Assembly (NCBI GenBank): GCA_937922925.1
Contig: CALAKU010000048.1
Span: 1-43,941, forward strand
Source: an uncultured Arenicella sp.
GTDB lineage: Bacteria > Pseudomonadota > Gammaproteobacteria > Arenicellales > Arenicellaceae
DNA: 43,941 bases
Direction: 5' to 3'
Positions 1-43,941 of this stretch are shown piece after piece. The stretch's first letter is position 1. Each line of letters begins with the position of its first letter. A program made the translations under genes and the position numbers. The notes beneath the pieces are model-generated. The model did not search any database and was not told the DNA's origin. It saw nothing but the letters and a program-made list of their open reading frames with translations.

Positions 1-138
1 GCGCTTCTTTTGTATGCCCTTGCGGGCAAGGGCTCAGCGAGTTTTTTGTACGTCTTGATTTACTCAGTGTTAACCGGTTTTGTCTTAGCCTTATTGGTTG
101 GCTTTTTGCTCAAATACGCAGCGCGTTGGTTTCGATAA
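1..138 (+). CDS. C-terminal fragment of an integral membrane protein (5' end outside window)
   Basis: Frame 1 is open from the first base to a TAA at 136-138 and gives the last 45 residues of a protein. They are strongly hydrophobic with one clear membrane segment (about residues 18-38, rich in Val, Leu, Phe) and end in a short basic tail (KYAARWFR), which suggests the C-terminus lies in the cytoplasm. The family cannot be named from this piece. It converges on ppnN, which is on the other strand. A perfect hairpin overlaps its stop codon. Confidence 0.6.
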   Translation, partial: ALLLYALAGKGSASFLYVLIYSVLTGFVLALLVGFLLKYAARWFR

Positions 139-158
139 GCATCGCTTGATGCTTATCG
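133..158 (+). terminator. Perfect 11-bp hairpin at the end of the partial membrane-protein gene
   Basis: CGATAAGCATC and GATGCTTATCG form an uninterrupted 11-bp stem around a GCTT loop, overlapping the TAA stop of the partial gene. The following bases are AT-rich but there is no real T-run, so intrinsic termination is plausible rather than certain. It could also protect the 3' end of the mRNA, or serve the convergent ppnN transcript. Confidence 0.5.
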
Positions 159-255
159 ATTACTGAATATCACCTACAGAATTTTTGATAGAAATATCTA
201 GTAATACAGGTAAGAGTTTTTAACGAAACACTATCGCTATCGGCCTTGATGGGCT

Positions 256-1599
256 TTAAGTGATGAGTTCGTAGCAAGGTTCGTAGTGGCCAGATAGCTT
301 CATTCTTTGTTGTTCGACAAAGGCGCTAAGCAGTTTATCAAGTGCAGCCATTATGTCGGCGTCGCCATGGAGTTGATAGCGGCCGTGTTTTTTAATTCGT
401 TCGATGCCATCGGGTTTGACATTGCCCGAGACAATGCCAGAGAAAGCGCGCCGCAAGTCCGCCGCTAGTGCTTCTATGCTTTGATTTCTAGACAGATTTA
501 ATTTAGCCATATTCTCATGGCTTGGCTCAAACGCGTGCTGGAAACGCTCGGCTATCGTGAGGGACCAGTTAAAGAAAAAGGCATCGTCGTGTTGGCGTCG
601 ACTGCTAGTGACATTTTTCATGGAAACGCACATCAGGCGCGCGACTTCAATTGGGTCGTCTACCACGATTTGATAGAGCGCCTGAGCTTCGTTGCCAAGG
701 GTCATGCCTATAAAGGCATCCAGTTGTTCAAAGTAGGCTTTGCTGGATTCAGGCCCGGTAAAAATCAAAGGGACGGCGATGTCTTTGTTGTCGGGATGCA
801 ACAACAGGCCCAGAATATACAGTATCTCTTCGGCCGTGCCTGCGCCGCCAGGGAAGACCACAATGCCATGGCCCATACGGACAAACGCTTCTAGCCGTTT
901 TTCTATATCAGGCATGATGATCAGTTCGTTAACCACGGCGTTGGGCGCCTCTGACGCGATAATGCCGGGTTCAGTGATGCCGATATAACGTGCATTGTTA
1001 ACGCGTTGCTTCGCGTGGGCGATGGCGGCGCCCTTCATTGGGCCTTTCATGGCCCCGATACCGCAGCCTGTACAAATATCTAAACCGCGTAAGCCTAAGC
1101 GATAGCCGACTTCTTTGCTGTAGTCGTATTCAACTTTGCTGATAGAGTGCCCGCCCCAACAAACAATAAGATTGGGCCGCTTGCGTGGTCGAAGCGCCTT
1201 GGCGTGTCTAAGCGTTTTAAACACCATGTCTGTTAGGCTTTCGTTGTTGGCTTGCCACACGGTGACCTGTTCTTGCAGGTACACGATATCGCGTAGTACA
1301 GCAAAGAGATGGTTGCGTATCCCTTCGATAATCTCGCCGTCGACAAAGGCATTGTCTGGTGCGTTCTCTACTTTTAATTTGACGCCGCGCGCCGAACTCA
1401 AAACCTCTATCTTAAAATCTTTGTGCGCAGCGAGTAGGGCATGACCGTCGTCGGAATCGACGCCGGTGCTCAATACGGCAAGCGCACAGTTCCGAAAAAG
1501 AGTGTGAGTGATCGGGTCGTGTTTTTGTTGAAGCGACGCGATTTCGCTTTTCGAGAGCACGTCTAGATGACGCTTTGGGTTAATGATTGCGTTGACCAT
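256..1599 (-). CDS. ppnN: PpnN, nucleotide 5'-monophosphate nucleosidase (LOG family, YgdH)
   Basis: 447 residues, close to the 454 of E. coli PpnN, and collinear with it from end to end. It hydrolyses the N-glycosidic bond of purine and pyrimidine nucleoside monophosphates to a base and ribose 5-phosphate; the E. coli enzyme is stimulated by (p)ppGpp. The Rossmann-like lysine-decarboxylase/LOG core carries CWGGHS (147-152), CTGCGIGAMKGPMKG (176-190) and the PGGAGTAEE phosphate-binding motif (250-258). The C-terminal third contains FEPSHENMA and ADLRRAFSGIVSGNVK, which are characteristic of the family. The ATG at 1597-1599 matches the family N-terminus, yet only two bases separate it from the T-run of an upstream terminator-like hairpin and there is no Shine-Dalgarno sequence. 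No other start fits better. The gene stands alone. Confidence 0.95.
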   Translation of the reverse strand: MVNAIINPKRHLDVLSKSEIASLQQKHDPITHTLFRNCALAVLSTGVDSDDGHALLAAHKDFKIEVLSSARGVKLKVENAPDNAFVDGEIIEGIRNHLFAVLRDIVYLQEQVTVWQANNESLTDMVFKTLRHAKALRPRKRPNLIVCWGGHSISKVEYDYSKEVGYRLGLRGLDICTGCGIGAMKGPMKGAAIAHAKQRVNNARYIGITEPGIIASEAPNAVVNELIIMPDIEKRLEAFVRMGHGIVVFPGGAGTAEEILYILGLLLHPDNKDIAVPLIFTGPESSKAYFEQLDAFIGMTLGNEAQALYQIVVDDPIEVARLMCVSMKNVTSSRRQHDDAFFFNWSLTIAERFQHAFEPSHENMAKLNLSRNQSIEALAADLRRAFSGIVSGNVKPDGIERIKKHGRYQLHGDADIMAALDKLLSAFVEQQRMKLSGHYEPCYELIT

Positions 1600-1601
1600 A
1601 T

Positions 1602-1629
1602 AAAAAAGGGCTGCCTGATCGACAGCCCT
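1602..1629 (-). terminator. Rho-independent terminator after dsbA, abutting the ppnN start codon
   Basis: Read on the minus strand, AGGGCTG and CAGCCCT form a 7-bp stem around a 9-base loop, followed by a T-run (complement of A1602-A1607). It lies 74 bases beyond the dsbA stop, so it would end the dsbA transcript. It is unusual in ending two bases before the ppnN ATG. Confidence 0.75.
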
Positions 1630-1702
1630 GATTGTCCTATTTTAACTATTCTATTTTTCGGAACTGATCGTGTTAACAAGATCAGTGATGTGAAAGAGTG
1701 GT

Positions 1703-2350
1703 TTAGCGTTCACCAGCGGCTTTCTCAACCAATTGGTCGACGACCTTGAACATTTGGTCTGACGAACCGGCCATGCGCTGCGACGTGAGGTATTTGCCAT
1801 CAACCACCATCGCTGGAACACCAGTGATACCAGATTGGCGAGTTAGCTTCTTAGCGGCTCGTACTTGGCTATCTACAGCAAAAGAGTTAAATGCTGATTC
1901 GACGTCCTCGGCGCTTTTATCGTACGCCGCTAGAAAATCACTTAGCTGAGCGAGGTTGCCAACGTTCTTGCGATTCACATGAATTTGGTTAAAGAAAGCA
2001 TCGTATGCTTCGCTAGGCACATCTAGGGCTTGCATGGTGTAGAACGCCTTGCCATGGAATTCCCATGAGTTGCTGGTGAAAATTGCGGGTACTTTGACAA
2101 ATTCAGCGTTTTCCGGCTTTCGTTTTAACCAGCTTTTGAGAGTTGGCTCTAACGCAAAGCAGTGACCACAACCAAACCAAAACAGCTCGACAACTTCTAT
2201 TTTGTCGCCGGTGCTTACGGTCATGGCTTCGCGGGTTTCGGTATATTGCTTGTCGTTTAATTGCGCATAAGCAATTCCGACTACACCAAGCGCGGCGATT
2301 AAAAACAATGTTTTGAGAACGCTTACGCGATTAAACACGGGTTTAAACAT
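1703..2350 (-). CDS. dsbA: DsbA-type periplasmic thiol:disulfide interchange protein
   Basis: 215 residues with an N-terminal signal sequence (basic n-region, hydrophobic stretch about 13-28, cleavage probably after AYA at 27-29). The thioredoxin-fold domain carries a CGHC redox motif (C61, C64) in the context FWFGCGHC, and a cis-proline loop GITGVPA typical of DsbA. It would put disulfides into exported proteins and be re-oxidised by DsbB, which is not in this window. CGHC rather than the CPHC of E. coli DsbA is common in other gammaproteobacterial DsbA proteins. The gene is monocistronic: a terminator follows it and it has its own upstream AT-rich region. Confidence 0.92.
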   Translation of the reverse strand: MFKPVFNRVSVLKTLFLIAALGVVGIAYAQLNDKQYTETREAMTVSTGDKIEVVELFWFGCGHCFALEPTLKSWLKRKPENAEFVKVPAIFTSNSWEFHGKAFYTMQALDVPSEAYDAFFNQIHVNRKNVGNLAQLSDFLAAYDKSAEDVESAFNSFAVDSQVRAAKKLTRQSGITGVPAMVVDGKYLTSQRMAGSSDQMFKVVDQLVEKAAGER

Positions 2351-2448
2351 AATAAAATCCTAAAAGTGATCTAAATTCATTTGAAATTCTACAACAGAGT
2401 ATAACAAGTATACGCCTTGCTAAATTAACCCAAAATGAACATCGTAAG

Positions 2449-3810
2449 TTAATTTTGCGTTTGCTCAAGGCGCTCAATAATACGAGCATACAAGCCCTCA
2501 AAGCCGCCATTACTCATAATTAACACATGCAATTTTGTCGGTGTTTGATTGATTTGGCTGAGGATTGCGTCGAGCAATGTCTGGCTGTCATTGAAAGTTT
2601 GAAGGTTTTGCGAAGCCAGATCGCTAACATCCCATTGGACTTGCGGGCCAGCAAACACAAAGCTCATGTCAGCATCGCCTAAGGCCTGTTGCAATAGATG
2701 TTTGTGAATTCCTCGTTTCATGGTGTTTGATCGAGGCTCGAGCACTGCCAGAATAGGAGCCTCGCCAACCCGGCGCCGTAAGCCCCCGAGCGTCTCGCTG
2801 ATGGCGGTAGGATGATGAGCAAAGTCATCGACCAAGTGAACTCGATCGTCTTCGTAAATTGTTTCCATCCTGCGCTTTACTGACTTAAATCGTTGTAAAG
2901 AGTCGACCGCCAGCTCGACAGGAACGCCAACATGGTGAGCCGCCGCGATGGCCGCGACCGCGTTGGCCATATTGTGGTCGCCGATTAACGGTGAGTGCAC
3001 TTCGTAGTCTTTGTTTTTATGGCTTAGCGTAAAAATGCTGGCATCGTCTTTGCGTTTGCAAACTTCCCAATCGGCGTTTTGCCCTAAAAATTTTTGCGTT
3101 TGGCTCCAGACTCCCAAGTTTAGAACCTCTTCAAGCGCCGGTGCGGCGTTATTAGTGATTACCAAGCCGGTTTGAGGCACGATTTTCAAGAGGTGATGAA
3201 ATTGCGTTTGAATCGCTGCGAGGTCGGCGAAAATATCAGCATGATCAAACTCCAGATTATTCAATACCAAAGTTCGAGGCCGGTAATGCACAAATTTAGA
3301 GCGCTTATCGCTAAACGCGGTATCGTATTCGTCGGCTTCGATCACGAAAAATGGGCTGTCGCCCAATCGAGCCGACTCGCCAAAGTTTTCGGGCACACCG
3401 CCGATCAAAAATCCCGGCTTTAGGCCGTTATCTTCAAGCAACCACGCTAACAGGCTACTGGTGGTAGTTTTGCCATGAGTGCCGGCGACTGCCAAAACCC
3501 ATTTATCTTGCAACACGGTTTGGCCCAGCCACTGTGCACCAGAACTGTATGGGATATTTTGCTCCAGCACGGCCTCAAGTTCGGGGTTGCCGCGGCCGAT
3601 GGTGTTGCCCACCAATACCAAATCAACATCGTCTGGCAAATTTGAGGCTGAGTAACCTTCGTGTAAATGAACGCCCAGCGTTTCTAACTGCGTGCTCATA
3701 GGCGGATACGTGTGTTGATCTGACCCGCTAACCTCGAGGTCTAAATCTTTAGCAAGACGAGCTAAACCGCCCATAAATGTGCCGCAGATGCCGATGATGT
3801 GAAGTTTCAT
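2449..3810 (-). CDS. mpl: Mpl, UDP-MurNAc:L-Ala-gamma-D-Glu-meso-Dap ligase
   Basis: 453 residues, the usual length. The enzyme ligates recovered murein tripeptide to UDP-N-acetylmuramate in the cytoplasm, feeding recycled peptide into peptidoglycan synthesis. The start (MKLHIIGICGTFMGGLA) carries the family's nucleotide-sugar-binding loop. The ATP-binding P-loop is GTHGKTTTS (110-118), the central Mur-ligase segment contains IEADEYDTAF, and the C-terminal domain has DDFAHHPTAI. The TGTF-type N-terminus and lack of MurC-specific features favour Mpl over MurC. Its ATG overlaps the stop of the upstream membrane-protein gene as ATGA, so translation is probably coupled. It fits functionally with nagZ and the YkuD enzyme further along. 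Confidence 0.95.
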   Translation of the reverse strand: MKLHIIGICGTFMGGLARLAKDLDLEVSGSDQHTYPPMSTQLETLGVHLHEGYSASNLPDDVDLVLVGNTIGRGNPELEAVLEQNIPYSSGAQWLGQTVLQDKWVLAVAGTHGKTTTSSLLAWLLEDNGLKPGFLIGGVPENFGESARLGDSPFFVIEADEYDTAFSDKRSKFVHYRPRTLVLNNLEFDHADIFADLAAIQTQFHHLLKIVPQTGLVITNNAAPALEEVLNLGVWSQTQKFLGQNADWEVCKRKDDASIFTLSHKNKDYEVHSPLIGDHNMANAVAAIAAAHHVGVPVELAVDSLQRFKSVKRRMETIYEDDRVHLVDDFAHHPTAISETLGGLRRRVGEAPILAVLEPRSNTMKRGIHKHLLQQALGDADMSFVFAGPQVQWDVSDLASQNLQTFNDSQTLLDAILSQINQTPTKLHVLIMSNGGFEGLYARIIERLEQTQN

Positions 3811-4349
3811 GATTGTGAACTGGCAGCGGCGAGTGTTTGCTCCAAGAGCTCTAGATATTCTTTTGATTCGGGGCCGAAGTTACTAAACACAAGTGTGACT
3901 GCCACAAACCCGAAAAACATGAGGCCAATGTAGGTGCAAAACGCGATCAATGTCTGAACTTCCATTGCAGACCTAAGCACGATGGTGGGAATGTAAAATT
4001 GCCATATCACTAAGAACAAAAAGAAAACCCCCAGTATTGGAATCAGCGACAGCGCTATCGTCGCTACGCCAAGCACAATCAAAGAACCAAACAGAGCTGT
4101 GTGAGTTTGTACGAAGCGTTGAGTTTTACCAACAAGGCGCAGAAAAAAGTAAAGCGCCAGGAATTGTGCAAGCGTCATCGCCGTTGCGTAAGCAAACGGA
4201 TTACTAAACGTGCTGATGCCTTTAAAAGACGCGGCATTGATCAATAGATACAATGCCCCAATTACGATGGCGGCCGATGGGTTGTACTTGATGTCTTCAG
4301 GTTGAGCTTGTCGTGTGCAAACTTTGATCAGGGTGATCATTAATTCCAT
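3807..4349 (-). CDS. Small multi-spanning membrane protein of unknown function, coupled to mpl
   Basis: 180 residues from the ATG at 4347-4349; a longer reading from 4418 adds 23 residues that look untranslated, and an ATG nine bases further in (4340) is also possible. Four or five hydrophobic segments follow a short amphipathic start (SAAIVIGALYLLIN, AYATAMTLAQFLALYFFLRL, FGSLIVLGVATIALSLIPIL, FFLFLVIWQFYIPTIVL, AFCTYIGLMFFGFVAVTLVF). The overall pattern resembles the Yip1 superfamily of bacterial membrane proteins, but no diagnostic motif is certain. It overlaps mpl by four bases (ATGA). It is divergent from rnd, so the 108 bases between them must hold both promoters. Confidence 0.75.
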   Translation of the reverse strand: MELMITLIKVCTRQAQPEDIKYNPSAAIVIGALYLLINAASFKGISTFSNPFAYATAMTLAQFLALYFFLRLVGKTQRFVQTHTALFGSLIVLGVATIALSLIPILGVFFLFLVIWQFYIPTIVLRSAMEVQTLIAFCTYIGLMFFGFVAVTLVFSNFGPESKEYLELLEQTLAAASSQS

Positions 4350-4457
4350 AATTATTTCTAGGCAATCAAGGGCGCAAAGCGCGTAACAATGGTGACTAAG
4401 GGACTGGCATGTTAGCATCTAACTGCCCACAACCATGAGCCTTTGCTCAGAAAATCA

Positions 4458-5564
4458 ATGAACTATTTGATCGAGCATCCGTCGGAGTTGACGGAACTCA
4501 AGCCATTAATCGACGATCTTAAAAATCGCGGTGGCGTGGTTGGTGTGGATACTGAATTTCTGCGAGAGAAAACCTATCGGGCGAAGTTATGTTTAATGCA
4601 ATTAGCCATTGGTGAGCATCAGTATTGTATTGATGTTTTGGCCTTAGAAGATGTGCAAATTCTGCACGAACTGATGGCGGCGAATAATATTGTAAAAATT
4701 TTTCATGCGTCGAGCCAAGACCTCGAAGTTATCTATCAAACATTCGACGTGCTACCCCATCCAATTTTTGATACTCAATTAGCCGCCGCATTTTGTGGTA
4801 GCGATTTACAGCAAGGTTATAGTGCCATGGTTGAACAACGCCTTGGTATCGAATTGGTCAAGTCGCAAGCCCGTACCGATTGGTCTAGACGGCCGTTGAC
4901 AGAGAAGCAAATTGAATACGCCGGCCTTGATGTTGAGTATTTGCATGAACTGATGAGTTTGATTGAGGCCGATTTGGATGCTTGTGGTCGCAGGGCTTGG
5001 TATGAACAAGAAATTCTAAGCTACAGCGATCCAGAACCGTTCGACGAATCGCCGGCAAAAGCATGGCGACGCGTGTCTGGCGGCCATTTAAAATTACGTC
5101 AACAATATGCCTTACGCGATTTGGCGATATGGCGTGAACAGCAAGCGCAACAAAAGAATATTCCTCGGTCTTGGATATTACGAGACGATAAGCTCTATGA
5201 TTTAGTGCAACGCAACCCCAAAACCGCCCAAGAAATAATAGACGCAGGTAGCTTTGGTCGTCGCTCGTCGGCCTATCTCGCGCCCAAAGCTTTAGAAGTG
5301 CTGCGCTCGGTAAAGGTCGGCGACCAACCTCTATGGCTAAAGTCGGAGCCGCTGACCAAGGCCGAAAAATCGATATGCAGTGCGGCTATGAAGGAGCTTG
5401 GTGTTATTGCCCAAGAGCTTAATATTGCACAGGCACTGCTCGCGACCCGCAAAGACATTGAGTACTTGTTTAGGCACCGGCAATCCAAGCGTTTAATGCA
5501 AGGCTGGCGCAAGGAGATTGTTGGTGACGTTATATTGGATTTTATCCGCGGCCAAGAAAGTTAG
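4458..5564 (+). CDS. rnd: Ribonuclease D
   Basis: 368 residues from the ATG at 4458; a TTG start at 4443 is possible but the MNYLIEHPSEL start matches the E. coli Rnd N-terminus. It is a 3'-5' exoribonuclease that trims tRNA precursors and other stable RNAs. The N-terminal DEDD-type exonuclease domain shows all signature blocks: GVDTEFLREKTY (Asp and Glu), HASSQDLEV with DTQLAAAF, and YAGLDVEYLHEL. An HRDC domain follows (RDLAIWREQQAQQKNIPRSW to about residue 285), and a second helical domain fills the C-terminus. No good Shine-Dalgarno is visible. It is transcribed divergently from the mpl operon. Confidence 0.93.
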   Translation: MNYLIEHPSELTELKPLIDDLKNRGGVVGVDTEFLREKTYRAKLCLMQLAIGEHQYCIDVLALEDVQILHELMAANNIVKIFHASSQDLEVIYQTFDVLPHPIFDTQLAAAFCGSDLQQGYSAMVEQRLGIELVKSQARTDWSRRPLTEKQIEYAGLDVEYLHELMSLIEADLDACGRRAWYEQEILSYSDPEPFDESPAKAWRRVSGGHLKLRQQYALRDLAIWREQQAQQKNIPRSWILRDDKLYDLVQRNPKTAQEIIDAGSFGRRSSAYLAPKALEVLRSVKVGDQPLWLKSEPLTKAEKSICSAAMKELGVIAQELNIAQALLATRKDIEYLFRHRQSKRLMQGWRKEIVGDVILDFIRGQES

Positions 5565-5652
5565 TTCTCATTCAGTTTGGATTCAGCCAACTTCTCGTAA
5601 AGTGTGTTCAACCTAACAACGCTTTACAACCAAAATTTGGTAGGAGTTAAGC

Positions 5653-6273
5653 ATGAAACTAACCAAAACTAACCTCCAACGCTCTGCCATTGCCGGCATT
5701 GTTGCCTCAACCCTGTCAGTGCCTGTCATCGCTGGTAAAAGCTATTACAGTAATCAGTATGCAAACAGTGCGGTTGATTACGCAAAGGTGGTTCAAGTTG
5801 ATCCAATCTATGAGACGTATCAAGTTAACCAGCCTGTTGAGCAGTGCTACCATAAGAAAGTTCCGGTAAAGCGCGCAGCAAGGCATAATTCTTACCGTAA
5901 CAAGAGTAAAACGCCTGAGATTTTGGGCGCGATTATCGGCGGTGTTGTCGGCAATCAAGTTGGCAAACGTGGTGGCGGTAAAGCTCGAGATGTTGCGACT
6001 GTAGCCGGCGCAGTACTAGGTGGTTCAATCGGCCGTGATATCAAGCATCAAAACAGCCGCAAGCGCCACTATGATCGCTATGAAGATAGTCATTACAGCG
6101 GTGATCACTATAAAACCGTAAAACACTGTGACGTCAAAGACCACTATGTCACCGAACAGAAACTGGTCGGTTATGATGTGGCCTATAAGTACCGAGGTAA
6201 CGTATTCCATACGCAAATGGATTACGATCCAGGTGCTAAAATTAAAGTTAAAGTGACCGTTGATCCGGTATAA
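5653..6273 (+). CDS. Glycine-zipper 2TM-domain envelope protein
   Basis: 206 residues. A signal peptide is likely (Lys-rich start, hydrophobic AIAGIVASTLSVPVIAG, cleavage near residue 28). The mature protein has a single strong motif, a glycine-zipper hairpin: ILGAIIGGVVGNQVGKRGGGK followed by VATVAGAVLGGSIGRD (two Gly-spaced helices of the Rick_17kDa_Anti / YmgG type). It is flanked by His-, Tyr- and Lys-rich segments and ends in a small beta-rich domain (GYDVAYKYRG, DPGAKIKVKVTVDPV). Proteins of this type sit in the periplasm or outer membrane; their function is poorly known. There is no lipobox. AGGAG eight bases before the ATG supports the start. It appears monocistronic. Confidence 0.85.
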   Translation: MKLTKTNLQRSAIAGIVASTLSVPVIAGKSYYSNQYANSAVDYAKVVQVDPIYETYQVNQPVEQCYHKKVPVKRAARHNSYRNKSKTPEILGAIIGGVVGNQVGKRGGGKARDVATVAGAVLGGSIGRDIKHQNSRKRHYDRYEDSHYSGDHYKTVKHCDVKDHYVTEQKLVGYDVAYKYRGNVFHTQMDYDPGAKIKVKVTVDPV

Positions 6274-6293
6274 ACTAAATTGATCAGAACGTC

Positions 6294-6340
6294 AGCCCAA
6301 GCCGTTGTACAGCTTTTGTAGCGATGCAGCGGTTTGGGCT
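6294..6340 (+). terminator. 11-bp stem hairpin after the glycine-zipper gene
   Basis: AGCCCAAGCCG pairs with CGGTTTGGGCT (ten Watson-Crick pairs and one G-T) across a 25-base loop. It begins 20 bases after the stop codon. There is no U-tract behind it, so it may be a processing or stability hairpin rather than a true intrinsic terminator. Confidence 0.4.
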
Positions 6341-6379
6341 TAATTGAAAAAACAGTGTGTCAGAGCCCCAATAAAGTCA

Positions 6380-6766
6380 ATGAAATCAAACCAAGCTAAT
6401 TGCCACCGCAGAGATACGCAAAGACGCGCTCAAGGCCCCATTGGGTTAGCCAAGAGTTCGGCGCGGCCTTTGGCAATCGCTGGGCGTTTTCGCGGTTTTG
6501 TGATGATGGCTTTGTGTTTAGCAGTGGGCTTTGGTCAAGTAGATCTAGCCGTCTCTGCTTCGACTCAGGTGCTTGAGCGCCCCTATTTGATTTACGCGCA
6601 ATCTGATGCGATTAAATCCAAAGGCGAGGTTATTCGTGAAGTCAAACGCCGCTACCCGAATGCCAAGGTTTTGCGTGTAAAACTCAATCAAAGCGGCACG
6701 GCTTACCAAGTGCGAATTTTGTTGCCAAATGGAAAAGTAAAATCGATCAAGATAAGTGCTAACTAG
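6380..6766 (+). CDS. Small exported PepSY-like protein upstream of the two-component system
   Basis: 128 residues from the ATG at 6380. A TTG at 6344 would add 12 residues, and the paired ATGs at 6502/6505 would leave only a signal peptide and the domain, so the start is uncertain. A long basic n-region leads to a hydrophobic segment (FVMMALCLAVGFGQV) with a cleavage-like AVSAS. The mature part (about 65 residues) contains a PepSY-like unit: Glu-Val-Ile-Arg-Glu-Val helix, then KVLRVKL and the two-strand ending AYQVRILLPNGKVKSIKI. Small PepSY proteins beside PhoP/PhoQ-type systems are common and may help sense or modulate a periplasmic signal. That role here is inference from position only. 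Confidence 0.75.
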   Translation: MKSNQANCHRRDTQRRAQGPIGLAKSSARPLAIAGRFRGFVMMALCLAVGFGQVDLAVSASTQVLERPYLIYAQSDAIKSKGEVIREVKRRYPNAKVLRVKLNQSGTAYQVRILLPNGKVKSIKISAN

Positions 6767-6850
6767 GCCTGGCGGGTCATAGAACAAACACTACTTGGCA
6801 GCTCAATATTCGGCAGCAACCAGTTCTTACGATACAACGAGAATCACATT

Positions 6851-7528
6851 ATGCGAATACTAATTGTTGAAGACGAATTGCAGCTTCAAACACAATTGGC
6901 ACACAGCTTACGTGCTGAAAATTACGTTGTTGATGTAGCCAGTGATGGCGAAGAAGGGCTTTATTTTGCTAAGGAATATCCAATTGATTTGGCCATTGTC
7001 GACCTAGGGCTGCCTAAGATAGACGGCGTAGAATTGATTAAACAAGTTCGTGCTGATGACAAAAGCTACCCGATCTTGATCCTAACTGCGCGCAGCCGTT
7101 GGCAAGAAAAAGTCGAAGGCTTGGAAGCCGGTGCCGACGATTATTTAACTAAACCATTTCATCCGGAAGAATTATTGGCCCGACTCAAGGTGCTGCTGCG
7201 TCGTTCAGTTGGATTGGCCGACAATACTTTGGTGTGCGGGCCCGTCAAAATCGATACTTCGTCAAAGCAAGTTTTCCTTAGTGACGAGCCACTGAGCCTT
7301 ACCGCCTACGAGTATCGTCTTTTGTCTTATCTTATGTTGCATACCGGTAAAGTGATTTCCAAACGTGAGTTGGTTGATCATATCTATGAAGAAGACGAAG
7401 ATCGTGATAGCAATACGATAGAAGTCTTTATTCGGCGGCTGCGTAAAAAGCTTGATCCAGCTGGTGATTTAAAGCCGATTGAAACACAACGCGGCAGCGG
7501 CTATCGCTTTCGTATCCCCCGAGACTAA
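6851..7528 (+). CDS. phoP: OmpR/PhoP-family DNA-binding response regulator
   Basis: 225 residues. The receiver domain has the acidic pair E7-D8, phosphoacceptor D51 (VDLGLPKIDG), T79 and K101 (LTKPFHPEELLAR), all correctly placed. The C-terminal winged-helix domain carries LTAYEYRLLSYLM, GKVISKRELVDHIY and SNTIEVFIRRLRKKL, with the ending QRGSGYRF typical of the OmpR family. The overall sequence is nearest to PhoP, but targets cannot be read from it, so the symbol is provisional. The partner kinase follows after ten bases, and a PepSY protein precedes it by 84 bases. Confidence 0.9.
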   Translation: MRILIVEDELQLQTQLAHSLRAENYVVDVASDGEEGLYFAKEYPIDLAIVDLGLPKIDGVELIKQVRADDKSYPILILTARSRWQEKVEGLEAGADDYLTKPFHPEELLARLKVLLRRSVGLADNTLVCGPVKIDTSSKQVFLSDEPLSLTAYEYRLLSYLMLHTGKVISKRELVDHIYEEDEDRDSNTIEVFIRRLRKKLDPAGDLKPIETQRGSGYRFRIPRD

Positions 7529-7538
7529 AGGCATCTTC

Positions 7539-8897
7539 TTGGGTTCTCTGCGCCAACGATTGCTGGTCTCGGCGACCATTCTGCTGATCATTTTTTTTGG
7601 TGTATTGGGTTTAGTGCTCACCAAAGAATTCGAAGAGACGGTGGTCGCCAGTGCCAAAGACTCACTGCGCAATCAGATATTGCTGCTAATGGCCGATATT
7701 GAATTGTCTGATGGGCGAGTCGAGATGCCCGCCAGCGTTGCCGAGCCTAGATTGGCGCAGGCGGATTCGACTTTGTACGCTCAGGTTCGTCAGCAAAATG
7801 TAGTATGGCGCTCGGACTCCTTATTAGATGAAACCTTGATTGAACTACCAAGCCAGCAAGGTGAATTCCTTTTTACTGAGTTGGCCAATCAGCAAAACCC
7901 TAAATGGCACATGACCTTCGGGGTCGCATGGGAAACCGATCGAGGCGATATCCCGTTCACAGTTCAAGTAGCCGAGTTGGCCCAGCCCTATATAAAGCGG
8001 GTTAACCGCTATCAACGAGCCTTGTGGCTGTGGTTGTCGGCCCTAGGTGGCGCGTTGATACTGTTACTCTGGACCGTGTTGGCTTGGGCGTTGAACCCGC
8101 TTGCAAAAGTAAGTAAACAAGTTAATGAAATAGAGCAGGGTCAAAGGCAACGCTTTGACGAAGACTTTCCACGAGAAGTCTCGCAACTGACGCAAAATTT
8201 AAATCAGCTATTAAGTTTTGAAGAATCGCGTATCGAGCGGCACAAGGATGTTTTGGGTAATTTAGCGCACAGCTTAAAAACCCCGATTGCAGTTTTGTCG
8301 GGTCTGGAGTACTCAGCTAAGAATCAGGCAAATGTAAGCCCCCAGCTTGATAATATGCGTAACATCATCGAATACCAGTTGCAAAGCGCGTCGGCTGTCG
8401 GCCGACGCCGTTTCGCGAAACCAATTAGTGTTTATGGGCCGACTAAGCAAATTGTCACGAGCCTCAGCAAACTGTATCAAGACAAAAACCTCGATATTCG
8501 TCTCGATGCGCCTAGTGATATTCAATTTTTTGGCGATCAAGGCGATTGGATGGAGTTGGTTGGAAATTTGCTTGATAACGCTTGTAAATGGGCCGAGTCC
8601 AAAGTGCGATTGGCGCTAGTTCGTGTTGCTACACAAGAACCTCAATCGCATCGCAGTGGAATTCAGATAACGATAGGCGATGATGGGCCAGGAATAGACC
8701 CCAACGTTCAAAAAGACATACTTGAACGTGGTGTTCGGCTCGACAGCCAAACGCCGGGTCATGGTATTGGTTTACACATCGTCAAAGGCATTGTGGACGC
8801 CTACGATGGCGAGATTCAAATCAGCGATGCTTCAACTTCAAACAAAGCCCTGCTGGCCAGTCACTCAGGAACGTTATTTATCATTACGCTGCGCTGA
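7539..8897 (+). CDS. phoQ: PhoQ-like sensor histidine kinase
   Basis: 452 residues if it starts at the TTG at 7539, which has AAAGG seven bases upstream and lies just after the response-regulator stop. A TTG at 7479 would give 472 residues but without support and with a 50-base overlap. Membrane segment 1 is about residues 8-28 (LLVSATILLIIFFGVLGLVL), a periplasmic sensor region of roughly 130 residues follows, and segment 2 is about 161-185 (LWLWLSALGGALILLLW). A HAMP-like linker leads to the H-box LAHSLKTP (His244), N-box GNLLDNACKW, and ATP-lid GDDGPGID with GHGIGLHIVKG. It phosphorylates the upstream regulator. The periplasmic region is not rich enough in acidic patches to claim Mg2+ sensing, so the symbol is provisional. 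Confidence 0.88.
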   Translation: MGSLRQRLLVSATILLIIFFGVLGLVLTKEFEETVVASAKDSLRNQILLLMADIELSDGRVEMPASVAEPRLAQADSTLYAQVRQQNVVWRSDSLLDETLIELPSQQGEFLFTELANQQNPKWHMTFGVAWETDRGDIPFTVQVAELAQPYIKRVNRYQRALWLWLSALGGALILLLWTVLAWALNPLAKVSKQVNEIEQGQRQRFDEDFPREVSQLTQNLNQLLSFEESRIERHKDVLGNLAHSLKTPIAVLSGLEYSAKNQANVSPQLDNMRNIIEYQLQSASAVGRRRFAKPISVYGPTKQIVTSLSKLYQDKNLDIRLDAPSDIQFFGDQGDWMELVGNLLDNACKWAESKVRLALVRVATQEPQSHRSGIQITIGDDGPGIDPNVQKDILERGVRLDSQTPGHGIGLHIVKGIVDAYDGEIQISDASTSNKALLASHSGTLFIITLR

Positions 8898-8959
8898 GTA
8901 TAAGTGCTCAAAACTTTGTATTAAAGCGCAGTAAACTCCAAGTAGAGCCAGAGACGTCT

Positions 8960-9415
8960 TTAGTCAAAATCGGCTAAGCCAAATTGCTTTTCGGCCGACG
9001 CTTGTGCTCTAAATTGTTCGGCTTGAGTCAGGCAGAGCAATTTAGCAACGCGTTCGATGAGCTCTGTTTCTTTGGTGTCTATGCGGTCGTCGGCGTAGGC
9101 CAATATCCACAAACATTCGAGAAGTTGAATTCGTCTTGCATTGCCCCAGTTTTGCCGAACTTCTTCAGTTAGGCTGTCTAGGTCGCGGATCGAGGTCTGG
9201 CTTTTTTCGGTCGTCGCGATAACCGTTTCAATCTCCTTGTCGCTCAACTTGAAGGCACCATGAAGTACCTTTCGTAGCTGAGTCATTTCGGTTTGACTGC
9301 GTTCACCGTCCGATTGAGCCAGCTTTAGCATAATGGCCGCCGCCGCTATTGTCGGTGGATTCTTCTTTTTATTGGCCCAACTCTTATTTTTTGATTTAAA
9401 TAATTTACTCAACAT
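8960..9415 (-). CDS. TerB-family (tellurite-resistance/DjlA-like helical) protein
   Basis: 151 residues from the ATG at 9413-9415, which has GAGGG six bases upstream; a TTG two codons earlier lacks this. A short Lys-rich start precedes a helical TerB domain: IAAAAIMLKLAQSDGERSQTE and later ECLWILAYADDRIDTKETELI, the two acidic D-G/D-D-R helix-loop repeats that define the fold. TerB-fold proteins bind metal ions and are thought to act in stress responses at the membrane, but this lone copy is not in a ter cluster. It is convergent with phoQ across 62 bases. Confidence 0.85.
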   Translation of the reverse strand: MLSKLFKSKNKSWANKKKNPPTIAAAAIMLKLAQSDGERSQTEMTQLRKVLHGAFKLSDKEIETVIATTEKSQTSIRDLDSLTEEVRQNWGNARRIQLLECLWILAYADDRIDTKETELIERVAKLLCLTQAEQFRAQASAEKQFGLADFD

Positions 9416-9578
9416 AACCAACCCTCAGTTATTTTAGTAATTTGGCAGTATACGTTTTCAGCCGAGATATCCAAATACTACATTTGTCAGTTGATGTTCA
9501 CTATTTGCAATCTTGACTTTATTCGCCGGTCTTTTTGGGTATGCTGCGGCTTTCCCATTTTGTAAATGAGAGTACCTT

Positions 9579-10538
9579 ATGAGTCTACCCGCTGTTTTTG
9601 ATGGCTTACGTTTGCCCGTTGTAGCCGCCCCGATGTTTATTGTTTCTGGTGTGGAAATGGTGGTTGAGCAATGCAAGGCAGGCATAGTTGGCTCGTTCCC
9701 GGCGTTAAATGCGAGGGGCGAGGGCGAGTTTGAGAAATGGCTAATTCAAATAACGGAAGAATTGGATCGGTTTAGCCAAGCGAATCCCGACACGCCAGCA
9801 GCGCCATTTGCGGTAAATCAAATTGTTTTCAAGACTAATCAGCGTTTGCACGAAGACATGGAGTTGTGCGTTAAATACAAGGTGCCGATCATCATCACGT
9901 CTTTAGGGGCAAATGAGGATATCAATAAAGCCGCACATTCTTATGGCGGTGTGGTTCTTCACGATGTGATTAATCAAAAGTTTGCTCACAAAGCCATTGA
10001 GAAAGGCGCCGATGGTCTAATTTTAGTCGCAGCCGGAGCCGGAGGGCATGCCGGTGACCAGTCGCCATTCGCTCTGGTTCAGGAAACACGAGCCTGGTTT
10101 GATGGGCCGATTGCGTTGTCTGGCAGCATCGCACATGGCAATTCAGTATTGGCTGCCCAAGCGATGGGGGCAGACCTCGCCTATATTGGTTCTTCGTTTA
10201 TTGCCACCAAAGAGGCCAACGCGGCGCAAGAGTACAAACAAATGGTCGTTGATTGCGACGCCGACGACATCGTTTACTCAGACTATTTTACCGGGGTATC
10301 GGGCAATTATTTAAAACCGAGCATTTCGGCCGCCGGGATGAACCCAAACGATTTACCCAAAGGCGACATCAGTGCGATGCAAAAACTCACAGATCAAAGC
10401 AATGACTCCAAGGCTTGGCGTGATATCTGGGGTTGTGGCCAAGGTATTGGCGCGGTCGATGAAGTTCAAACGGTTGCCCAAAGGGTCGCTCAATTGCAAG
10501 AAGAATACCAATCAGCTCGCGCACGCCTGGCATTTTGA
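9579..10538 (+). CDS. Nitronate monooxygenase-like FMN enzyme (NPD family)
   Basis: 319 residues forming an FMN-binding TIM barrel. The N-terminus RLPVVAAPMFIVSG is the classic 2-nitropropane dioxygenase start, AGAGGHAGDQSPFALV is the phosphate-binding and catalytic-histidine loop, and ALSGSIAHG and MGADLAYIGSSFIATKEA are the family's other signatures. Members oxidise alkyl nitronates with O2 using FMN. The same fold includes enoyl-ACP reductase FabK, but the GHAGDQSP loop favours the nitronate monooxygenase side. The physiological substrate is unknown. The gene stands alone, with 97 bases to glnK. Confidence 0.88.
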   Translation: MSLPAVFDGLRLPVVAAPMFIVSGVEMVVEQCKAGIVGSFPALNARGEGEFEKWLIQITEELDRFSQANPDTPAAPFAVNQIVFKTNQRLHEDMELCVKYKVPIIITSLGANEDINKAAHSYGGVVLHDVINQKFAHKAIEKGADGLILVAAGAGGHAGDQSPFALVQETRAWFDGPIALSGSIAHGNSVLAAQAMGADLAYIGSSFIATKEANAAQEYKQMVVDCDADDIVYSDYFTGVSGNYLKPSISAAGMNPNDLPKGDISAMQKLTDQSNDSKAWRDIWGCGQGIGAVDEVQTVAQRVAQLQEEYQSARARLAF

Positions 10539-10566
10539 ATTCGCATTTATCGGTTTGATTGATTAG

Positions 10567-10974
<408 letters not shown>

Positions 10975-11140
10975 AGTCTTAAGGAGCTATTCAAGGCCTA
11001 TGCGGTCTTGCGCTTTAGAAAAGTATCAACAATAAGCGCGGCAATTCATTCTGGTGATCAGTGATAGATGGTGAGTTATCGCCAGCCGCGCAAAATTAAT
11101 AAATAAGCAAAACAAAAAATGTCCTCAGAGGAGCCAAACC

Positions 11141-12418
11141 ATGAATAAGCTCACGCAAGGTGCGCTAACCGCGTCATTGTGCCTACCAACACTTGTGCAC
11201 GCCCAAGAACTAAATCAAGCTGATACGGCTTGGATGCTGACCTCGTCGGCCCTGGTTCTGTTTATGCTAATCCCTGGCTTGTCACTTTTTTATGCCGGTT
11301 TGGTGAGAAGTAAAAACGTATTGTCAGTGTTGATGCAGTGCTTCACACTGGCTTGCGTTATGTCGTTGGTTTGGTTTCTCGTAGGCTACAGCTTGGCGTT
11401 CTCAGGAGAAGGGGCCTTCATAGGTAATCTGGATAAAGCGTTTTTAAACGGCGTCGGCTTTGACTCCATGAGCGGTAGTATTCCTGAATCCGTATTCGTG
11501 GTTTTTCAAATGACGTTCATTATGATCACGCCGGCCTTGTTCGTTGGCGGTTTTGCCGAGCGTATGAATTTTGCTGCCATGGTGTTGTTTTCCATTTTGT
11601 GGGGATTGGCGGTTTACGTACCAATCACTCATTGGGTATGGGGCGGTGGCTGGCTTGCGCAAATGGGTTTGCTGGATTTTGCTGGCGGCACTGTTGTGCA
11701 TGTTACGGCCGGTGTCACGGCATTAGTCGCGGCCATCGTTATTGGTAATCGTTCTGGTTTTCCGCAAAAACCGATGACACCGCATAGTTTGGCCTTGACC
11801 GTCGCGGGCGCGGGCATGCTTTGGTTTGGCTGGTTTGGTTTTAATGGTGGCTCGGCTCTTACCGCGGATGGTCGTGCGGGAATGGCGATGTTGGTCACTC
11901 ACCTAAGCGCAGCCGCGGGGTCCGTGGCTTGGATGACAATTGAGTGGATTCGTTTTAAAAAGCCGAGCGTGTTAGGAATCGTCACTGGTATGGTCGCTGG
12001 GCTTGGAACCATAACACCAGCCTCGGGTTTTGTTGGCCCATTGGGCGGTGTCATTATTGGTTTGTGTGGGGGCACGGTGTGTTATTTTGCTACCCAGTGG
12101 ATTAAAAACGGCCTCAAAATAGATGATTCGCTGGATGTTTTTCCGGTGCATGGTGTTGGTGGAGCACTAGGGACTATTCTGGCCGCTGTATTCGTGTCTG
12201 CCGCATTGGGCGGATTTGGTTTTGAGGAAGAGATGAACACCTTTAGCCAGTTGAAAGTGCAAGTGATCGGCGTGTTGGCAACGGGCTTGTACACCGCTGT
12301 TGTTAGCTATGTTTTATTGAAACTGGTCGCTTTGGTTTGTCCATTGCGAGCCGATGCCGAGACTGAACAACAAGGCCTTGATGTAGTTCAACACGGCGAA
12401 ACTGGTTATAATCTATAG
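11141..12418 (+). CDS. amtB: Ammonium transporter AmtB
   Basis: 425 residues with a cleavable signal peptide (cleavage near VHAQ, residues 19-22), as in E. coli AmtB, then eleven membrane segments. Family signatures are present: AFSGEGAFIGNL, QMTFIMITPALFVGGFAERM, HWVWGGGWLAQMGLLDFAGG with VHVTAG (first pore histidine), LWFGWFGFNGGSAL, and DVFPVHGVGGALGTIL (second pore histidine). The trimeric channel conducts ammonium into the cytoplasm and is gated by GlnK, encoded just upstream. AGAGGAG supplies a good ribosome-binding site. Confidence 0.96.
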   Translation: MNKLTQGALTASLCLPTLVHAQELNQADTAWMLTSSALVLFMLIPGLSLFYAGLVRSKNVLSVLMQCFTLACVMSLVWFLVGYSLAFSGEGAFIGNLDKAFLNGVGFDSMSGSIPESVFVVFQMTFIMITPALFVGGFAERMNFAAMVLFSILWGLAVYVPITHWVWGGGWLAQMGLLDFAGGTVVHVTAGVTALVAAIVIGNRSGFPQKPMTPHSLALTVAGAGMLWFGWFGFNGGSALTADGRAGMAMLVTHLSAAAGSVAWMTIEWIRFKKPSVLGIVTGMVAGLGTITPASGFVGPLGGVIIGLCGGTVCYFATQWIKNGLKIDDSLDVFPVHGVGGALGTILAAVFVSAALGGFGFEEEMNTFSQLKVQVIGVLATGLYTAVVSYVLLKLVALVCPLRADAETEQQGLDVVQHGETGYNL

Positions 12419-12435
12419 CGAGAGTGTTGAATGCC

Positions 12436-12467
12436 TCACCGCCAATGGCAATGTGAATTGGCGGTGA
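12436..12467 (+). terminator. 11-bp hairpin downstream of amtB
   Basis: TCACCGCCAAT pairs perfectly with ATTGGCGGTGA across a 10-base loop, starting 17 bases after the amtB stop. The following AAATAAACGG has no T-run, so termination may depend on Rho or the hairpin may simply protect the 3' end. It marks the boundary of the glnK-amtB unit. Confidence 0.55.
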
Positions 12468-12601
12468 AATAAACGGAATCAGGTAACGCCAAAGAGTGGG
12501 TTGGGCTCATGATAATCATTGGCGATATCGGGTCTGGGCACCTGCGCCAATTAAATTAATTTGTCTATCAAGGGCAAATTCGTACGAGCCCTCAATAGCC
12601 T

Positions 12602-13333
12602 GTGAGACGAATTTACATTATCCCTTACACTCAATGCTTGCTTGTCGCCTTGCTGCTTGCCAGCGGTTTGAGCCATGCGTCGTCATTTGACGAGGGCTTA
12701 GACGCTTACTTAAAAAGGGACTACGCCAAAGCGCAATCTGTATGGCGCCAGAATGCGCTTACCCAGAAAGATGGCCGCTCGATGTTCAATTTAGGTTTAT
12801 TGCATGAGCAACGCCGTATTCTCGGTGCCAGCGAAGACAAAGCAAAAGAGTGGTTTCGTAAATCTGCTCAAAGCGGTTATTTGGCCGCCAATTATCACTT
12901 GGCGTTGAAGCTGCTCAAGGACAATGATCAGGACGACGAAGCGCTGCTGTTGATTCAAAAAGCCAGTGATCAAGGCTATATGCCAGCCCAACGATATTTG
13001 GAAAGGCGGGGCGATCTAGTAAAACAAAGTTTGCGGTCTGAAGAATGGATTTTACGGCAAAAGCCTCAACGCTGGACAATACAGCTACTGGCGTTTAACG
13101 AGTTTGCAAAGGTTAAAGATTTCGTCAATGAGCACGACCTTCACAGTTCAGCGGCGTTTTTTCGGGAGCCGAGCCGCGATGTTTTGTTTTATAAATTGAT
13201 CTACGGAGATTATTCGTCAAAAGACGCTGCGCACCAAGCCAGAGAAGCCTTGCCCGCAAAGCTTCGTCAGCATGGGCCATGGTTGCGCAAGCTATCAGAT
13301 GTGCAAGCCGCAGTGCGTGCAGGAACGCGTTAA
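12602..13333 (+). CDS. Exported Sel1-repeat / SPOR-domain protein
   Basis: 243 residues from a GTG at 12602. The signal peptide is clear (basic start, CLLVALLLASGLSHASS, cleavage near residue 26). Two or three Sel1-like helical repeats follow (FDEGLDAYLKRDYAKAQSVW, MFNLGLLHEQR, AKEWFRKSAQSGYLAANYHLA, LIQKASDQGYMPAQRYL). The last 80 residues form a SPOR-like domain (RWTIQLLAFNEFAKVKDFV to YGDYSSKDAAHQAREALP). SPOR domains bind glycan strands lacking stem peptides at the division septum, so the protein probably acts in the periplasm at sites of wall remodelling. It sits between amtB and prfB without close coupling to either. Confidence 0.85.
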   Translation: MRRIYIIPYTQCLLVALLLASGLSHASSFDEGLDAYLKRDYAKAQSVWRQNALTQKDGRSMFNLGLLHEQRRILGASEDKAKEWFRKSAQSGYLAANYHLALKLLKDNDQDDEALLLIQKASDQGYMPAQRYLERRGDLVKQSLRSEEWILRQKPQRWTIQLLAFNEFAKVKDFVNEHDLHSSAAFFREPSRDVLFYKLIYGDYSSKDAAHQAREALPAKLRQHGPWLRKLSDVQAAVRAGTR

Positions 13334-13411
13334 AAAAGCGTTTCTCAAGTCGCTCGCAGTAGGTTATCTTTCGCCTGCCTAAATCGCCCAAGCTATATGT
13401 GATTGATCGTC

Positions 13412-14507
13412 ATGGAACTAAACAGTTATTTTGAACAAATTAAAGACCTCCAAGAGCGCGCCGAATTGCTCAGGGGGTACCTTTGACTATGACGTAAAGA
13501 AAGAACGGCTAGAAGAAGTGCTGCGGCAGATGGAAGACCCAGCCATCTGGGAACAGCCACAAGAAGCGCAAAAGCTGGGGCAGGAAAAAGCGCAGCTCGA
13601 AACAATTATCGAAACCTTAGATCAAGTTAGCAACGGCACACAAGACGGGCTTGATATGCTTGGTTTGGCGCAAGAGGAAAACGATCAAGACTTGGCTAAC
13701 GAGGTAGTGAGTGATTTAGCTGCAATCGAAGAAAGCCTCGCTAGGCTCGAGTTCCAAAGAATGTTCTCCGGGCCAATGGATGCCAATAACGCCTTTATTG
13801 ATATTCAATCGGGTTCTGGTGGCACCGAAGCCCAAGATTGGGCGAACATGATTCTACGCATGTATTTACGTTGGGCTGAGGCAAACGGTTTCAAGGCCGA
13901 CATTATCGAACTCTCTGAAGGCGAAGTTGCCGGTATTAAAAGTGCCACAGTCAAGGTTTCTGGCGATTATGCGTTTGGGTTTTTGCGCACAGAAACCGGT
14001 GTGCATCGTTTAGTTCGCAAAAGCCCGTTTGATTCTGGTAATCGCCGACATACCTCTTTTGCCTCTTTGTTTGCGTATCCTGAGATAGATGATCGTGTTG
14101 ACGTGGAAGTGAATCCGGCCGACATTCGTATCGACACCTATCGAGCCAGTGGCGCTGGCGGCCAGCACGTAAACAAAACCGATTCGGCCGTCAGAATCAC
14201 ACATTTACCCACAAACATTGTCGTACAATGCCAAAGTGATCGGTCGCAACATCGCAATAAAGATGCGGCCATGTCGATGCTTAGAGCGAGATTATACGAG
14301 CATGAAATGCAGCTTCGTCGTGCCGACCAGCAAGCCGTTGAAGACGAGAAGTCGGACATTGGCTGGGGTTCGCAAATTCGCTCTTACGTATTAGATCAAT
14401 CGCGTATAAAAGATCTTAGAACCAATGTTGAAACCGGCAACACTCAGGCGGTTCTCGACGGTGACTTAAACCCATTTATTGAAGCCAGCTTAAAGCAAGG
14501 CTTGTAG
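13412..14507 (+). CDS. prfB: Peptide chain release factor 2 (programmed +1 frameshift)
   Basis: The ATG at 13412 opens a 24-codon frame ending in an in-frame TGA at 13484-13486. A +1 shift there (CTT, skip T, GAC) joins it to the main frame through 14507, giving 364 residues against 365 in E. coli. The first part ends ELLRGYL and the shifted frame begins [12 protein letters not shown], which match family RF2 across the junction. The catalytic GGQ lies in [15 protein letters not shown], and the stop-recognition tripeptide SPF in [19 protein letters not shown]2 recognises UGA and UAA; low RF2 slows termination at the in-frame UGA and raises frameshifting, giving autoregulation. lysS follows 21 bases downstream, the same order as in E. 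coli. Confidence 0.96.
13472..13487 (+). promoter_or_regulatory. RF2 programmed +1 frameshift site
   Basis: An internal Shine-Dalgarno AGGGGG (13472-13477) sits three bases before the slippery CTT TGA C (13481-13487), the canonical prfB arrangement. The ribosome pauses at UGA, the anti-SD interaction pushes it, and peptidyl-tRNA slips from CUU to UUU. Confidence 0.95.
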
Positions 14508-14528
14508 AGCAAACCCTTAGACAACACT

Positions 14529-16073
14529 GTGAGCCAAGACCAAACGCAAGAATTGGATGAGAACGAACTCATCCGCCAGCGGCGAGCTAAACTCTCGCAA
14601 TGGCGCGATCAAACCAACGCCTATCCAAACACTTTTAAGCCGGAGCATCTCGCTGACGATTTAGTTCAGCAATACGATGAGCTGGATAAAGAAACCTTGG
14701 AAGGCCAAGACATTCAAGTAGCGGTTGCCGGCCGCATGATGAGTCGACGCATCATGGGCAAGGCCAGTTTTGCTCATTTGCAAGACCGAAGTGGGCGTTT
14801 ACAGGTCTATGTCACACGCGATGCCTTGCCTGAAGGCTTTTACAATTCGGAATTTAAAAAGTGGGACATTGGCGATATTGTTGCCGTACGCGGCAAGCTA
14901 TTTAAAACTAATAAGGGCGAGCTCAGTGTCCATGTTTCAGAGATTGAGCTGTTGGTTAAGTCTTTAAGGCCCTTGCCTGAAAAATTCCATGGCCTGACCG
15001 ATAAAGAAACCGCGTACCGCCAACGCTACGTTGATCTAATCATGAACGAACAAAGCCGTGACGTGTTTACCAAGCGCTCGCGTATTGTCAGTTTTATCCG
15101 TGATTTTTTAATTGAGCGTGCATTTTTGGAGGTTGAAACTCCGATGATGCAGGCCATTCCTGGCGGTGCCGTGGCCAGGCCTTTTGTAACCCATCACAAT
15201 GCGCTAGACATGCAATTGTTTTTGCGAATTGCGCCAGAGCTGTATCTAAAACGGCTAGTGGTTGGCGGCTTTGAACGTGTCTTTGAGATTAATCGTAATT
15301 TTCGCAATGAGGGTCTTAGCACACGGCACAACCCAGAATTTACAATGCTGGAGTTCTATCAAGCCTACGCCGACTACCATGACTTAATGGACATCACTGA
15401 ATCGATGTTCCAAGGTTTAGCGAACATGTTGACCGACGATGGTGTGGTGCACTATCAAGGGCAGGCCATTGATTTTAGCCAAACCTTTAAACGCATGACC
15501 GTTGCCGAATCAATTTTGCATTTTAACCCACAGATCACGGCCGAAGACCTTAGTAGTAAGGAAGCCTTAACCGGTGTTGCTGAGAAACTCGGTGTTGTCG
15601 TAAAAGACACATACGGATTGGGTAAGCTGCAAATCGAGGTATTTGAAAAAACGGTCGAAGAGCGATTATTGGAACCCACATTTATAACCGCCTACCCAGT
15701 GGAGGTTTCGCCATTGTCGCGCCGTAATGACGACGACGATTTTGTTACTGATCGCTTTGAGTTGTTTATCGCGGGTCGAGAAATCGCCAATGGCTTCTCA
15801 GAACTTAATGACCCGGAGGATCAGGCCGAGCGTTTCCAGCAACAAGTCAGTGAAAAAGACGCTGGGGATGACGAGGCCATGCACTTTGATGCCGACTATA
15901 TTCGCGCGCTTGAGTATGGCATGCCGCCGACGGCGGGCGAGGGCATTGGCATTGATCGTCTGGTTATGTTGTTTACTGACAGCCCCTCCATTCGTGATGT
16001 TCTGCTATTCCCTCATATGCGGCCTGAAGCCAGTCAAAGTGGTGAAGTCACTAACGCATCCGATGAAGCTTAG
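14529..16073 (+). CDS. lysS: Lysyl-tRNA synthetase, class II
   Basis: 514 residues, slightly longer than E. coli LysS (505). It starts at a GTG (14529), 21 bases after prfB. An N-terminal OB-fold anticodon-binding domain ([26 protein letters not shown] region) precedes the class II core. Motif 1 includes [10 protein letters not shown], motif 2 is [20 protein letters not shown], and motif 3 is [20 protein letters not shown]. It charges tRNA-Lys in the cytoplasm. The operon with prfB is conserved among gammaproteobacteria; here lolC/F also follows closely, after 14 bases. Confidence 0.96.
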
Positions 16074-16087
16074 GCGCGGTTAGGATT

Positions 16088-17338
16088 ATGGCGAGCGTTA
16101 ATATTCCAATGTTGGTCGGCACGCGGTATTCGCGCGCCAAACGAAGAAATGGTTTTATTTCGTTTATCTCGTTCATCTCAATTTTTGGTATCGCCATTGG
16201 GGTCTGGGTACTGATATCAGTGATCTCGATTTGGAATGGATTTGGAAAAGAGCTCAGAGGCCAAATTTTAGACGTGGCACCGCATGTTACGGTCACCGGC
16301 GGCGGTGGTTGGTTGCAAGATTGGCCAAGCATTAAGCCAGCTCTAGAAGAGCATCCAGAGGTGGAAGGGGCTGCACCTTATGTGTATGCGCAAGGTTTGA
16401 CCTCGTACTCAGGTGTGGTAACTGGCACCTTGGTTAAGGGTATTTTACCCGAGCTGGAACCCGCGGTTTCCTTGGTGTCCGAACATATTGTGCAAGGGCG
16501 ATATGACTTAACTCCTGGAGCCTATAAAGTTGTGATAGGCGAAGGCTTGGCCTACAAGTTAGGTGCCGGAGTTGGTGATAAAATCACATTTGTATCGCCA
16601 CAAGGTCAGTCGACACCAGCTGGTTTGGTGCCAAGGTTGCGGCGCTTTACGGTGGTCGGTATTTTCGGCGGCCTAGGCCCAGACGAATTCGATGCGTCGT
16701 TGGCCCATATTCACATGAGCGATGCCCAAAAACTGTATAAAACCAGAGGCTCAGTGAGCGGTATCCGGCTAAAACTCTCTGACCCGTTTGACGCCATAGG
16801 CGTGACGCGCGACCTATCTGCCAAGTTCAACTTTCGCTTATTGGTCGACAATTGGACATCGCAATACAGCAGTTTTTTTCGCGCCATTGATCTAGAACGC
16901 AAGGTCGTATTTATTACCTTGTTTTTGATCGTGGCGATTGCGGCCTTCAATATTGTCTCGACTTTGATCATGGTCGTTACTGATAAAAGAGCTGACATTG
17001 CTATCCTCAGAACTCTTGGTCTGTCACCGAGCAAAGTGATGGGCATTTTTTTTGTGCAAGGGGTTACATCTGGTGTGGTCGGTACTCTGATCGGTACGGT
17101 GGCCGGTGTATTAACCGCACTCAATGTGCCTGCGATATTCAAAGCCATCGAATCGCTTGTTGGCTATGAGTTGATGCCGTCAAATGTCTACATCGTTTCA
17201 GATTTTCCGGCTGATTTGCGTTGGTCCGATGTGTCGATTATTGTTTCTGTTACCTTGTTAATCAGCATGTTGGCGACCTTATATCCGGCATGGCGTGCCT
17301 CTAGGACACAGCCCGCTGAGGCATTACGCTATGAGTAG
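16088..17338 (+). CDS. lolC: Lipoprotein-releasing ABC permease, LolC/LolF type
   Basis: 416 residues with four membrane segments: about 25-48 ([20 protein letters not shown]), then a large periplasmic domain, then three segments in the FtsX-like C-terminal half ([58 protein letters not shown]). The periplasmic domain includes STPAGLVP followed by RLRRF, which resembles the hook loop of LolC that captures LolA. It extracts lipoproteins from the inner membrane with LolD. No lolE follows lolD, so this may be the single hybrid permease (LolF) known from gammaproteobacteria that lack separate LolC and LolE. It overlaps lolD by 8 bases. Confidence 0.9.
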
Positions 17339-18011
17339 CTCTGCGATTTTACATTGCCAACAACTTGGTAAAACGTATACCGAAGGCCCCAATGATGTAG
17401 AGGTCTTAAGCTCGGTTAATTTGCATATCGAAACCGGAGAGCGACTGGCAATAGTCGGCGCTTCCGGCTCGGGCAAAAGTACCTTGTTGCATTTACTCGG
17501 CGGGCTTGATTTGCCAACCACGGGTTCGGTCTGGGTAGATGGGCAGGAACTGTCGCGCATGACCGATAAGCAGCGTGGATTGATGCGCAATCAATACTTG
17601 GGATTTGTTTATCAATTTCATCACTTGTTGCCCGAGTTTTCAGCAATCGAAAACGTTGCCATGCCGCTGCTGATTCGAGGTGTTGATAAAGCTCAGGCTT
17701 TCGAGAGGGCGTCTAGGTTGCTTGGTGATATCGGCTTAGACCATCGTTTGAGCCATCGACCTACTGAACTCTCTGGTGGCGAACGCCAACGTACCGCAAT
17801 CGCGAGAGCTCTTATCACCGAGCCAAAGGTTGTGCTCGCGGATGAGCCTACCGGCAATTTGGATATTGATACTGCCAATAGTGTGTTCGACATGATGATG
17901 GAGTTAAATCAACGCGTAGGCACTGCCTTGATTATGGTCACGCATGACAATACCTTAGCGAGCAAAATGGACAGCGTTTTAAGATTGGATCACGGAACTA
18001 TTGCGAGTTAA
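17331..18011 (+). CDS. lolD: LolD, lipoprotein-releasing ABC ATPase
   Basis: 226 residues from the ATG at 17331, inside the end of the permease gene (8-base overlap); a longer upstream reading in this frame has no homology. It has Walker [10 protein letters not shown] (43-51), Q-loop [23 protein letters not shown], signature [15 protein letters not shown], Walker [13 protein letters not shown] and the switch histidine in MVTHD. The [10 protein letters not shown] stretch is typical of LolD. It powers transfer of lipoproteins to LolA in the periplasm. A 20-bp palindrome covers its stop codon. Confidence 0.95.
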
Positions 18012-18027
18012 ATATACGTATATTTAA
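18008..18027. repeat. 20-bp perfect palindrome over the lolD stop codon
   Basis: TTAAATATACGTATATTTAA is identical to its own reverse complement. It includes the TAA stop of lolD. It has no loop and only A/T pairs beside a central CG, so as RNA it would fold weakly; as DNA it looks like a dyad for a dimeric protein. Nothing obvious is controlled from here except the 139-base gap before the convergent DUF2062 gene. Confidence 0.5.
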
Positions 18028-18150
18028 AGGCACGTGAGTTAAACAGAAGTGAGCCTGTCACTTGAGCCCCAGTTATCTGTAATTCGGTAATCAGTTAGCA
18101 GAAATAAAATGGCTTGTCGATTGCCTTAATCAAACAAAACTAAGTTCGAG

Positions 18151-18693
18151 CTAATTCTCCGCAGATACCTTTTTTTGGTGTAGTTTCTTAGCCGTTCTTG
18201 TGGCAATTCTGTGCCGCCATCGTTGGCGAATCTGGCCGCTCCATAACAAGCTAATCGTAAAGTGCGCAGCTAATCCAAGGCATATTCCAAATATCAAACA
18301 ACCCAACCACAGAGCGGTGTAATGCCAGCCTAATTCAAGTACGCCGATCTCACTCAGTTTAACTGGCGCGACACCAAGGATTTTTGCGCCGAGTAAATAC
18401 GGTGGCGTATACAAAGGAATCCAGGTTAAAGGGTTGGATATCCACACCGCGCCGACAGCGAGTGGTAGGTTGGCACGCATCAGGCTGGCTAGAAAGATCG
18501 CCGCGACCATTTCAAATGGCATTGGCAGGAAAGCGCAAAACAAACCAATTCCAGCCCCTTTGGCGGTACTTTGCCGGGTAAAATGCCAAAGCTCATGCTG
18601 TTTTAGGCGGTCTCCGAAAATATGCAGATAACGCATCTGCTCGATTTCTTTTCGGGTCGGCAAATAGCGTCTAAGTAAAGTTAGGTATTTCAA
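18151..18693 (-). CDS. DUF2062 membrane protein
   Basis: 180 residues. A basic N-terminal stretch (RRYLPTRKEIEQMRYLHIFG) precedes two or three hydrophobic segments. The DUF2062 signature is unmistakable: STAKGAGIGLFCAFLPMPFEM, then ANLPLAVGAVWISNPLTWIPLY and GAKILG. A last membrane segment (LWLGCLIFGICLGLAAHFTISLLW) leads to a basic C-terminus. The function is unknown. Members often lie near comEC, lolCD or exbB/msbA genes, as here. Confidence 0.9.
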   Translation of the reverse strand: MKYLTLLRRYLPTRKEIEQMRYLHIFGDRLKQHELWHFTRQSTAKGAGIGLFCAFLPMPFEMVAAIFLASLMRANLPLAVGAVWISNPLTWIPLYTPPYLLGAKILGVAPVKLSEIGVLELGWHYTALWLGCLIFGICLGLAAHFTISLLWSGQIRQRWRHRIATRTAKKLHQKKVSAEN

Positions 18694-19098
18694 TGTTGCC
18701 TAAGTTGGTTTTGCAAATAAAATGCCGCGCCTTAAATATCTGTAGGCGTTTAATCGATTTTTGCAGGGGATATCGTTACTTGATAGTTTATAGGTACGGG
18801 CGAGAAATAGCGTTAACTTTCAATCACTTTCGACACTAAATCTTGGTAATACTAGGTCTTGGTAACAAAGTACTGACTCCGGCAAAAGTTTGATGTAGGT
18901 CGCTTGTAATTCAAGCTAATAGAAAGACTTTGTTGTTCATGCTTTGATTTTGGTGCTTGACAATTAGGACTTAGCTATTGAGACTTTAATGCACAGGCAT
19001 TAACATCTTCACCTTTAGAAGGTTTGGTTAAAACCAAATCGCGAGCAGTGGGGGCATGGAACCAAGCCCTGCTAAATTTTGCAAAGAGGATTTGCTCA
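18694..19098. other. Gene-free stretch upstream of comEC
   Basis: About 400 AT-rich bases between the divergent DUF2062 and comEC genes, presumably holding both promoters. Visible elements are a direct repeat of TCTTGGTAA (about 18841 and 18859, 18-base period), a perfect TTGACA at 18957-18962 whose 17-base-spaced partner GAGACT is a poor -10, and an inverted repeat TTTGGTT-AA-AACCAAA at 19023-19038. No coding sequence is evident. Confidence 0.5.
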
Positions 19099-21498
19099 GT
19101 GAAACTTCATTTCAATACGGTTGCTTTGTCGCAATGGTGCCTCAGCGGCATTGTCGTTGGGCACACCTTAGTCATCGCTTTCGGTGAGCTTCCATCGGTT
19201 TTATGGATACTCTTTTTAGCTTCTGCATTTGTAAGCCTAGCAATTTGCCTTGCCAACGCGATTAGCCGCTTGATTTGGCCCTTCGCGTTTTTACTCGCAG
19301 GCACGTTTAATGCGGTGTGGCAATTTTCAGATCATCAACAGAGTATCTTGCATCCAGATCTCGAGCGAGTGGATGTCGAAGTGGTTGGCAACGTGATTGG
19401 CTTGCCTCAGAGCAACAATGGCGATACCCGATTCCAGTTCCGAATAAATAAAGTGGTCGCTCGCGATGAATCAAATCAGGCTGGCCTGACTCTCTTACTT
19501 GGGCGCCGAGTTCAGCTCAATTGTTATCGTTGCCCATTTGAGGTGCAGAGCGATGACGATTGGCGATTTACCATACGCCTAAAGCGGCCGAGAGGGTTCG
19601 CCAGCCCCCACGCTTTTGATTACGAGCGTTTCTTGTTTCGAAATAAGATTGTGGGGCGCGGCTATGTGCGACTTAAATCACCATATGAACGGTTAGAAAG
19701 GCGTGCGTACGGCATCAATCAAATTCGGGCTCAATTGAAAGACCTGATCATCGGAATCAACGACTCCGAGCCAAGAGACTTTGGGCGAGCCCTGATTTTG
19801 GCACTCTCAATTGGAGATAAGTCAGCATTTACACAAACTCAGCGCGAGGTGCTGCAAAAATCCGGTATAAGCCACCTAGTGGCGATCTCTGGCTTGCACG
19901 TCGGTTTGGTTTTTGGTGTGGTGTTCGCGCTATGCAATTTATTGTTAAAGCCATTCACCATGCTTTATCAATACGGCGCTCGCCAAAGCATCGCTCTTTT
20001 ACCGGCACTGCTCGCCGCGGGGATGTATGCGGGCTTAGCTGGTTTTGCGGTATCGACCCAGCGCGCGCTAATCATGTTGTTAATTTTTAGCCTTTGCCGA
20101 TTGTGTTCGCGATCACAGAGTCTATTGCAGCTTCTTTTGTACACTGGCGTTGCCGTTTTATTGATCGACCCATTTTCTGTTTTGGATGCTGGTTTTTGGC
20201 TGTCGTTTTTGGCCGTTTTTATTATTGCGCTGTCTAATGCAGTGATTAATATTGGCGCAAACAGTAGCGTAAATACGAGCGCAAAAAAAAGGGCGAACCG
20301 TAATGCGAGACAAAGCCTCAGCTTGCTGCGTCTACAGCCGTTGTTGTGGCTGGGCATGATGCCTTTAACCGCAACCTTGTTTGGTCAAGTTTCTCTGGTC
20401 TCGCCGCTGATTAATCTGGTGTTAGTGCCGTTGTTTTGCGTGTTATTAATTCCGGCGACCTTGGCGGCGGTAGTGTTGCACTACCTCGGCTTGCACTCCG
20501 TTTCTCTGCCTGCAATTACCGGCTTAAGTGCCATGTTTAATGGTCTCTACGATTTACTAGTCGTCGTTATATCGATGTCGTTTGCTGGTGTCTACATTGG
20601 TTTATCTTGGACGTTGGCTGCGGCTGTTGTTTTGACCCTTGCTTTGATTTTTAAATGGCAGGCGATGTTGTGGCATTGGCGAGCCGCTAAAACCTTGATA
20701 ATTATTGCGCTATGCGTTTTGTCTATTCAGCCTCAAGCCAGCGCAGGCCTCCGGCTCACTATCTTGGACGTTGGCCAAGGCTTGTCGATGTTAGTTGAGT
20801 TGCCCGACTACACCTTGCTTTACGATACCGGGCCAAAATATCGCTCCGGATTTACCGCCGCTCAAGCGGTCGTGGTGCCGTATATGCGGGGGCGAGGGAT
20901 TCGTGATCTGAATGATGTGGTTATCAGTCATGCCGACAACGATCATATCGGCGGTTTTGACACAGTAGAGTCGGCGCTTGCGATCAAACGGCTTTTTAGC
21001 AGTCGCCAGGACAAACTACCGAGCTCTACAGCGTGTCGGGCTGGTCATCGTTGGCTGGTTGGCGACACGGTATTTGAGTTCTTAGGGCCATCGAATACCA
21101 GCCCCTCAGGGAGCAATAATCGATCTTGTGTGTTGTTAATCGAGCATAAAGGTCAGCGTATTTTGATCACTGGTGATATCGAAAGACAGGTCGAGCGTCA
21201 TATGCTCAATGAGGGAAGTCATTTACAGGCCGATATCATGTTGGTGCCTCATCAAGGGAGCAAAACGTCCTCCACTGAGGCCTTTATTGACGCGGTTAAT
21301 CCGTCGGTGGCGCTGGTGGCCGCAGGCTACAAAAACCAATACGGGCATCCTCATCCAGATGTGATGCAGCGTTATGCCCGTCGTCACATCAAGATGATAT
21401 CGACTATCGAACATGGCACCACCACCATAACTTTTTCTGAGAGTCAGATGCGTATTGAATCATTTCGCCTTGATCATCGCCGTTTTTGGCGTGAGTAA
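19099..21498 (+). CDS. comEC: ComEC/Rec2 DNA-uptake channel
   Basis: 799 residues from a GTG at 19099 that has AGAGGA about nine bases upstream; the frame is open to a TTG at 19024 (824 residues) but that extension looks unconserved. N-terminal membrane segments and an OB-like domain (VEVVGNVIGLPQ, RFRFRINKVVARDE region) precede the multi-spanning competence domain (KSGISHLVAISGLHVGLVFG, DPFSVLDAGFWLSFLAVF). The C-terminus is a metallo-beta-lactamase-like domain with VISHADNDHIGG and VPHQGSKTS. It carries single-stranded DNA across the inner membrane during natural transformation. It heads the co-directional block running into exbB-exbD-msbA. Confidence 0.92.
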   Translation: MKLHFNTVALSQWCLSGIVVGHTLVIAFGELPSVLWILFLASAFVSLAICLANAISRLIWPFAFLLAGTFNAVWQFSDHQQSILHPDLERVDVEVVGNVIGLPQSNNGDTRFQFRINKVVARDESNQAGLTLLLGRRVQLNCYRCPFEVQSDDDWRFTIRLKRPRGFASPHAFDYERFLFRNKIVGRGYVRLKSPYERLERRAYGINQIRAQLKDLIIGINDSEPRDFGRALILALSIGDKSAFTQTQREVLQKSGISHLVAISGLHVGLVFGVVFALCNLLLKPFTMLYQYGARQSIALLPALLAAGMYAGLAGFAVSTQRALIMLLIFSLCRLCSRSQSLLQLLLYTGVAVLLIDPFSVLDAGFWLSFLAVFIIALSNAVINIGANSSVNTSAKKRANRNARQSLSLLRLQPLLWLGMMPLTATLFGQVSLVSPLINLVLVPLFCVLLIPATLAAVVLHYLGLHSVSLPAITGLSAMFNGLYDLLVVVISMSFAGVYIGLSWTLAAAVVLTLALIFKWQAMLWHWRAAKTLIIIALCVLSIQPQASAGLRLTILDVGQGLSMLVELPDYTLLYDTGPKYRSGFTAAQAVVVPYMRGRGIRDLNDVVISHADNDHIGGFDTVESALAIKRLFSSRQDKLPSSTACRAGHRWLVGDTVFEFLGPSNTSPSGSNNRSCVLLIEHKGQRILITGDIERQVERHMLNEGSHLQADIMLVPHQGSKTSSTEAFIDAVNPSVALVAAGYKNQYGHPHPDVMQRYARRHIKMISTIEHGTTTITFSESQMRIESFRLDHRRFWRE

Positions 21499-21611
21499 AA
21501 ACTAACCATCAACGAGCAGACTTTGGTAGACTTTGACCCAGAATTACAACTAAAGCGGTGGCAACGCTATGCATATTAGCCGCCGCCGCATTCAAAAAGG
21601 TAGACTCTCCC

Positions 21612-22208
21612 ATGTTTGAGCTGTTTCGAGCTGGTGGCCCTCTAATGTGGGTTATTTTGCTTTGTTCTTTGATCGCCTTGACCATTATTTTCGAACGCTT
21701 GTTAACTCTGCGTGTCAAACAAGTCGCGCCCGCGAGCTTGAGAGATCAAATTTTGGAGCTAGCTCGATCTGGCCGAGTAACCCAAGATAAAATTCAAGTG
21801 GTCAGAGAACATTCGCCTCTGGGTAAGGTGTTTGCAGCCGGTCTTGATAATTTGCATCGCGGGCCGGATGCAATGCGCGAAGCGCTTGAAGAAAGCGGAA
21901 AACAAGTCGTACATCGTTTAGGCCGATACTTAAATACCTTGGGAACCATCGCGTCGATTACGCCGTTAATTGGTTTGTTGGGCACGGTAATCGGAATGAT
22001 TAAGGTGTTTACAGCCATCACCGCCAGCGGAGTGGGCGACCCAACTGTGTTGTCAGGTGGTATTTCAGAAGCACTCATCACCACTGCCGCGGGCTTGTCT
22101 GTGGGCATTCCTTGTTTGATGTTTTATCGTCATTTTCGCGGGAAGATTAGCGAACTGGCGGTTATCCTCGAAGAAAATGCCATGGACCTAGTTGATACGC
22201 AGAAATAA
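21612..22208 (+). CDS. exbB: ExbB/TolQ-family proton-channel protein
   Basis: 198 residues from the ATG at 21612; an upstream in-frame ATG at 21558 adds 18 residues that do not look conserved. Three membrane segments: about 10-30 (LMWVILLCSLIALTIIFERL), 105-130 (GTIASITPLIGLLGTVIGMI) and 145-165 (ALITTAAGLSVGIPCLMFY), with the conserved TPLIGLLGTVIGM and TTAAGLSVGIP blocks. With ExbD it forms a proton-driven motor in the inner membrane. The pair next to msbA-lpxK is a recurring gammaproteobacterial arrangement. No tonB is nearby. Confidence 0.92.
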   Translation: MFELFRAGGPLMWVILLCSLIALTIIFERLLTLRVKQVAPASLRDQILELARSGRVTQDKIQVVREHSPLGKVFAAGLDNLHRGPDAMREALEESGKQVVHRLGRYLNTLGTIASITPLIGLLGTVIGMIKVFTAITASGVGDPTVLSGGISEALITTAAGLSVGIPCLMFYRHFRGKISELAVILEENAMDLVDTQK

Positions 22209-22210
22209 GT

Positions 22211-22648
22211 ATGAATTTCAACAATCAACAAGAGCAAGTCGACGAGACTGGGATCGAGCTGACACCGCTTATTGATGTGGTGTTTTTGCTGTTAATCTTC
22301 TTTATGATTTCCACCACGTTTACCAAAGAAACGTCGCTCAAGATTAACCTTCCTGAGTCGAGTGGCGAACAAAGTGGCACCGCGCCTAATAGCATCGAAG
22401 TGCAGGTTGGTGCCAACTCGCAATATGCGATTGCCTCTGATTTAGAAGGGGCCGCAAAAGCCTTGATTAACTCTGAACGCGATACCCTCAAAGCGGCGCT
22501 GAGCGAGTATCAACAAAGCGATGGCGTGCTATTGATCATCAGGGCCGATAAAAAAGCCCCTCACGAAGCCGTTATTCGAGTGATGGATGTTGCTCAAGAG
22601 ATCGGCCTACAGAATGTTACTTTTGCTACCAAACAATTTGGTGAGTAA
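22211..22648 (+). CDS. exbD: ExbD/TolR-family protein
   Basis: 145 residues, starting two bases after the exbB stop. One membrane segment, LIDVVFLLLIFFMISTTF, includes the proton-path aspartate in LTPLIDVVF. A periplasmic domain of about 95 residues follows, ending VMDVAQEIGLQNVTFAT, the typical ExbD/TolR close. It pairs with the upstream ExbB. Confidence 0.92.
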   Translation: MNFNNQQEQVDETGIELTPLIDVVFLLLIFFMISTTFTKETSLKINLPESSGEQSGTAPNSIEVQVGANSQYAIASDLEGAAKALINSERDTLKAALSEYQQSDGVLLIIRADKKAPHEAVIRVMDVAQEIGLQNVTFATKQFGE

Positions 22649-22656
22649 ATAAGCTG

Positions 22657-24471
22657 ATGTTGGAATCAGACCACACGCCGGTTGCCAGCCCAGACAAAAG
22701 CGCGAAGTTTGATGCCAAAGCGGTTTTTTTACGCTTAAATTTATATCTAAAACGCAGCCCGGTGCTGTTAAAGCTGGCGATCATTTTTATGATTGCCACG
22801 GCGTTAACTGAGGCATCGTTTGCGGCGCTGATCAAATACATTGTCAACGATGCCTTTGTTACGGCGTCACCTTGGTTTACTAAATGGGTACCGGTGATCT
22901 TGTTCGTTGCTCTGGTGGCACGTGCAATATTAGGTTTCTGTGCCAATTTTTCTATGCAGAGCCTCGGCCGCAATGTGATTTTTCAATTGCGCCAAGATGT
23001 CTTCAAAAACCTAATCAATTTACCCACCTCATACTTTGATCAAAACAGTTCAGCAAAGAACGTGTCGAAGTTGATTTATGATGTAGAGACCACGGCGGTA
23101 GCAACCACCGACGCCTTAACCATTGCCTTCAAAGATGCCGTGACCTCCGTTGCTTTGATCTGTTGGCTTGTATATCTCGATTGGCGTCTAACGATTATCT
23201 TTGTTGTGTCGATCCCTTTATTGGTGCTTATTACTCGCTACACAAACAAACGCTTTCGGCGCACTAGCAAAGACATTCAGGATTCCATGGGCGGAATCGC
23301 CAACACAGTTAAGGAGGCTTCGATTGGTCAAAAGGTAATCAAAGTTTATGGTGGGCAAGCGCAAGAGATAGAAAATTTTGAGAAAGCCAATCGCTTTAAT
23401 CTTAAGCAAAACCTCAAGCGTGCGCGAGTATCAGCGGGAATACTTCCAGTGACTATCCTGGCTGTGGCGCCCGCTATTTCGCTGATCTTGTACGTCTTTC
23501 TAAATTACCTACGTACTGGGCCCGAATCTGCCGGTGACTTTGTTTCCTATCTTACTGCCTGCATGATGCTCATGAGTCCGCTGCGGCGCCTGGCTAAGGT
23601 TAATGAGAAAATTCAAATTGGGATCACCGCGGCCAATTCAGTTTTCAGTGTGGTTGATGCTGAGCCCGAGTCAGATACAGGCGCAGTGGCCCTTGCGCGA
23701 ACTAAAGGCGGTTTGCATTTTCAAAATGTCAGTTTCAAGTACCATGATGACGAAAAACAAGCGGTGCTCAGTGACGTTAATTTCTCTATTCAACCGGGCG
23801 AGCGAGTTGCACTGGTAGGGCCATCGGGCAGTGGGAAATCGACCATCACCAGTCTGATTTTGCGTTTCTATCAGCCGCAAGAAGGCTGCATTTTGTTAGA
23901 TGACAAAGACATCAACGATATCTCGCTGAAAGATCTTCGTAATCAAGTTGCTTTGGTCAGTCAAGAAACAACCTTGTTCGACGATACAATTGGTCGAAAC
24001 ATTATGTACGGTATGTTGGACCAATATGACGAAAACCGTTTGCAGGCGGCGATAAAGGCCGCACACGTCGATGAGTTTTTAAATGACCTACCTTTAGGCT
24101 TAGACACTCGCGTTGGCGAACACGGTTTGCGACTCTCAGGCGGCCAGCGTCAACGAATCGCCATTGCTCGAGCGATTTATAAAAACGCGCCGATACTAAT
24201 ATTAGATGAAGCTACCTCGGCGCTAGACAATAAGTCGGAGCGCTATGTTCAAGATGCTCTAGAGACCTTAATGCACGAACGCACGTCCTTGGTGATCGCG
24301 CATAGGCTCTCAACCATCGAAAGCGCCGATACGATTTTAGTCATTGATCGTGGCCGTATCGCAGAAAAAGGTTCCCATAAACGCTTGCTCAAAAAAGATG
24401 GTATTTACGCTGAATTGCACCGAGCGCAATCTGGGAATAGTCGTAAGGGATTCTTTTTCTGGAATCGATAA
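22657..24471 (+). CDS. msbA: MsbA, lipid A export ABC transporter
   Basis: 604 residues: six membrane helices (about 25-330) fused to an ATPase. Motifs are GPSGSGKST (Walker A), VSQETTLFDDTIGRNIMYG (Q-loop region), LSGGQRQRIAIARAI, ILILDEATSALDNKSE and IAHRLSTIE. The membrane part shows NLPTSYFDQNSSAKNVSKLIYD and ASIGQKVIKVYGGQ, both typical of MsbA. It flips core-lipid A across the inner membrane. lpxK follows three bases on, as in many gammaproteobacteria. Confidence 0.95.
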   Translation: MLESDHTPVASPDKSAKFDAKAVFLRLNLYLKRSPVLLKLAIIFMIATALTEASFAALIKYIVNDAFVTASPWFTKWVPVILFVALVARAILGFCANFSMQSLGRNVIFQLRQDVFKNLINLPTSYFDQNSSAKNVSKLIYDVETTAVATTDALTIAFKDAVTSVALICWLVYLDWRLTIIFVVSIPLLVLITRYTNKRFRRTSKDIQDSMGGIANTVKEASIGQKVIKVYGGQAQEIENFEKANRFNLKQNLKRARVSAGILPVTILAVAPAISLILYVFLNYLRTGPESAGDFVSYLTACMMLMSPLRRLAKVNEKIQIGITAANSVFSVVDAEPESDTGAVALARTKGGLHFQNVSFKYHDDEKQAVLSDVNFSIQPGERVALVGPSGSGKSTITSLILRFYQPQEGCILLDDKDINDISLKDLRNQVALVSQETTLFDDTIGRNIMYGMLDQYDENRLQAAIKAAHVDEFLNDLPLGLDTRVGEHGLRLSGGQRQRIAIARAIYKNAPILILDEATSALDNKSERYVQDALETLMHERTSLVIAHRLSTIESADTILVIDRGRIAEKGSHKRLLKKDGIYAELHRAQSGNSRKGFFFWNR

Positions 24472-24474
24472 ATC

Positions 24475-25452
24475 GTGTTTCGCCAAGCCTTACTAAAAAG
24501 TTGGCAGACGCCCAATGCGCTAACAATCTTATTGTGGCCATTGAGCTATGTATATCGGCTGCTGATTTTCATTCATCGTCAGCTTTATCTCGTAGGCATA
24601 AAGAAACGCCGCAAAGCAGCATTGCCTTGCATTGTTGTGGGTAATCTCACTGTTGGTGGCAGTGGCAAAACGCCGCTGGTTATACATTGTGTTGAGTTAC
24701 TAAAAGAACAAGGCTTTAAGCCTGGGGTAATCAGTCGAGGCTACAAACAAAGGGGCAGCAACGAAGGCGCAATCTTATTGACTGAAGATTCATTGGCACA
24801 GTCTGTCGGCGATGAGCCTTACTTGATCGCCAAGCGTACGCAAGCGCCCGTGGCGGTAGGGCGCAATCGGCATGAAGCGGTGGCTTTACTAGAGCCTTAT
24901 TGCGACGTTGTAGTCAGCGACGATGGTCTGCAACACTGGGCCTTGGAGCCTCATGTATCAATTTGTATTGACGATGTAGATGCTCTCAAAAATCCTTATC
25001 TGTTGCCTGCCGGCCCTTGGCGAGAAACACGCGCGCGCCTATCTGACATGCAACTGCGCGTAAGCAGAGGTAGGCAAGAGGTGACTCCTCAAGCTTACGG
25101 CATGCAACTGGTGGCTGGAAAGCCGGTGGCAATCAGTGGTGAAAATAAAGAGTCGATTGATCTTTCAAAGCCGATTCACGCGGTCGCGGGTATCGCCCAA
25201 CCAACGCGTTTTTTTGACACCTGCCGAGAACTTGGGTTTAGTATTGTCGAACACGCTTTTCCTGATCATTATGACTTTCAGGCCAGCGATATCGACTTTG
25301 ATTCTCAAACTGTGTTGATGACTGAAAAAGACGCGGTAAAATGCCAGAGCTTTGAATTGGATAATCTTTGGTATCTGCCAGTGAATGCCGACTTGTCCTC
25401 AAATTTCGATCACGCTCTTTTAGAGCAGCTCGCAAGGTCACAACAAACATGA
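24475..25452 (+). CDS. lpxK: LpxK, tetraacyldisaccharide 4'-kinase
   Basis: 325 residues from a GTG three bases after msbA. An N-terminal membrane-anchoring helix ([19 protein letters not shown]) precedes the P-loop [17 protein letters not shown]. Other signatures are [45 protein letters not shown] and LPAGPWRE. It phosphorylates the 4' position of the lipid A precursor, the sixth step of the Raetz pathway. Its stop overlaps the next start as ATGA. Confidence 0.95.
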
Positions 25453-25625
25453 TTGATAAAAAACTACTTGAAATGCTGGTGTGCCCAGTTACCAAAGGTT
25501 CCTTGGAATACGACGCTAATGCCAACGAATTAATCTCTCGCCCAGCAAAATTAGCATACCCAATTAGAGACGGTATTCCGGTTATGCTCGAAGATCAAGC
25601 AAGGCCACTGACCGACGAGCAATGA
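25449..25625 (+). CDS. Trm112/YcaR-family small protein
   Basis: 58 residues, starting in an ATGA overlap with lpxK and ending in an ATGA overlap with kdsB. The Trm112-like sequence [19 protein letters not shown], followed by [19 protein letters not shown], matches the E. coli YcaR type, which sits in the same place between lpxK and kdsB. Only one cysteine is present, so it does not bind zinc through four cysteines. Its role is unknown. Confidence 0.92.
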
Positions 25626-26374
25626 GTTTTAAAGTGATCATCCCGGCGCGTTACGCCTCAACGCGCTTGCCGGGCAAAATGCTCAAAAGAATTGGCGATA
25701 AAACCATGATTGAGCAAGTCGTGTGCCGCGCGAATGAATCCAACGCCGAAGCGGTTATTGTTGCGACCGACGACGCGCGAATTAATGAGGCCTTAGAGCA
25801 CTCAGAGTGCCAAACTGTTTTAACGCGAGCAGATCATGCCTCAGGCAGTGATCGTTTGGCCGAAGTTGTTGATATTCTTGAGTTAAGTGACAACGAAGTA
25901 GTGGTTAATGTGCAAGGCGATGAGCCACTCATAGCACCAGAATTAATCAACGAGGTGGCTGGCCAGTTAATTGACGAACCCAACGCTTCAATGGCCACTG
26001 CGGCGAGAGCAATACATGAGATTCGCGATTTTGACGACGCCAATGTTGTAAAAGTCGTGATCAATCAGCGAGGTCGCGCGCTTTACTTTTCGCGGGCTGG
26101 GATTCCATTTCGGCGTGACCCTGATGCAGATTCCCAAGCGACACTGGCATGGCACCACATCGGCATTTACGCCTATCGAGCCGGTTTTCTCAAGCAGTAT
26201 CAAGCACTTGAGTCGAGTCTAATTGAGCAAAGTGAATCATTAGAACAATTACGAGTACTGGATCACGGTTACGAGATTTTGGTGCATAAAACCGAGCTTG
26301 ATGCAGGCTTTGGTGTTGATACACAAGAAGATTTGGAGCGGGCTAGGCACGTATTTGAATCGAGAACAGATTAG
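25622..26374 (+). CDS. kdsB: KdsB, CMP-KDO synthetase
   Basis: 250 residues, the usual length. It activates 3-deoxy-D-manno-octulosonate as CMP-KDO for LPS core synthesis. The nucleotide-binding start is [15 protein letters not shown]; other signatures are [40 protein letters not shown] and [14 protein letters not shown]. It completes the lipid A/KDO group msbA-lpxK-kdsB. Confidence 0.96.
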
Positions 26375-26395
26375 TAAAATGAACGCTAGCTAACG

Positions 26396-26881
26396 ATGAC
26401 AAAAACCAAATTACTGTTCGTTTGCATGGGTAATATTTGTCGTTCACCGACCGCACATGCAGTGATGCGAGATAAAATTGTATCGCAGGGCCTTGAGGCC
26501 GAGATCTCAATCGACTCGGCGGGCACACATGCTCATCATATTGGCGAGGCTCCAGATTCGCGGGCTCAGCAAACCGCGGCTGCCAGGGGTATTGATACTC
26601 GAGGATTGTCTGCTCGCAAAATTCATACGAGCGACTACCAGCAATTCGATTTCATCTATGCGATGGATCAACACAATTTAGATCTGATTCAGCATCACCA
26701 GCCCGAAGTGGGGGCATCGGCCCATGTGCTGCTCTTTCTGGATTCGGCTGTGCGGCTTGGTTTGACTAAGCAAAAAGAAGTGCCAGACCCATATTACGGA
26801 GGCAGCAAAGGTTTTGATAATGTTTTCGATCTAGTTGATCTTGGCTGCGATGCAATCCTCAAAGAGCTACTTAACAGATGA
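26396..26881 (+). CDS. Low-molecular-weight protein tyrosine phosphatase
   Basis: 161 residues. The P-loop is VCMGNICRSPTA (Cys10, Arg16, the CX5R motif), and the general acid lies in VPDPYYGG. SAGTHAHHIGEAPDSRA is the family's second conserved block. Bacterial members dephosphorylate BY-kinases (Wzb, Etp) or act on small phosphorylated substrates, but there is no BY-kinase here. Conservation beside kdsB suggests a general role. Its stop overlaps the next start as ATGA. Confidence 0.92.
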   Translation: MTKTKLLFVCMGNICRSPTAHAVMRDKIVSQGLEAEISIDSAGTHAHHIGEAPDSRAQQTAAARGIDTRGLSARKIHTSDYQQFDFIYAMDQHNLDLIQHHQPEVGASAHVLLFLDSAVRLGLTKQKEVPDPYYGGSKGFDNVFDLVDLGCDAILKELLNR

Positions 26882-27378
26882 GCCAAACCCAACTGCTTAT
26901 CAATGTTGAGAAGCAACGCCTCTTGGTATTTGATCAAAAGGGCGAATGCATTTGGGATAGAGCTATTGCCACCGCCAAAAATGGAGTTGGGCAAGAGCAA
27001 GGCAGTGAGTGCACGCCCTTGGGTCGGCATCGTATTCGCGCAAAAATTGGTGCAGGCCAAGCCTTAAATACGGTGTTTATTGGGCGTCGACCTACTGGAG
27101 AGATCTACTCACCGAGTATGGCCAAGCAATACCCAAGTCGAGATTGGATTCTCTCACGAATTTTATGGCTGTGTGGTGAAGAAGTAGGCTTTAATCGCGG
27201 CGGGTCTGTCGATACTCAACGGCGCTATGTCTACATTCATGGCGCGCCAGATTCGCATGCAATGGGCAAACCAAGCTCGCATGGATGTGTCAAAATGCGC
27301 AATCAAGACGTGGCAGACCTCTTTGAAATGGTAGAGATTGGTACGCCAGTACTTATTATTGAAAACGAAAACTCATGA
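26878..27378 (+). CDS. YkuD-domain enzyme without signal peptide (probable cytoplasmic L,D-carboxypeptidase)
   Basis: 166 residues. The YkuD active site is intact: H121-G122 (VYIHGAPDSHAMG) and S134-H135-G136-C137 (KPSSHGCVKM), with Cys137 the nucleophile. The N-terminus, MSQTQLLINVEKQRLLVF, enters the catalytic domain at once; there is no signal peptide, membrane anchor or LysM domain, so the enzyme should stay in the cytoplasm. That excludes the usual periplasmic cross-linking role. A class of cytoplasmic YkuD enzymes (ElsL of Acinetobacter baumannii) removes the terminal D-Ala from recycled tetrapeptides as an L,D-carboxypeptidase. Coupling to nagZ, which works on the same pool of recycled muropeptides, supports that role. 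The substrate is inference. Confidence 0.88.
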   Translation: MSQTQLLINVEKQRLLVFDQKGECIWDRAIATAKNGVGQEQGSECTPLGRHRIRAKIGAGQALNTVFIGRRPTGEIYSPSMAKQYPSRDWILSRILWLCGEEVGFNRGGSVDTQRRYVYIHGAPDSHAMGKPSSHGCVKMRNQDVADLFEMVEIGTPVLIIENENS

Positions 27379-27406
27379 CCCTCACGTGACCCCCGCATGA
27401 CCCTGA
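27374..27406 (+). repeat. Three-copy 11-bp tandem repeat making a start/stop ladder
   Basis: The junction reads CATGACCCTCA, CGTGACCCCCG, CATGACCCTGA in direct succession. Each copy carries a stop overlapping a start: the YkuD stop with ATG at 27375, the stop of a four-codon ORF (M-T-L-T) with GTG at 27386, and the stop of a second four-codon ORF (M-T-P-A) with the nagZ ATG at 27397. Three steps of 11 return to the original frame. Confidence 0.85.
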
Positions 27407-28362
27407 AAAGACTCCCGCTTGGCCCGATTATGCTCGATGTGGCTAGCCTTACTTTAAGCGACAAAGAACGAGAAACGCTGGTACATCCATTGGTCGGTGG
27501 TGTCATTCTTTTTGCGCGAAACTATCAAAACCGTGAACAAGTTGCTGCATTAATCAGCGAGATTAAATCACTTCGAAGCCCTGAGTTATTAGTTGCTGTA
27601 GATCAAGAGGGCGGGCGAGTCCAACGATTTAAAGACGGTTTCACTCGCTTGCCTGCGGCCAATAGTTTTGGTGAATCTTGGCAGGCAGATAAGCAAACCG
27701 CGCCTATTAAAGCCTTTGAGTCTGCTGTCACAATGGCCAGTGAGTTAATCGAGGTTGGCGTCGACTTTAGCTTTGCACCGGTGTTTGATGTCGAAACTCA
27801 GGCCAGCGACGTAATTGGTGATCGTAGCTTTCATTCCGATCCTGCGATTGCTGTCGAATTGCTTGGGGCGTATATCGATGGAATGCATGCCGCTGGGATG
27901 GTTGCGATAGGCAAGCATTTTCCGGGCCACGGTGGCGTGGCTGGAGATTCTCATCATTGTCTGCCCTGCGATGAACGAAATCTAGAGCAACTACTCGCGC
28001 ACGATTTACAGCCGTACAAAGAGCTGATTCACGAAATCGATGGTGTCATGACCGCGCATGTCTTATTTGATCGCTGCGATCCGCACATACCAACTTACTC
28101 GCCGTTTTGGTTGAAAACAGTATTGCGTGAGCAACTTGGTTTTCAAGGCGTGGTTTTTAGTGATGATCTCACCATGCAAGGAGCGGTAGATGTGCATGCC
28201 GATATCATCACTCGGGCCGAACAGGCCTTGGCTGCCGGCTGTGATATGGTATTGGTGTGCAATCGGCCAGACCTAAGTGAACAGCTTATCGAGGGTTTGG
28301 ATTTTACCGTCAATGAAAGGCAATCTTTTAGGCTAACCAGGCTGTTAAAACGAACCTCATAA
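27397..28362 (+). CDS. nagZ: NagZ, beta-N-acetylglucosaminidase
   Basis: 321 residues, a glycoside hydrolase family 3 enzyme without signal peptide. It acts in the cytoplasm, releasing GlcNAc from GlcNAc-1,6-anhydroMurNAc peptides during peptidoglycan recycling. Motifs: AVDQEGGRVQRF, GKHFPGHGGVAGDSHHCLP (mobile loop with catalytic histidine), MTAHVLFD, and FSDDLTMQGA with the nucleophile aspartate. In many gammaproteobacteria its products influence AmpR-controlled beta-lactamase, but no ampC or ampR is here. The start is the last step of the ladder described at 27374-27406. Confidence 0.95.
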   Translation: MTLKRLPLGPIMLDVASLTLSDKERETLVHPLVGGVILFARNYQNREQVAALISEIKSLRSPELLVAVDQEGGRVQRFKDGFTRLPAANSFGESWQADKQTAPIKAFESAVTMASELIEVGVDFSFAPVFDVETQASDVIGDRSFHSDPAIAVELLGAYIDGMHAAGMVAIGKHFPGHGGVAGDSHHCLPCDERNLEQLLAHDLQPYKELIHEIDGVMTAHVLFDRCDPHIPTYSPFWLKTVLREQLGFQGVVFSDDLTMQGAVDVHADIITRAEQALAAGCDMVLVCNRPDLSEQLIEGLDFTVNERQSFRLTRLLKRTS

Positions 28363-28476
28363 GCAAATCGAGTATCACTCATCTTTGATGAAAATGTCGC
28401 CTAGATTAAGAGAATTAAAAGGCAAGAAAAATTAGGAAGCACAAAGCTTAAATAAAAAATAGTAAAGAGTATTTTC

Positions 28477-29184
28477 ATGAGCAAATTATTAAAATCGTTG
28501 GCGTGGCTTGCCGTGTTGGGTTTTCCAATTACCCTAGTTTTGTACCACACAGGCCTCATTCATTTTGGCCAAAGCTTTAAGCTTCTAATGGCAACTGGCG
28601 TATTAGCAGCGGTGGTTTTCGTTGTTGCACTTATTTTGCGAGTGCTGAAACGCAATGACGCGCAAATCGTTAACGCCGCTCACCTAGCGATGGTGTTGTC
28701 GATTATTCCTTTGGTTGGTTTAGGCTTGCAGGCTAAAAAGGGTCGATCGGTGCCTGAAATTCATAATATTTCCACCGATACCGTAAACCCACCGCAGTTC
28801 AATAAAATTGTGGCTCTACGAGGCGAAAGCTCGAATTCATTAGAGTACGACGCAAGCGTTTTGGCGCAAGTTCAAGAACAAGCCTATCCCGAAGTAAAGA
28901 CTGCGGTGCTAAATGACGCCCCGCAAAATGTATTTGCCAAAGCTGTGTCGCTGGTTAAAACCCAAGGTTGGGAATTAGTGAATGCAGATGAGGATGCCTT
29001 GGTCATAGAAGCCACTGACACAACCCTTTTGTGGCAATTTAAAGACGATGTGGTTATTCGGATTCGACCTACAGCGCAAGGCGGTTCGAAGATAGACATG
29101 CGCTCAGTTTCCAGAATAGGGCGCAGCGACTTAGGCGCAAACGCGGCTCGTATTTCGGAGTTTTTAAATCAGCTGTCGAACTAA
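28477..29184 (+). CDS. DUF1499 membrane protein
   Basis: 235 residues. Three membrane segments occupy the N-terminal 90 residues (AWLAVLGFPITLVLYHTGLI, LLMATGVLAAVVFVVALIL, HLAMVLSIIPLVGLGL). The DUF1499 domain follows, with PEIHNISTDTVNPPQF at its start, WELVNADEDALVIEATDTT in the middle, and the strongly conserved ending DMRSVSRIGRSDLGANAARISEFL. The function is unknown. It is convergent with bamE across 16 bases and 114 bases downstream of nagZ, so probably separately transcribed. Confidence 0.92.
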   Translation: MSKLLKSLAWLAVLGFPITLVLYHTGLIHFGQSFKLLMATGVLAAVVFVVALILRVLKRNDAQIVNAAHLAMVLSIIPLVGLGLQAKKGRSVPEIHNISTDTVNPPQFNKIVALRGESSNSLEYDASVLAQVQEQAYPEVKTAVLNDAPQNVFAKAVSLVKTQGWELVNADEDALVIEATDTTLLWQFKDDVVIRIRPTAQGGSKIDMRSVSRIGRSDLGANAARISEFLNQLSN

Positions 29185-29200
29185 GCTTTAAGCCAAAAAA

Positions 29201-30064
29201 CTAGCCGTCATTTGATTGTTTTTCGGCTGCTGCTTTAGCGGCCTTTTTAGCTTCTCGCTCAGCCTCCTTAGCTGCTTTTGCAGCCTCACGTTCGGCCTTT
29301 TTAGCGGCAGCGATGGCTTCTCGTTCAGCTTTCTTTGCTGCCCTAGAGGCTTCTTGCTCAGCTTTTTTTGCCGCTCGTGCGGCTTGTTTTTCTGCGCGGC
29401 TTGCTTGTTTGGCGGCCTTAGCGGCTTCTCGTTCCGCCTTTTTTGCAGCGGCCTTTTCAGCTCGCTCTGCGGCTAACGCTGCTTTCGCTGAATCCTTTTC
29501 TGCTTCTTTAGCCGCCTTAGCGGCTACTTTTTCGTTTTGGCTTCTGACTTTACTTGCCCGGCGCTCTTCTTTTTCGGCATCGCGTTTTCGTTGCCGTTCT
29601 AGTTTTTTAATCCGACGCTCAACTGGGTCGCTGCGCTTTAGTATTCCAAGGCGGTTAAAAAGGCCTTTTTCGCGTTGAGTCGGTTTGGTAATCACGGTGC
29701 CGCCGTGGTGGCGGTCTTCGGTAGACGGCTCTAAGGTTTGGATGTTGGCCAATTCCACATCGCCTTTGAGCTCTACGACTTTATCGTCTTTAAATACGAC
29801 GGTGATGAGCCGTTGTTCGGTCTCGCGGCGTTGCTGATCTCGGCGCGAGTAAAAGTAATCCCAGCGTTGTTCGTTAAAGGGGTCTATCACCATTGGTGTG
29901 CCGAGGATAAACAGCACTTCTTGTTTGCTCATTCCAAAGCGAATCTCTTTGAGATCGCTATTGTTGATGATGTTGCCTTGCTGGATATCTGGCTGAAAAG
30001 GCTTGATGCAAGCGCTTAACAAAAGGGCCGAGGCGAGTATTACTGTAGTTAGTTTTAACGTCAT
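29201..30064 (-). CDS. bamE: BamE (SmpA/OmlA) lipoprotein with long Lys/Ala-rich C-terminal tail
   Basis: 287 residues, more than twice the 113 of E. coli BamE. The first 140 are normal: a lipoprotein signal with lipobox LSAC (Cys19), then the BamE fold with IRFGMSKQEVLFILGTPMV, NEQRWDYFY and LITVVFKDDKVVEL. BamE stabilises the BAM complex that inserts outer-membrane proteins. From about residue 145 there is a highly charged stretch built of AKKAERE- and AAKAAK-like units, predicted to be one long helix, ending in EKQSNDG. The base composition of the tail follows the repeat and it has produced long open frames on the opposite strand, which are shadows. It ends a minus-strand run with recN and the GNAT gene upstream. 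Confidence 0.9.
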   Translation of the reverse strand: MTLKLTTVILASALLLSACIKPFQPDIQQGNIINNSDLKEIRFGMSKQEVLFILGTPMVIDPFNEQRWDYFYSRRDQQRRETEQRLITVVFKDDKVVELKGDVELANIQTLEPSTEDRHHGGTVITKPTQREKGLFNRLGILKRSDPVERRIKKLERQRKRDAEKEERRASKVRSQNEKVAAKAAKEAEKDSAKAALAAERAEKAAAKKAEREAAKAAKQASRAEKQAARAAKKAEQEASRAAKKAEREAIAAAKKAEREAAKAAKEAEREAKKAAKAAAEKQSNDG

Positions 30065-30170
30065 TGTTGGTTTGATTGTAACGTCGTCGTTTCTTAGATG
30101 TTGTTGAATGGTGTTGTAGATGATAGCGCTTAGGAATTTGCCGCAAAGACTCCAAACAACTCTGTTGTTG

Positions 30171-30656
30171 TTAGGATTTAGCTTGGTTCAATTCAAGTAA
30201 TACCGCTATCTCATCGCAGTTTTCGAACTTGTAGCAGTTTACACAAATTCCCCAAACTTTTTCTGGAAATATCTCTTTTGTCACGGTGCGAAAACCAAGG
30301 TTGTGAAAGAACTCTGGCACGTAGGTCAATGCCATCAAACGGCCCACATTGCGCTCTTTGGCGATACCAATAAGTTGTTCGACGATCCTGCGGCCTAACC
30401 CTCTGCCTTTAATATCTGGTGCCACCATTAAGCTTCGTATTTCGGCCAGCTCAGGTGTGAAGTGTTCTAGTGATCCGCAAGCGATTACCGTTTGCTTCTC
30501 TTCAATGAGCAAAAAGTGTTCGAGGTTATTGGCCAAATCCTGCTTGGTTCGCGGTAATAAATCGCCGAGTTTTGCATAATGATTCAATAGCTTTTGAATC
30601 CCTGGAATATCCTCAGGTCGAGCAGAGCGCACTTGTGCGTCTTGAGTTATGTTCAT
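30171..30656 (-). CDS. Short GNAT N-acetyltransferase, probable N-acetylglutamate synthase
   Basis: 161 residues from the ATG at 30654-30656, whose A is the last base of the recN stop (TGATG overlap). The GNAT fold shows AEIRSLMVAPDIKGRGLGRRIVEQLIGIAKERNV with the acetyl-CoA loop GRGLGRR. KLGDLLPRTKQDL at the start and PEFFHNLGFRTVTKEIFPEKVW followed by a CVNCYKFENCDE cysteine cluster match the short N-acetylglutamate synthases, including the ArgA domain fused to ArgH in some marine gammaproteobacteria. It would then make N-acetylglutamate, the first step of arginine synthesis. No arg genes adjoin it, so the substrate is inferred from sequence only. Confidence 0.82.
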   Translation of the reverse strand: MNITQDAQVRSARPEDIPGIQKLLNHYAKLGDLLPRTKQDLANNLEHFLLIEEKQTVIACGSLEHFTPELAEIRSLMVAPDIKGRGLGRRIVEQLIGIAKERNVGRLMALTYVPEFFHNLGFRTVTKEIFPEKVWGICVNCYKFENCDEIAVLLELNQAKS

Positions 30657-32356
30657 CAAGCGGTTTTCTCAGCCTGAGCTGAGTCCAACATTTCTTGCGC
30701 ATGAGCGCGAGTGCGTTCGGTTATTTCGTGGCCACCGAGCATGCGCGCAATCTCTGCTGTGCGTAGACTGTCGTTCAGCGGTAATAGGGTAGAGTAGGTT
30801 TCTTCTTTTGTCGCAACTTTGTCAATTAACAGATGGTGCTCTCCTTGAGCCGCGACCTGCGGTTGATGAGTAATGCAAATCACTTGGGCGTTTCTACCAA
30901 GCCTGCGCAAACGACTGCCGACCATTTGCGCGATCTTGCCACCAACACCAACGTCAACCTCGTCGAAAACCAGAGTGGGCGTGTCGGATTTGGCGCTGGT
31001 GATAACCTGAATCGCTAGGCTGATTCTGGACAATTCACCACCAGAAGCCGTTTTTTGTAAGGGTTTGAGTGGTACGCCGTAGTTGGTTGAAACTAAGTAC
31101 TCGATTCGATCAACACCGTGTTCGGAAATAACAACGTCGTCGCTGATTTTTGGTTCGACCACGATCTCTACTTTGCCGCCTTTCATGCCCAAATCTTGCA
31201 TTTGGTCGGTAATCGAAAGTGATAAATGGCGAGCAACTTCCTGACGTTTTGATGAAACGGAAGCCGCTATCTTGTGGTACTGCTCAGTCAGTCCGCGAAT
31301 CTCTTTTTCTAACTTCTCAGGCTTATTATTTAAGTTGGTTAAAGCGTCGAACTCAGCTTGTAATTGTTGGTAGCGTGCGAGTAACTCAGCTTCAGAACAA
31401 CGGTGCTTGCGAGCTAGGTTGATTAAGGTATCCCGCCGTTGTTCGACTTCAGACAAGCGTTCAGGATTTTGTTCGATATGAGAGCGCGACTGGACGATTA
31501 AGGCGCCAGACTCTTCAATTTGCGCCAACGCAGAGTTCAATAGACTCTGAGCCTCGGCCAAATTTGGTTCAACTTCGCAGACCTCGTTGAGTTGATGAAT
31601 TACGCGGCCAAGGTCGCTGCTGACATTGTGATCTTCATTTTCAAGCAAGGCATCTTTGGCGGTGTCTATCGACAACAGCAGCTCCTTGGCATTGCTGAGC
31701 CTGGCGTGTTCTAGCTCAAGATCGTCAAATTCTTGTTCAACAAGGTCGGCGTCGGCAAGCTCGTTCAACTGAAACGACATAAGGTCTAAACGATCTTGAG
31801 CATCATGATGGTTTTGCTCAGCCCCATTAAGTTCTTTCTGCAGACGATTGATTTTAGAGGCGAGGGCGGCCATGGCGCCAAGGCGATCATTGTGGTCAGA
31901 AAATTGGTCGATGATATGGCGTTGATCGCTCAATCGTAGCAATGATTGATGCTCGTGCTGGCCATGCAAATCCACCAACATAAGGCCAAGTTCCTTAAGG
32001 CTGCTCAAGGTAGTGGGCTGGTCGTTCACATAGCATTTTGTGGGCTTATTACGCCGCAGAATGCGTCTGACCAAACAATAATTGGGGTCGTCGCCGCCAA
32101 GGTCTTTGCTCGCTAGCCATTCTTGAACAGACTTTAAATTGGCTAGGGAAAATAGGGCTGTGATCTCGCATTGATCTTCGTCGTGGCGAATCTGATCATT
32201 TTCAGCTCTTGCGCCGAGTAGTAGATTTAAAGCACCTAGGACAATGGACTTGCCCGCGCCGGTTTCGCCCGTGACCACCGTTAAGCCGCTATCGAGTTCA
32301 AGCTCAATGTGTTTGATGATCGCAAAGTTGCGAATTGAGAGTTCAATAAGGGCCAT
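30656..32356 (-). CDS. recN: RecN, DNA-repair SMC-like ATPase
   Basis: 566 residues, near the 553 of E. coli RecN. Walker A is TGETGAGKS (29-37) at the N-terminus. A long coiled-coil region follows (about 155-360), then the C-terminal half with ASGGELSRISLAIQVI (signature), PTLVFDEVDVGVGG (Walker B) and ICITHQPQVAAQGEHH. It aids double-strand break repair and is usually in the SOS regulon; no LexA box was recognised in the 38 bases before it. It is co-directional with nadK, a common pairing. Confidence 0.95.
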   Translation of the reverse strand: MALIELSIRNFAIIKHIELELDSGLTVVTGETGAGKSIVLGALNLLLGARAENDQIRHDEDQCEITALFSLANLKSVQEWLASKDLGGDDPNYCLVRRILRRNKPTKCYVNDQPTTLSSLKELGLMLVDLHGQHEHQSLLRLSDQRHIIDQFSDHNDRLGAMAALASKINRLQKELNGAEQNHHDAQDRLDLMSFQLNELADADLVEQEFDDLELEHARLSNAKELLLSIDTAKDALLENEDHNVSSDLGRVIHQLNEVCEVEPNLAEAQSLLNSALAQIEESGALIVQSRSHIEQNPERLSEVEQRRDTLINLARKHRCSEAELLARYQQLQAEFDALTNLNNKPEKLEKEIRGLTEQYHKIAASVSSKRQEVARHLSLSITDQMQDLGMKGGKVEIVVEPKISDDVVISEHGVDRIEYLVSTNYGVPLKPLQKTASGGELSRISLAIQVITSAKSDTPTLVFDEVDVGVGGKIAQMVGSRLRRLGRNAQVICITHQPQVAAQGEHHLLIDKVATKEETYSTLLPLNDSLRTAEIARMLGGHEITERTRAHAQEMLDSAQAEKTA

Positions 32357-32394
32357 AGTGTTTATCTAATAAAGCTTTCTGTGTACGCGATCAA

Positions 32395-33273
32395 CTAGTC
32401 TTGCGGCTGAGCGCCGCCCCAACCCAGTTTTGCTCTTAACATAGCAAAATAGTCGTAGTTTGGAGTATGCACAAATCTGGCGGAATTTTTAGATCGTGTC
32501 ACTTTGATAATCTCATCGCCCACTAGATTGCATCCAATCAAACCATCGGCGGAAACATGTGCGCAGTTTTGGGTTTTATTGTGAATGGTAAATTCGAAAA
32601 CAGACGCGGCGGGCAAAGTGATGGGGCGGTTCGAAAGCGTATGCGGTGACACTGGAACCATCGAAATCACATCGGTGCCAGGATGCATAATGGCACCGCC
32701 AGCCGAGAGCGCATAGGCCGTTGAGCCAGTCGGAGTGCACAAGATCACGCCATCTGAACGAGCATTGGTCACAAATTGGTTGTTGACCTTTACTTGCCAA
32801 GCAATGAGTTTTTCCAGCGCGTGCCGACCTATCACGATGTCGTTGAGAGCGGTTTGCTTAAATATGGATTTGTTATCGCGGCTGACCTCGACATCCAGCA
32901 TCATGCGGTGTTCGATACTGTAGTCGCCCCCCAAGATGGTATCGATCTCACTTAACATGTCGGCTTGCGCAATGTCAGTTAAGAAACCAAGGTGGCCTAA
33001 ATTAACCCCTACAACAGGGACATTGTGATCAGCCATGTGGCGCGCCACGTGCAGCATGGTTCCGTCGCCACCAATGACAATGGCTAGATCGATATCGGTA
33101 TTAAGGGTTTCAAGCGCGATCTCTTGAGACAGCTCACGCGCGATTTCAGCGGCCGTGGTGTGGCCGATCATCACCTTTACACCTTTGGATTCAAGATGTT
33201 GGCTCAAGCGCTTAATAGGCTGCTCAACGCTAGGGTCGCGATATTTACCGAACAGTCCGACAGTTTTAAACAT
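32395..33273 (-). CDS. nadK: NAD kinase
   Basis: 292 residues, identical in length to E. coli NadK. Motifs: VIGGDGTMLHVAR (GGDGT 68-72), GVNLGHLGFLTDI, NDIVIGRHALEKL, and NARSDGVILCTPTGSTAYALSAGG. It phosphorylates NAD to NADP in the cytoplasm. It is divergent from hrcA across 131 bases, mirroring the conserved grpE/nadK/recN neighbourhood of other gammaproteobacteria, with hrcA in place of grpE. Confidence 0.96.
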   Translation of the reverse strand: MFKTVGLFGKYRDPSVEQPIKRLSQHLESKGVKVMIGHTTAAEIARELSQEIALETLNTDIDLAIVIGGDGTMLHVARHMADHNVPVVGVNLGHLGFLTDIAQADMLSEIDTILGGDYSIEHRMMLDVEVSRDNKSIFKQTALNDIVIGRHALEKLIAWQVKVNNQFVTNARSDGVILCTPTGSTAYALSAGGAIMHPGTDVISMVPVSPHTLSNRPITLPAASVFEFTIHNKTQNCAHVSADGLIGCNLVGDEIIKVTRSKNSARFVHTPNYDYFAMLRAKLGWGGAQPQD

Positions 33274-33309
33274 GCCAATTATGCTTTATGATTATTGGGC
33301 CAGCATTGT

Positions 33310-33322
33310 CGCCAATTTGGCG
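33310..33322. repeat. Short inverted repeat between nadK and hrcA
   Basis: CGCCAA-T-TTGGCG is a perfect 6-bp dyad with one central base in the divergent promoter region. It is not a CIRCE element. It could be an operator, but a 13-base dyad may also occur by chance. Confidence 0.25.
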
Positions 33323-33404
33323 GTGTTTTGTCTAGCTCGATGTTTATGGCGACATTTTAAGTTTGCATCGCATCTATTTGATTTAAAGGCATTTTGCACT
33401 ATAT

Positions 33405-34448
33405 ATGGCTCTTGATAACCGTTCAGAAACCGTCCTAAAAACGCTGGTAAAAACCTACATCGAGCAAGGCCAGCCTGTGGGTTCGCGCACCTTATCCAAA
33501 TTACCCCAACTGGGCGTAAGTTCGGCGACGGTGCGTAATGTGATGTCTGATCTGGAAGAATTAGGCTTGATTACCTCGCCACACACCTCCGCAGGGCGCA
33601 TCCCGACGTCGCAAGGTTACCGCTTGTTTGTCGACAGCATGGTAAGAGCCTCGACCATTGATCGAGACCATTTGAAGGAGTTGGCCAGTAAGTTTGATTC
33701 GCAAGCTGACCCCGCCGCCTTATTAGCTCATGCCTCGGATATGGTTTCCGAGTTAACTCAGTTTGCGGGCGTCGTGGTCTTACCCAGTTTGTCGGCGACC
33801 CGGTTTCATCAATTAGAATTTATGCGTTTGTCTGAGTCGCGAGTGTTGGCGATTTTGGTCACCGACGATGGCCGAGTACAAAACCGAGTGTTACCTACCG
33901 CCGATGGCTTTAGTGATTCTGAGTTGGTCGAAGCGGCTAACTTTTTTAACCACCGTTACAAAGGCAACACCTTGGATGATGTCCGTCGTTTCGTCGTGCG
34001 AGACATGCAACAAGACAACGACGAGATGCACAGGCTTAATCAATCTGCAATAAAGGCCGCCAATGACATTATTTCAGAGGAAGACTCAAACGCTGGTGGC
34101 GATGTGGTTGTATCTGGCGAGCAAAAGCTATTAGATGTGCCCGATTTATGCCAAATAGAAACATTACAGAAGCTATTCGACACCTTTAAAACCAAGCGCG
34201 ATTTACTGGATTTACTCGATCGCTCGATGAAAGCCGATGGGGTTAGTGTGTTTATTGGTGAAGAATCTGGGTACAGCGCTCTGGGCGAATGCAGCGTAAT
34301 AGCGAGCCCCTATGAAGCCGATGGGAAAATTCTAGGCACTTTAGGGGTTATTGGCCCCACAAGGATGGCCTACGATGAGGTTATTTCAGTCGTGGATATT
34401 ACCGCCAAACTTTTAAGCCAAGCCTTAAACGCCAACGCTGCAAAATAA
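33405..34448 (+). CDS. hrcA: HrcA, heat-inducible transcription repressor
   Basis: 347 residues. The N-terminal winged helix reads RSETVLKTLVKTYIEQGQPVGSRTLSK followed by GVSSATVRNVMSDLEELGLI and SPHTSAGRIPTSQGYRLFVD, all hallmark HrcA blocks. The C-terminal half includes FIGEESGYSALGECSVIASPY and GTLGVIGPTRMAYDEVISVVD. HrcA represses groE or dnaK operons by binding CIRCE inverted repeats, and GroEL activates it. It normally precedes grpE-dnaK-dnaJ; here none follows. No CIRCE was found by eye in this window, so any target must lie elsewhere. Confidence 0.95.
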   Translation: MALDNRSETVLKTLVKTYIEQGQPVGSRTLSKLPQLGVSSATVRNVMSDLEELGLITSPHTSAGRIPTSQGYRLFVDSMVRASTIDRDHLKELASKFDSQADPAALLAHASDMVSELTQFAGVVVLPSLSATRFHQLEFMRLSESRVLAILVTDDGRVQNRVLPTADGFSDSELVEAANFFNHRYKGNTLDDVRRFVVRDMQQDNDEMHRLNQSAIKAANDIISEEDSNAGGDVVVSGEQKLLDVPDLCQIETLQKLFDTFKTKRDLLDLLDRSMKADGVSVFIGEESGYSALGECSVIASPYEADGKILGTLGVIGPTRMAYDEVISVVDITAKLLSQALNANAAK

Positions 34449-34656
34449 GTCTTAATAGCGACTTTCTCAGTTGCTTAATGGTTTGCTCTATTCACGTCGG
34501 CTTAGATAAACTTTTCTACAAATTTTTAGCACCAATCTATTTGACCATTCAGGTGAATAAGTGAGTTCAGATCATATTGATATATGAGTCGATCTCACCA
34601 AGGCCTCAATAGCATTGGCTATACTCGTTTTAGTTAAAAACACAGAGGGTCTCGCA

Positions 34657-35832
34657 ATGAGCGAAAAAGCATTTGATATTGTTATCTATGGTGCCACCGG
34701 TTTCACGGGTCGATTGGTGGCTGAATACATGCATCAGCAATATGGCAATGGTGAATTTGTTACTTGGGCGATGGCGGGCCGCAGCCAAAGTAAACTTGAA
34801 GCCGTGCGCGATGAGATGGGTTTGCCAGAGTCAACACCACTCGTGGTAGCCGATACCAGCGATGTAGCTAGCATGCAAGCAATGGCAGCCCAAACACATT
34901 GTGTTCTAACAACGGTGGGGCCTTATCAGCTTTATGGGTCGGGCCTTGTCGAGGTTTGCGCTAAGTCGGGCGTTGATTACGTGGATTTGTGCGGTGAACC
35001 GGTTTGGATGCACAAAATGATCAAAGCGCACGAAGCAGAAGCAAAAGCCTCGGGCGCTCGCATCGTGTTTTCTTGTGGTTTTGATTCCGTCCCTTCAGAT
35101 CTTGGCGTTTTGTTGCTTCAAGATATCGCCAAAGAAAAGCACGGCGCTCCCTGTCACACGATCGACTGTCGCGTGCGAAAAATGAAAGGTACGTTTTCAG
35201 GTGGAACCGCCGCGAGCTTAACGGCGACCATGGCGTCGGCCAAAGCCAACCCAGAAGAATTTCAACTATTGATAAACCCTTTTTCATTAACGCCTGGGTT
35301 CCAAGGCGCTGAACAGCCTGACGGCCAAAGCATTAGCTATTCTGACGAATTAAACAGTTGGCAAGCGCCGTTTGTTATGGCTGCGATCAACACCCGTAAT
35401 GTGCACCGAAGTAATTTTTTAATGGGGCATCCTTACGGAGAGGATTTCAAATACTCAGAGATGACGCTCACTGGGGACGGCGACAAGGGCAGAGAGATTG
35501 CCGAAATGGTCGCGAATGATCGCAGCCTATCAAGCAAAGATGCGCCAAAACCTGGCGAGGGCCCTAGCAAAGAAGAGCGAGAAAATGGTCTCTACGATCT
35601 TTTGTATATCGGGCACGTAGACGGCAAGCCACCGGTGATTGTTTCGGTAAAGGGCGATCGCGACCCAGGCTATGGGTCGACCTCCAAGATGATCGCTGAG
35701 AGTGCGATTTGTTTGATCAACGAGGCATCAAACACCAGTGGCGGAATTTGGACAACCGCGCCAGCAATGGGCAAAAAGTTGATCAAAAGATTAGAAGACA
35801 ATGCTGGGCTGAGCTTTAGCGAAGGTTACTAA
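34657..35832 (+). CDS. Saccharopine dehydrogenase-like NAD(P)-binding reductase
   Basis: 391 residues from the ATG at 34657, which has GAGGG eight bases upstream; the frame stays open for 14 more codons. The Rossmann start is DIVIYGATGFTGRLVAEYM (glycines 12-18), followed by MAGRSQSKL and VLTTVGPYQLYGSGLVEVCAKSG, then VDYVDLCGEPVWM. These match the saccharopine-dehydrogenase-like family that includes the mycobacterial trans-acting enoyl reductase and eukaryotic SCCPDH. There is no membrane segment. The substrate is unknown; reduction of a lipid intermediate is a possibility. TATACT at 34620-34625 is a plausible -10. Monocistronic. Confidence 0.88.
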   Translation: MSEKAFDIVIYGATGFTGRLVAEYMHQQYGNGEFVTWAMAGRSQSKLEAVRDEMGLPESTPLVVADTSDVASMQAMAAQTHCVLTTVGPYQLYGSGLVEVCAKSGVDYVDLCGEPVWMHKMIKAHEAEAKASGARIVFSCGFDSVPSDLGVLLLQDIAKEKHGAPCHTIDCRVRKMKGTFSGGTAASLTATMASAKANPEEFQLLINPFSLTPGFQGAEQPDGQSISYSDELNSWQAPFVMAAINTRNVHRSNFLMGHPYGEDFKYSEMTLTGDGDKGREIAEMVANDRSLSSKDAPKPGEGPSKEERENGLYDLLYIGHVDGKPPVIVSVKGDRDPGYGSTSKMIAESAICLINEASNTSGGIWTTAPAMGKKLIKRLEDNAGLSFSEGY

Positions 35833-36006
35833 GACTCAGTTAGGTTTAGTCGTCTCAAAACCGCTCTTTTCAAAACTGCTCTTTATTGAAAGCTGGGAGC
35901 GTCCTCTGCGATCGACCGTAATTAATAATCTATGTTGTTGGCTTACAAGATATGCAGCTAAAAATAGGGCGGAAAGTAGATTGGTAGACTATAAGGTCTA
36001 TTCCAG

Positions 36007-36091
36007 TGGTACCGAGGGCCGGAATCGAACCGGCACTCCCGAAGGAACCGGATTTTGAATCCGGCGCGTCTACCAGTTCCGCCACCCCGGC
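36007..36091 (-). tRNA. tRNA-Leu (anticodon CAA)
   Basis: The minus strand folds as a class II tRNA of 85 bases with encoded CCA (complement of 36007-36009). Acceptor GCCGGGG pairs with CCTCGGT; the anticodon stem CCGGA/TCCGG encloses loop TTCAAAA with anticodon CAA; the variable arm is TCC-TTCG-GGA; the T-arm holds GGTTCGATTCC. It resembles E. coli leuX and reads UUG. The discriminator base is A, as leucine identity requires. Confidence 0.96.
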
Positions 36092-36105
36092 TCACTGGAG
36101 GCGCG

Positions 36106-36135
36106 ATTATAAAGGGCCTTATCAAGAATGATCAA
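36106..36135 (-). promoter_or_regulatory. Sigma-70 promoter of tRNA-Leu
   Basis: On the minus strand TTGATC (36130-36135) and a perfect TATAAT (36106-36111) are separated by 18 bases. A GC-rich discriminator (CGCGCC) follows, typical of stringently controlled stable-RNA promoters. Transcription should begin about 36099, eight bases before the tRNA. Confidence 0.75.
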
Positions 36136-36191
36136 TTGCTTTTTGTTAGTTATTACTTTTTGCTAGTTACTATTCGTCACTAAATGAATGC

Positions 36192-36222
36192 AAAAAAAAA
36201 CGCCGCGAAACTCGCGGCGTTT
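36192..36222 (-). terminator. Strong rho-independent terminator on the minus strand
   Basis: An 11-bp stem (AAACGCCGCGA with TCGCGGCGTTT on the plus strand) encloses a three-base loop. Read on the minus strand it is followed by nine T residues (complement of 36192-36200), an excellent terminator. No minus-strand gene is recognised upstream of it; the nearest element beyond is tRNA-Leu, downstream. On the plus strand only TTT follows, so it works poorly in that direction. Confidence 0.85.
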
Positions 36223-36456
36223 AAATAACAAAAAGAAGAGAGAGAGTTATGAAAATAAATACTCATTTACGTTTCATGAGCCAATAATAAGCGCCGTCTC
36301 GGCGTCGCCCTTACTATTAACTCACTTTTAACCAAAATTAGGGTTTTTCTAACGCGTTTTGTGGTTTTTGCAACACAATTGGTTTTATTTGCAACACGAT
36401 TTTCATTATTTTTCGAAAAATCAAATACTTATGGGCAACTTCTAACTTAGTTTAGC
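36223..36456. other. Gene-free regulatory stretch, possible source of a small RNA
   Basis: AT-rich, no recognisable gene. On the minus strand it feeds the strong terminator at 36192-36222, and TTGCAA with TAGAAA 16 bases on (about 36371 and 36350) could start a transcript of roughly 150 bases. On the plus strand a 12-codon ORF with a purine-rich leader lies at 36249-36287 (MKINTHLRFMSQ), followed by a small GC hairpin at 36291-36305. Near the glycosyltransferase start are two TTTGCAACAC repeats and a 14-base palindrome ATTTTTCGAAAAAT (36408-36421). Confidence 0.45.
36367..36397 (+). repeat. Two direct repeats TTTGCAACAC, 21-bp period
   Basis: TTTGCAACAC at 36367-36376 and again at 36388-36397. 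The 21-base period, two helical turns, places both copies on one face of the DNA, as for cooperative binding of a regulator. They lie 60-90 bases before the glycosyltransferase operon. Confidence 0.6.
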
Positions 36457-37281
36457 GTGAATAAAATGGTCTCTGTCATTATTCCAAGCTTTAATCGTGC
36501 GCATTGTTTGCCGCGAGCGATTGAGTCCGTGTTAGCTCAGCGATCTGATGTTGAGCTGCAAGTCATCCTGATTGACGACGGCTCAAGCGACGGCACCGAA
36601 AGATTGGTCACAGAGCATTACCCCGAAGTGACCTATGCAAAGCAAGATAATCGAGGGGTTAGCGCAGCTCGAAACCTTGGTTTGAGCCTTGCCAAAGGGC
36701 GCTGGATAGCCTTGCTTGATTCAGATGACGAGTGGTTGCCGGGCAAGTTGGAAGCGCAAGTAAAGGCGCTTGAACAATCGGGTTTGTCTGTTTGCCACAC
36801 TAATGAGATATGGATTCGTAACGGCATACGAGTTAATCAAATGAAAAAGCACAGCAAGATGGGCGGTTGGATTTACTCCCAATGCCTTCCTCTGTGCGTT
36901 ATTTCACCATCGTCTATTGTACTTAATCGTGAAGTCTTTGATGAGATTGGTGAGTTCGACGAAGACTTGCCCGCCTGTGAAGACTACGACTTGTGGTTGA
37001 GGTTGTGTTCGCGCTATGAGGTTACATATTTGGATAAACCTTTTGTACGCAAATTTGGTGGCCATGAAGACCAATTGTCTCGACGGTTCTGGGGTATGGA
37101 TCGTTTTAGAGCGATCGCTTTGCAAAAAATGCTCAACCAAGGCAACTTGCCAGAAAATCTACACCAGCAAACCCTAGACATGTTGCTCAAAAAATTGCGT
37201 ATCCTGCTAAAGGGCGCGATCAAACACAATAACGAAGAGCTGATTCATTATTGTGAGGTAACATTAGCGAAGTATGTCTGA
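36457..37281 (+). CDS. GT2-family (GT-A) glycosyltransferase
   Basis: 274 residues from a GTG; an ATG three codons in (36466) fits the usual VSVIIPSFNR start equally well. Soluble GT-A fold: MVSVIIPSFNRAHCLPRAIES, IDDGSSDGTE (nucleotide aspartates), NRGVSAARNLGL and LLDSDDEWLPGKL, whose DSDD is the metal-binding DXD. Later ACEDYDLWLRL holds the probable catalytic acid. It transfers a sugar from a nucleotide donor; the acceptor is unknown. It overlaps the next gene by 8 bases and so leads the phosphorylase-SPL-SDR operon, an unexpected partner for those enzymes. Confidence 0.9.
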   Translation: MNKMVSVIIPSFNRAHCLPRAIESVLAQRSDVELQVILIDDGSSDGTERLVTEHYPEVTYAKQDNRGVSAARNLGLSLAKGRWIALLDSDDEWLPGKLEAQVKALEQSGLSVCHTNEIWIRNGIRVNQMKKHSKMGGWIYSQCLPLCVISPSSIVLNREVFDEIGEFDEDLPACEDYDLWLRLCSRYEVTYLDKPFVRKFGGHEDQLSRRFWGMDRFRAIALQKMLNQGNLPENLHQQTLDMLLKKLRILLKGAIKHNNEELIHYCEVTLAKYV

Positions 37282-38173
37282 ATCAAAAACAAATATGGTC
37301 GTGATTGTTTGTGCCTTGATGTGTGAGGCGCGCCCGGTGATCGACTATTACAGATTAAAAAAAAGCCTCGACAAGCCATTTACGGTTTTTGCCAACGATA
37401 ATAGCCCCGTCTTAGTTGCTGTTTCTGGAATTGGTGTGAGTGGTTCAGCTGCGGCTGTCGGCTGGCTTAGTTCATATCTTGCTACCAAGCGATCTTGCTC
37501 AAACCCAGTTTGGTTAAATGTTGGTAGTGCTGGTCATGGAACCAGAGCCATCGGCGAGATCGTCAGAATTAATCGTTATGCGATGGAAAACGGGCGGGCT
37601 AGTTTTGTGCCATTAATAGCCAAGTGGCCCGGTGAGTCTGAAAGCCTTGTCACCAGCGCGGCTCCGAGCTCAGACTATCCGCAGGGCTCATTAGTAGACA
37701 TGGAAGGCGAGGGCTTTTTTAAAGCCGCCTTGCATTTTTCCAAACCAGAGCTCGTGCAGTCAATCAAGGTTGTTTCGGACAATGCACAGCAAGGTTTCGA
37801 TCGGCTATCGGCGGCGAAGATAACCGAGCTAATACAACAAAATGTGGCTCAGATAGTTGATTACATTGAGCAACTGCGGCTGCTTAGCCATGTTTTGCCT
37901 TCAGCAGAGTTAAGGCAAGAGTCAAGCCAAGAGTTTGGTGAGCATTGGACTCATAGCCAAAGACAAGTGGCTATGGCGATGCTGGAAAGCGCCCATGCCC
38001 TAGGGCTCAAAGGCGAAGCAGACCACATTTTGAAAACTCAGCAAGATTATCCGCAAGCGTACACTTCGCTAAGTAACTTACTCAGCGGGGCGGTGCCACA
38101 ATTGATGGCGACCGATCAAAATGAAAACGCGCACGCAGAAAGTGTGGTCTCTCAGCAGCACGGCCGGCGGTAG
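37274..38173 (+). CDS. Nucleoside phosphorylase-superfamily protein with C-terminal extension
   Basis: 299 residues. The first 200 follow the PNP/UDP/MTAN fold: IVCALMCEARPVID (glutamate 18), VAVSGIGVSGSAAAVGWL, WLNVGSAGHG, SLVDMEGEGFFKAAL (nucleoside-binding M-E, 143-144) and IKVVSDN (catalytic-position D169). The last 95 residues are helical, Gln/Glu-rich and outside the usual fold. It could hydrolyse or phosphorolyse a nucleoside. Six bases separate it from a radical SAM gene; such enzymes can release 5'-deoxyadenosine, which MTAN-type proteins destroy, so scavenging is one possible role. That role is inference. Confidence 0.82.
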   Translation: MSESKTNMVVIVCALMCEARPVIDYYRLKKSLDKPFTVFANDNSPVLVAVSGIGVSGSAAAVGWLSSYLATKRSCSNPVWLNVGSAGHGTRAIGEIVRINRYAMENGRASFVPLIAKWPGESESLVTSAAPSSDYPQGSLVDMEGEGFFKAALHFSKPELVQSIKVVSDNAQQGFDRLSAAKITELIQQNVAQIVDYIEQLRLLSHVLPSAELRQESSQEFGEHWTHSQRQVAMAMLESAHALGLKGEADHILKTQQDYPQAYTSLSNLLSGAVPQLMATDQNENAHAESVVSQQHGRR

Positions 38174-38179
38174 GTTGAT

Positions 38180-39235
38180 ATGGTTGATACGATCTACATT
38201 GAACACCAAGTAAGAGCGCACCCTCGTACTGAGGCGATTCTTAGTCGTTACCCAAAGGCTGAACGAGTAGAGATTGAGCGTTATGGCCAACTGTTTAATG
38301 GACATAAGCAGGATTTTAGGCTGCAAAAAACCAACCCCTCGTTGATTTTAGCGGCGAAGAATAATAAGCGAGTACTTGATGCCCCAGCCCAGTATGAAAC
38401 GGGCGGAGGCGCGCATTACTATTTTTCACACATGCTCAATTGTGTCTACGATTGTCGTTATTGTTTTTTGCAAGGCATGTTGCGCTCAGCTAATTTTTTG
38501 GTGTTTGTTAACTATGAAGATTTTGTCGATGACTTACGGCAGATAGCTCAAGTTCATGCGAACGACGACAAGCCGGTATGGTTTTTCAGCGGCTATGATT
38601 GCGACAGTTTGGCGTATGAGCCGGTAACCGGTTTCGCGGACTATTTTCTTGATGCCTGTGCTGATCTCCCCAATGCAGTACTTGAGTTGAGAACCAAGAG
38701 TACCCAAATTCGATCTTTGCTGGCCAAGCCCGCGCGCGATAATGTAGTGGTTGCCTATAGTTTGTCACCAGACCCCGTCGCCAAAGAAGTCGAGATCGGT
38801 GCGCCGAGCTTTGCCAAACGACTAACAGCCTTGGTGCGATTACAGGAACAGGGTTGGCGTTTAGGATTGCGATTTGACCCAGTCATTTGGTATCAAAACT
38901 ACGTTGAAGACTATCAGGAGATGATCGACGAGGTTTTTACTCGCTTAGATGCATCCAAGATCGACAGTGTAACCTTGGGCGGGTTTCGCTTGCCAAAGAC
39001 CTTTCATAAAACCATGCGAAAACTGTATCCCGAGCATTGGTTAATGCACGCAGGCCTTGCAGAGCAAAATGGGCAAGTGACTTATCGCCAAGAAATAGAG
39101 CATGACGTGTTAAACCGTATCGAGCAAATGTGTTTGGCTCACATCGATTCAAGCCGTGTTTTCAAATACCTTAATTTCGATACCGCCAATTTAGGTGACA
39201 ACATGAATACGCAAAATGCCAGAGGCGCAGCATGA
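38180..39235 (+). CDS. Spore photoproduct lyase-like radical SAM enzyme
   Basis: 351 residues. The [4Fe-4S] motif is C88-X3-C92-X2-C95 in LNCVYDCRYCFLQG, preceded by GGGAHYYFSHM, as in SplB. C141 in FSGYDCDSLAYEPVTG sits 46 residues after the cluster, at the place of the hydrogen-donating Cys141 of Bacillus SplB. VLELRTKSTQIRSLL and VAYSLSPDPVAKEVEIGAPSFAKRL are further SPL blocks. SplB reverts the 5-thyminyl-5,6-dihydrothymine photolesion in spores; this organism should not sporulate, so the substrate may be another DNA lesion or another molecule. Its stop overlaps the SDR start as ATGA. Confidence 0.88.
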   Translation: MVDTIYIEHQVRAHPRTEAILSRYPKAERVEIERYGQLFNGHKQDFRLQKTNPSLILAAKNNKRVLDAPAQYETGGGAHYYFSHMLNCVYDCRYCFLQGMLRSANFLVFVNYEDFVDDLRQIAQVHANDDKPVWFFSGYDCDSLAYEPVTGFADYFLDACADLPNAVLELRTKSTQIRSLLAKPARDNVVVAYSLSPDPVAKEVEIGAPSFAKRLTALVRLQEQGWRLGLRFDPVIWYQNYVEDYQEMIDEVFTRLDASKIDSVTLGGFRLPKTFHKTMRKLYPEHWLMHAGLAEQNGQVTYRQEIEHDVLNRIEQMCLAHIDSSRVFKYLNFDTANLGDNMNTQNARGAA

Positions 39236-39933
39236 CGGCTCAGGCAAAGAGAGCCTTAGTAACCGGTGCCAGTTCAGGTATTGGTGCCGAAATTTCACAG
39301 CAACTGCAGGCTCGTGGCTACCATGTTACGGGTCTTTCTCGCCGATCTATCGAAACCTCCGATTCTTTTGAGGCTTGGGCTCTGGATTTGTCAGATATCG
39401 TTAAATTGGAAGCCGCTTTAAGTAGTGACACTCGCGAATTCGATGTGTTGATACTCGCTGCTGGGTTTGGTCGTTTTGCCAGTCTAGAAGAGTTCTCTTA
39501 TCAACAAATCAATCAGCTGATCAATACCAATTTGATAGCTAACTTGTATTTGTGTATGCGATTTATCCCTGCAATGAAGCGTCAAAAATTTGGTGATGTT
39601 GTGTTCATCGCCAGCGAAGCAGCGCTGGCTGGCGCTCGATTCGGAGCGGTTTACAGTGCCTCGAAATTTGCGCTCCGAGGTCTCGCCCAGAGTTTAAGAG
39701 CAGAAACTCGAAACGCTAATATCCGTGTTATGTCGTGTTTTCCAGGGCCAGTTTCGACCCCATTTTTCGATGAGCTGAATTTTGAGCCACAAATGGGGCG
39801 AGAATTTGTGCTCGATGCGAGCGATGTCGCCTCGGCGCTAATTCATAGCCTAGAGCAACCTAGGCACGTGGTAGCCGAAGAGATTGTCATCCAGGCCCTA
39901 AAGCGCAGTTTTGTAAAGACCCAATCAGACTAA
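39232..39933 (+). CDS. Short-chain dehydrogenase/reductase (classical SDR)
   Basis: 233 residues. The cofactor loop is TGASSGIG (11-18), LAAGFGRF marks the NAG-like structural motif, and the catalytic set is S128, Y141 and K145 (YSASK). CFPGPVSTPFF follows, as in classical SDRs. The arginines after the third strand (LSRRS) favour NADPH. It is coupled by an ATGA overlap to the SPL-like gene and ends the operon. The substrate is unknown. Confidence 0.9.
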   Translation: MTAQAKRALVTGASSGIGAEISQQLQARGYHVTGLSRRSIETSDSFEAWALDLSDIVKLEAALSSDTREFDVLILAAGFGRFASLEEFSYQQINQLINTNLIANLYLCMRFIPAMKRQKFGDVVFIASEAALAGARFGAVYSASKFALRGLAQSLRAETRNANIRVMSCFPGPVSTPFFDELNFEPQMGREFVLDASDVASALIHSLEQPRHVVAEEIVIQALKRSFVKTQSD

Positions 39934-40030
39934 GGATTGTTTCACATTTAGGCGCGATCTATTAAGCGCAAACTATAGATTTACATGGGCCTAACATCGG
40001 ATTGGCCCCAAAAAGAAGGAGCGCTTTTTT

Positions 40031-40057
40031 ATGGTATTCTTATCCCGGGGTAAGTAA
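40031..40057 (+). CDS. Possible eight-codon leader ORF before the HprK-like gene
   Basis: ATG at 40031 with AAGGAG nine bases upstream opens MVFLSRGK and stops 15 bases before the kinase start. The ribosome-binding site is stronger than that of the kinase gene itself. It may be a translational leader, or the site may be coincidental. It is far too short to be a modified precursor peptide. Confidence 0.3.
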   Translation: MVFLSRGK

Positions 40058-40072
40058 GGGCTGTCGAGAGTA

Positions 40073-41017
40073 ATGATTAGAGTAACCGTACAAGGCATAA
40101 ATACGTCAACAGCTTCTGCGCATCACTATTTGATTGCAGGCCAACCGGTTGTAGTACAGCATCGGGTCGAGGCATTAGAAGCGTTTTTAAAGGGAGCCGC
40201 TAGCCCACAATTTGCCGCCTTACTCGGTAATCATCGAGAGATTAAATTGCTGTCGGCCACGAACTCCGAGTTGCGTTTTCACGATTTGACGCCAATGGCG
40301 AGCCGGGCTCATAGACTTCGTTACTGGCGTCGAGGGCGGCGAGGGCAAATTGATATCGATGGGGCACCTGCCTGTTGTATCGATTTCAAAGATAGCCACA
40401 TACATATCGTCAATGGCCAAGACATGAACTCGCAACTTAATTTGGAGCTGGTTCTTGGGCCAGCACTAATCGTCTTGCTTGCCTATCAAAAAATCTATTG
40501 CCTGCACGCTGGTGTCGTGCAAACCCCAGTTGGAAATATTGCGTTTATCGCCGAATCTGGAGCAGGAAAGTCGACCTTAAGCCAGAATCAAGATGATGAG
40601 TGGAAGCAGTTAAGCGATGATATTGCCCCGGTTCGTGATGTTAAAAACGCCAAGCTAATCGAACTCTTGCCAGACTTCCCGCAGCTCAAGCTTGTCAACG
40701 CTCGGGCTGCAGACGCACCTAAACATGCGGTCTCGCTCGATCATCTCATTAGAATAAATCCAGAGCCTGTCGCACCTAGCTCGACTACCGAGTCTATTCG
40801 CATCCGCAAAATGCAACCCGTTGAGTCTTTGCTGCAGGTAGTTCGCCATACCGTCTCTGCAAAGTTATTTAGTAGCCCAATCATGCATAAACACGCGAGT
40901 TTTGCGCGCCGCGTGTCTATGGCGGTACCGATGAGTGAAGTGTCGTATCCTAGAACTTGGGAGACGCTTCCTGAGCTGCGCCAGCGCATCGTTGATCATT
41001 GTCGAGCTGAGCACTGA
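40073..41017 (+). CDS. HprK-related kinase (HPr-rel-A type)
   Basis: 314 residues. The C-terminal half is the P-loop domain of the HPr kinase family: LHAGVV (142-149 region), Walker A ESGAGKST (161-168) and the acidic LSDDIAPV (180-187). The N-terminal 120 residues are variable. It is far from true HprK and lacks any HPr or PTS gene nearby. Related kinases occur in lasso-peptide clusters, where they phosphorylate the precursor's C-terminal serine, and in a conserved cassette with a PqqD-like protein and a nucleotidyltransferase (annotated in databases as the HPr-rel-A system). Both partners are here on the opposite strand, converging on this gene. Confidence 0.85.
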   Translation: MIRVTVQGINTSTASAHHYLIAGQPVVVQHRVEALEAFLKGAASPQFAALLGNHREIKLLSATNSELRFHDLTPMASRAHRLRYWRRGRRGQIDIDGAPACCIDFKDSHIHIVNGQDMNSQLNLELVLGPALIVLLAYQKIYCLHAGVVQTPVGNIAFIAESGAGKSTLSQNQDDEWKQLSDDIAPVRDVKNAKLIELLPDFPQLKLVNARAADAPKHAVSLDHLIRINPEPVAPSSTTESIRIRKMQPVESLLQVVRHTVSAKLFSSPIMHKHASFARRVSMAVPMSEVSYPRTWETLPELRQRIVDHCRAEH

Positions 41018-41025
41018 GCAGTGCT
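41010..41025. repeat. Small hairpin between the convergent kinase and nucleotidyltransferase genes
   Basis: AGCACT-GAGC-AGTGCT surrounds the kinase stop codon. It has a 6-bp stem and no T-run, so it is at best a weak bidirectional terminator. It recalls half of a CIRCE element but the spacing (4, not 9) excludes that. Confidence 0.3.
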
Positions 41026-41034
41026 AACTAATCC

Positions 41035-42171
41035 TTAATTGCTCGAGTCGGGTTTAGATCGGCTTACCCTGCTGATTCCTCTAATGAATCGCTTAATGTA
41101 CCCCCAAGCCGCGAAGCGCGTCTGCATTTGATGTCGAATGTAAGCGGGGTTTGGAAAAACAGTTTCCATTACAAAGCGGCATTTAGATTGCAGATCAGAT
41201 AAAGCGTTTAAGTCGTTGATAAAGTAGCGATATTCGGGCAAATCTCGGTGCACTAAAATTTGGCTAGGTTCTTTTTCCTTCGCCAGTTCTATGAGCTCGT
41301 CGATCACGGCGTCGGGTAGCTTGGTCAGTAAAAATGATCGCGACGTCGACAAGGCATCAAGGCTTAAGGTTGCAAGACGTTTTTCGGCAGCCAGTGTCAC
41401 AAAAGTCTGCCATTGCGCTTCATTCAGTGATTCAGCCAGTAAATGGATATCCAATAACCAAGTGAGTCGTTCTTCACGATGATGGTGGCCCAAACGATGT
41501 AAGGCGGCAATCAATAAGCTGTCAACGTTGCTTGGTGCCAGTGCGGCGGCGCCAGAAGATTGCGATGAGTGCTCAAAATCAAATTTTCGACTTCGCTCAA
41601 TCAATTCGCAGAGCTTAAAACTTTGAGCTAAGCACTGCCTATTGCTGATTCGCCAATGCAAATCAATGTGTAAGTGGTTGTGAGCCGATAATTTTTTCGC
41701 AAAAGAGTGTTGGTACGAAACATAGTCCCCCGAAATACCAAATTGGCTTTCAAAGCCTAACTCTTGTAGAGCGTGTGAGAATACCGTTTTCTGTTTTACG
41801 TCGACTAGCAGATCAACATCAGAGCGCGGACGCATCCATGGTGAGGCATAAACCGTGTGCGCGAGAGCCGCACCTTTGAACAACACAACTTCATCTAAGC
41901 CTTGTCGTTTAAGCGCCGTTAACACCTGCGCAAGCTCGGCCATTTGCAGAGCGTCATTGGCTGCATTCAGTGCTCGGCGGTGTTTAAGATCAGGTGTGAT
42001 GTGTGAGGGTACGCCTGTATGATCGGCGAGCAGGGCACTGACACCATGGTAATCAAATACGCCGAGTAACGGTTCAGGAAATTCGGTGTCGATTGCTAGA
42101 TTGGCGCTGGAGTCAATCACCAACGGGGCAAGTTTTGCCAATGAAGTCAGCGCATCGGCTCTGCTTAACAT
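41035..42171 (-). CDS. NTP_transf_5-family nucleotidyltransferase
   Basis: 378 residues. The nucleotidyltransferase core is LFKGAALAHTVYASPWMRPR followed by SDVDLLVDV (metal-binding D118 and D120), the motif of the NTP_transf_5 group. HIDLHWRISN supplies the third acidic residue. The remainder is helical, including LIAALHRLGHHHREERLTWLLDIHLL. Members accompany HprK-like kinases and PqqD-like proteins in several peptide-modification clusters, where they may add nucleotides to a phosphorylated product. It starts two bases after the PqqD-like gene, so the two are translated together. Confidence 0.85.
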   Translation of the reverse strand: MLSRADALTSLAKLAPLVIDSSANLAIDTEFPEPLLGVFDYHGVSALLADHTGVPSHITPDLKHRRALNAANDALQMAELAQVLTALKRQGLDEVVLFKGAALAHTVYASPWMRPRSDVDLLVDVKQKTVFSHALQELGFESQFGISGDYVSYQHSFAKKLSAHNHLHIDLHWRISNRQCLAQSFKLCELIERSRKFDFEHSSQSSGAAALAPSNVDSLLIAALHRLGHHHREERLTWLLDIHLLAESLNEAQWQTFVTLAAEKRLATLSLDALSTSRSFLLTKLPDAVIDELIELAKEKEPSQILVHRDLPEYRYFINDLNALSDLQSKCRFVMETVFPNPAYIRHQMQTRFAAWGYIKRFIRGISRVSRSKPDSSN

Positions 42172-42173
42172 GG

Positions 42174-42455
42174 TTATTTAATTGGATCGAGTAGTCTTTG
42201 CTCGACTAGCTGTGCTAAAAGTTTTTCGATATCGCTTTCAACAAGTGATTCAAGTGTTTGATATTCAAGGGAAATGGTTTTTATCGCCACACCAAGCTCG
42301 TCGTTGTTGCGAATGTGTTCGAGCAGGCGAGTACCAACATGGTTTAAGCCGTAGTAGCCGCCATTACGTAAATCAAGCAACACACTTTCGTCTTCAACTT
42401 GAGTAAACGATACGTGCTCAGCAAGGCGAAAAAGCTGTTTTGGTGAAAAAGACAC
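42174..42455 (-). CDS. PqqD-like peptide-binding protein (RRE fold)
   Basis: 93 residues of the PqqD superfamily: a winged-helix start with ESVLLDLRNGGYYGLNHVGTRLLEHI, then helices ending LLAQLVEQRLLD. The LLDLRNGGYYGLNHVG stretch is the family's hallmark. PqqD folds bind the leader of ribosomal peptides (RiPP recognition element). It is first in a minus-strand pair with the nucleotidyltransferase. No precursor gene was seen close by, so its ligand is unknown. Confidence 0.88.
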   Translation of the reverse strand: MSFSPKQLFRLAEHVSFTQVEDESVLLDLRNGGYYGLNHVGTRLLEHIRNNDELGVAIKTISLEYQTLESLVESDIEKLLAQLVEQRLLDPIK

Positions 42456-42545
42456 GCCAGACTCCTAAATAAGTTCACTAGTTTACTGCGTTTGCCCCTT
42501 GATTTACTAGGGCCGATCAAAGCGGAATTAGTACGGTTTTTAGCT

Positions 42546-42573
42546 TTGATTCGATGGCGCTTTGCTATAGAAT
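42546..42573 (+). promoter_or_regulatory. Sigma-70 promoter of the rpsF operon
   Basis: TTGATT (42546-42551) and TAGAAT (42568-42573) are separated by 16 bases. Transcription would begin about 42580, giving a 5' leader of some 120 bases before rpsF. A leader of this length is suitable for autoregulation by the S6:S18 complex, as reported for other bacteria, but no specific binding structure was worked out. Confidence 0.55.
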
Positions 42574-42701
42574 CTCGCTTCGCTTGAGAGCTGGCTATCA
42601 TAGAGATAGCTAGGTTCGAAGCATTTTTTACTCCTTGCCTTACCTCGATAGGCCTTCTTTTTGGTAATCGACGGGAGGCTAATTAACCGTGAGGAGCTCT
42701 A

Positions 42702-43247
42702 ATGAGACATTACGAAATAGTATATCTGGTGCATCCAGATCAAAGCGAGCAGGTTGGTGCAATGGCCGACCGCTACAAAGGTGTGATCGAACAGGGCGGT
42801 GGTAAAGTTCATCGTTATGAAGACTGGGGTCGCCGACAGCTTGCCTACCCAATCAATAAAATCCACAAGGCTCACTACATCATGATGAATGTAGAAGTAA
42901 GCCAAGAAACTCTAGACGAAATTGAGAACTTGTTCCGTTTCAACGACGCGATTATTCGCAATCTAGTGCTAAAAGCCCGAAAGGCTGAGACTGAACCATC
43001 AATCATGATGAAAGAAGTTGAAGCAGAGCGCCAGCGTGATGAAGAGCGCGAAGCAGCCAGAGTCGCTGAGGCACAAGCCAAAGCCGACCAAGCTGCTGCC
43101 GACGAAGCTGAAAAAGCGAAGGCCGCAGAGGCCGAAGCAAAGGCAGAAAGCAAAGCTGACGACGCCGTTGAAGAAGACGCATCAGCAGACCAAGCAAGTG
43201 AAGAATCCGCAGACGAGTCTGCACCAGTGAAAGAGGAGGCAGAGTAA
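42702..43247 (+). CDS. rpsF: 30S ribosomal protein bS6 with long acidic C-terminal tail
   Basis: 181 residues against 131 in E. coli. Residues 1-100 are a standard bS6: [38 protein letters not shown] and [13 protein letters not shown]. The tail (about 105-181) is an Ala/Glu/Lys/Asp-rich, probably helical or disordered segment ending in [14 protein letters not shown]. coli bS6 has a shorter acidic end to which RimK adds glutamates. AGGAG precedes the ATG. The stop TAA overlaps the rpsR ATG by one base. Confidence 0.96.
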
Positions 43248-43504
43248 TGAGACGCAATGCACCAAAAAAACGTCGTGGCGGTTTTCGCCAAATGCGCCGT
43301 CGCTTCTGCCGTTTTACCGCAGAAGGCGTTGATTATATTGATTACAAAGACCTAGCGACCTTGAAGTCGTTTGTTTCAGAGTCTGGCAAAATCATCCCTA
43401 GTCGAAACACAGGCACCGCCGCCAAATACCAACGTCAGCTTGCTTCTGCAATTAAGAATGCACGTTACTTGGCTTTGTTGCCTTACACCGACAGCCATAG
43501 TTAG
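43247..43504 (+). CDS. rpsR: 30S ribosomal protein bS18
   Basis: 85 residues, basic. [26 protein letters not shown] and [32 protein letters not shown] are diagnostic of bS18. It binds bS6 on the platform of the small subunit. Its start overlaps the rpsF stop by one base and its own AGGAGG lies inside the rpsF tail. Confidence 0.97.
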
Positions 43505-43513
43505 GAGGTCGAG

Positions 43514-43941
43514 ATGCAAGTCATTTTATTAGAACGAATCGTGAATTTGGGCAACCTAGGCGATTTAGTCAATGTAAAACCTGGATACGCACGTAACTAC
43601 TTGGTGCCTCAAGGTTTAGCAACAGTAGCGACCGAGTCGAATGTCAAAGCCTTTGAAGAGCGACGCTTAGAGCTTGAAAAAGCATCAGCTGATCGGCTTC
43701 AAGCCGCGAAAGCTCGACAAAAAGAACTCGAAGGCCAGTCGGTTGATATTGCTGGTCGCGCCAGTGAAGAAGGCAAGCTATTCGGTTCAGTAGGTGTGAT
43801 TGAAGTTTCTGAAGCGTTTACTGCCAAAGGCTTTCAACTGGTTAAGTCAGAAGTTCAGCTTCCAGATGGCCCGTTAAAGCTCGTTGGCGATTATGAAGTC
43901 ATGGTATCAGTTCATCCTGAAGTCAGCTTTATGGTCAAAGT
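43514..43941 (+). CDS. rplI: 50S ribosomal protein bL9 (3' end outside window)
   Basis: 142 residues are visible of about 148. The start MQVILLERIVNLGNLGDLVNVKPGYARNYL is the bL9 signature, followed by the long helix (EERRLELEKASADRLQAAKA) and the C-terminal domain (GKLFGSVGVIEVSEAF). AGGAGG precedes the ATG, nine bases after rpsR. The frame is open to the last base of the window, so only a few residues are missing. Confidence 0.97.
   Translation, partial: MQVILLERIVNLGNLGDLVNVKPGYARNYLVPQGLATVATESNVKAFEERRLELEKASADRLQAAKARQKELEGQSVDIAGRASEEGKLFGSVGVIEVSEAFTAKGFQLVKSEVQLPDGPLKLVGDYEVMVSVHPEVSFMVK

Follow-up and report, generated by a model that had tools for sequence, protein, structure and literature searches.

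A tandem duplication between ykuD and nagZ in an uncultured Arenicella sp. and its chain of stop/start overlaps

Introduction

In a genome of an uncultured Arenicella sp. the stop codon of a YkuD-domain gene and the start codon of the following nagZ gene are joined by three near-copies of an 11-bp unit, in each of which a TGA overlaps a start codon. Does this ladder pass ribosomes from ykuD to nagZ, or is it what a short tandem duplication leaves behind when its unit happens to have a suitable length? We analysed the whole stretch of 43,941 nucleotides that holds the junction (contig CALAKU010000048.1, here called the window; its assembly comprises 2.69 Mb and is 87.6% complete) and compared the junction with those of relatives.

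Results

The ykuD/nagZ junction

The ends of both genes look right, since both proteins have Pfam matches (Table 1) and the NagZ N-termini of relatives align with that of the window, for example MKRTPLGPVMLDV in L005 with MTLKRLPLGPIMLDV in the window. The name nagZ for the GH3 gene is a presumptive one, based on the motifs of its protein. The earlier note had described three 11-bp near-copies at 27374-27406 carrying ATGA, GTGA and ATGA, and two micro-ORFs, MTLT and MTPA, leading from the ykuD stop to nagZ with a return to the original frame. The letters are as described, and the sequence confirms the path: the frame changes by -1 at each step, and the third step is back in the frame of ykuD. 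Copies 1 and 3 share 10 of their 11 bases, copies 1 and 2 share 8, and copies 2 and 3 share 7. A spacer of 18 nt (+18) separates the two genes. All three overlaps are unbroken despite the substitutions between the copies, which counts against the explanation that we prefer below.

Table 1. Features at the ykuD/nagZ junction (positions in the window)
Feature	Position	Strand	Description
YkuD-domain (L,D-transpeptidase-like) gene	26878-27378	+	stop TGA 27376-27378; Pfam PF03734, E 2.1e-22; from ORF table
Repeat copy 1, CATGACCCTCA	27374-27384	+	ATGA: ykuD stop / micro-ORF 1 start
Repeat copy 2, CGTGACCCCCG	27385-27395	+	GTGA: micro-ORF 1 stop / micro-ORF 2 start
Repeat copy 3, CATGACCCTGA	27396-27406	+	ATGA: micro-ORF 2 stop / nagZ start
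AAAGACTCCCG	27407-27417	+	within nagZ; latter half of the 22-bp period, 7/11 to copy 2
Micro-ORF 1	27375-27389	+	ATG ACC CTC ACG TGA (MTLT); TGA 27387-27389; from sequence
Micro-ORF 2	27386-27400	+	GTG ACC CCC GCA TGA (MTPA); TGA 27398-27400; from sequence
nagZ-like GH3 gene	27397-28362	+	321 aa; ATG 27397; Pfam PF00933 (Glyco_hydro_3), E 9.2e-81

The tandem repeat

Tandem Repeats Finder (TRF) reported the site 27374-27406 as 2.8 copies of 11 bp with a score of 41, and also as 2.4 copies of 22 bp, extending to 27425, with a score of 55. Arrays scoring at least 55 numbered four in the real window against a mean of 0.083 when the window was shuffled 60 times with dinucleotides preserved; for scores of at least 41 there were seven against a mean of 0.68 (60 shuffled windows). 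When only the local 200 bp were shuffled, a score of 55 was reached in none and a score of 41 in two of 1000 trials. The repeat before nagZ exceeds chance, whether as two 11-bp steps or as one 22-bp step, and by the TRF scores the neighbouring copies at this junction are more alike than chance would make them, as in slippage-type repeats.

The period of the array is either 11 or 22 bp, because the simple measure for 11-mers is shared with relatives and that for 22 bp is higher in the window than in any of the 28 relatives compared. In a plain comparison of adjacent 11-mers the best value of the window (8/11) was not unusual and was equalled at the junctions of L009 and L015, while at a period of 22 the window reached 17/22 and the junctions of 28 relatives at most 13/22. 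Counted by hand, two 11-bp steps need four substitutions and one 22-bp step needs five, a difference that does not separate them. The 22-bp period extends into codons 4-7 of nagZ and would fit equally well if the region around the nagZ start had been duplicated once.

The nagZ junction is not alone in having a short tandem duplication, since three further arrays in the window score at least 55 (29315-29385, 36135-36169 and 36367-36411). The first of these has a 33-bp period and a TRF score of 86; it falls within the tail, rich in Ala/Lys/Glu, of an ORF on the minus strand (29201-30064) that may resemble a BamE/SmpA-type lipoprotein. Three short tandem duplications other than the one before nagZ lie close together, within about 560 bp at 35855-36411, with periods of 15, 17 and 21 and TRF scores of 53, 56 and 55.

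The chain follows from the length of the unit

With a repeat period of 3n-1, each further TGA falls in frame with the RTG before it, so that the stepping from frame to frame is a matter of geometry. Random units containing RTGA were simulated in three tandem copies. Units of 11 bp gave a two-hop chain, i.e. one through two micro-ORFs, in 17258 of 20000 cases and units of 14 bp in 16485 of 20000; units of 9, 10, 12 and 13 bp gave none in 20000 cases each. The ladder is an automatic by-product of the repeat length and provides no separate evidence.

Chains can also arise with no repeat at all. Among 18-mers drawn from the window and placed between fixed ends, 6262 of 200000 (3.1%) formed a two-hop chain. 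We surveyed 492391 bp from 102 sources for chains between mechanically called ORFs of at least 100 codons, with ATG and GTG starts and micro-ORFs of at most 10 codons. The 186 chains comprised 172 direct overlaps, 11 one-hop and three two-hop chains; if TTG starts and micro-ORFs of up to 20 codons were admitted, 237 chains were obtained (196 direct, 36 one-hop, five two-hop). These counts retain spurious antisense ORFs, and L023 supplies two rows. The pattern RTGA-N7-RTGA-N7-RTGA has a single match in the 2.69-Mb assembly, at the nagZ junction, and the reversed control pattern likewise has one; we weighed the single genome-wide match against our preferred explanation.

Junctions in related genomes

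Counting that of the window, nagZ is present in 17 of 18 genomes of the genus. It follows ykuD in all 16 other congeners, where the nearest of its candidate starts lies anywhere from -4 to +106 nt, and the spacers occupy all three reading phases. In four of the 16 (L009, L011, L013 and L018) the two genes overlap by ATGA (-4 nt); L018 has extra candidate nagZ starts at +2 and +20. In L010, another congener, one candidate start lies at the window's distance of +18 nt and a second at +27, and there is no repeat. Two other junctions of the window's own cluster show 4-bp ATGA overlaps (25622-25625 and 26878-26881). An ancestral ATGA overlap between ykuD and nagZ is plausible in view of the four congeners and these two neighbouring junctions.

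The repeat itself was found only in the window. With a TRF threshold of at least 30, a tandem array at the ykuD/nagZ junction was present in none of 28 relatives, all of them other species or more distant; L028 was excluded from this test as ykuD was not found there. The earlier note had named relatives lacking a repeat-based pattern, together with no effect of copy number on NagZ level, as observations that would speak against its reading, and the array-free junctions go part of the way towards the first of these. The 33-mer, with up to three mismatches allowed, occurred in one of the 18 genus genomes, that of the window, and once only there. A search with 181 bp of junction DNA matched one of 61 genomes, again that of the window. 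Since none of the 28 junctions has an array, the comparison gives no sign of selection. The junction can drift freely, and the repeat seems confined to the lineage of the window.

Two points about this comparison count against our preferred explanation. The tandem-array test left out 17 of the 46 junctions surveyed for chains. Moreover, the comparison is among non-conspecifics, so that both the ancestral state and the course of events have to be read across proteins of about 66-72% identity; in the search of the 18 genus genomes the best other NagZ was 72% identical over part of its length (L018) and the rest 67-70%.

The 46 junctions remained after 56 of 102 loci had been dropped, which were without a ykuD stop just upstream. 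Five had the direct -4 overlap, one a one-hop chain (L021) and two a two-hop chain, namely the window and L023. In L023 (1455-1494; G044, of the same order) a two-hop RTGA chain of 8 and 5 codons leads into nagZ in the absence of a tandem array. Two loci of the same genus as L023, L019 and L022, retain an initial step of 8 codons that begins with TTG, together with an ATG step, and do not reach nagZ. Mini-ORFs are not kept at the junction in relatives, as conserved regulatory mini-ORFs would be.

Initiation signals and coupling distance

None of the three starts had a Shine-Dalgarno match upstream of it (for nagZ, 20 nt were scanned). This absence is no proof of coupling, as neighbouring genes are also without a match (the gene at 26396) or have weak ones (five others, -2.0 to -3.3 kcal/mol). 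A Shine-Dalgarno-like match (-5.4 kcal/mol) does occur in the ATGA-overlap congeners L011 and L013. A promoter scan of the region gave two promoter-like sites against a shuffle mean of 3.1 and was weighed neither way; one of the two sites lies within ykuD (27332-27359, + strand). The predicted mean unpaired probability was 0.29 for the nagZ start and 0.23 and 0.08 for the micro-ORF starts; these values have no control and were given little weight.

According to the portions of PMC10666635 used here, re-initiation drops steeply with distance and is nearly abolished at about 20 nt; at +14 nt it was 60% for one E. coli pair and less than 20% for another. That study treats pairs at -8 to +10 nt as coupled and pairs beyond +20 nt as independent, and omits +11 to +20 nt as variable. 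The distance from ykuD to nagZ (+18 nt) falls in this omitted range, and only the micro-ORF steps are at -4. Given the steep fall, we expect an 18-nt gap to weaken the coupling of ykuD and nagZ; serial -4 overlaps could partly restore it. The same portions state that the last 15 nt of the upstream gene suffice; this was tested as fusions to a long glpD reporter and thus says nothing for a free 15-nt ORF that hands on a ribosome. The earlier note had suggested that the two additional steps lower NagZ output. Such a lowering would hold relative to the presumed ancestral overlap and not necessarily relative to a plain gap of equal length, against which the micro-ORFs could equally raise the output.

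Discussion

We consider it likely that a lineage-specific tandem duplication occurred at an ATGA-type junction and that the chain is a by-product of its length, serving at most as a modest relay. Before the duplication the ykuD/nagZ junction probably overlapped by ATGA, and slippage in replication probably produced the short tandem duplication in two 11-bp steps or one 22-bp step. Each copy is a stop/start overlap because the unit contains RTGA and has a length of 3n-1. Measured from where the ykuD stop ends, the nagZ start would have moved from -4 to +18 nt, and two four-codon ORFs would thereby have come to span the gap. Translation of nagZ would most likely be a mixture of fresh initiation and weak re-initiation. 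No features marking the chain as a dedicated regulator were found in the window or in relatives. Of the proposal in the earlier note that slippage expanded an ancestral ATGA overlap, the tandem duplication is real and the ATGA overlap plausible; slippage itself we infer. The duplication is apparently lineage-specific, and a function of the chain as a relay, although possible, is putative.

Several other explanations were weighed. The most serious is that nagZ is only started directly, either afresh or by a ribosome that slides over the 18 nt, and that the micro-ORFs are hardly translated. This may be so, though we give it less than even chances. As nagZ is chain-free at 0 to +106 nt in 12 of the 16 congeners, coupling by overlap is not required for nagZ in the genus, and one candidate start of L010 lies at the same distance with no repeat. 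Yet fresh initiation at the window's nagZ may be weak, given the missing Shine-Dalgarno sequence and the low predicted accessibility of the start, while two ATGA-overlap congeners do possess a Shine-Dalgarno-like match. The opposite view is a functional relay, in which ribosomes from ykuD re-initiate at ATG 27375, GTG 27386 and ATG 27397 in turn and supply much of the NagZ, the number of copies setting the NagZ:YkuD ratio. The perfect chain of stops and starts, three starts that all lack a Shine-Dalgarno match and the absence of a promoter-like excess are in its favour; an overlap chain could also bridge a distance that a plain gap would not, and a two-codon mini-ORF affects the next gene in the case described in the portions of PMC8708949 used here, so that in principle an ORF of four codons could be long enough. 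We nevertheless judge the relay unlikely. The relatives' junctions examined carry no repeat, genes elsewhere in the cluster are also without or weak in Shine-Dalgarno sequences, the 15-nt result comes from long-reporter fusions, and the loss compounds over successive steps. GTG is usually the weaker start codon, and very short ORFs can lose peptidyl-tRNA.

Slightly less likely still is a slippage-prone array in which the number of 3n-1 units tunes or rescues nagZ translation and only lengths that keep the chain are tolerated. A plain coincidence, in which the chain formed in a short spacer with no duplication, seems very improbable to us. Two-hop chains do form in random 18-mers, few-hop chains occur in the survey, and L023 has one before nagZ with no tandem array; against this, the repeat beats its shuffles and the chain follows from the repeat. 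Least probable is readthrough of the ykuD stop to a YkuD-NagZ fusion. It is true that nagZ lies in the frame of ykuD with only the TGA and six sense codons (PSRDPR) in between, the frame being open from 27379 into nagZ, but chance alone would put a third of all spacers in frame, and those of the congeners occur in all three phases. The duplication with the chain as its by-product hence remains our preferred explanation.

If the relay were true, a duplication that would be expected to uncouple two genes keeps them coupled by its length modulo three, and the junction would be a natural test of serial re-initiation. If it is untrue, the junction is a caution that a 3n-1 repeat bearing RTGA mimics a designed ladder.

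Comparison with known systems

In the literature titles and opening lines, no start/stop ladder made by a repeat was found among the matches listed. Overlaps of -4 nt (ATGA) are described in the portions considered of PMC6728339, PMC10666635 and PMC12548453 as sites of translational coupling by termination-reinitiation. Each junction in the window is an RTGA overlap of this known type; the window differs in having three in series with two four-codon ORFs, whose use is putative. The mycobacterial interspersed repetitive units (MIRUs), as portrayed in the part of PMC12548453 considered, carry a short ORF whose coupling to the following gene at -4 nt probably lessens the impact of the insertion. 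Here too a repeated element supplies a short ORF with -4 nt spacing to the next gene. In contrast to the MIRUs, which in that text appear mobile and occur in many mycobacteria, and of which numerous dispersed copies would be expected in a genome, the window has a local 11- or 22-bp duplication, and its 33-mer occurs once in its own 87.6%-complete genome.

In the axe-txe operon a two-codon minigene before txe raises the translation of Txe, depending on distance and frame (PMC8708949, in the portions used). The likeness is a mini-ORF close upstream that alters translation of the next gene, putatively so in the window. The difference is that the axe-txe minigene is a single mini-ORF with initiation signals of its own, 15 nt from txe, studied in reporter fusions, with no repeat mentioned in those portions. 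The nearest layout among the relatives, L023, also leads from the YkuD stop to nagZ by RTGA steps through two micro-ORFs; it differs in its spacer of 33 nt and in having no tandem array. The ladder of the window is thus a variant of known coupling layouts and not a member of the MIRU, axe-txe or other families compared.
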